Source of the DNA: a virus
Reading direction: 5' to 3' (one strand)
DNA length: 29,826 nucleotides
Virus record (IMG/VR): IMGVR_UViG_3300032294_002010
Span: 1-29,826 of that record
In this document: positions 1 through 29,826 of the stretch, piece by piece
Layout: the number at the start of each line of letters is the position of its first letter
Position numbering within the stretch: position 1 is the first letter of the stretch
Notes under the pieces: generated by a model
Database searches by the model: none
What the model was told of the DNA's origin: nothing
Seen by the model: only the letters and a program-made list of their open reading frames with translations
Position numbers and translations under genes: made by a program

Positions 1-1
1 A

Positions 2-1258
2 CAATGGGGTTATTTAACAAAAGGTTTCCACTTAGATGTAAATGCAACTGCCGTTACAGTATCTTCAAATTACGTTACTTCAGGTCAACCTTACTTTGAA
101 GTTGGTATTTCACCATTTAGTTCTGAACCAGAAGATAGTGATAATGCTTACTACAACTTGAAAACTCGTAAATTTACAGTTTGCGCTTACGGTGGTTTTG
201 ATGGGTGGGATATCTATAGAGAAAGTAGAACAAATGGTGATACTTTCCAATTAGGTCAGGCAGGATATAAAAATGGGGCGGAAGCGTCTATAACTTACCC
301 TACGGCAACTGGATGGGGTGCGTTTAAACAAATTTCAGGACCTAATCAAGAAACTTGGGCTAATACTGACTATTACGCGTACTTATGGGGTCAACAAACA
401 TTTGTGAATCCTGAAGCAACAAATATTAATGTATTTACAACACCTGGTATTGATTATGTAAATAACTCAAATCTTGTTGAAGCAGCAATTGATATGGTTG
501 AAAGTGATAGAGCGGATTCAATTTACATTTGTACAACACCTGATTTCAATTTATTCTTACCTTCATATAACGATGTAACGGAAGGTTTAATTTATCCTCA
601 AGAAGTTGTTGATAATTTAGAAAATACAGGAATAGACTCTAACTACACGGCCACTTACTATCCGTGGGTTTTAACAAGAGATACTGTAAATAATACTCAG
701 ATTTATTTACCACCAACAGCAGAAGTAACTAAAAACTTAGCATTAACTGATAACGTTGCGTTTCCTTGGTTTGCATCTGCAGGTTATACAAGAGGTATTG
801 TAAACGCCATTAAGGCAAGAAGAAAGTTAACTCAAGACGATAGAGATATACTTTACAAAGGTAGAATTAATCCAATTGCCACTTTTTCTGATGTTGGAAC
901 TGTAATTTGGGGTAATAAAACTTTACAAATTAGAGAATCGGCTCTTGATAGAATTAATGTTAGAAGATTGTTATTACAAGCAAGAAAACTTATTTCAGCA
1001 GTTGCTGTAAGATTATTGTTTGAACAAAATGACGATAAGGTTAGACAAGATTTCTTAGACGCGGTAAATCCAATTTTAGATTCAATAAGAAGAGATAGAG
1101 GTTTAATTGACTTTAGAGTGACTGTTTCTAATACTCCCGAAGATTTGGATTCAAATACATTGACGGGTAAGATATATTTGAAACCTACTCGAGCGTTAGA
1201 ATACATCGATATTGAGTTCATAATTACACCGACTGGTGCATCTTTTGATAATATTTAA
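2..1258 (+). CDS. 18: Tail sheath protein, C-terminal part (T4 gp18-like), 5' truncated by window
   Basis: The reading frame is open from base 2, so the true start lies outside the window; the TTG at 158 is internal. The last ~200 residues carry the conserved tail sheath C-terminal domain: a segment with RRKLTQDDRDILYKGRINPI, then a NVRRLLLQARKLIS helix, a LLFEQNDD motif, a DSIRRDRGLIDFRV strand and the final KPTRALEYIDIEFII strand. Sheath subunits polymerise around the tail tube and contract to drive the tube through the host envelope. This C-terminal domain is the part best conserved across contractile tails, and it forms the inter-subunit mesh. The gene ends in a strong hairpin terminator. 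Tail tube, chaperone and tape measure genes follow, as in canonical tail operons, but a homing endonuclease gene and a HAD-like gene separate sheath from tube. The gene number is by homology to T4. Confidence 0.93.
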   Translation, partial: QWGYLTKGFHLDVNATAVTVSSNYVTSGQPYFEVGISPFSSEPEDSDNAYYNLKTRKFTVCAYGGFDGWDIYRESRTNGDTFQLGQAGYKNGAEASITYPTATGWGAFKQISGPNQETWANTDYYAYLWGQQTFVNPEATNINVFTTPGIDYVNNSNLVEAAIDMVESDRADSIYICTTPDFNLFLPSYNDVTEGLIYPQEVVDNLENTGIDSNYTATYYPWVLTRDTVNNTQIYLPPTAEVTKNLALTDNVAFPWFASAGYTRGIVNAIKARRKLTQDDRDILYKGRINPIATFSDVGTVIWGNKTLQIRESALDRINVRRLLLQARKLISAVAVRLLFEQNDDKVRQDFLDAVNPILDSIRRDRGLIDFRVTVSNTPEDLDSNTLTGKIYLKPTRALEYIDIEFIITPTGASFDNI

Positions 1259-1276
1259 TTATCTTTAATTTTAAAT

Positions 1277-1317
1277 AAAAATCCCTATCAATTTGATTTT
1301 TTGGTAGGGATTTTTTA
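1277..1317 (+). terminator. Rho-independent terminator after tail sheath gene
   Basis: A 13-bp stem (left arm 1277-1289, right arm 1303-1315, one G-U pair) with a CCC/GGG core and a 13-nt loop runs directly into a T tract. It lies 18 bases after the sheath stop codon and separates it from the homing endonuclease gene. Confidence 0.88.
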
Positions 1318-1326
1318 TTTTTGTAT

Positions 1327-1334
1327 ATATTTAT
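1327..1334 (+). promoter_or_regulatory. TATTTAT motif, candidate phage promoter element (copy 1)
   Basis: ATATTTAT lies just after the sheath terminator and 46 nt (motif start to start codon) before the endonuclease gene at 1373. It is one of ten similarly placed copies in the window. Its function is inferred from recurrence and position only; the motif is also expected by chance in such AT-rich DNA. Confidence 0.4.
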
Positions 1335-1372
1335 GAGTAGAAGGTCTCGTTAAACTTAAAAATATTTTACCT

Positions 1373-2896
1373 ATGAAAGTAACTTTAAATTGTAATTATT
1401 GTCATAAAGATTTTGAAGTACCATATAAACAAAGAAATAAAAAATTTTGTAATCAAACTTGTTATTTAGATTTTTGTAGATTAAACAATTCGTTAGGTAG
1501 AAAAAAAGATGAGTCAATAAGAGAAAAAAGAAATTGTGTAGAATGTAATTCTGAATTTATTGTAAAAAAAAATCTACCAAACAAATTATGTTCAGATGCA
1601 TGTAGAATAAAGTGGGCATCAAAATCTGAAAACAAAAAACTTAGAATTGAAAATAGTAAAAAAGCAATATTTGAAAAGTATGGAGTTACTTCATTATTAA
1701 CTTTAGAACATTTTCGAAAGAAAATGAAAGATAGTTTTAAAAGTAAATACGGAGTTGATAATCCAATGGTGTTAGATGAGTTTGTTGAAAAACTAAAAAA
1801 TACGGTAAGAAATTCTCATTTAGAAAAATTATTACCAAAATTAAAAAGTAGTAATATAACACTATTGGATGAATATAAAACTAATAAAATAGATAATACC
1901 TCTTTATCATATAATTTTAAATGTGATACATGTGACAATATTTTTTCAAGTACATTATTAGGGGTTGGTAGGATCCCATTATGTAGAAAATGTAACCCAA
2001 TAAATAAAAATTCTAGTTTAGAAATTAAAATAAGAGATTTTTTAAATGAAAATAAGATAAAACACATTGACGGGGATAAAAAAATTTTAAATGGAAAGGA
2101 AATTGATATATTTTTACCAGATTATAATATAGGAATTGAAATAAATGGGTGTTATTACCATTCAGAAATAAACGGCGGTAAAGACCAAAAATATCATTTA
2201 AATAAAAGTATATTGTCTAAACAAAAAAATATTAAATTAATTCATATTTTTGAAGATGAAATAAACCAAAAAAAAGATATTGTTTTATCTAGAATTTCAA
2301 ATTTATTACAATTAAATAAAAAAATTTACGCAAGAAAATGTGTTGTAAAAATTATAGACAAAAAAATTTCTAAATCTTTTTTGAATGAAAACCATATACA
2401 AGGTGATTGTGTTGATAATTTTAGGTGTGGTTTGTTTTTAGACGATGTGTTAGTTTCTGTTATGACTTTTAGTAAAAAAAGAAAAGTTTTAGGCAATAAA
2501 AATTCATCAGATAATCATTATGAATTAGTAAGATATTGTAATAAATTACACACAAATGTAATTGGAGGGTTTTCTAAATTACTTAATTTTTTTAATAAAA
2601 CGCAAAAACCAACTAAAGTTGAAACATATGCCGATATTAGGTGGTCTGGATTTAATTATAAAGAAACTGTTTATTATAAAAACGGGTTTACTTTTTTACA
2701 CACAACAAAACCAAATTATTGGTATTTAAATTTTTCCACAAATAGTCAAAGATTACACAGATATAATTTTAGAAAAGATGTTTTAGTAAAGGAAGGTTTT
2801 GATAAGAACAAAACAGAATCACAGATAATGTTTGAAAGGGGGTTTGATAGAATATGGGATTGTGGGTCTATGAAATTTGAAATAAAATTAAATTAA
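1373..2896 (+). CDS. Free-standing homing endonuclease: zinc fingers, KYGV repeats and PD-(D/E)XK/Vsr-like nuclease domain
   Basis: A 507-aa multi-domain protein. Residues 7-30 (C7, C10, C26, C30) and 55-77 (C55, C58, C73, C77) look like two treble-clef zinc fingers; C184, C187, C204 and C207 form a third CxxC pair set. Between them two KYGV motifs (102-105, 125-128) resemble the DNA-binding modules of phage homing endonucleases. Residues ~215-300 look like a PD-(D/E)XK or Vsr-like nuclease: E217, then EIDIFLPDYNIGIEINGCYY with D245, E256 and H263, followed by a K-rich helix and HIFEDE. The C-terminal ~185 residues, ending RIWDCGSMKFE, form a separate domain that I recall being associated with phage endonucleases, but I cannot name it. 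The gene has its own upstream motif and terminator and looks like an inserted mobile cassette between tail genes. The exact nuclease family is uncertain. Confidence 0.82.
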   Translation: MKVTLNCNYCHKDFEVPYKQRNKKFCNQTCYLDFCRLNNSLGRKKDESIREKRNCVECNSEFIVKKNLPNKLCSDACRIKWASKSENKKLRIENSKKAIFEKYGVTSLLTLEHFRKKMKDSFKSKYGVDNPMVLDEFVEKLKNTVRNSHLEKLLPKLKSSNITLLDEYKTNKIDNTSLSYNFKCDTCDNIFSSTLLGVGRIPLCRKCNPINKNSSLEIKIRDFLNENKIKHIDGDKKILNGKEIDIFLPDYNIGIEINGCYYHSEINGGKDQKYHLNKSILSKQKNIKLIHIFEDEINQKKDIVLSRISNLLQLNKKIYARKCVVKIIDKKISKSFLNENHIQGDCVDNFRCGLFLDDVLVSVMTFSKKRKVLGNKNSSDNHYELVRYCNKLHTNVIGGFSKLLNFFNKTQKPTKVETYADIRWSGFNYKETVYYKNGFTFLHTTKPNYWYLNFSTNSQRLHRYNFRKDVLVKEGFDKNKTESQIMFERGFDRIWDCGSMKFEIKLN

Positions 2897-2925
2897 AATG
2901 AACTTAAAAGGTTCATTTTTTTTTG
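2895..2925 (+). terminator. Rho-independent terminator after endonuclease gene
   Basis: A 9-bp perfect stem (2895-2903 with 2911-2919, AAAATGAAC/GTTCATTTT) with a 7-nt loop is followed by an uninterrupted T run. It overlaps the endonuclease stop codon and closes that gene as a separate transcription unit. Confidence 0.8.
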
Positions 2926-2930
2926 TTCAT

Positions 2931-2938
2931 ATATTTAT
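2931..2938 (+). promoter_or_regulatory. TATTTAT motif, candidate phage promoter element (copy 2)
   Basis: ATATTTAT followed by ATAAAA begins 21 nt before the ATG at 2952 and directly follows a terminator, so a new start is needed here for the downstream pair of genes. Same motif as at 1327, 4108, 4712, 5631, 7582, 20415, 23625, 25882 and 28344. Confidence 0.45.
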
Positions 2939-2951
2939 ATAAAAAAAAGTT

Positions 2952-3089
2952 ATGAAAATAGAAAAAAAATTAATCAACGAAAGTTTAAAAATTGATGATT
3001 CTTCAAAAAAAACTTTTTCAAATAAAAAACAAAACATAATTATAACTGAATCTCAGTTAGAAAAATTATTATTAAAACTTAAAAAGTAA
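2952..3089 (+). CDS. Small hypothetical protein (45 aa)
   Basis: A short lysine-rich protein beginning MKIEKKLINESLKIDD and ending in a predicted helix (ITESQLEKLLLKLKK). Its stop overlaps the next start as TAATG (the A at 3089 is shared), which implies translational coupling to the HAD-like gene. The TATTTAT motif lies immediately upstream. I do not recognise a family. The N-terminal KKLINES stretch resembles the starts of the proteins at 3089 and 20677, which may be a shared targeting or scaffolding tag. The coupling and correct codon structure argue that it is translated. Confidence 0.62.
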   Translation: MKIEKKLINESLKIDDSSKKTFSNKKQNIIITESQLEKLLLKLKK

Positions 3090-4042
3090 TGAATATAAAA
3101 AAACATATTTACGAATACGTTAGAAAAAAAACATTACTTGAGGGTTTAATTTCTGATGAAAATAAAGTAAGACCTGATTTAAAATATTATGCCTTTGATT
3201 GGGATGATAATATTATGTTTATGCCAACTAAAATAATGGTATTAACTGAAAATGAAGAAGAGGTTGGTATGTCCACTGAAGATTTTGCCGAACACAGATT
3301 ACAAATCGGTCAAGAACCTTTTAATTATAAAGGAACAACTATTGTTGGTTTTGCTCCTGATCCATTTAGGTATTTTAGAACAGAAGGAGATAAAAGATTT
3401 ATAATTGATTCGATGACCGCACCGGTTGGTCCGGCGTGGAATGATTTTGTTGAATGTATTAATGGGGGTTCAATATTTGCCATTATTACAGCTCGTGGTC
3501 ATAATCCAGAAACACTTAAAGAAGCGGTTTTAAATTTAATTTTAGCTAATAAAAACGGTATTAATAGAAAAACTTTAGAAGAAAATTTAAATAAATATTC
3601 TGAATTTGAGACAGTAACGGAACAAATTAATAAACCAAAAGGTTCACAACTTATAACTGAATATTTAAATAAGTGTAAATTTCATCCAGTTAGTTTTGGG
3701 GAAGGAAGTGCTACTTCACCTGAAGAAGGTAAAAATAAGGCTTTAAAAAGTTTTATAACATATTGTAAAGAACAAGCTAAAAATTTGTTAAAATCAATTT
3801 TGGAAAAAAATCCAAATATGAAAATGACAGATTTAACTCCTGTATTTAAAAATGATGTATCAATGATGGAACCAATTGAGGATGTTGACCAATTTATTGA
3901 TACACATTTAACAATAGGATTTTCAGACGATGATGAAAGAAATATTAAAGCTTCATCTGAATTTTTAAGTAAAGAATTTGAAAAAAGTCCAGTTAATTTA
4001 TATTTAACTAAAGGAGGAGAAAAAACTAAATATAATAAGTAA
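3089..4042 (+). CDS. HAD-superfamily phosphatase-like protein
   Basis: A 317-aa protein with the ordered signature of HAD hydrolases. Motif I is FDWDDN (D37, D39) after a hydrophobic strand, motif II is FAIITARG (T134), a candidate motif III Lys lies around 215-220, and motif IV is IGFSDDDERN (D280-D282). Such enzymes transfer phosphoryl groups through an Asp37-type nucleophile; the substrate cannot be read from sequence. Between motifs I and II is a ~90-residue insertion, and between II and IV a ~140-residue helical insertion, either of which may form a cap. The N-terminus (MNIKKHIYEYVRKKTLLEG) is a basic helix ending in LLE-G, which fits the T4 prohead protease consensus (L/I)xE|(G/A). It sits between sheath and tube genes, an unusual place for an enzyme. 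Role unknown. Confidence 0.78.
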   Translation: MNIKKHIYEYVRKKTLLEGLISDENKVRPDLKYYAFDWDDNIMFMPTKIMVLTENEEEVGMSTEDFAEHRLQIGQEPFNYKGTTIVGFAPDPFRYFRTEGDKRFIIDSMTAPVGPAWNDFVECINGGSIFAIITARGHNPETLKEAVLNLILANKNGINRKTLEENLNKYSEFETVTEQINKPKGSQLITEYLNKCKFHPVSFGEGSATSPEEGKNKALKSFITYCKEQAKNLLKSILEKNPNMKMTDLTPVFKNDVSMMEPIEDVDQFIDTHLTIGFSDDDERNIKASSEFLSKEFEKSPVNLYLTKGGEKTKYNK

Positions 4043-4107
4043 CTTTTTCTAGTATAAATTTATTTAACAAAATATAAAAGTAAATAGAAAAAAAAATAGA
4101 TATAAAA

Positions 4108-4115
4108 CTATTTAT
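4108..4115 (+). promoter_or_regulatory. TATTTAT motif, candidate phage promoter element (copy 3)
   Basis: CTATTTAT followed by ATAAAA lies in the 105-base gap before the tail tube gene, 40 nt upstream of its ATG. The rest of this gap is almost pure A/T with no hairpin or ORF that I can see. Confidence 0.42.
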
Positions 4116-4147
4116 ATAAAAAAAATAAAAATATAAAAATTTAAACA

Positions 4148-4636
4148 ATGGCTGATTTATTAATGAAAATGCCCAGTACCTATGAACCAAAAAGAAAAAA
4201 TAGGTTTATAATGAGTTTTGACTCTTCTTTGGGTATTAACTCTTGGTATGTTGAAAGTGCTAGTAGACCAAAAATTACTATTGGATCAAAAGAAATAAAA
4301 TTCTTAAATACTGAAACATATGTTGCAGGTCAATTTAAATGGGATCCAATTACAGTTAAATTAAGAGATCCAATTGGTCCTTCAGCTTCACAAGCGGTAA
4401 TGGAATGGGTGAGATTACACGCAGAGTCAGTAACAGGTCGTATGGGTTATGCTGCTGGTTACAAGAAAAATGTTGATTTAGAAATGTTAGACCCAACCGG
4501 TGTTGCTGTTGAAAAATGGATTTTACAAGGTTGTCAAATTACAAGTGCAGGATTTGGTGACTTAGGGTATACTGGTGATGATTTAGCAATGATTGATTTA
4601 ACAATCCAACCGGATAGATGTATTTTAGTTTACTAA
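4148..4636 (+). CDS. 19: Tail tube protein (T4 gp19-like)
   Basis: A 162-aa protein, very close to the 163 residues of T4 gp19. It opens with the PKRKNRFIMSF strand, contains KWDPITVKLRDPIGPSAS (partner strand of the tube beta-barrel) and ends with the diagnostic segment WILQGCQITSAGFGDLGY...IDLTIQPDRCILVY. Gp19-type subunits stack as hexamers to form the inner tube through which DNA passes. The gene has its own upstream TATTTAT motif and a terminator 20 bases downstream, so it is likely an independently and strongly transcribed single gene, as fits a high-copy structural protein. The leader before the ATG has no Shine-Dalgarno sequence. Confidence 0.93.
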   Translation: MADLLMKMPSTYEPKRKNRFIMSFDSSLGINSWYVESASRPKITIGSKEIKFLNTETYVAGQFKWDPITVKLRDPIGPSASQAVMEWVRLHAESVTGRMGYAAGYKKNVDLEMLDPTGVAVEKWILQGCQITSAGFGDLGYTGDDLAMIDLTIQPDRCILVY

Positions 4637-4657
4637 AATTTTAAAAAATATAATTTT

Positions 4658-4684
4658 AAACCCACTCACAAGGTGGGTTTTTTA
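4658..4684 (+). terminator. Rho-independent terminator after tail tube gene
   Basis: An 8-bp perfect stem (4658-4665 with 4673-4680, AAACCCAC/GTGGGTTT) with a 7-nt loop is followed by a T-rich tract. It is one of the few GC-containing patches in this intergenic DNA. Confidence 0.85.
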
Positions 4685-4711
4685 TTTATTTTAAATAAAT
4701 GTAACTTATTT

Positions 4712-4719
4712 TTATTTAT
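4712..4719 (+). promoter_or_regulatory. TATTTAT motif, candidate phage promoter element (copy 4)
   Basis: TTATTTAT followed by AAAATA begins 21 nt before the chaperone ATG and after the tail tube terminator. Spacing matches copies 2, 5, 6 and 7 (21-23 nt). Confidence 0.42.
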
Positions 4720-4732
4720 AAAATAGTATAAT

Positions 4733-5485
4733 ATGGAAAATGAAATAAAATACGGACAAGAAAATTTTAGTTTACCACACGATGTAATATCTTTACCATC
4801 TAAAGGAATTTTTTACAAAAATAAAAAATCGTCAATTAAAGTAGGGTATTTAACTGCAAGTGATGAAAACATTTTAATGTCTCCAAATGTGAGTAAAGAA
4901 GGTATTATATTTTCATTATTACGACAAAAAATATACGAACCCGGATTTAATATTAATGAAATGTTGGATTGCGATGTTCAGGCCGTTTTACTCTTTTTAA
5001 GAAATACGGCATTTGGTTCTGATTATAATTTTACAATATCAGATCCAGCTAACGGTAAAAGATTTGACGCTACTATTCTATTAGATGAAATAGACTATAT
5101 CCAACCTCAACATAACCCAGATGAAAATGGATTATTTACTTATAAATTACCTAAATCAAACGCCGAAGTTAAATTAAAATTATTAACTATTGGAGAACAA
5201 CAAGAGTTAGATAAATTAAATGAGTTATATCCTGTTGGTATGACTGCACCTGTTGTTACAAAAAAATTAGAAAAACAAATAGTTGAATTAAATGGTAATA
5301 CCGAAAAAAGTAAAATTGCACAATTTGTAAATCAAATGCCAATATCTGATTCTAAAAGTATTAGAAAATTTATTACAGAATGTGAACCAAAATTAAATTT
5401 AGAAAGAAAAGTTATGGCCCCGTCAGGAGAAGAAGTAAGTGTGAACATTACTTTTGGGGTAGAATTTTTTCGGCCTTTCTTCTGA
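4733..5485 (+). CDS. T4 gp26-like baseplate/tail assembly protein (PF12322-type), probable tail assembly chaperone
   Basis: A 250-aa protein with the features of the T4 baseplate protein family: an early LPSKGIFY (residues 21-28), YLTASDENILMS (39-50), an LLFLRNTAFGSDY segment (86-98), a YKLPKSNAEVKLKLLT block (137-152) and a terminal VEFFRPFF. The CxxC pair that I recall in some relatives at ~100-110 is absent. The gene lies directly between tail tube and tape measure, the classical position of tail assembly chaperones, which are made as short and frameshift-extended forms. A second frame overlaps its 3' end and carries a conserved-looking 50-residue extension. The gene may therefore act as the chaperone that holds the tape measure during tube assembly. 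Family assignment is firm; chaperone role is inferred from context. Confidence 0.8.
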   Translation: MENEIKYGQENFSLPHDVISLPSKGIFYKNKKSSIKVGYLTASDENILMSPNVSKEGIIFSLLRQKIYEPGFNINEMLDCDVQAVLLFLRNTAFGSDYNFTISDPANGKRFDATILLDEIDYIQPQHNPDENGLFTYKLPKSNAEVKLKLLTIGEQQELDKLNELYPVGMTAPVVTKKLEKQIVELNGNTEKSKIAQFVNQMPISDSKSIRKFITECEPKLNLERKVMAPSGEEVSVNITFGVEFFRPFF

Positions 5486-5624
5486 ACATAAAACAAATCA
5501 ATTAGACGAAATTTATTTTTTAGTTAAATACTGTAATTTTAGTTACGGAGATATAATCAATATGCCTGTTTATGAAAGAAAATACTTTATAAACAAATTC
5601 ACCAAAGAATTGGAAAAAAAATAA
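5463..5624 (+). CDS. Frameshift extension of the tail assembly chaperone (-T part)
   Basis: An open frame in the +1 register overlaps the end of the 4733 gene and runs to a TAA at 5622. It has no start codon before an ATG at 5562, which would give only 20 aa. The upstream part reads as real protein (NQLDEIYFLVKYC, FSYGDIINMPVYERKYFI, NKFTKELEKK) and resembles the short C-terminal partners that follow gp26-type genes in other myoviruses. Joined at the TTT TTT C site it would give a 296-aa product (246 + 50). The coordinates given are the open stretch after the upstream TAG at 5460, not a proven start. A non-frameshift alternative is reinitiation at 5562. Confidence 0.68.
   Translation, partial: NFFGLSSEHKTNQLDEIYFLVKYCNFSYGDIINMPVYERKYFINKFTKELEKK
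5465..5471 (+). promoter_or_regulatory. Candidate programmed +1 ribosomal frameshift site
   Basis: The zero-frame codons are GAA TTT TTT CGG. A tRNA-Phe on the second TTT (5468-5470) can re-pair one base forward on TTC, its better cognate, while the next zero-frame codon CGG is an infrequent arginine codon here (AGA dominates). The shift leads directly into GGC CTT TCT and the downstream extension. The overlap of the two frames is only 5463-5482, which confines any shift to this site. Confidence 0.6.
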
Positions 5625-5630
5625 AATTTA

Positions 5631-5638
5631 ATATTTAT
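5631..5638 (+). promoter_or_regulatory. TATTTAT motif, candidate phage promoter element (copy 5)
   Basis: ATATTTAT followed by AAATAA begins 23 nt upstream of the tape measure ATG and 7 nt after the stop of the chaperone extension. Confidence 0.42.
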
Positions 5639-5653
5639 AAATAAAGTTTTTAT

Positions 5654-7567
5654 ATGTATTGGTTACAAGAAAATGCCGCAGAATCCGATCCACTTGATGT
5701 TTTAAATATAAAAGGAACCACTGAATTCTTTACCGAAATGGGTAAAGCTATAAAACAAGCACTTGACCCTTCAATAACTGAAAAGTTTTTTTTAAGATTA
5801 GAACAAGACGCAAAAAACGCTAACGCAAAAATTTCAAATCAATTTATTGGAAATGCTAAAATTGTTGAAAATTTAATTTTTGATTTATATCAAAAAAATG
5901 TAGAATTAGGTTTTGAATACAAAGATTCCGCTGATTATTTAACCACAATGGCTGGTGAAATGGGTAGAATGATTTCTTTTAGTGAAAAAACAGTGGAATC
6001 CGCAATTATGTTAGGTAAGGCTATGGGGGTATCATCCTCTGAAGTTGCAAAAATGTATGCCGGATTTACAAAAATGGGTTTGTCTCAAGATTACGCTCAA
6101 GAAAAATTAAATAAAGTTTTTGAAATTGCAAGAAAAAACGGTTTAGATGCTGGTAAATTAACCAAAACTGTTAGTGATAATGTTTTTAAAGCCCAAGCAT
6201 ATGGATTTAAAGATGGTATTGATGGTCTTACAAAAATGGCCGCACAAGCACAAAAAGTAGGTATAAGTATGGAGTTAGCCCAAAAAGCTGCAGATAAAGC
6301 GTTTGATCCTGAAGGTGCTATCGAGATGGCTTCAGCAATGCAAATGTTGGGCGGTAATGTTGGAGCATTAGCAGATCCATTTTCACTTATGTATATGGCT
6401 CAAAGTGATATGGGAGAACTTCAAAAACAAATTGGAAAAGCATCAGCATCTATGGTTGATTTTAACAAAAAAACAGGTGATTTTACTATTTCACCTGAAA
6501 TGAGAAGAAATTTAACCGAACAAGCAAAGGCTATGGGAACAACCTATGATGAATTAGCCGATGCTGCTATTAAATTTAAAAAATTACAAACTATTGAATC
6601 CAAAATCGATTTGGGTGGATTAGATCAAGAACAAAAAGAATTGATAAGTTCATTTGCAGAAATTGGTAAAGGTGGTGAAGTAAAAGTTAGAATACCCGGA
6701 ACCGATCAATTGTTAAGTGTTGAAGAATTAAAAAATAATTCTAAAGCAATGGAGGCGTTAGAACAAGCACAAAAAGATGCGGGAAAATCAACAGAACAAG
6801 TTGCAAGAGACCAATTAAGTGTATTGAAAGAAATAGAAAACGAAATTAAAGGGGTAAAAATAGAAGGTATAAGAGGTGCTTTACCTAAAAAAGAAGATAT
6901 TATTGAAGCAAATAAAATTAGAGCAACAGATTTAGGTCTTGATAAATTAAAACCAGCATTAAATGAAGTTGTTGGTGCTGAAATGAATGCTTATTTAACA
7001 ACAATTAAAAGTGCTAATGGTACTTTAGCATCGGCACTTAAAAGTGATGAATTAAAAAAAGGTCTTAATTTAATTTCTGATGCCGCAATTATTGGTTTTA
7101 AAGTAATAGAAAATTCAGTAACAATTCTTGCTGATATTTTGAAAGGTAACCCCCAAATGGCTCTTGAAGATATTGAAAAAACTTTTGAAGATTTTAAGAA
7201 AGGTAGTGAAGAATTACTTAAAGGTTCTGGAATTGAACCTGAAAAAATTAAAGAAAAATTAGAAAATCTAAACGTTAAAGTAGATACAAAAGAAATCCAA
7301 CAAGTAACACCAAACATATTAAATCAACCAATAACAAATCAAGATTTAACAACAATAACAACAAAAGAAGAAAAAACACAAACAATAACCTTTGACGGAA
7401 CCTCAACAATTAAAATAGATATTGACTCAACTTTACCAAAAGATGTTTTGGCTCAGATTTTATCAAAAGAGGATGTAAAATTAACTGTTAAAGAACAAAT
7501 TCAAAAAATATTTAGTAAATCTTATAATCAAGATATTATAAATGTTATTCCTATTGATATGACATAA
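5654..7567 (+). CDS. Tail tape measure protein
   Basis: A 637-aa, overwhelmingly alpha-helical, Ala/Lys/Glu-rich protein located directly after the chaperone pair, which is where tape measure genes sit. T4 gp29, the analogous ruler, is ~590 aa, so a comparable tail length is expected. A conserved-looking central block (EMASAMQMLGGNVGALADPF, then SDMGELQKQIGKASASM and EMRRNLTEQAKAMG, about residues 223-300) is typical of phage tape measures. A hydrophobic stretch around residues 470-496 could be the membrane-interacting segment used during DNA ejection. The C-terminal ~110 residues are Thr/Gln/Lys-rich and less helical, ending in NVIPIDMT. No hydrolase motif is visible. Role from position and composition; sequence similarity to T4 gp29 is not evident by eye. 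Confidence 0.8.
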   Translation: MYWLQENAAESDPLDVLNIKGTTEFFTEMGKAIKQALDPSITEKFFLRLEQDAKNANAKISNQFIGNAKIVENLIFDLYQKNVELGFEYKDSADYLTTMAGEMGRMISFSEKTVESAIMLGKAMGVSSSEVAKMYAGFTKMGLSQDYAQEKLNKVFEIARKNGLDAGKLTKTVSDNVFKAQAYGFKDGIDGLTKMAAQAQKVGISMELAQKAADKAFDPEGAIEMASAMQMLGGNVGALADPFSLMYMAQSDMGELQKQIGKASASMVDFNKKTGDFTISPEMRRNLTEQAKAMGTTYDELADAAIKFKKLQTIESKIDLGGLDQEQKELISSFAEIGKGGEVKVRIPGTDQLLSVEELKNNSKAMEALEQAQKDAGKSTEQVARDQLSVLKEIENEIKGVKIEGIRGALPKKEDIIEANKIRATDLGLDKLKPALNEVVGAEMNAYLTTIKSANGTLASALKSDELKKGLNLISDAAIIGFKVIENSVTILADILKGNPQMALEDIEKTFEDFKKGSEELLKGSGIEPEKIKEKLENLNVKVDTKEIQQVTPNILNQPITNQDLTTITTKEEKTQTITFDGTSTIKIDIDSTLPKDVLAQILSKEDVKLTVKEQIQKIFSKSYNQDIINVIPIDMT

Positions 7568-7581
7568 AAATCTATTTTTAT

Positions 7582-7589
7582 CTATTTAT
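7582..7589 (+). promoter_or_regulatory. TATTTAT motif, candidate phage promoter element (copy 6)
   Basis: CTATTTAT followed by ATTAAA begins 22 nt before the ATG of the 1998-aa baseplate gene, in a 36-base gap. Confidence 0.42.
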
Positions 7590-7603
7590 ATTAAAAACAA
7601 TAA

Positions 7604-10600
7604 ATGGAAAGTCCTTTATCATTTAATTCTTCTGAAAATTTTAGAAAAAAACTACTTTTAAGAAATTTAAAACCTTATAAAGTTGAAAATGGTTTTTCAC
7701 CTAATGAAAATGTTGCTAAAAATGAAATTCAAATAAGAGATTATTCGGTTATTGATAGTCCAAAAATTGAAGATATTGGAAACACCCAAGAAAAAAAACT
7801 ATTTCCATTAAACAAATATGGACCACAAAATACAAATCAATCTTATGGTGATTTAGTAAATATAAATATAAATTTAAACAACCAATCAAATTTTGGTGAA
7901 TATGATTATTCAGACAGTATAAATTCTAAATTAGAACAAATAGGTGATAATCAAGAACAACTTTTATATGTAAAAAATCTTTATGGACCTACCAATTTTG
8001 GTACAAGTTATGGTAATACGGTTATTATAAATTCGTTACTTCAAACTAATAGTAATATTGGTTTATATGGTTATCCTAACACAATTAATAGTAAGTTAGA
8101 ACAAATTGGTAACACAAAAGAGTTAGATTTAATAGTTAAAAATACTTACAAACCACAAATACCTTCAGGTGATTATGGTAATACAAGATGGTCAATAAAT
8201 AACGATTTAGTGATTAATACTTTTGGTAGTGGTGAATATAACATACAAGATACGGTAGGCGGTAGATTAGAACAAATCGGTAACCAAAAAGAAGTTGAAC
8301 TTAAAGTAAAAAATATTTACAAAAATAACGGAAACGATTTTGGTTCTACTGTTTGGTGGATTAATAATGATTTAATTACCACAACAACTGGTGAAGGTAT
8401 ATATGGTATTGAAGATACTGATAATAATTTATTAGAACAGATTGGTAACCAAAAAGAAATTGATTTAAGAATTAAAAACAAATACACACCAAGTTCAGGT
8501 AATGATTATGGGTCAACCAGATGGAATATTAACAATGATTTAATACTTGGATCAAATCAAGGTGAATATGATTTTTCAGACACTGTTGGTGATTTGTTAG
8601 AAACAAAAGGAACAACACAAAGAAATACTTTATTTCCTCTTAATCAATATGGTCCTGAAGGTGGACAAAGTAACCAAGTGGTTGATATAACTTTAAATTT
8701 ACAAACTAATTCTAACGAAGGTAATTATGATTTTTCTGATTCTATAGGTAGCCCATTGGAAGTAGAGGGTAATAACTCATTAAATTTCCAAATTAATAAA
8801 TATGGACCTGAGAATGGAATAAATAATGCTTCAAACGATAATGTTTTTGTTTCTTTAGGTTCTTTTATTGGTGAATACGATCAATCAGATACAAATGGTA
8901 GTTTATTAGAATCAAATGGTCTAATAGAAGCAAACGACGCTTATGTTATTAATAAGTATGTTACAGGTGATGGGTCTTATGGTGTTATTTCATCAATACC
9001 TGATTTACAAGTTATGACCACCGGTCAAAGATATTATAACTCAGCACAATCATTTGTGTTTTTACCATCTGATTATTCGCCAGCTAGTATTTTAGCAAGT
9101 GACGACCCAAATGGTTCAAATGGTAGATTATCGCAAGATTCCGCATTAGCAAACTTAGGTGCAAAACAATTAAAAAAAGAATTTAAATATAGAGTAGCTG
9201 CTGAGTTACTTTCAGAAACTTTAGGTAGAGTAAATGCTTTAGATTCTAGTATTAACCCTGATAGTGGTGAAATATCAGTAAAACCTAAATTGGATCCATT
9301 TAACGCGGTTGGTATTATAAGTGGAAATGTTCCATTATTTAAACGTAATTATGCCGTTACTTCGCCCGATTTAATTATTGGTAAAGCTATAAATTTTGCA
9401 GCTAAACTTGCAGGTCTTTATTCACCATATTCAATTATACCTGATGAATATTTTGATTATCCAAAACCAAGACTTTTAAATCAATTAATTGAAAATCCTA
9501 TTGGTGTTGTAACTAATACTGTTATGGGAGCAATAAGATCAATAACTTCTAAAAACATAAGAAAAGGTTCTGATTTATTTTTGGCATATACTTCACCAGC
9601 AACAAGAGATTTATTGTGGGGTCAAATATTTTATAACGAATTTAGGCCTGACTATAGGGGTAATTCATTAAGAAATCCTAATTTATTTTCACCTAAACCA
9701 AATTATTATATTGGAAATAGAAAAACAACAATTAACGATATAGTTTCTCCGGTAAAAGATTTACCTGAATATAAAGAAGGTAAACCTATGGATATTGCCG
9801 TTTATGGTTTTGGTGAAGTTGCAAAAGAGTATGAAGGGACTAAAATATCACAAATATTTTTTGGTTTAAATACTAGAAATTTTTATGATGGTAACGTTTC
9901 AATTACAAGTAATTTTAGTTGGACAACAGAAAAAAGTTTTTTTAAACCAGGGGTATTTGCCGGTAAACAAGGTAAACAAGAATTTGATGAATCAACAATT
10001 TTTAGATCAAATTTAAAAAAACAATTTAACGATTCACAATCATTTAATAATGATTTTAAAGAAGGTTCATTATTAGATATTACACAAAAAATAGTAGATG
10101 CAGGATCAAGAGAAGGTGTAAAAAGATTAGAACATGTTGGTAACGCTATTAATCAAGTGGCTAAAGTTTTTAACGACGGAACCATGGAAATTACAAAAGG
10201 TTCTAAAGTTATTAAATATGTAACAAAAAATTCAATAGATACTAATGGTAAAGAATTTCAAGGACTTGAATATTGTAGAATTTTTACTAAAGATATACCG
10301 TATTATACTTTTTCACAACTTCAAAAATCCGATGGTAATATAAGAAAATTTGGGTATTCAGTTTTTGATAATACATATAACTTGAATATTGCACCAATGA
10401 ACGATAAAAACGGACAATCAACAAATATAGTCGATGGTCGAGTTAAAAAATATATGTTCTCATTAGAAAATCTTGCATGGAGAACATCAAATAAAGCAGG
10501 GTTTACTGTTGATGATTTACCGGCATGTGAAAGAGGACCAAACGGAGGTAGAATTATGTGGTTTCCACCATATGATTTAACGTTTGATGATTCTACTAAA

Positions 10601-13600
10601 GCTGATTTTAATCCTGTTGAATTTATAGGAAGACCTGAAAGCGTTTATACTTATAAAAACTCTTCAAGAAGTGGTAGTATTAGTTGGTCAATCCTTGTTG
10701 ACCACCCCTCAATTACTGATCTACTTATTGATCAAGAATTAAAAAATATAACACCTGAATCTGAAATTACTAAAATTATGGATTCATTTTTTGCTGGTTG
10801 TTTAAAATATGATTTATACGAGTTATCAAAAAAGTTTGTTCAATTTTCACCAAATGATATTCAAACAGTTATTAATGAAGTTAAAAATACCGAAGACGTT
10901 AAAAAAATAACTGAAAATTTAAATCCGTCAACAACAGATTCAACTGAAACAACAGATTCAACGTTAGATGAATTAAATGATAAAAATAAAGAATATTTTT
11001 TATTTTTTGAAAATAAAGAACCAAATATTGATGAAAATGATTTTGAATATTGGTTAAATAGGTATTTGCAAGACGAAAATAATTATAAAACCAATGGTAA
11101 AGACCAAATTTTTTCGTACAGTAAAACAAAAAACCCAAATTTTGTTGAACCAACAGAAAAAAATTTAACAAATGATACTGCCAATTTTTCAATGAAAGAA
11201 TATATTGATACAAGAAATTCATCATTAAGTGATTTTTTTGATACAAGAGTTAAAACTTCAAAAAACACATTAGATGAATTTTTAAATAAAATTGGTCAAG
11301 TTTTAGATTCAGGTGGCGAGGTCTCGTTTGATTTATTGGGGACCGCCAGTTCTGTTGGTGGTACTTCATCAAACCAATCATTATCACAAAGAAGGATTAA
11401 TTCTGTTAAAAAATATATTTTAAATTACAAATATAATGATAAAAAATTAGAAACGTACTATAAAAAAACATTAAAAATTAATGAAAAACCATTAGGTGAC
11501 ACTGCAAGTAATTTAAAAGATGAAAAATTGAGTGATATTGATTGTTCATTAAAATTTGTTGATCAAGCTACGGAAGGTGTTTATTCTATTCAGGCTATGG
11601 CTTGTAGAAGAACAAAAATTTCAAATGTAACAGCAAAAAAAGTTGAAAAACCAAAAAAAGAAGAACCAATCGTAGAAGGACAAACACCTGAACCGAACGC
11701 GGCTGATGAAGAAACAAATACGATAGTAACACCACAACCAAGTGCTACATCGATTAAAGAAACTCCGTTGTATGCTGGAATGGCAAAAAAACTTATTCGT
11801 AAATTATTAAGTGAGTGTAATTATTTTGAAATGTTAAAAAATAACGATCCTTTTGTTTATGACGGGATTAAAAAGAAATTTAAACACTTTCAACCAGCAT
11901 TTCACGCTATAACACCAGAAGGTTTAAATGCGAGGTTAACATTTTTACAGCAATGTATGAGACCGGGAGATACTATTCCGACAGTCACAAAAACAGGTGC
12001 GGGAACATTAAGTTTAAATTATCAAGACGCATTTAATAGTGCTTTTGGTTCACCTCCCGTTTTAGTTCTAAGAATTGGTGATTTTTTTAATACAAAAATT
12101 ATACCCGAAAGTTTAGCTATAAAATTTGATAAAGACGGTTTATTTGATATAAACCCTGAAGGTATTGGTATACAACCAATGTATGCTACAATTACACTTT
12201 CATTTAAATTTATTGGTGGTAGTGGTTTAGCGGGACCTATTTCAAAACTTCAAAACGCATTATCATTTAATTATTACGCAAATACAGAAATGTATGATGA
12301 AAGGGCTGAAGAATCTGATTTTTCATTAAAAAATTATGACGCTGAATTTTATGAAGCAGCAAAACTTAATACAAAAACCGAACCTGAAAATAAATTGGTA
12401 AATAATATAGGAGATACATTTGGTTCAGTAATATCGTCAACTAATAATAATGGTAATGTTTCAGGAACAATATCATATGAAAAAATAATGAAAAATATAA
12501 TAACAGTTGTTAAAACTTATACTCAAAATGTTTATGACACTTTAAAACAAACAAGTGAAAAACATCTATTAGGGGCGTTATATATTATGAATACAGATAG
12601 AAAATATCAAGAAGGTTTTTTTGATAATATATCAACACCAAACACATATATGAAAAAAATATATGGTAAAAGTGAAAAATACCAAGATAAGATCGATTTA
12701 TTATTCAATAAAATTAAGGATGATATAGATGATAAAAACATACCATTATTAGCAAGTTTAGGTCAAGAAAATTTTACAAATTCACAAAAAAATAAAATAA
12801 AAAGACAAATGAAAAAAATGTCAGATGATAGAAAAATAAGTTATTTATCTGATATTGATGTTAATTCAAATAATATTGTTTCAAATGGTGAACTTGAATT
12901 GGTAAAACAAATAGATATTTTAAATTTTATTTCAAACGCAACTGACGGTTATTCAGATAAAGGTAAATCAATAATTTATGGACTAACCGGAACAACTGAA
13001 GTTGATCCAAGTAATACTAGTTATCCAAATACATTAAGTGAATTAAAAGGTGACTTTTTAATTGTTGGTAATGATATACAAGAGTTTATAGATAAATTAA
13101 CTGAAAATGAAATCATCACAACTACTGGAAATAAAAAATGGAGTGATAATTTTAATTTTGATTTAAATATTGGTAATAATGCTAGTCAATATGATAATAG
13201 GTTAAATATGGTTTTTGGTCGTGATATTATAGAAAATCCTGAAAAATTTATAGATGAAATAGTAAGTGTTCTCGATAATAGTGATAAAGAAAGTTGGAAA
13301 AATTATATAGCTAAAAATATATCATGGAATCCAACTACAAATTCATCAACTTCTGAAACTGGAATTTATAATACTTATAAAAAACAAAAAGAAAAAACAA
13401 AAGAAAATTTTGATAAGTTTGATGTTTATTACAATCAAAAATTTAAAAACTATAAACCATATAACGAAAGTAAAAAAAGAGTTTTAAATTTTGCAAGTCA
13501 AATCCCTGTGAATCCTATTGCAGATCAAGGACTAAAAGATATTGCTAAAACAGTTAATAGTAGCGGTGATAAATATAATTTGAAAAAAAGTTTTAATTAA
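7604..13600 (+). CDS. Giant baseplate protein with N-terminal tandem repeats and an internal OmpA-like domain
   Basis: A 1998-aa protein. Residues ~55-460 are eight degenerate ~55-aa repeats, each starting like LEQIGNQKE and containing INNDL and GEYDxSDT. Around residues ~960-1060 comes a segment with LENLAW, ERGPNGGRIMWFPPYDLTFD and VYTYKNSSRSG...VDHPS. Residues ~1210-1340 resemble an OmpA C-terminal (peptidoglycan-binding) domain: LLGTASSVGG, then NQSLSQRRINSVKKYI and a terminal RRTKI. Residues ~1450-1570 contain NARLTFLQQCMRPGDTIP, VLRIGDFFNTKI, NPEGIGIQPMYATITLSFKF and LQNALSFNYYANTEMYD, a region resembling baseplate/tube-initiator proteins. The rest is Asn/Lys-rich and helical. It is followed 3 bases later by the LysM-like gene and then by the hub gene, so it is most likely a structural baseplate component; I do not recognise a T4 number for it. 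No signal peptide or membrane segment stands out. Confidence 0.75.
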   Translation: MESPLSFNSSENFRKKLLLRNLKPYKVENGFSPNENVAKNEIQIRDYSVIDSPKIEDIGNTQEKKLFPLNKYGPQNTNQSYGDLVNININLNNQSNFGEYDYSDSINSKLEQIGDNQEQLLYVKNLYGPTNFGTSYGNTVIINSLLQTNSNIGLYGYPNTINSKLEQIGNTKELDLIVKNTYKPQIPSGDYGNTRWSINNDLVINTFGSGEYNIQDTVGGRLEQIGNQKEVELKVKNIYKNNGNDFGSTVWWINNDLITTTTGEGIYGIEDTDNNLLEQIGNQKEIDLRIKNKYTPSSGNDYGSTRWNINNDLILGSNQGEYDFSDTVGDLLETKGTTQRNTLFPLNQYGPEGGQSNQVVDITLNLQTNSNEGNYDFSDSIGSPLEVEGNNSLNFQINKYGPENGINNASNDNVFVSLGSFIGEYDQSDTNGSLLESNGLIEANDAYVINKYVTGDGSYGVISSIPDLQVMTTGQRYYNSAQSFVFLPSDYSPASILASDDPNGSNGRLSQDSALANLGAKQLKKEFKYRVAAELLSETLGRVNALDSSINPDSGEISVKPKLDPFNAVGIISGNVPLFKRNYAVTSPDLIIGKAINFAAKLAGLYSPYSIIPDEYFDYPKPRLLNQLIENPIGVVTNTVMGAIRSITSKNIRKGSDLFLAYTSPATRDLLWGQIFYNEFRPDYRGNSLRNPNLFSPKPNYYIGNRKTTINDIVSPVKDLPEYKEGKPMDIAVYGFGEVAKEYEGTKISQIFFGLNTRNFYDGNVSITSNFSWTTEKSFFKPGVFAGKQGKQEFDESTIFRSNLKKQFNDSQSFNNDFKEGSLLDITQKIVDAGSREGVKRLEHVGNAINQVAKVFNDGTMEITKGSKVIKYVTKNSIDTNGKEFQGLEYCRIFTKDIPYYTFSQLQKSDGNIRKFGYSVFDNTYNLNIAPMNDKNGQSTNIVDGRVKKYMFSLENLAWRTSNKAGFTVDDLPACERGPNGGRIMWFPPYDLTFDDSTKADFNPVEFIGRPESVYTYKNSSRSGSISWSILVDHPSITDLLIDQELKNITPESEITKIMDSFFAGCLKYDLYELSKKFVQFSPNDIQTVINEVKNTEDVKKITENLNPSTTDSTETTDSTLDELNDKNKEYFLFFENKEPNIDENDFEYWLNRYLQDENNYKTNGKDQIFSYSKTKNPNFVEPTEKNLTNDTANFSMKEYIDTRNSSLSDFFDTRVKTSKNTLDEFLNKIGQVLDSGGEVSFDLLGTASSVGGTSSNQSLSQRRINSVKKYILNYKYNDKKLETYYKKTLKINEKPLGDTASNLKDEKLSDIDCSLKFVDQATEGVYSIQAMACRRTKISNVTAKKVEKPKKEEPIVEGQTPEPNAADEETNTIVTPQPSATSIKETPLYAGMAKKLIRKLLSECNYFEMLKNNDPFVYDGIKKKFKHFQPAFHAITPEGLNARLTFLQQCMRPGDTIPTVTKTGAGTLSLNYQDAFNSAFGSPPVLVLRIGDFFNTKIIPESLAIKFDKDGLFDINPEGIGIQPMYATITLSFKFIGGSGLAGPISKLQNALSFNYYANTEMYDERAEESDFSLKNYDAEFYEAAKLNTKTEPENKLVNNIGDTFGSVISSTNNNGNVSGTISYEKIMKNIITVVKTYTQNVYDTLKQTSEKHLLGALYIMNTDRKYQEGFFDNISTPNTYMKKIYGKSEKYQDKIDLLFNKIKDDIDDKNIPLLASLGQENFTNSQKNKIKRQMKKMSDDRKISYLSDIDVNSNNIVSNGELELVKQIDILNFISNATDGYSDKGKSIIYGLTGTTEVDPSNTSYPNTLSELKGDFLIVGNDIQEFIDKLTENEIITTTGNKKWSDNFNFDLNIGNNASQYDNRLNMVFGRDIIENPEKFIDEIVSVLDNSDKESWKNYIAKNISWNPTTNSSTSETGIYNTYKKQKEKTKENFDKFDVYYNQKFKNYKPYNESKKRVLNFASQIPVNPIADQGLKDIAKTVNSSGDKYNLKKSFN
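7766..8983 (+). repeat. Eight tandem ~55-aa coding repeats
   Basis: Repeat starts fall at residues 55, 110, 165, 222, 277, 332, 385 and 435 of the giant baseplate protein, spaced 50-57 residues. Each carries a variant of LEQIGNxKE, then KNxYxP, YGxT, NNDL and GEYDxSDT. Copies 3-5 are the most alike; the last three have diverged most. The repeats are visible at the protein level but have drifted at the DNA level. Confidence 0.85.
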
Positions 13601-13602
13601 TT

Positions 13603-13920
13603 ATGCAATATTATAATAGATACCAAAAATTCTTATTAAACGGTCAACAAACCGTTGTCCCATATGTTTCTATTGGTTTTAGAACAACAGATCAAAGTTA
13701 TGTTTATATAAAAAATAAATCCAGATTGGATAAAATAAGTTTTGAAAAATACGGAACACCATATTTTGGATGGTTAATACTTGCTGCAAATCCGCTTTAC
13801 GGAGGTTTGGAAACTGAAATTCCTGATGGTGCTGTAATAAAAATACCATTTCCATTAATTACTGCGCTTAAAGACTACAAAAGTGCGATAGATACACATA
13901 TTTTTTATTATGGCCGTTAA
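13603..13920 (+). CDS. Baseplate protein with LysM-like domain (T4 gp53 / P2 gpX-like)
   Basis: A 105-aa protein. Residues ~38-88 fit a LysM fold: SRLDKISFEKYGTPYFGWLI, then LAANPLYGG and EIPDGAVIKIPFP. Short LysM proteins occur in the hub or wedge of contractile tails (T4 gp53 and P2 gpX types), where they bind tail proteins rather than peptidoglycan. The gene starts 3 bases after the giant baseplate gene and overlaps the hub gene by 11 bases, so the three are translationally linked. The N-terminal 35 residues (MQYYNRYQKFLLNGQQ...) are a beta extension seen in such proteins. The gp53 equivalence is a family-level judgement. Confidence 0.75.
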   Translation: MQYYNRYQKFLLNGQQTVVPYVSIGFRTTDQSYVYIKNKSRLDKISFEKYGTPYFGWLILAANPLYGGLETEIPDGAVIKIPFPLITALKDYKSAIDTHIFYYGR

Positions 13921-16900
13921 TGATCCTACAAAATTTAGACAAATATATAATTTAGAAAATCGTATTTATGTTGAGGCTGATTACGATAATATTATTTTAA
14001 TTGACCCAAACAAAGTCGTAAACAGTAAAAATGAGGTTGAAGATAGATTTGTGCAACAAGAAAACTTTGTTATGTATGCAAATCTTGAAACTAAAATTAT
14101 CCCTAGAACTAAACTTGCAATTGGTGATAGTTTTGATAATCCTGTTAATAATACTACAATAGCCTCCATTTCAAATGGTGATGAAGATTTAGACATTAAT
14201 TTTTTAAAACCAAAAGGAAAAAAAAATTTTGATACTAGCTGGTCAGACGATTTCACAGGAAGAGGAGTAAGACAAGGAAAAGGAACAAATCAAAAAGAAG
14301 AATATACTACAACACAAGATGGTAGACAAAAATTTAATAGTAGAGTATTAAATTATGAAGACACACAAGCCTTTGGTATTAGAGATATAAAAGTTAAAAT
14401 ATCATCTGTTGGTGTTCCTACGGTTGATATAAATTTAGTAGATATTAGAGGTAGAACACTATTTGAACAAGGTGATAATTCTATTTATTCTGTTTTTTTT
14501 AATTTACCTTATCCTACATTTTATTTGACTCTAAAAGGCTATTACGGAAAGGCTATAAGATACCAATTAACCCTTTTAACTTTTAATGCTAAATTTGACC
14601 CTTCATCCGGTAATTTTGAAATCGCACTTCAATTAATGGGTAGAAACAGCGCTATATTATCTGATAGTATAGTTGCTTTTGCTAAACATAGCCCAAAAAT
14701 GTTTGTGACTCAAGTGGAAACCAAAAAAACAAACACAAATTCTAACGCAACAGGAAATAACAAAACACAAGTAAAAATAGAAAATGATACTAAAGGGTTT
14801 CAAAAATTAAGAGAAGTTTATGATATTTACAAAAGTAAAAACTTAATAGATGCTGATGTTCCACCATTAACTATTGAAGAATTTATTAATAGATCAAATA
14901 ATTATGAAAAAAATATTCAAGACAGAATAAAAAACGGTGATTTTAACATTGTAAATGATTTAAACTCATATCAAACAGTTTTAAATGATTTAAGACAGTC
15001 TGTTTATATTAATTCAATAAATAATTATTTAGATATAACACAAAGATTAGTTTATAATGGTGTTATTTATTATCCATTTAACTCAACAATATCTGATGAA
15101 AAAAAAAGAGAAGAAACAAAAACTTTATTACAAAACAAATTTGACGAAAACGTAAAAAAATTAAAAGAAAATCCAAGTTTTGGTGAAGGTAAAGAATACA
15201 AATTACCTAACGGTGAAAAAAAATCAGGTCAAATTAATGTTAAACTTAAATTTAATGACATAATAAAAACAATTGATTATAACACAATAAGTAATAACGA
15301 TTTTAAACAAACATATGAAGTTAATTTTAATAAAACACCAACCAAGATTGAGTTAGATACATATATAAGTGAATTTAAAAGTTTTAATATTCCTACACAG
15401 ACAGTTATTGATTCAAAAGGAAATGTTACACAAAGTAATCCAACATATTTCACTTTTGGTGAAATACCAAATGAAATTAATACATTTAAAACTGATTCGT
15501 TCTTATTTCAAATACAAAAAATAAGTAAAGAATTAGATGACCAAAGAAAATTAATTGAAGACTTATTAACCAAGGAACTTGCAAATATGATTGTTGATAC
15601 TAAGGCTGGTTTAGGTTTTCAACCAACAATAAGAAATGTTTTTGGTGTTTTATTTGCCGGTTTAGATACGTTTTATAGATTAATGGAAGACGTTCATTTG
15701 GGTGCTTGGAACCAAAGAAAAAATCCTGCTAGGTTAAACGCCATTTTACCACCACAAAAAAATAATGTTGGAGTTGATTCAATTAACGCAATAAATGGAA
15801 CTTTTCAATTAAATAATGAAAATACAGTTTATCCATGGCCTCAATATTATGAAAAGGAAAAACAACAAGATGGTAGTGAAGTGTATACTATAAAATACCC
15901 AGGCGACACTAATTCATTAAGTGTAACACAAGGATTTAATAATGTGATTTGGCCTGAAGTTGCATTTACTGAAGAATTTATAAATGCATCACTTCAAAAA
16001 AATACACCATCAACACCACAAAACGGAACAAATGAAAAAGAAACCACCAACTACATGTCGGTTAACTCCATTGAATTCCCATTAGATATTTTCCCATACC
16101 AAAATAGAACTGAAGTTAGTTTTTTATATGAAATCTTTGAAAGGTCATTCATGTCGACCCACTACTCAAATATCAATAGAGGGGATTACAAAAAAGAACA
16201 AATAGATAAAGTTTTATCAAATATAGATGCTGAAAATATCATTACATCATTAAAATATGCACCAAGCCCAACACTAACATTACTTTTAAAAAACTTTAAA
16301 TTTTCATATAACAATTATTTAAATTATTTAAAAAAAATATCAAATAATGGTCAAGAAACAAGCTGGACTAATTATACTGTTTCTGAATATAATATAGAAT
16401 ACATTAAAAATTATTTTTCATCACCATATAATAAAGTTTATAGTGTTGATACGATTGACGGAACATCAATTTCTGTTTCTGGAAATATTCCATTAGTTGA
16501 TAATTTAAAAAAATTCATTAATAGCACAACTTCTTCTAGTGAGTATTTTTTAGACCCATATCCGTTAAACGATATTAATTGGTTAAAAAATAATTTACAG
16601 GATGGTAATAATTTAAACACCGTTAATGATTTTTATAAAACAGAAACTTATATTTTTTTAGACGATAAAAAAACAATAGCTAGGTTATCTGAAACCGAAT
16701 CAAAAAATAATATTAACGTTTTTGTAAATAAATTTGGTTTCACTAACTATAATCAATCATATATAACCGATCAAAATACAAACACACCCGTTATTTCACA
16801 AAATACATTAAAATCATATTATGATGGTAGATTACCAAAACATCAATATTTAACTGAATCTTTTATTGATTATGGAAATAATTATTCGGGCAATGTTCAA

Positions 16901-19900
16901 AGTAAAATACAAACAACATCATTATTGAATACCCCATATTTTATTAATGCCCTACAAAATGGTATTGAATTATCAAAAAATCAAAATAATCAAAACTCAT
17001 ACGTTGCTCTTGGTTATTTATATTTAAATTCATTACCATTAATAACAACTAGAGAAAAAATAAAACAAACAGATGACGGACAAGAACCAAATGAATTGGA
17101 TTATTTGGCATCAACCTTAAATAAATTTTCATCGATACATAAACTACCTTTTGCTTGGGTTTTAAAATACGGTTCAATTTGGCATAGATATAAAAATTAT
17201 GTCGACAATAATGTTGATATTTTGGACGATGTTTGGAAAGATTTTAATTATTTAGGTAATTATGATCCTATCACATCATCAACAACGGTTACCTATTCTG
17301 GTGATTGGGTTGGAAATATTACTTTACAATCCTCAACAATAATACCAACAACTAATAATATTAACGATAACATATCTCTTGGGTTTTATCCCAAAATGAT
17401 AAACGACGTGTTTAGGTATTTTTACAAAAAAGATTTGAGTATTTTACAAGCACCAACAACTACAAATTTTATAAATGAATCTAATACCAATGGTTTAAAA
17501 GTTGTAAATTCATTTAATAGATTTTTTGCTCCTGGTTTTGATATAAACACACCATTAAGACAAATATCGATAAAAAATTACCATCAATATTTTGACAAAC
17601 CAAATGGTGAAAATGAAAATTATTTATTAGTTCCAAGTATGGGTGGGTTAGTTTTTAATCAAGGTGTTTTTGAATGTTTTAACGCGACTGATAATATAAC
17701 TAAAGAAGTTTTTAATAATAATTCATTATATAACGGATCTGTAAGATCTTTATGGGCGGCACCTGGATTTGGATATTTTGATAATTCATTAATTAAAAAA
17801 CCAAAATATAATGAATATTTAAAAACAATAAATAGTACTAACGGAACTAAACAAAACCCATTTGATTTAAAAAATAACCAATCAACTTATTCAAATATCG
17901 AAGAAATATTTGCCGTATTTGAACCAACAATATTAGACGAATTTGAAAAAATATTTTTAGAATTCTGTAACCCAAACCCAACTGCTGAAGGTTTAGTTTT
18001 AACAAATGAAAAAAATAATAATTTTAAATTAAAAACACTTTTTAATCAAATTAAAAATTTGTTTATGTTACCTAAAAATGCGGTGACACTAACTAATAAT
18101 GAAATAAATGATGGTAAATTATTGGCCGAAGCGCAAATCAAAAATTTTGAATCAAACTTAGTTGAGTTTTTAAATTTTGATTGTATTTTAAAAATGGGTA
18201 ACCCATCAAATTACGATAGAAGATTATTTAATTATTATACAAATAACCCGGAATTTACTTTAAATCTTAATATTCCTGTTACTCCATATGTTAAGGGAAC
18301 TTTACCAAACGACGGTGTTTTGACAGGTCCTTCAGCTTTATTAATAAGTCAAGCAAATTATCCTGAAGAATGGAGGACTTTAAAAAAGTATGTTGGAGAT
18401 TTTCAACAAGAAGGTATTAAATATACAAATACAGGATCAACAATTACTTCATTTTTTATTGAAAATAATGTTGAATTTTCAGTATCAAATATTGAAACAA
18501 TTTACCCAATAATAAGAATTTACGCAAAAGAAAAATTAAAAGACAAAAACTTTAACAATATAAATTTAACACAAAAAATTAATACATACGTAACACAACA
18601 AAAAAATTTAAATTCAGATGTGCTACAACAAACATTTAGTTATTTAAATAGTAAATTAGATAAGATAACTGAAACCAAAAACCCAACACAAAGTGTCACA
18701 TCAGGTAACGTTGCTAAATTGGAAACATATACAATTTTAAAAAATATTAATGACAGATGGATTTCTGGTAGTGATTTTAATAATAGAACAATATTTGAAG
18801 ATTTTTTATTTTTAGACCGGGCTAATAGGGATTTGGGTAATGATATTACTATACCTATTAAAAATTTGGAAAATTTATTAGATGACCCTAATAAGTCGTT
18901 TTTAGCTCTTATTAGTAGAATATTACAAGAAAATAATTTTTTATTTTTTGCAATGCCTGCTTACGTAAATTTTTATGGCATTCAAGATGCGGTCGCTAAG
19001 GGTCAACCAGTGCCTGTTGAAATACCAAATTCATTGTTCGGAACTTATTTAGATGTTGATTATATGGACTCTAAACCAAAATTTGTTTGTGTATATGTTG
19101 GAAAACCATCTGAATATGCTGCAAGTGATTCTTCATTTGTTAAATATAGAGATGATGCTTTTGATTTAAGAAGACCTGATAACCCTTTATCTACATCATA
19201 TAATTCTAATACTGATTTTTCTAAAATTAATAAAGTAGTTGGTTTTGCTGTTGATTATGGAACACAAAATCAAAGTATATTTAAAAGCGTTTCTTTAGAC
19301 ATGTCAGAAAAAAGAAATACAGCGGAATCAAATAAATTAATAACTCAATTAGGTGATTCTGGTTCTGGAAATAAAGTTGCACAACAAACAACATCACTTT
19401 ATAGTATTTACAAATCTAGATCCTACACTTGTTCAATAGATTGTATGGGAGACGCAATGATTCAACCAACCATGTATTTTAATTTAAGACATGTTCCATT
19501 ATTTTATGGACCATATTGGATTATGGAAGTTAGTCATTCAATTTCATCAGGAAAATTTGATACAAACTTTAAGGGAGTTAGAATGCCACTTTATTCATTA
19601 CCAAAACCAAATAGCTTATTAGATAGTGTGAATAAAAGTTATTTACAATATTACAAAGAATTAATTGGTCAAGTTAGTAAAGAAACTGAAGAAAATACAA
19701 TAGTTAAAACAGGTGAGATAAAAGGTAAAACAAATGCTGGCGCAATTCAAGGAAGTGAACCAGCATGTAAAAAATACACCAATTATGAAAATTTACCTTT
19801 TGTTGATTTAAAAACAACAAAATTATCTGAATACGAATTAAAAGAATTAGTTAAAAATACAACCATAGATGAAAAATTAAAACCACTTTATTATGGTATT

Positions 19901-20410
19901 ATTAAGACTAAATATTTAAATACAAACGACGGTGAAATTTGGGAGTGCCCAAATTATAATCTATATAATGTTGGTGCCTATAATAGTGGTTATACACCAA
20001 CTTTAATAAGTAAAGTTCAAAATCAATTTTGTGCAAGAACAAGTTTATTAAATGAAGAGGCATCATATCCGTTTTTTAATTTTAATAATTTTAATGAAAG
20101 TTTGGATTTTTATAATTCAGTAGTAAAAGGTTATAAAGAAGTAATTAATTTAATTGCTAAAAAAAGTAACGAAATTACAGAAGCCAAAAAATATGCACAT
20201 GCTTATACTGTTTTTACATTATTTTGGGATCAAGGTAGGTATTATGATCCGGACGGTGGTGTAGGTGTTTATACAAAGGATGCTAATTCATATGGTGATT
20301 TTAATACTAGATTTATTGAAAAAGTAAAAGAAGGTAATGAACCAATTTATACTGACTACCAAAACTACTTTAAAATATTTGAAGACTCATATAAAACTTT
20401 TTTCCCATAA
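13910..20410 (+). CDS. Giant baseplate hub protein (2166 aa), possible C-terminal cell-wall hydrolase-like region
   Basis: The N-terminal region (residues ~150-250) is a beta-rich block with FGIRDIKVKISSVGVPTVD, then LVDIRGRTLFEQG and NLPYPTFYLTLKGYYG. A very long Asn/Thr-rich middle follows with no recognisable domain. Residues ~1770-1890 look like the gp27/gpD-type hub: VVGFAVDYGTQNQSIFKSVS, YTCSIDCMGDAMIQPTMYFN, VPLFYGPYWIMEVSHSIS and GKFDTNFKGVRMPLYS. The last ~210 residues (from ACKKYTNYENLP) have the helical, aromatic-rich look of glucosaminidase- or lysozyme-like domains (WECPNYNLYNVGAYNSGY, then FFNFNNFNESLDFYNSVVKG), which would parallel the lysozyme of T4 gp5, but no catalytic pair is assured. 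T4 splits hub functions over several genes; here they seem fused. The start overlaps the LysM gene by 11 bases. Confidence 0.75.
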   Translation: MAVNDPTKFRQIYNLENRIYVEADYDNIILIDPNKVVNSKNEVEDRFVQQENFVMYANLETKIIPRTKLAIGDSFDNPVNNTTIASISNGDEDLDINFLKPKGKKNFDTSWSDDFTGRGVRQGKGTNQKEEYTTTQDGRQKFNSRVLNYEDTQAFGIRDIKVKISSVGVPTVDINLVDIRGRTLFEQGDNSIYSVFFNLPYPTFYLTLKGYYGKAIRYQLTLLTFNAKFDPSSGNFEIALQLMGRNSAILSDSIVAFAKHSPKMFVTQVETKKTNTNSNATGNNKTQVKIENDTKGFQKLREVYDIYKSKNLIDADVPPLTIEEFINRSNNYEKNIQDRIKNGDFNIVNDLNSYQTVLNDLRQSVYINSINNYLDITQRLVYNGVIYYPFNSTISDEKKREETKTLLQNKFDENVKKLKENPSFGEGKEYKLPNGEKKSGQINVKLKFNDIIKTIDYNTISNNDFKQTYEVNFNKTPTKIELDTYISEFKSFNIPTQTVIDSKGNVTQSNPTYFTFGEIPNEINTFKTDSFLFQIQKISKELDDQRKLIEDLLTKELANMIVDTKAGLGFQPTIRNVFGVLFAGLDTFYRLMEDVHLGAWNQRKNPARLNAILPPQKNNVGVDSINAINGTFQLNNENTVYPWPQYYEKEKQQDGSEVYTIKYPGDTNSLSVTQGFNNVIWPEVAFTEEFINASLQKNTPSTPQNGTNEKETTNYMSVNSIEFPLDIFPYQNRTEVSFLYEIFERSFMSTHYSNINRGDYKKEQIDKVLSNIDAENIITSLKYAPSPTLTLLLKNFKFSYNNYLNYLKKISNNGQETSWTNYTVSEYNIEYIKNYFSSPYNKVYSVDTIDGTSISVSGNIPLVDNLKKFINSTTSSSEYFLDPYPLNDINWLKNNLQDGNNLNTVNDFYKTETYIFLDDKKTIARLSETESKNNINVFVNKFGFTNYNQSYITDQNTNTPVISQNTLKSYYDGRLPKHQYLTESFIDYGNNYSGNVQSKIQTTSLLNTPYFINALQNGIELSKNQNNQNSYVALGYLYLNSLPLITTREKIKQTDDGQEPNELDYLASTLNKFSSIHKLPFAWVLKYGSIWHRYKNYVDNNVDILDDVWKDFNYLGNYDPITSSTTVTYSGDWVGNITLQSSTIIPTTNNINDNISLGFYPKMINDVFRYFYKKDLSILQAPTTTNFINESNTNGLKVVNSFNRFFAPGFDINTPLRQISIKNYHQYFDKPNGENENYLLVPSMGGLVFNQGVFECFNATDNITKEVFNNNSLYNGSVRSLWAAPGFGYFDNSLIKKPKYNEYLKTINSTNGTKQNPFDLKNNQSTYSNIEEIFAVFEPTILDEFEKIFLEFCNPNPTAEGLVLTNEKNNNFKLKTLFNQIKNLFMLPKNAVTLTNNEINDGKLLAEAQIKNFESNLVEFLNFDCILKMGNPSNYDRRLFNYYTNNPEFTLNLNIPVTPYVKGTLPNDGVLTGPSALLISQANYPEEWRTLKKYVGDFQQEGIKYTNTGSTITSFFIENNVEFSVSNIETIYPIIRIYAKEKLKDKNFNNINLTQKINTYVTQQKNLNSDVLQQTFSYLNSKLDKITETKNPTQSVTSGNVAKLETYTILKNINDRWISGSDFNNRTIFEDFLFLDRANRDLGNDITIPIKNLENLLDDPNKSFLALISRILQENNFLFFAMPAYVNFYGIQDAVAKGQPVPVEIPNSLFGTYLDVDYMDSKPKFVCVYVGKPSEYAASDSSFVKYRDDAFDLRRPDNPLSTSYNSNTDFSKINKVVGFAVDYGTQNQSIFKSVSLDMSEKRNTAESNKLITQLGDSGSGNKVAQQTTSLYSIYKSRSYTCSIDCMGDAMIQPTMYFNLRHVPLFYGPYWIMEVSHSISSGKFDTNFKGVRMPLYSLPKPNSLLDSVNKSYLQYYKELIGQVSKETEENTIVKTGEIKGKTNAGAIQGSEPACKKYTNYENLPFVDLKTTKLSEYELKELVKNTTIDEKLKPLYYGIIKTKYLNTNDGEIWECPNYNLYNVGAYNSGYTPTLISKVQNQFCARTSLLNEEASYPFFNFNNFNESLDFYNSVVKGYKEVINLIAKKSNEITEAKKYAHAYTVFTLFWDQGRYYDPDGGVGVYTKDANSYGDFNTRFIEKVKEGNEPIYTDYQNYFKIFEDSYKTFFP

Positions 20411-20414
20411 TCAT

Positions 20415-20422
20415 ATATTTAT
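20415..20422 (+). promoter_or_regulatory. TATTTAT motif, candidate phage promoter element (copy 7)
   Basis: ATATTTAT followed by ATAATA sits in the 25-base gap after the hub gene and begins 21 nt before the next ATG. Confidence 0.45.
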
Positions 20423-20435
20423 ATAATAAAATAAC

Positions 20436-20663
20436 ATGGAAAATATGAAAACATTATTAGATAACTATTTAAGAAAAGATACAAGAGTATCTGAAAAACA
20501 AATAGATAACAACCACAAACAAGTATGTGACTTGGATACTGGTGATTGTTATACTGTAAGATTAAAAGACGGTTTAATCGAAAGAGTGGATAATACTTTA
20601 AAAACAAATAGAACATTAAAGGTCGAGACTCCAACAGGTGTTAAAACATTATTAAACGGTTAA
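20436..20663 (+). CDS. Hypothetical protein (75 aa)
   Basis: A small protein with a basic N-terminal helix (MKTLLDNYLRKDTRVSEKQ), two cysteines in VCDLDTGDCYTVRLKDG, and a beta-like second half with a KVETPTGVKTLL ending. It lies between the hub gene and an acidic coiled-coil gene, 13 bases from the latter, with the candidate promoter just upstream. The reading frame is complete with no internal oddities. I do not recognise a family; the CDLDTGDCY segment is a possible metal or disulphide site but this is only a visual impression. Confidence 0.65.
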   Translation: MENMKTLLDNYLRKDTRVSEKQIDNNHKQVCDLDTGDCYTVRLKDGLIERVDNTLKTNRTLKVETPTGVKTLLNG

Positions 20664-20676
20664 AATATATAAAAAA

Positions 20677-21351
20677 ATGAGTTTAGATAAAAAAATACTT
20701 GAAGAATTAAAAAGGTTTAATCAAATAAATAAATATATTTTAAATGAACAAGAACCGGCACCTGAATTACCGACGCCTGATATGGGAGCAATTCCACCAG
20801 CAGAACCGGCAGCTGAAACACCACCTGCAGATGCTACCGCACCGCCAGAAGGAGGAACAGAACCGGCACCAATGGATGTTCCAGAACCAATAGACGTGGC
20901 ATCAGACCCTGATGTTGAAGAAATAGGTAAAGAAGAAGATTCTGAAGAGGGAGAAGAAGAAGGTTCTGAAGAAATTGATATAACTGATTTAGTAACCACT
21001 CAACAAGAAATTAAAGACAAACAAGAAACCTTTATGGATGATATGTTTGCAAGATTAGATGATTTGCAATCTAAACTTAATAACATGGATGAAATATTAA
21101 ATAAAATCCAAAGTTTAGAAAATAAATTTGATAGATATAGAGATAAAACACCTGAAGAAAAATTAATGTTAAGATCATTGGATTCTTATCCTTATAATCA
21201 AAAATTAACTGATTTTTTTGATGACAAAAAATCTGAAATGGAAGAAACGGGAAAAAACGAATATGTTTTAACTTCAGATGAGGTTGAAAATTTTTCACCA
21301 AATGAGGTTAAAAAAACGTTTAATATATACGACGACGAAGAAGAAATGTAA
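20677..21351 (+). CDS. Acidic Pro/Ala/Glu-rich protein with coiled coil, unknown structural role
   Basis: A 224-aa protein in three parts. Residues 1-25 (MSLDKKILEELKRFNQINKY followed by ILNEQ) are a basic amphipathic helix. Residues 26-103 are a low-complexity Pro/Ala/Glu tract passing into an almost purely acidic run. Residues 104-160 form a probable coiled coil (MDDMFARLDDLQSKLNNMDE, ILNKIQSLENK). The C-terminus is again acidic (YDDEEEM). The higher GC of the Pro/Ala tract makes it stand out from its surroundings. Such architecture suits a scaffold, internal or adaptor protein, and the ILNE tag resembles phage capsid-targeting leaders, but no function can be assigned. The gene is followed by a strong terminator, so it ends the structural block. 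Confidence 0.7.
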   Translation: MSLDKKILEELKRFNQINKYILNEQEPAPELPTPDMGAIPPAEPAAETPPADATAPPEGGTEPAPMDVPEPIDVASDPDVEEIGKEEDSEEGEEEGSEEIDITDLVTTQQEIKDKQETFMDDMFARLDDLQSKLNNMDEILNKIQSLENKFDRYRDKTPEEKLMLRSLDSYPYNQKLTDFFDDKKSEMEETGKNEYVLTSDEVENFSPNEVKKTFNIYDDEEEM

Positions 21352-21356
21352 AAATT

Positions 21357-21383
21357 AAGGTTCGGTAAATCCGAACCTTTTTT
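21357..21383 (+). terminator. Rho-independent terminator closing the structural gene block
   Basis: A 9-bp perfect GC-rich stem (21357-21365 with 21371-21379, AAGGTTCGG/CCGAACCTT) with a 5-nt TAAAT loop is followed by a T tract. It separates the tail-side genes from the gp32 transcription unit. Confidence 0.92.
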
Positions 21384-21384
21384 A

Positions 21385-21415
21385 TTTGACATTATTAGAT
21401 TTATACTTATATTTT
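21385..21415 (+). promoter_or_regulatory. Candidate host-type (Bacteroidota sigma) promoter for gp32
   Basis: TTTG at 21385-21388, 19 nt, then TATATTTT at 21408-21415 matches the Bacteroidota promoter form TTTG-N19-TAnnTTTG except for the last base. The same stretch also reads TTGACA-N16-TATATT (21386-21413), a fair classical sigma-70 promoter. It follows a terminator and lies about 40 nt before the gp32 ATG. This site lacks the TATTTAT motif found before most other units. Confidence 0.6.
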
Positions 21416-21453
21416 AATTAGATAAAAGAGTATAAATTATTAAAAATTAAATT

Positions 21454-22305
21454 ATGTCAAATGCTTTAGACGCAGTACTAGCACAGTACGAAAAGAACTC
21501 ACAACCAAGTGGAGGTTCACAAAAATCAAACATTTCTCAAGAAGACAGAATGAAGAAATATTTCTCTGCAATTCTTCAAAAAAATGAGAAATCAGCACAA
21601 AAAAGAATTAGAATTTTACCAACAAAAGATGGTTCTTCACCATTTGTTGAAGTTTGGTATCATGAAATTCAAGTTAACGGACAATGGGTTAAGTTGTATG
21701 ACCCCGATAAAAATGACAACGAAAGATCACCACTTACCGAAGTTTATAATGAACTTATCCAAACAGGAAAAAAAGAAGATAAAGATTTAGCTTCTCAATA
21801 CAGAGCAAGATTGTTTTATATTGTTAAAGTTATTGATAGAGATAACGAACAAGATGGTGTTAAGTTTTGGAGATTTAAACACAACTATAAACAAGAGGGT
21901 GTTTTAGATAAAATCCTTCCTATTTGGAAAGCAAAAGGAGATGTTACCGATTCTGAAAAAGGTAGAGACTTAATTATTGAATTGATAAAGGCAAAAACAC
22001 CACAAGGTAAAGAATATACTGTTGTTCAAACAATTATGTATGATGATCCTGCTCCATTACACGAAGACAAAGAAATCATGGATGGTTGGGTTAAAGATGA
22101 ATTAACTTGGAATGATGTTTATTCTAAAAAACCTGTTGAATATTTAGAGGCAGTTGCAGTAGGAGAAACACCAATTTGGAATTCTGATCTTAAAAAATAT
22201 GTTTATGGTGAAGAAGCAGAAATTTCACTTGGTGGTGTTAAAGAAGAAACACCTGTTGTTGATCCACAAGCAGATGAAGAACCATCAGAAGAATTACCTT
22301 TCTAA
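21454..22305 (+). CDS. 32: Single-stranded DNA-binding protein (T4 gp32-like)
   Basis: A 283-aa protein, near the 301 aa of T4 gp32. The basic N-terminal region is followed by the typical MKKYFSAIL and KRIRILPTKDG motifs (residues 34-60), FVEVWYHEI (64-72), and an OB-fold body with KVIDRD and FWRFKHNYKQEG. The C-terminal ~40 residues are acidic, ending EEPSEELPF. It coats ssDNA during replication and recombination and recruits partners through the acidic tail. There is no cysteine in the whole protein, so the zinc site of T4 gp32 is absent; the usual CPxC position is taken by PDKNDNERSP. The end EELPF looks like the bacterial SSB tip. It heads the replication block under its own promoter, with an A/T-only leader and no Shine-Dalgarno. 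Confidence 0.9.
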   Translation: MSNALDAVLAQYEKNSQPSGGSQKSNISQEDRMKKYFSAILQKNEKSAQKRIRILPTKDGSSPFVEVWYHEIQVNGQWVKLYDPDKNDNERSPLTEVYNELIQTGKKEDKDLASQYRARLFYIVKVIDRDNEQDGVKFWRFKHNYKQEGVLDKILPIWKAKGDVTDSEKGRDLIIELIKAKTPQGKEYTVVQTIMYDDPAPLHEDKEIMDGWVKDELTWNDVYSKKPVEYLEAVAVGETPIWNSDLKKYVYGEEAEISLGGVKEETPVVDPQADEEPSEELPF

Positions 22306-22316
22306 AATTTAAAAAT

Positions 22317-22625
22317 ATGAATAAGATATCAGAAAAAATGTATGAAGCCCTGACCTTGAAATATAGGTCAGAAATGGCTGAAGCTGAAGCAACACTATTA
22401 ATTTATTTCAATAACCCTGTTGGTATTGGTGAACACCCACAACACTTAGAAGAAATGGACAAGTTTGTTGAAAGAATGACAAACGCAAAAGACAAATTAG
22501 AAATGTTGGAAACAGTTTACAAATACAACGTAAAAAGAGACGACAAGTTTGAAATAACTGAAGACATGTTAAAATTATTAAACGAACAAAAAGATGGCAA
22601 TAAAGAAGAAGGAATTCAATTTTGA
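22317..22625 (+). CDS. Hypothetical helical protein between gp32 and uvsX
   Basis: A 102-aa, helix-rich protein (KMYEALTLKYRSEMAEAEAT, then MDKFVERMTNAKDKLEMLET) with an acidic C-terminus (EQKDGNKEEGIQF). It starts 11 bases after the gp32 stop and its last 32 bases overlap the start of uvsX in another frame, so the three genes form a tight operon. I do not recognise a family. Position between gp32 and the recombinase suggests an accessory factor of recombination or helicase loading, but nothing in the sequence proves this. Confidence 0.7.
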   Translation: MNKISEKMYEALTLKYRSEMAEAEATLLIYFNNPVGIGEHPQHLEEMDKFVERMTNAKDKLEMLETVYKYNVKRDDKFEITEDMLKLLNEQKDGNKEEGIQF

Positions 22626-23583
22626 TGATATAAAAAAGAAATTTTCCACAAAAACAAAGTATAAACCTGAAAGTTTTTATAATTGCGGGGAAGCCTTTAT
22701 GGATGCGTGTGGTTTACCTGGACCTGTAATGGGGGGTATATCAATGTTCTTGGGGCACTCAAATTCCTCAAAAACAACGGCAATGATTTTAGCGGCTGCT
22801 GATGCACAAAAAAAGGGGTATTTACCTGTGTTTATTATTACCGAGAAAAAATGGTCTTGGGAACATGCGGTTGAATTGGGTCTTGAAGCAACAAAAAATG
22901 AAGACGGGGAATGGGAAGGTATGTTTATTTTTAATGATTCATTTGATTATATTGAACAAGCAACTGACTTCATTAATGATATATTGGATGCACAAGAAAA
23001 GGGGGATATACCGTATAATCTATTATTTTGTTGGGATTCCGTTGGAAGTATTCCATGTAAAATGACTTATGAAGGTCGTGGTGGCAAAATGGCGAATGCC
23101 TCCGTTTTAGCCGATACTATAGGTATGGGTATTCATTCAAGAATAACTAAATCCAAAAAAGAAGATTATCCATATTATAACACGTTAATTATAGTAAACC
23201 AACCTTGGGTGGATGTTGATATGACATCACCCATGAGTCAACCTGAGATCAAGAGCAAGGGGGGTGAGGCGATATGGTTAGCATCTAGTTTAGTTTTTTT
23301 ATTTGGTAAACAAAAAAAGGCAGGTATTAATCATATTGATGCAACAAAAAACGGTAGAAAAGTATCGTTCGCTATTAGAACAAGAATTTCAATATTAAAA
23401 AACCACGTTAATGGTCTTGGTTATAAGGATGGTAAGATTATTGCGGTCCACAACGGTTATATTTCAGACACAAAAGAATCTATTGATAAATACAAAAAAG
23501 AATATGCCGATTATTGGGCAACTAAAATGGGTGGTAATGATTTTTCTTTAGAAGATTCTAAAGAGTCGGATTATGAAGATTAA
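22594..23583 (+). CDS. uvsX: UvsX-like RecA-family recombinase
   Basis: A 329-aa RecA-fold ATPase. Walker A is GHSNSSKTT (residues 54-62), with the second glycine of GxxxxGKT replaced by Ser; T4 UvsX also lacks that glycine (GPSKSFKS). Walker B is YNLLFCWDSVGSI (141-153). VNQPWV (201-206) corresponds to the RecA glutamine switch, and KSKGGEAIWLASSL (220-233) matches the conserved GG-containing segment at the subunit interface. UvsX forms filaments on ssDNA and drives strand exchange for recombination-dependent replication, working with gp32. The C-terminus (DFSLEDSKESDYED) is acidic. The chosen ATG overlaps the preceding gene by 32 bases; MAIKKKEFNFDD is a plausible N-terminus and no later start precedes the core fold. 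Confidence 0.92.
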   Translation: MAIKKKEFNFDDIKKKFSTKTKYKPESFYNCGEAFMDACGLPGPVMGGISMFLGHSNSSKTTAMILAAADAQKKGYLPVFIITEKKWSWEHAVELGLEATKNEDGEWEGMFIFNDSFDYIEQATDFINDILDAQEKGDIPYNLLFCWDSVGSIPCKMTYEGRGGKMANASVLADTIGMGIHSRITKSKKEDYPYYNTLIIVNQPWVDVDMTSPMSQPEIKSKGGEAIWLASSLVFLFGKQKKAGINHIDATKNGRKVSFAIRTRISILKNHVNGLGYKDGKIIAVHNGYISDTKESIDKYKKEYADYWATKMGGNDFSLEDSKESDYED

Positions 23584-23624
23584 AAAAAAAATTCATAAGA
23601 ATCATACTTTTTTAAAAGATATAG

Positions 23625-23632
23625 ATATTTAT
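23625..23632 (+). promoter_or_regulatory. TATTTAT motif, candidate phage promoter element (copy 8)
   Basis: ATATTTAT followed by TAATAT begins 14 nt before the ATG at 23639. If this is a -10 element the transcript would be almost leaderless. Confidence 0.4.
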
Positions 23633-23638
23633 TAATAT

Positions 23639-23800
23639 ATGGGAAGAAAAAAAATTAATGACGAAGAAAAAAAAGTTAAGATAGGTATTTCAATAGATCC
23701 TGATTTGCCGCAATATTTTAAAGAAAGGTCAATAAATTTATCTTCCCTAGTTAATAAACTATTAAAAGAGTATATTAAAAATGGAGACAAAAGTTTGTAG
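23639..23800 (+). CDS. Small ribbon-helix-helix-like DNA-binding protein (53 aa)
   Basis: The sequence MGRKKINDEEKKVKIGISID followed by PDLPQYFKERSIN, LSSLVNKLLKEYIKNG fits a MetJ/Arc-type ribbon-helix-helix: one short basic strand (KVKIGISI, about residues 12-19), helix A (DLPQYFKERS) and helix B starting with the LSSLVNKLL turn. Such proteins bind operators as dimers. Its last 20 bases overlap the HNH gene in another frame, so the two are coupled and it may autoregulate the endonuclease cassette. It was found by reading the frame upstream of the HNH start; the length and clear fold pattern make it likely real. Confidence 0.68.
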   Translation: MGRKKINDEEKKVKIGISIDPDLPQYFKERSINLSSLVNKLLKEYIKNGDKSL

Positions 23801-24422
23801 TAAATGTGGTAAAGAAAAAGAATTTTCGGAGTTTAATAAACAAAAACTAGGTAAGTACGGGTTGAGGGGACATTGTAGGGAATGTCAAAGAGTTTGTACT
23901 AAAGAATATAAGTCCAAGAACAAAGAAAAAATTGCAGAATACAATAAAAAATGGAATCTTGAAAATAAAAAATATTATCAAGATTATAGAAAAATATGGG
24001 AAAAAGAAAATCCTGAAAAATTAGAATACAAAAAAGAAAACTTTAAAAAAAACAACCCACATTACTTTAATGAATATCGAAAAAAAAAACTTAAAACAGA
24101 TGTCTTATTTTATCTTAGATGTAAAATGAGAGATTCGGTTAATAGATACTTGAAATATCGGTCAAAAACTACGTTTGAAATTATTGGATGTCCTCCTAAA
24201 TTTTTAAAAGAACATTTAGAAAAACAATTCGTTAGTGGAATGACTTGGGAAAATAGAGGCAAATGGCATATTGATCACATCATTCCTTTATCTTCAGCAA
24301 AAACTGAGGAAGAGTTATACAAATTGTGTCATTACACAAATCTTCAACCATTATGGGCAGAGGATAATTTGAGAAAAAGTAACAAAATTGTAGAACAATT
24401 TAATAACAAAAAAAGTGATTAA
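23781..24422 (+). CDS. HNH homing endonuclease
   Basis: A 213-aa protein. N-terminal C6xxC9 and C32xxC35 form a zinc-binding knuckle (CSKCGKEKEFSEF...CRECQ), followed by a long Lys/Glu/Asn/Tyr-rich helical linker (40-105) likely to wrap DNA. The C-terminus is an HNH nuclease: KWHIDHIIPLSSAKT (H163, D165, H166), then HYTNLQPLWAEDNLRKSNKI (N187, N196, K199). Such free-standing phage enzymes cut an allele lacking them and spread by repair. It lies between the recombinase and the exonuclease gene; its start overlaps the ribbon-helix-helix gene and its last 8 bases overlap the exonuclease start. This tight junction suggests insertion exactly at the 5' end of the exonuclease gene. Confidence 0.88.
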   Translation: METKVCSKCGKEKEFSEFNKQKLGKYGLRGHCRECQRVCTKEYKSKNKEKIAEYNKKWNLENKKYYQDYRKIWEKENPEKLEYKKENFKKNNPHYFNEYRKKKLKTDVLFYLRCKMRDSVNRYLKYRSKTTFEIIGCPPKFLKEHLEKQFVSGMTWENRGKWHIDHIIPLSSAKTEEELYKLCHYTNLQPLWAEDNLRKSNKIVEQFNNKKSD

Positions 24423-25422
24423 AACACTACTAGTCGACGGTGATAACTTATTAAAAATAGGAGTTAACGGAGTAAAAGATTATTTCAATAATGGAAAACA
24501 CATCGGAGGTATTTGGCATTTCCTTAATACCCTCCGTAGATTTATCGACGAATATAATTATAATAAAGTTATCGTGTTTTGGGATAGTAAATCAAGTTCG
24601 TCCCAACGTAGATCAATATACCCAAAATACAAACTTAACCGAAAACCATCAGACAACGAAGTAAAAGAAGAATCCTTTTATGAACAAAAACAACGAGTTA
24701 AACAGTATTTAGAAGAAATGTTTGTTAGACAAGTTGAATTTGAAAATTCTGAATCAGATGATTTAATTGCGTATTATTGTCAAATATCTAAAGGAGAAAA
24801 TAAAACTATTTTTAGTGGAGATAGAGACCTAACACAGCTTATATCTGATGATGTGACAATCTATTCACCTAATACCAAAAAGTATTATAAGAAAGGAGAT
24901 ATGATTAAATTAAAAGAAATTGAAATTCCACACTACAACGTAAAAACATTTAAGATAATTTCTGGTGATAAATCAGATAATATTGATGGTATTTACTACT
25001 TAGGTGAAAAAACAATTATTAAATTATTTCCTGAACTACTTGAAAAAGAAGTTTCATTTTCCGATATTTTAACAAGAGGTGAAGAACTTCTAAAAGAACA
25101 AAAAGATAATACCGTTTTAAAAAACCTACTTACAGGTAAAACAAAAGAAGGTATATTTGGTGACGAGTTTTTTGAAATCAATAAAAAGATTGTGGATTTA
25201 TCGGAACCACTTATAAGTGAAGAAGGAAAAGAATTAGTCGAATTATATTACTCTGAGTCATTGGATCCTGACGGAAGAGGATATAAAAATTTAATTCGGA
25301 TGATGATGGAAGACGGATTATTTAAATACCTACCAAAAGGGGACGAACAGTGGGTATATTTTTTAAAACCATTTTTAAAACTAACAAGAAAAGAAAAAAA
25401 CAATTTTAAAACAAAAAAGTAA
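24415..25422 (+). CDS. rnh: 5'-3' exonuclease / flap endonuclease (T4 RNase H-like)
   Basis: A 335-aa protein (T4 RNase H is 305 aa) with the FEN-family acidic residues: LLVDGDNLL (D8), VFWDSKSSSSQRRSIYPKYK (D57 and the basic helical arch), ENSESDDLIAYY (E113, D115, D116), FSGDRDLTQL (D136, D138) and ISGDKSDNIDGI (D185, D188) before the helix-hairpin-helix region. These bind two Mg ions. The enzyme removes RNA primers and flaps from lagging-strand fragments. Translation appears to begin at a GTG that overlaps the HNH gene by 8 bases; no nearby ATG in frame precedes the first catalytic Asp. Gene symbol by homology to T4. Confidence 0.9.
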   Translation: MIKTLLVDGDNLLKIGVNGVKDYFNNGKHIGGIWHFLNTLRRFIDEYNYNKVIVFWDSKSSSSQRRSIYPKYKLNRKPSDNEVKEESFYEQKQRVKQYLEEMFVRQVEFENSESDDLIAYYCQISKGENKTIFSGDRDLTQLISDDVTIYSPNTKKYYKKGDMIKLKEIEIPHYNVKTFKIISGDKSDNIDGIYYLGEKTIIKLFPELLEKEVSFSDILTRGEELLKEQKDNTVLKNLLTGKTKEGIFGDEFFEINKKIVDLSEPLISEEGKELVELYYSESLDPDGRGYKNLIRMMMEDGLFKYLPKGDEQWVYFLKPFLKLTRKEKNNFKTKK

Positions 25423-25426
25423 AATT

Positions 25427-25879
25427 ATGAAAGAGCAGAATGATGTAACAAAGGTTGAATTCTTAATGACACTTAACAATAATTTTGTTGTCCAAAGGTT
25501 TTTTAACGTTAAAGGGTATAACCCCGATGTTAAAAATAGCTTGGAGTTGTATGGGTATATTAAAGATTTATCCAATGAATTACAAACAAAATTAAGAAAC
25601 AAGTGTATGGTTTATATGTTGGACAATAGATTCCAAATTGAAGAAGACCCAACCGTATTAGACACATCAAACACAGACGGACCTGAAGTATTTAACATTA
25701 TTTTAAAGGTCGGAAATGAGACAATTTGTCATAGAATTATTGATGCTAAATTATATCCACCAAAGGTAAGATACACCCTGGATATACGCCCATCCATAAA
25801 ATCTATTTTAAGAGAACTAACTGACATTTTATCAGAGAAAAATTTATCTTTTAACTACTTGAATTATTCATTAGCTTAA
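25427..25879 (+). CDS. Hypothetical protein between exonuclease and helicase (150 aa)
   Basis: A complete 150-aa frame that starts 4 bases after the exonuclease stop. The sequence mixes strands and helices (KVEFLMTLNNNFVVQRFFNV, KGYNPDVKNSLELYGYIKDL, then EVFNIILKVGNETICHRIID) without any motif I recognise. The position between RNase H-like and helicase genes suggests a replication accessory protein (helicase loader or a transcriptional/replication adaptor), but this is guesswork from context. No signal peptide or membrane segment. Leader is A/T-only. Confidence 0.7.
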   Translation: MKEQNDVTKVEFLMTLNNNFVVQRFFNVKGYNPDVKNSLELYGYIKDLSNELQTKLRNKCMVYMLDNRFQIEEDPTVLDTSNTDGPEVFNIILKVGNETICHRIIDAKLYPPKVRYTLDIRPSIKSILRELTDILSEKNLSFNYLNYSLA

Positions 25880-25881
25880 CA

Positions 25882-25889
25882 GTATTTAT
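25882..25889 (+). promoter_or_regulatory. TATTTAT motif, candidate phage promoter element (copy 9)
   Basis: GTATTTAT followed by TAGTAA begins 36 nt before the helicase ATG. It is the only copy with a G in the first position. Confidence 0.35.
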
Positions 25890-25917
25890 TAGTAAATCAC
25901 ATTAAAATCTATTCAAT

Positions 25918-28314
25918 ATGTCAGACAAAAAAAACTTCGGATACTTAGGAAATACTTTTCAAATTCAATTAATAAACAATATTATTACATACAAAGATTT
26001 CGCTAATTCTATCCTTGAAGTAATTGAACCTAACTATTTTGATAATCAATATTTTAAGATTATTTGTCAAATGATTAAAGAATATTACTCAAAATATGAG
26101 CATACTCCGACATTTGATACCTTAGAACAATTAACCAAGTCAGAAATAACATCTGCAATGGCTCAAAAGAGCATTTTAGATACGTTGATGCAAATTAAAA
26201 ATGTGTCTGACGAAGGGGCTATGTTTGTTCAAGAAAAAGCATTAAAATTTTGTAAACAGCAAGAGCTCCAAAAAGTAATGACTAAAGCACAATCAATCAT
26301 CGACAAAGGTGATTTTGAAAGTTATGATAAGTTGGAAGAAATGGTAAGGGGGGCACTACAAGTTGGTGAAGTTGATAAAGGAACAAGTGATGTATTTTTT
26401 AACCTTGATGAGGTTTTGGACGACGATTACAGACACCCAATTCCATTAGGTATACCTGGTATTGATAACCTTTTAAAAGGAGGATTAGCCAAAGGAGAAA
26501 TTGGTGTATTTTTAGCACCAACAGGTGTTGGTAAAGCACTACCTATCAGTGAGCCAGTACTTTGCCCAAATGGTTGGTTAAAAATTGGTCAGTTAAATGT
26601 TGGGGATTATGTAATAGGTTCAGATGGAAAAAAACAAATAGTTACTGGCGTATACCCACAAGGAGTAAGACCAATTTATAAAGTTGAATTTACAGATGAT
26701 ACTTTTGTGTATTGTGACGAAGAACATCTATGGAGTGTGAATACACTAAATATGAGAACTAAAAAAATAAGAAAAAAAGGTAAATCAATCTATTCCCCTG
26801 ACAATGGTTATATTACGGTTAAAACAATGGATATGATAAAAGATATCAAAAAAAGAAATCGTTATAATTATAGATTACCTAATGTTAGTCCGATACAATT
26901 TGAAAAAACACCAATTTCTATAGATCCTTATTTGTTAGGGTTGTTACTGGGTGATGGGAGTATATGTGAAAGTGGTATTAGAATTTCTACAGAAGACGAC
27001 CAAATTTTTAAAAATATTGAACATTTGAACGAACATACTTCATTTAGAACCTATAACTCTAAAGAGAATAAAATAACAAAACAGATTTTTTTAAAGAAAG
27101 AATTAATGTTAAGATTAAAAGAATACGGTTTGTTAAATAAAAAATCTAACAATAAGTTTATACCAAAAGACTTTTTGTATAATTCTTTAGAGAATCGAGT
27201 ATCCTTATTACAAGGTTTATTAGACACTGATGGTTTTGTTAGTAATAATTCAATAACACAATTTTATACTGTTTCTGAACAACTTTCAAAGGATGTTAAA
27301 GAATTGGTATTATCATTAGGAGGGACAATAAGAAAAAGTATAAAAAAACCAACTTATTTGTATAATAATGAACATAAAGAAGGTCAAAAATGTTATGTAT
27401 TAACAATTTCTTTCTGTAATGATATTATACCATTCAGATTGGATAGAAAAATAAATAGATATAAATCTAGAACTAAATATACAAATCAAAAATTTGTTAA
27501 AAGTATTGAGTATAGCCACAATGAAGAAGCGGTTTGTATTAAAGTATCTAATAAAGATGAATTATTTGTAACTAGAGATTATGTATTAACTCACAACACA
27601 ACCTTTACAACCAAAATTGCAAATCACGCATTTAACTTAGGGTATAACGTACTTCAAATATTTTTTGAAGACAACCCAAAAATTATTCAAAGAAAACACT
27701 TTACACTTTGGACTGGTATTCATCCTGATGATTTATCTGAAAATAAAGATGATGTAATGGCTAAAGTTAAACACATTCAGTCAACAAGAAAAAACAAGTT
27801 GATAATGAAAAAATTGGCTTCTGACACCGTATCTATGAATCAGATTAAAAATCAAGTAAGAAAGATGATTGCTGAAGGAACTAAAATCGATATGATTATT
27901 TTAGATTATATTGATTGTGTTGTTCCTGACAAAAGTTTAGGTGATGAATGGAAAAGCGAAGGATCGGTCATGAGAGGATTTGAAGCAATGTGTCACGAAT
28001 TGGACATTGCTGGGTGGACGGCCACACAAGGTAATAGGTGCGTCAAAACTGATACTTTAGTTGATATTGAAGGAAAAGGATTAATACAAATTAAAGATGT
28101 CGTCAAAGGAGATAAAATCCTAACACATTTAGGTTATAGAGATATTACATACATTTTTCCAATTCAAAAACAACCGGTTTATAAAATAAAAACCAAAAGT
28201 GGTAAAGAAATAAATGTTTCAGTAAAACATAAGTTTCCGGTAAAGGATAAAGGGTTCCTTTCAATACAAAGCGGTCTTAATGTTGGTGATAAACTTTTTA
28301 TTAAAAAAACTTGA
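25918..28314 (+). CDS. 41: Replicative helicase (T4 gp41/DnaB-like), N-terminal fragment containing a class 3-like intein and ending in a split-intein N-half
   Basis: A 798-aa precursor. Residues 1-~150 are the helical N-terminal domain of DnaB/gp41 helicases. The RecA-like core begins ~175 with PLGIPGIDNLLKGGLAKGEI and APTGVGK. An intein occupies 207-560, after the Walker A Lys. The core resumes at TTFTTKIANHAF (561), with LQIFFEDNPK, Walker B MIILDYIDCV (659-668, D663) and the motif ending ATQGNR (702-707). At C708 a second, split intein N-half starts (to T798), then a stop. The true N-extein is 353 aa (206 + 147). The missing helicase C-terminus is encoded from 29693 onward behind a C-intein. 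The mature enzyme would unwind DNA at the fork with primase; neither fragment alone can be active because the P-loop and the arginine-finger region must be restored by splicing. Confidence 0.9.
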   Translation: MSDKKNFGYLGNTFQIQLINNIITYKDFANSILEVIEPNYFDNQYFKIICQMIKEYYSKYEHTPTFDTLEQLTKSEITSAMAQKSILDTLMQIKNVSDEGAMFVQEKALKFCKQQELQKVMTKAQSIIDKGDFESYDKLEEMVRGALQVGEVDKGTSDVFFNLDEVLDDDYRHPIPLGIPGIDNLLKGGLAKGEIGVFLAPTGVGKALPISEPVLCPNGWLKIGQLNVGDYVIGSDGKKQIVTGVYPQGVRPIYKVEFTDDTFVYCDEEHLWSVNTLNMRTKKIRKKGKSIYSPDNGYITVKTMDMIKDIKKRNRYNYRLPNVSPIQFEKTPISIDPYLLGLLLGDGSICESGIRISTEDDQIFKNIEHLNEHTSFRTYNSKENKITKQIFLKKELMLRLKEYGLLNKKSNNKFIPKDFLYNSLENRVSLLQGLLDTDGFVSNNSITQFYTVSEQLSKDVKELVLSLGGTIRKSIKKPTYLYNNEHKEGQKCYVLTISFCNDIIPFRLDRKINRYKSRTKYTNQKFVKSIEYSHNEEAVCIKVSNKDELFVTRDYVLTHNTTFTTKIANHAFNLGYNVLQIFFEDNPKIIQRKHFTLWTGIHPDDLSENKDDVMAKVKHIQSTRKNKLIMKKLASDTVSMNQIKNQVRKMIAEGTKIDMIILDYIDCVVPDKSLGDEWKSEGSVMRGFEAMCHELDIAGWTATQGNRCVKTDTLVDIEGKGLIQIKDVVKGDKILTHLGYRDITYIFPIQKQPVYKIKTKSGKEINVSVKHKFPVKDKGFLSIQSGLNVGDKLFIKKT
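26536..27597 (+). mobile_element. Contiguous intein with LAGLIDADG endonuclease in helicase Walker A (class 3-like)
   Basis: The insertion spans A207 to N560 of the ORF (354 aa) between GVGK and TT. It begins ALPISEPVLCPNGW, so residue 1 is Ala rather than Cys or Ser. Block B reads FVYCDEEHLW, with Trp two residues after the His (W66 of the intein). Block F reads EEAVCIKVSN (C334) and the end is YVLTHN (T352, H353, N354), with Thr as +1 residue. Ala1 plus this Trp/Cys/Thr triplet is the signature of class 3 inteins, which form a branched intermediate on the block F Cys. The endonuclease has both LAGLIDADG-type helices: LLGLLLGDGSI (ORF 339-349) and LLQGLLDTDGF (430-440), each with its acidic residue intact, so homing activity is plausible. 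Confidence 0.87.
28039..28311 (+). mobile_element. Split intein, N-terminal half (91 aa)
   Basis: It starts at C708 after extein residues QGNR: CVKTDTLVDIEGKGLIQIKD, then VVKGDKILTHLGYRDITYIF, PIQKQPVYKIKTKSGKEIN and VSVKHKFPVKDKGFLSIQSG, ending LNVGDKLFIKKT before the stop. Blocks A and B are complete, including the block B His (HKFP). It closely resembles, from memory, the gp41-8 split intein N-half (KQPVF...LKSGKKI...HKFPTKDG...SGLKVGD). No blocks F or G are present; they lie at 29564. Confidence 0.9.
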
Positions 28315-28343
28315 GTCGCTGACTAACTTTTCAATTTAACACG

Positions 28344-28351
28344 ATATTTAT
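28344..28351 (+). promoter_or_regulatory. TATTTAT motif, candidate phage promoter element (copy 10)
   Basis: ATATTTAT followed by TATATA begins 13 nt before the ATG at 28357, in the 42-base gap between the split-intein stop and the endonuclease. It could let the endonuclease and the C-intein ORF be transcribed separately from the N-part. Confidence 0.4.
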
Positions 28352-28356
28352 TATAT

Positions 28357-29559
28357 ATGGGAATGTTAACAATTGAAAAGTTTTTGAACTATAAAAAAAT
28401 TAAAGATATAACACATTTGATAACTGAAAAACAATTTTTTGAAATTGAAAAGTTGTTTATATTTTATAACACGGAAACAATAAAAAATAGATTAACAAAT
28501 ATTAGACATTTTATTTTGAATAAGGTTGATGAAAAATGGTTAGGAAGGTTATATATAATAAAAAACAGATTAAAAAACGATGTTTTAAGTGAATATTCTT
28601 GTAAAGTTAGATACGGAAATAATTGGGAAATCAAACAAAATGAAATAAAAGAAAAGGTTAAAATGGATAAAGAAAAATTTATTAGTCTTTATGGTTTAAC
28701 TGAAGGTATTAAAAGATGGAAAGAAAGGAACGAAAAAACTATATCATATGGATTAGATCCTGCAGTTAAAAGATATGGTGAAGTTGAAGGTAAGAAAAGA
28801 TGGGAGTTAACTTTGAAAAAAAAGATTAACACTATGAGTGAACGAAAAAAAATTAAACCATATAGAAATGGTAGAACTTTGTCCGAACATCAAGAAAGAT
28901 ATGGACTTTATGAAGGTTATAATATATGGAAAAAAAAGAATGACAAAGTAAGTTATCGATTTAGTAAACAATATTATATTGATACATACGGTGATATGGG
29001 TAAAGAAATGTGGGAAAAATATTGTTTAAATATGGTAAAAACAACAAAAAATTCTTTTATTGAAAGATATGGAAAAGAAGAGGGAATCCGTAGGTATGAT
29101 TTATTTATTAATCAAATAAAATTTAAAAGTTCTAAAGAATATTATATATCAAAATGGGGTCAAATAGAAGGTTTAGTTAAATATCAAGAATTAATAAATA
29201 AAAAAATTAATAACTTTATTGAAAAATATTCAAAAATATCCCAAAAACTTTTTTGGTCTTTATATGAAAAAATAGATGATTGTGGCAAATGTTATTTTTA
29301 TGAATTAAATAATGAATATACTTTTTATGTTTGGAAAGATGATTTAAAGATTATCAATGTTGATTTTAAAATGGGAAATAAAATAATTGAATTTGATGGT
29401 GATTATTGGCATTCAAATGAACAACAAAAAATAATTGACAAAAAAAGAGATCAATATTTATGTAGTAAGGGGTATAAAGTTTTAAGAGTAAAAGAATCAG
29501 ATTTTAGAAAAAATAGTGGAGAAGTTATTGAAAAATGTTTAAATTTTATAAAAAGTTAA
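28357..29559 (+). CDS. Free-standing Vsr-like homing endonuclease inserted between split-intein halves
   Basis: A 400-aa protein. Residues 1-100 are helical and basic. Residues 108-276 hold six copies of a motif close to RYGxxEGxxRW, probably DNA-contacting modules. The C-terminal ~75 residues form a Vsr-like nuclease: INVDFKMGNKIIEFDGDYWH (D336, E345, D347, D349, H352), then IIDKKRDQYLCSKGYKVLRV (D361, R364, D365) and KESDF before a final helix. This agrees with the endonuclease family described together with fractured split-intein genes in marine metagenomes (Dassa and colleagues, 2009). It would cut helicase alleles lacking the insertion and so carry itself and the split site. Its stop lies 4 bases before the C-intein start. 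Confidence 0.85.
   Translation: MGMLTIEKFLNYKKIKDITHLITEKQFFEIEKLFIFYNTETIKNRLTNIRHFILNKVDEKWLGRLYIIKNRLKNDVLSEYSCKVRYGNNWEIKQNEIKEKVKMDKEKFISLYGLTEGIKRWKERNEKTISYGLDPAVKRYGEVEGKKRWELTLKKKINTMSERKKIKPYRNGRTLSEHQERYGLYEGYNIWKKKNDKVSYRFSKQYYIDTYGDMGKEMWEKYCLNMVKTTKNSFIERYGKEEGIRRYDLFINQIKFKSSKEYYISKWGQIEGLVKYQELINKKINNFIEKYSKISQKLFWSLYEKIDDCGKCYFYELNNEYTFYVWKDDLKIINVDFKMGNKIIEFDGDYWHSNEQQKIIDKKRDQYLCSKGYKVLRVKESDFRKNSGEVIEKCLNFIKS
28678..29184 (+). repeat. Six RYGxxEGxxRW coding repeats in the endonuclease
   Basis: Copies centre on SLYGLTEGIKRW (residues 110-121), KRYGEVEGKKRW (138-149), ERYGLYEGYNIW (180-191), DTYGDMGKEMWE (209-220, shifted), ERYGKEEGIRRY (236-247) and SKWGQIEGLVKY (265-276). 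Spacing is about 27-42 residues. The pattern is a Tyr/Trp-Gly turn followed by a short helix. Confidence 0.8.
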
Positions 29560-29563
29560 AAAA

Positions 29564-29692
29564 ATGGATGAATTAAAATTTTTAGAAATTGATGAAATAG
29601 AATCAATTGAGTTAGTTGGTGAGGAGGACACCATAGATATTACAGTGGATGATACTCATATGTTTTTTGCCAATGAAATTTACACACATAAT
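29564..29692 (+). mobile_element. Split intein, C-terminal half (43 aa)
   Basis: Contains blocks F and G only: IDITVDDTHMFFANEIYTHN followed by Ser +1. Block F lacks the class 3 Cys, and its partner N-half begins with Cys1, so this is a standard class 1 split intein, unlike the intein at 26536. Confidence 0.9.
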
Positions 29693-29826
29693 TCGTCAAT
29701 TGCGTCTGAAGTTGTTACAACAGATCAAATGGGTGGATCAATTAAAAAGGCTCAAGTGGGTCACGTAATTATCACAGTTGCTAAGTCATTACAACAAAAA
29801 GAAATGAATTTGGCAACAATTGCAAT
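29564..29826 (+). CDS. 41: Split-intein C-half plus C-terminal part of replicative helicase (3' truncated by window)
   Basis: An ORF with its own ATG, open to the window end (87 codons plus 2 bases). Residues 1-43 are the C-intein: a short linker (MDELKFLEIDEIESIELV), block F (EEDTIDITVDDTHMFFANEI) and block G YTHN, with Asn43 as the cleaved residue. Residue 44 (S, base 29693) is the +1 nucleophile and begins helicase sequence SSIASEVVTTDQMGGSIKKA, then QVGHVIITVAKSLQQKEMN, matching the C-terminal RecA-core segment that follows the QxNR motif in DnaB-family helicases. Trans-splicing to the 25918 product gives ...TATQGNR-SSIASEV.... The C-intein strongly resembles the gp41-8 C-half. The remaining helicase C-terminus lies beyond the window. 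Confidence 0.9.
   Translation, partial: MDELKFLEIDEIESIELVGEEDTIDITVDDTHMFFANEIYTHNSSIASEVVTTDQMGGSIKKAQVGHVIITVAKSLQQKEMNLATIA

Follow-up and report, generated by a model that had tools for sequence, protein, structure and literature searches.

The window analysed here, the whole stretch of 29,826 nucleotides of the viral record IMGVR_UViG_3300032294_002010, carries a gp26-like gene between a tail tube gene and a putative tape measure gene (Table 1). The gp26-like ORF scored 29.8 bits against PF12322 (T4_baseplate, gp26/gp51), above the curated Pfam cut-off of 24.5, and matched phrog_150 ('baseplate hub') with an E-value of 1.1e-15. For the 637-aa ORF downstream of it, Pfam and PHROG gave no match over cut-off; the gene at the equivalent place in Flavobacterium phage immuto is annotated as tail tape measure. 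The placement between tube and tape measure that a first-pass annotation of this DNA had described is therefore upheld, for the tube by its profile match and for the tape measure by position and the immuto annotation, and it is the placement of chaperone genes of the G/GT kind.

The end of the gp26-like gene (5459-5485) reads GTA GAA TTT TTT CGG CCT TTC TTC TGA in frame 0. The +1 frame is open from 5463, and its extension comprises 52 codons from 5466, followed by a TAA at 5622-5624, with the translation FFGLSSEHKTNQLDEIYFLVKYCNFSYGDIINMPVYERKYFINKFTKELEKK. The first-pass annotation had put the extension at 50 residues, which holds for the part past the Phe-Phe common to both frames (~50 codons) and not for the total. 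Its statement that this frame opens without a proper start was borne out: the first ATG, GTG or TTG is an internal ATG 32 codons in, within ...NMPVYERKY, and because a TAG closes the +1 frame just upstream, no start codon is usable before the slip site in the window. A 3' extension that lies in a different frame and has no start of its own is a further trait of the G/GT kind.

Table 1 Coordinates of the features at the chaperone locus (positions in the window)
Feature	Position	Strand	Evidence or remark
Tail tube protein, 5' of the chaperone gene	4148..4636	+	phrog_4542 tail tube, E 1.3e-30
gp26-like gene, short chaperone form (TAC-N), 250 aa	4733..5485	+	TGA 5483-5485; PF12322 E 6.2e-7, phrog_150
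Predicted helix P1, 5' strand (CCCCG)	5418..5422	+	95.4% of P1 cells paired
Predicted helix P2, 5' strand	5434..5439	+	five of six P2 pairs with changes on both sides
Predicted helix P2, 3' strand	5447..5452	+	covariation, tree co-changes
Predicted helix P1, 3' strand (TGGGG)	5455..5459	+	ends 5 nt before first Phe codon
TAG in +1 frame	5460..5462	+	sequence, start-codon survey; excludes initiation upstream of slip site
Slippery site TTT TTT C	5465..5471	+	P-site TTT would re-pair to TTC (+1); TTTTTTCG invariant in 114 relatives
+1-frame extension, gp51-C-like domain of long form	5466..5624	+	translation; variability phase switch
CGG codon, presumed slow A-site codon	5471..5473	+	CGN 60/60 vs 10% background
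Putative tape measure protein, 637 aa	5654..7567	+	position only

The sequence TATTTATA, which is the T4 late promoter TATAAATA read on the opposite strand, occurs at 4713, 5632, 7583 and 20416 and also at 4109, that is, ~20 nt 5' of the start codons at 4733, 5654, 7604 and 20436 and 39 nt 5' of that at 4148. TATTTAT 3' of the extension is also kept in relatives. All 19 listed start codons lack a Shine-Dalgarno sequence, and the upstream stretches are A/T-rich, as in Bacteroidota.

The overlap of the two frames is conserved. A first scan yielded seven relatives of 58-74% identity, all with the same overlap, and a next scan 80 relatives, all of which keep it (three of the contigs end too early for the extension to be seen). 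It recurs in 49 further non-redundant loci and likewise in ~50 loci selected for the absence of a GGGG upstream, and every complete relative goes on in the +1 frame. Along the alignment, the peak of variability passes from the third position of frame 0 to the third position of the +1 frame exactly at the site, which implies that both frames are under coding constraint. The overlap architecture is real and far beyond chance. A run of six T is a typical spot for a one-base length error, and the break could accordingly be put down to sequencing or assembly, or to decay of the gene. However, it falls at the identical base in more than 100 non-redundant contigs, drawn from numerous samples, as well as in the isolate genomes Mel-JY01, immuto and GXN1, with coding constraint on both sides; this conservation refutes error or decay, to which we assign virtually no probability.

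The extension might instead be a separate small gp51-like gene, read without any frameshift from its own start or by re-initiation at the gp26 stop. Many related records do annotate a separate small ORF, some with an ATG overlapping or just past the gp26 stop, and in the -1 clade described below an ATG stands at codon 5 in 43 of 74 genes. Against this, none of the starts is conserved among the more than 100 divergent relatives in the window's clade, yet the new frame keeps its residues from FF-x-L-S-S at the slip site onward, the slippery sequence does not vary although codon usage would lead one to expect it, and the window itself offers its first in-frame start only deep within the extension, the TAG blocking earlier ones. 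In 29 of 58 relatives, an ATG precedes the slip site in the +1 frame, and internal initiation may be possible in these. As a general account, a separate gene seems to us very unlikely. The first-pass annotation had looked for support to conservation of the T-run plus C and of the extension's frame, and for contradiction to homologs whose downstream frame forms a gene by itself, starting at a conserved ATG and lacking a slippery site; the former is what more than 100 divergent relatives display, and the latter did not turn up in this clade.

The slip site shows constraint of its own. All 114 non-redundant window-type relatives have TTTTTTCG at this position and encode the downstream protein in the +1 frame, so that a conserved slippery sequence lies within the overlap, as in genes of the G/GT kind. 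The site reads TTT TTT CGN in 60 of 60 non-redundant genes, in which background usage for Arg is 90% AGR and 10% CGN, and for Phe 87% TTT. CGG is rare in the window (4 among 9,417 codons, 0.42 per 1000). Elsewhere, TTT before C is avoided (Fisher p 0.001 in the window and p 0.009 in the clade's gp26), as expected if TTT-C is shift-prone. Part of the invariance of the downstream codons (CCT, TTC) follows from two-frame coding, whereas the upstream invariance does not. These observations agree with the earlier proposal of a +1 frameshift at TTT TTT CGG, in which tRNA-Phe would slip from TTT to TTC while the infrequent CGG codon occupies the A site.

A -2 shift at the T run, or slippage of RNA polymerase, would lead into the same frame, the -2 shift adding one residue, and the TTTTTT homopolymer is suited to either. 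Other +1 relatives that lack the six-T run, however, keep a TTT followed by C or T, as in TTT CTT TGG (16 of 71 immuto-type genes), TTC TTT CGT (GXN1) and TTT CTA (LR756508). A -2 move does not re-pair at those sites, whereas a move from TTT to TTC or TTT does, and we regard -2 or polymerase slippage as quite improbable. All +1 members of the clade have just one element in common, namely the proposed slip of tRNA-Phe (TTT to TTC) with CGN as the A-site codon. Taken together, the sequence data suggest that one gene very probably yields two tail assembly chaperones through a programmed +1 frameshift.

Conserved sequence also precedes the site. When alignment columns were ranked by their departure from codon usage, constraint appeared at -47 to -37 (CCCC[AG]TCNGGA) and at -9 to -6 (GGGG), negative positions being counted from the first Phe codon. 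In the divergent locus L330, GTCC and GGAC take their places, which makes a double compensatory change. All viral contigs were searched for genes without the GGG or without the next G; many of the GGGG-less genes have a matching upstream change, such as CACC/GGTG, and some do not. In a gap-free alignment of 114 non-redundant sequences, the four strongest covarying pairs out of 2,211 column pairs were -46:-7, -31:-13, -28:-16 and -26:-18. The predicted RNA stem-loop spans 5418-5459, ending 5 nt 5' of the first TTT, and consists of helix P1 (-47 to -43 with -10 to -6) and a nested helix P2 (-31 to -26 with -18 to -13).

When this structure was imposed on the alignment, 86% of cells were paired, compared to 44-52% in slid versions, and 124 cells were doubly changed versus 51 when shuffled, a number reached by none of 500 shuffles. 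The pair -46:-7 is CG in 95 of the 114 sequences, AU in eight, UA in two, GU in two and UG in one, and is broken in six. P2 is imperfect, with 78% of cells paired and the innermost pair mismatched in the window. On the protein tree, the pairs with most pairing-preserving co-changes were -28:-16, -31:-13 and -25:-19, the top three of 2,211 and all in the P2 register (P2 co-changes holding ranks 1 and 2), and -46:-7 showed four co-changes versus 0.25 expected. Protein-level coupling cannot account for -46:-7, -31:-13, -28:-16 and -25:-19 because all of them join third codon positions, and base-composition drift is an unlikely cause because it would favour no single register. The existence of a conserved 5' stem-loop is thus supported by compensatory changes.

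Rfam gave nothing above gathering score at the site. Neither the -1 clade nor the immuto clade revealed comparable 5' stem-loop covariation; a model of the stem-loop weakly matched three immuto-type loci (E ~1e-4), largely via the common T-run. Two other candidate pairings were discarded: a downstream stimulatory hairpin around the site, seen in the first consensus fold, has pairs that hardly vary, and dual coding explains the downstream codons; a GGAGAA:UUCUUC pairing is lost in divergent members. Among immuto-type genes (L201-L280), 45 of 71 have a GGAGG ~25-35 nt 5' of the slip site, 27 of them at -31, which often uses GAG Glu codons despite a preference for GAA.

The GGGG could also be viewed not as a hairpin strand but as a Shine-Dalgarno-like stimulator of the prfB type: it is invariant at the GGG codon in 60 of 60 non-redundant genes, and RF2 has AGGGGG before its own +1 site. 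However, it lies 5-8 nt from the slip codon (ending 5 or 8 nt before it), compared to 3 nt in prfB (PMC5009743). Moreover, genes with GGTG or GGAC alter the upstream strand to match, which anti-Shine-Dalgarno pairing does not predict, and no Shine-Dalgarno sequence occurs at any of the window's listed starts, which fits a stimulator independent of such pairing. An internal Shine-Dalgarno role of the GGGG is thus disfavoured by its covariation with the upstream strand, and we judge it unlikely.

To place the window-type gene, we compared it with other T4-like chaperone genes. In the immuto/Mel-JY01 clade, the extension is likewise in +1, the site being TTT [TC]TT T.. in 71 of 71 genes. In the cyanophage-type clade, the extension is in -1, with an invariant T_TTT_TTC in 75 of 75 non-redundant genes. 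At the Kyanoviridae gp26 loci of this type (L010, L121-L200, L098-L109), where T_TTT_TTC is invariant, the extension is annotated as a separate gp51 or as a hypothetical protein. Profile comparison of the fused proteins related the window type to the immuto type at 99.9% and, along the whole fused protein, to the cyanophage type at 92%, and the cyanophage type matched T4 gp51 at 97.8% from end to end, extension included. The window extension alone gave no significant direct profile match to the C-terminus of T4 gp51, so that its link to gp51 is transitive through the cyanophage clade.

Phage T4 itself carries the pair differently. Its gp26 (TAC-N) and gp51 (TAC-NC) both belong to PF12322 and share the core with the window protein, and the extension, the same one by transitive profile comparison, is on gp51 only. 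Short and long forms are thus two paralogous genes in T4, one gene with a +1 site in the window and one with T_TTT_TTC (-1) in the cyanophage type. T4 has two copies; there is a single one in Mel-JY01, in immuto and in P-SSM2. A single copy, with no separate short and long paralogues, was likewise seen in each of six window-type contigs (115-281 kb, possibly incomplete). In IMGVR_UViG_2974754850, the T4-type gp51 match (L119:1201-1946) is 746 bases long, not a multiple of three, which suggests a frame break or an error.

A fused-protein model reached a pLDDT of 81.7, with the extension predicted to form helices that follow the core. Foldseek by itself matched this model to nothing in the PDB at an E-value of 0.001. 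After realignment of 988 chains, the HK97 tail assembly chaperone 2OB9 was the sole one with a Z-score of at least 5, a weak match (Z 5.0 over 78 residues, where unrelated models often give 7-8), and the likeness of the model to 2OB9 is suggestive only.

Parts of this picture are already known. Vladimirov, Gautam and Davidson (2022), as cited in later papers, identified gp26/gp51 as tail assembly chaperones; the link between PF12322 proteins and G/GT chaperones drawn in the first-pass annotation therefore stands, and its novelty does not. The Adele paper reports poly-T -1 signals in TAC-N genes of T4-like phages, and according to the PRFect paper some T4-like phages have, in place of a frameshift, a short gene and a fused long one. 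The literature searched contained neither the +1 variant nor its stem-loop; what seems to be new is the +1 direction, the UUU_UUU_C site next to a rare CGN codon, and the stem-loop 5' of it.

The window gene resembles lambda gpG/gpGT in its place between tube and putative tape measure and in its short form and predicted frameshifted long form. Lambda shifts by -1, whereas the window has a predicted +1 shift at UUU_UUU_C and a 5' stem-loop, and no sequence homology to gpG was shown. Xu, Hendrix and Duda are said to have described a conserved -1 frameshift in tail assembly chaperones in 2004.

In Listeria phage PSA (CCC_UGA, CCC_UCC) and prfB (CUU_UGA), too, a +1 shift arises by slippage in the P site while a slow codon occupies the A site; the window differs from both in having a Phe codon as the slip codon, with the rare sense codon CGN in the A site, and its site is associated with 5' intra-mRNA pairing in place of a Shine-Dalgarno sequence or 3' pseudoknot (PMC5009743). 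In T4 gene 60, ~5 bp of a 5' stem-loop are modelled as already paired, and the outer 4 bp are proposed to close only later, pulling the mRNA forward (PMC5009743). A SARS coronavirus hairpin 4 nt 5' of its site stimulates +1 shifting in synthetic constructs. As in these two systems, the conserved stem-loop of the window is immediately 5' of the recoding site, and by analogy it resembles the gene 60 "motor" hairpin; unlike them, the window would be a natural single-base +1 case in a tail chaperone gene, with a predicted stem-loop function.

From the sequence pattern we infer a ribosomal slip at this place, its position at UUU to UUC and its stimulation by the stem-loop. Most ribosomes would end at the 250-aa short form (TAC-N, gp26-like), and a fraction would shift +1 at TTT TTT C GG to produce a 296-aa long form (TAC-NC, T4 gp51-like), the peptidyl-tRNA-Phe moving from UUU to UUC during the delay at the rare CGN codon in the A site. 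With the slip codon in the P site, the inner helix P2 would form immediately beyond the mRNA exit channel. The P1 strand on the 3' side, 5-8 nt upstream, would still be inside the ribosome, and P1 could be completed only if the mRNA were pulled 5', that is, if the ribosome moved forward; a motor model thus needs partial unpairing. During tail assembly, the short form may load the tape measure protein and the extension may load tube subunits.

The broadest reading is that, in a widespread clade of uncultured phages related to T4, a 5' stem-loop zipping behind the ribosome drives a natural +1 shift as a conserved relative in mechanism of the gene 60 motor hairpin, that the chaperone family has swapped between -1 and +1, and that duplication replaced the shift in T4; we give it an even chance. 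The probable frameshift in the window would unify how tail chaperones are produced in the T4 superfamily, in which a -1 shift (cyanophage type), a +1 shift (this and the immuto/Mel-JY01 clade) and two genes (T4) would make the same protein pair. The locus offers a compact and heavily conserved natural case that links a 5' stem-loop to probable +1 frameshifting, and makes it directly testable whether a forward shift can be driven by RNA that folds behind the ribosome. It also bears on annotation, as the extension stands as a 'hypothetical protein' or an unannotated stretch in many T4-like genomes.

Elsewhere in the window, at 25918-29559, a replicative-helicase-like ORF is apparently broken at Walker A (GVGK/TTF) by an intein-like insert. 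A second apparent break lies close to its end: an intein-like start there reads into a stop, and a separate endonuclease-like ORF (28357-29559) comes next. We take this arrangement to resemble the split-intein 'fractured gene' of phage gp41 helicases. By eye, the ORFs at 1373-2896, just after the sheath gene, and at 23781-24422, between replication genes, look like free-standing homing endonucleases.

What the first reader, a model, noticed from the sequence alone, without database searches (positions are those of the whole stretch)
28039..29692. Fractured helicase gene: split intein halves separated by a free-standing Vsr-like endonuclease
Seen: ORF 1 ends in a complete N-intein (Cys1, blocks A/B) and a stop; an intact 400-aa endonuclease gene follows; a third ORF starts with blocks F/G ending HN-S and continues the helicase. 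Known: this arrangement, with gp41-1 and gp41-8 split inteins, was described from marine metagenomes; gp41-type halves are noted for very fast trans-splicing. Inference: this locus is a gp41-8-like member sitting in genomic context, with upstream and downstream phage genes visible, which the short metagenomic reads mostly lacked. It shows a host gene permanently split by a homing element that has become dependent on protein trans-splicing.
Basis: partly seen in the sequence, partly recalled or inferred. Interest (0 to 1): 0.92.

Follow-up and report, generated by a model that had tools for sequence, protein, structure and literature searches.

The report
Phage helicase gene split by intein
In an uncultured phage, the gene for the DNA-unwinding enzyme is cut in two by a DNA-cutting selfish gene, and the two protein halves almost certainly rejoin themselves; the arrangement is known in kind, but about 70 relatives found here show how such split genes are gained and decay and sometimes fuse again, and hint at how the cutter controls itself.

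Summary
A T4-like phage DnaB-type helicase gene is fractured: N-intein (28039-28311, stop 28312-28314), a free-standing 400-aa homing endonuclease with an I-Bth0305I-like catalytic end (28357-29559), C-intein (29564-29692), then C-extein to the contig end. This is the known 'fractured gene' arrangement.

New here: 69 distinct viral loci carry this split intein at the same helicase site. The nearest allele without an insert (L176) is 92% identical in DNA and lacks both inteins, so the window probably gained them recently. Relatives show every stage: empty, split with nuclease, split with broken nuclease, split without nuclease (10 loci), and fused mini-intein (6 loci). So 'permanently split' is wrong, although split halves do outlive the nuclease under purifying selection.

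The gap before the nuclease gene holds an inverted, imperfect copy of the helicase target sequence (-27..-10). It matches at codon positions 1 and 2 but not 3, although the gap is non-coding, and is absent from nuclease-less loci tested. The best reading is an I-TevI-like operator for nuclease auto-repression in an unrelated nuclease family. Binding and repression are untested.

The parts
25918..26535 (+). Helicase extein 1: 206 aa, up to Walker A ...APTGVGK
   Evidence: phrog_19 DnaB-like helicase, E 1e-44 for the ORF; whole in empty allele L176
26536..27597 (+). Second, contiguous intein (354 aa) with LAGLIDADG motifs: Ala1, ...EEHLW, block-F Cys, ...LTHN|T; class 3 (WCT) by sequence
   Evidence: LAGLIDADG_3 1.1e-8; class 3 inteins 6rix/6bs8 E ~1e-9 and gp41-1 WCT variant 6riz 2.6e-10
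27598..28038 (+). Helicase extein 2: 147 aa, ends ...WTATQGNR before the split intein
28012..28029 (+). Stretch of the presumed homing target (-27..-10 from the insertion point) copied in inverse at 28311-28328
28039..28311 (+). N-intein (91 aa): Cys1, block-B His64; stop TGA 28312-28314
28311..28328 (-). Inverted imperfect copy of the target; putative operator of the endonuclease gene
   Evidence: 11/18 to own target, p 0.0006 by shuffling; family statistics
28345..28351 (+). TATTTAT motif 12 b before the endonuclease start; putative promoter element
   Evidence: in 33 of 39 endonuclease gaps, and upstream of several tail genes in the window
28357..29559 (+). Free-standing homing endonuclease gene, 400 aa; helical repeat region about 1-287, nuclease about 290-400
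   Evidence: best PDB match 3r3p I-Bth0305I; D336, K338, E345, H352, D361 invariant in 36 homologues
29564..29692 (+). C-intein (43 aa): DEIESIELVGEEDTIDITVDDTHMFFANEIYTHN
29693..29826 (+). Helicase C-extein, SSIASEVV..., cut off by the contig end
   Evidence: complete in relatives

Best explanation
The locus is a mobile split-intein element in a phage replicative helicase. SHOWN by sequence: a class 1 intein is split at the canonical position; its N-half is fused to the helicase N-part, its C-half to the C-part, and a free-standing endonuclease gene with an I-Bth0305I-like (EDxHD) catalytic end lies between them; the closest relative lacks it. INFERRED: the two helicase parts are made separately and joined by protein trans-splicing (a second intein in the P-loop must also splice in cis); the endonuclease cuts intein-less helicase alleles of co-infecting phages near the insertion codon, and repair copies the whole cassette, including the +1 Ser codon, into them. 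INFERRED, weaker: the endonuclease gene has its own promoter-like element and an inverted copy of its target in front of it, to which the enzyme binds without productive cutting and so represses itself, as I-TevI does. Over time the endonuclease is lost by deletion; the split halves usually stay in use, and in at least one lineage, probably two or three, they have fused into a contiguous mini-intein.
For: Anatomy. HINT identity: 6qaz E 3.6e-19 for the joined halves; the contiguous natural relative L083 (76% identical to the window's halves) models at pLDDT 93.5 and superposes on gp41-1 at 0.9 A. Catalytic residues in 69 loci: Cys1 68/69, block-B His 69/69, HN 69/69; +1 is Ser 68 / Cys 1 in occupied alleles but N/S/Q/A in empty ones. 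Nuclease. Mobility: the window's exteins are closest to an empty allele (L176, dS 0.34) while the nearest occupied one (L010) is at dS 1.8; window-L010 synonymous divergence is lower in the nuclease (pS 0.56) than in the exteins (0.68); occupied loci lie inside clades of empty alleles, at least 5 changes forced. Stages; deletions L016->L044 (937 b) and L153->L159 (1270 b) in DNA otherwise over 99% identical; dN/dS about 0.05-0.14 in nuclease-less split pairs. Operator: match peaks at -27 (z 5.4) and -23 (z 3.6) in two clades analysed apart, no such peak in direct orientation; shuffle z 14, absent from the seven nuclease-less gaps tested; codon position 1+2 minus 3 match 0.30 against a control maximum of 0.09; window alone p 0.0006.
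Against: No expression, splicing, cleavage or binding data. The window's C-extein is cut off by the contig end. The operator is not detectable in 11 of 33 loci, and own-versus-permuted matching (1/5000) is confounded by relatedness: only 1-2 phylogenetically independent contrasts exist. A promoter at TATTTAT is a motif match only. An AU test does not reject a single origin of all contiguous inteins (p 0.29). Co-conversion around the site is only suggestive (2.7% of positions as clustered).
Confidence: 0.85

Rival explanations
1. The inverted target copy acts as RNA: the N-extein end and the gap pair in the mRNA into a long stem around the N-intein and control translation or processing of the endonuclease message.
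For: The copy is inverted and would lie on the same transcript as its target; mismatches of the G-to-A kind (G.U compatible) are common.
Against: Third codon positions are poorly matched (0.37 against 0.65-0.68 at positions 1 and 2), as expected for a DNA-binding protein tolerant of wobble positions, not for a helix under selection; the G-to-A excess fits the A-rich copy (T-to-A and C-to-A are also frequent); no Rfam family matches.
Confidence: 0.15
2. The helicase gene is dead: the insertion broke it and the halves are relics.
For: The frame is interrupted and a 1.2-kb foreign gene lies inside.
Against: Splicing residues are conserved in 69 loci, halves without nuclease evolve under purifying selection, the exteins are intact and the helicase is an essential replication gene in T4-like phages (established knowledge).
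Confidence: 0.03
3. The endonuclease region is removed at RNA level as an intron, so the intein is made in one piece.
For: A homing endonuclease between two gene parts is typical of group I introns.
Against: No Rfam intron match in the window; an N-half stop codon and a C-half start codon are present in the fractured loci listed; gaps as short as 2-66 b with separate stop and start occur without any endonuclease.
Confidence: 0.02
4. The contiguous mini-intein is the ancestral form and the split loci are derived from it several times.
For: Split inteins are thought to arise from contiguous ones (PMC11766414); the AU test does not reject one origin of the contiguous rows.
Against: The contiguous rows L083/L085/L101 and L087 lie at tips inside split+nuclease clades; in the N-intein L083 is nearer to the split L002 (dS 0.07) than to the contiguous L087 (0.19); they keep what looks like the leader of the C-half (NTNIILDE or DKNNIFDE, compare L002 NKNDFILDE).
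Confidence: 0.12

Closest known systems
Fractured genes with split inteins gp41-1, gp41-8, NrdJ-1, IMPDH-1 (Dassa et al. 2009, NAR, 10.1093/nar/gkp095; not held, cited from reference lists and memory)
   Same: Gene N-part+N-intein / free-standing endonuclease / C-intein+gene C-part; phage replicative helicase; HINT fold within 0.9 A of gp41-1 for a contiguous relative
   Different: Second (class 3) intein in the same gene; empty, nuclease-less and contiguous alleles of the same site documented; inverted target copy before the endonuclease
gp41-1 intein (PDB 6qaz)
   Same: Best solved relative of the joined halves (E 3.6e-19); 42% identity and TM 0.94 for L083
   Different: The PDB entry is a single 128-residue chain of a split intein; the insertion site of gp41-1 was not compared here
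I-Bth0305I (EDxHD / Vsr-like homing endonuclease, PDB 3r3p)
   Same: Catalytic domain fold (probability 1.00, TM to target 0.66) and D/K...E..H...D residues
   Different: N-terminal 290 residues are a helical repeat array without a convincing PDB or Pfam match; the window gene is free-standing between intein halves, not in a group I intron
I-TevI autorepressor of phage T4 (Edgell 2004, reviewed in PMC2988022)
   Same: A copy of the homing site (15/20 in T4) by a promoter in front of the endonuclease gene; the operator lacks a usable cleavage site and is cut ~100-fold less well in T4
   Different: Unrelated nuclease family, split intein instead of group I intron, copy inverted; binding and repression not tested here
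Mycobacterium smegmatis DnaB with two inteins (PMC6195587)
   Same: Class 3 intein in the P-loop and class 1 intein at a second DnaB site (motif H4)
   Different: There the class 1 intein is contiguous with its own endonuclease domain and the class 3 one has none; here the class 3 one has LAGLIDADG motifs and the class 1 one is split

Membership tests
Fractured gene with split intein | Host gene N-part fused to N-intein with a stop; C-intein fused to host gene C-part with its own start | tested here: met
Fractured gene with split intein | Free-standing homing endonuclease gene between the halves | tested here: met
Fractured gene with split intein | Halves splice in trans | not testable with these tools
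   Only residues and selection tested
Class 1 intein (HINT) | Cys1, block-B His, terminal His-Asn, Ser/Cys/Thr +1 | tested here: met
   +1 Ser
Class 1 intein (HINT) | HINT fold | tested here: met
   Modelled on contiguous natural relative L083, since joined window halves may not be folded: 0.9 A to 6qaz
gp41-8 intein | Closest to gp41-8 among the named split inteins | not tested
   gp41-8 sequence not on hand; site and endings agree with memory only
EDxHD (I-Bth0305I) homing endonuclease | Catalytic fold and conserved acidic/His residues | tested here: met
EDxHD (I-Bth0305I) homing endonuclease | Cuts the intein-less allele at the insertion site | not testable with these tools
   Empty alleles identified for the assay
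Class 3 intein (26536-27597) | No nucleophile at position 1; Trp in block B, Cys in block F, Thr in block G (WCT) | tested here: met
   Ala1, EEHLW, VCIKV, LTHN|T by reading against the definition; hits to 6rix and 6bs8
I-TevI-type autorepressing homing endonuclease | Target-like operator in front of the endonuclease gene | tested here: met
I-TevI-type autorepressing homing endonuclease | Operator overlaps or abuts the promoter of the endonuclease | tested here: inconclusive
   TATTTAT starts 17 b downstream of the copy; motif only
I-TevI-type autorepressing homing endonuclease | Enzyme binds operator and represses transcription | not testable with these tools
   Needs binding and reporter assays

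The most novel reading that the evidence does not exclude
Endonucleases of the EDxHD family that break phage genes into split-intein halves auto-repress through an inverted pseudo-homing site that co-evolves with their target, so operator copying is a convergent solution shared with the unrelated I-TevI family; and the split state is one stage of a cycle that runs from empty site through split+nuclease and split alone to a re-fused contiguous mini-intein.
Probability: 0.5. Interest if true: 0.75.

Novelty: new variant of a known kind. Interest (0 to 1): 0.64.

Why it matters
Fractured genes were described from a few metagenomic loci. Here one site offers about 70 occupied loci at different stages and 80 empty alleles, so open questions become testable: whether the split precedes or follows nuclease loss, whether split inteins can fuse again, and why phages keep a replicative helicase in two pieces. 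The inverted, wobble-tolerant target copy gives a read-out of what the endonuclease recognises and predicts its auto-regulation. The natural halves, including nuclease-free and fused versions, are also candidate split inteins for protein engineering.

Tried and rejected
Plain local alignment of the gap against the N-extein was not significant and unweighted 18-mer identity peaked at an AT-rich stretch; only GC-weighted scoring, shuffles and codon-position controls showed the target copy, so the weighting was chosen after seeing the first results; the codon-position test, the two-clade split and the nuclease-less control were run afterwards as checks. Generalisation of the copy to other loci of this endonuclease family (terminase-like and ribonucleotide-reductase-like genes) was tried: one strong case (L072, 18/20 across the intein junction), no general signal in 8 loci. 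Mantel correlation of extein, intein and nuclease distances is high overall (0.81-0.88), so there is vertical descent at depth; horizontal movement shows only at close range. An alignment mixing both halves with contiguous inteins was misaligned and discarded (A6). No INPHARED phage and no bacterial or archaeal genome in the collection scanned carries the N-intein. L285 was first classed as broken because its nuclease frame lacks an early ATG; its frame is in fact open.

Full report
WHAT IS THERE. The window is a 29.8-kb record of an uncultured phage with T4-like tail sheath, tail tube, baseplate hub, gp32-like SSB, UvsX-like recombinase, endonuclease VII and 5'-3' exonuclease genes; the nearest named phages share only 34-36% of the sheath protein. 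ORF 25918-28314 is a DnaB-like replicative helicase. It contains a contiguous 354-aa intein with LAGLIDADG motifs in the Walker A motif (GVGK|A...LTHN|TT, 26536-27597). It lacks a nucleophile at position 1 and has the Trp, Cys and Thr of class 3 inteins as defined in PMC6195587 and PMC7664689. After 147 more helicase residues the ORF ends in a 91-aa N-intein (28039-28311) and a stop. A 400-aa ORF (28357-29559) follows, and then a third ORF beginning with a 43-aa C-intein (29564-29692) and continuing the helicase (SSIASEVV...) to the contig end.

THE PARTS ARE WHAT THEY SEEM. The joined halves match gp41-1 (6qaz) at E 3.6e-19. Among 69 distinct loci Cys1 is kept in 68, and the block-B His and terminal His-Asn in all. 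The endonuclease models as a long helical array followed by a nuclease whose best PDB match is the catalytic domain of I-Bth0305I (sequence E 3.7e-4). D336, K338, E345, H352 and D361 are invariant in 36 homologues.

HOW COMMON AND WHERE. Scans of viral contigs gave 130 relatives of the endonuclease, 293 of the N-intein and 593 of the joined helicase exteins (at most 80 of each were fetched per scan). No named phage and no cellular genome scanned carries the N-intein. The 69 distinct occupied loci all have the intein after Q-x-x-R and before Ser (68) or Cys (1).

RECENT GAIN. The closest helicase to the window is an intein-less allele, L176: 94% identical protein and 92% identical DNA over 1191 b of exteins, with both inteins absent. 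Its extein dS to the window is 0.34, against 1.8 for the nearest occupied locus L010. Empty alleles have Asn (31), Ser (47), Gln (2) or Ala (1) at +1, while occupied ones have Ser or Cys. L176 has Asn, so it does not look like a site that lost an intein precisely. On the helicase tree occupied loci (window, L010, L105, L011, L012) sit inside clades of empty alleles and at least five changes are forced by well-supported branches (empty alleles were sampled by similarity to the window, so they are over-represented near it). Synonymous divergence between window and L010 is higher in the exteins (0.68 of sites) than in the N-intein (0.54) and the endonuclease (0.56) (saturation and base composition may contribute). 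Mismatch clustering around the site, expected from co-conversion, is only suggestive.

THE FATE OF THE ELEMENT. The 69 loci were sorted into 39 with an endonuclease ORF of at least 300 aa, 14 with a broken, shortened or unrecognised insert (one of these, L285, is probably intact), 10 with none, where the N-half and C-half are 2-66 b apart, and 6 in which both halves are one ORF of 129-132 intein residues. Two pairs catch the loss in the act: L016 and L044 differ by a 937-b deletion, L153 and L159 by a 1270-b deletion, in DNA otherwise more than 99% identical. Nuclease-less split pairs show dN/dS of about 0.05-0.14 where it can be computed, so the halves remain in use. The contiguous forms L083/L085/L101/L103 and L087 lie at the tips of the intein tree among split+nuclease loci, while L105 is placed loosely nearby. 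They keep what looks like the leader of the C-half, and come from several samples; three different junctions are seen. Direct counting on supported branches asks for three changes, but an AU test does not reject one origin (p 0.29). The split is therefore long-lived but not permanent.

AN INVERTED COPY OF THE TARGET. Between the N-half stop and the endonuclease start lies a gap of 11-70 b (42 b in the window) with two recurring elements. One is TATTTAT, found in 33 of 39 gaps, usually 21-23 b before the start codon, and also before several tail genes of the window; it may be a promoter element (motif evidence only). The other, right after the stop, is an inverted imperfect copy of the helicase DNA at -27..-10 from the insertion point. 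With GC-weighted scoring the match peaks next to the insertion point (-23 to -29) among 401 positions, in inverted orientation only, and does so separately in two clades (z 5.4 and 3.6). Against shuffled gaps the score is 14 SD high, and the seven nuclease-less gaps tested show no such match. Codon positions 1 and 2 match at 0.68 and 0.65 but position 3 at 0.37; in 129 control segments the difference never exceeds 0.09 against 0.30 observed. The residue at -5 is tracked: most Thr loci carry ACN, most Val/Ile loci RTA, about half of the readable Ser loci TCN, and one Phe locus TTT, although relatedness leaves only one or two independent contrasts. In the window the copy is 28311-28328, 11/18 to its own target (p 0.0006) and 12/18 to the L176 empty target. 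It is individually significant at 0.05 in 22 of 33 loci. A non-coding stretch that follows the first two codon positions of a gene about 300 b away is best explained as a binding site for a protein that recognises that gene's DNA and tolerates wobble positions, that is, the endonuclease. Phage T4 I-TevI does this: a site with 15/20 identity to its homing site overlaps its late promoter, and the enzyme binds it and represses itself without efficient cutting (PMC2988022). Wobble tolerance is known from I-AniI (PMC3943268).

MECHANISM. Two protein-splicing events (class 3 cis in the P-loop, class 1 trans at QGNR|S) are needed for active helicase. The endonuclease spreads the cassette to intein-less alleles, and its level is probably limited by self-binding. 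The anatomy, the empty sister alleles, the decay series and the target copy are shown by sequence; splicing, cutting, binding and repression are inferred.

NOVELTY. The arrangement itself is known (fractured genes, 2009, not held), and two inteins in one DnaB are known from M. smegmatis. I found no description of the decay and re-fusion series or of the target copy in fractured genes in the searches made, which cover only open-licence papers.

Noticed in passing
window 26536-27597: Second, contiguous intein (class 3 by WCT residues, LAGLIDADG motifs) in the Walker A motif of the same helicase; 12 other distinct occupied loci also have it.
   Followed up: partly
window 1373-2896: 507-aa homing endonuclease (phrog_3339) gene between tail sheath and tail tube genes.
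   Followed up: no
L103 3590-3976: Contiguous intein with Cys1 changed to Tyr; otherwise almost the same as L101, so possibly a splicing-dead allele or a sequence error.
   Followed up: no
L119 and L148: Almost identical C-side and gap but different N-inteins: mosaic, suggesting recombination inside the intein.
   Followed up: no
L039-L047, upstream and downstream of the endonuclease: Relatives of the endonuclease lie between split-intein halves of what looks like a ribonucleotide reductase gene (C-part NTSSLVLGTSSGIHAWH), near the uninterrupted helicase in L047.
   Followed up: partly
L067-L081 (several): Relatives of the endonuclease lie after very short N-inteins (31-41 aa) at a GK|C site, probably terminase genes (atypically split inteins); L072 has an 18/20 inverted copy of the junction.
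   Followed up: partly
window 28463-29220 (endonuclease residues 36-288): Repeated Y/W-G-x(2,4)-G-x(2)-W/Y-like motif in a helical array without a convincing Pfam or PDB match; perhaps a modular DNA-binding region.
   Followed up: partly
window 4109, 4713, 5632, 7583: TATTTATA upstream of tail-region genes; may be a late promoter element of this phage group.
   Followed up: partly
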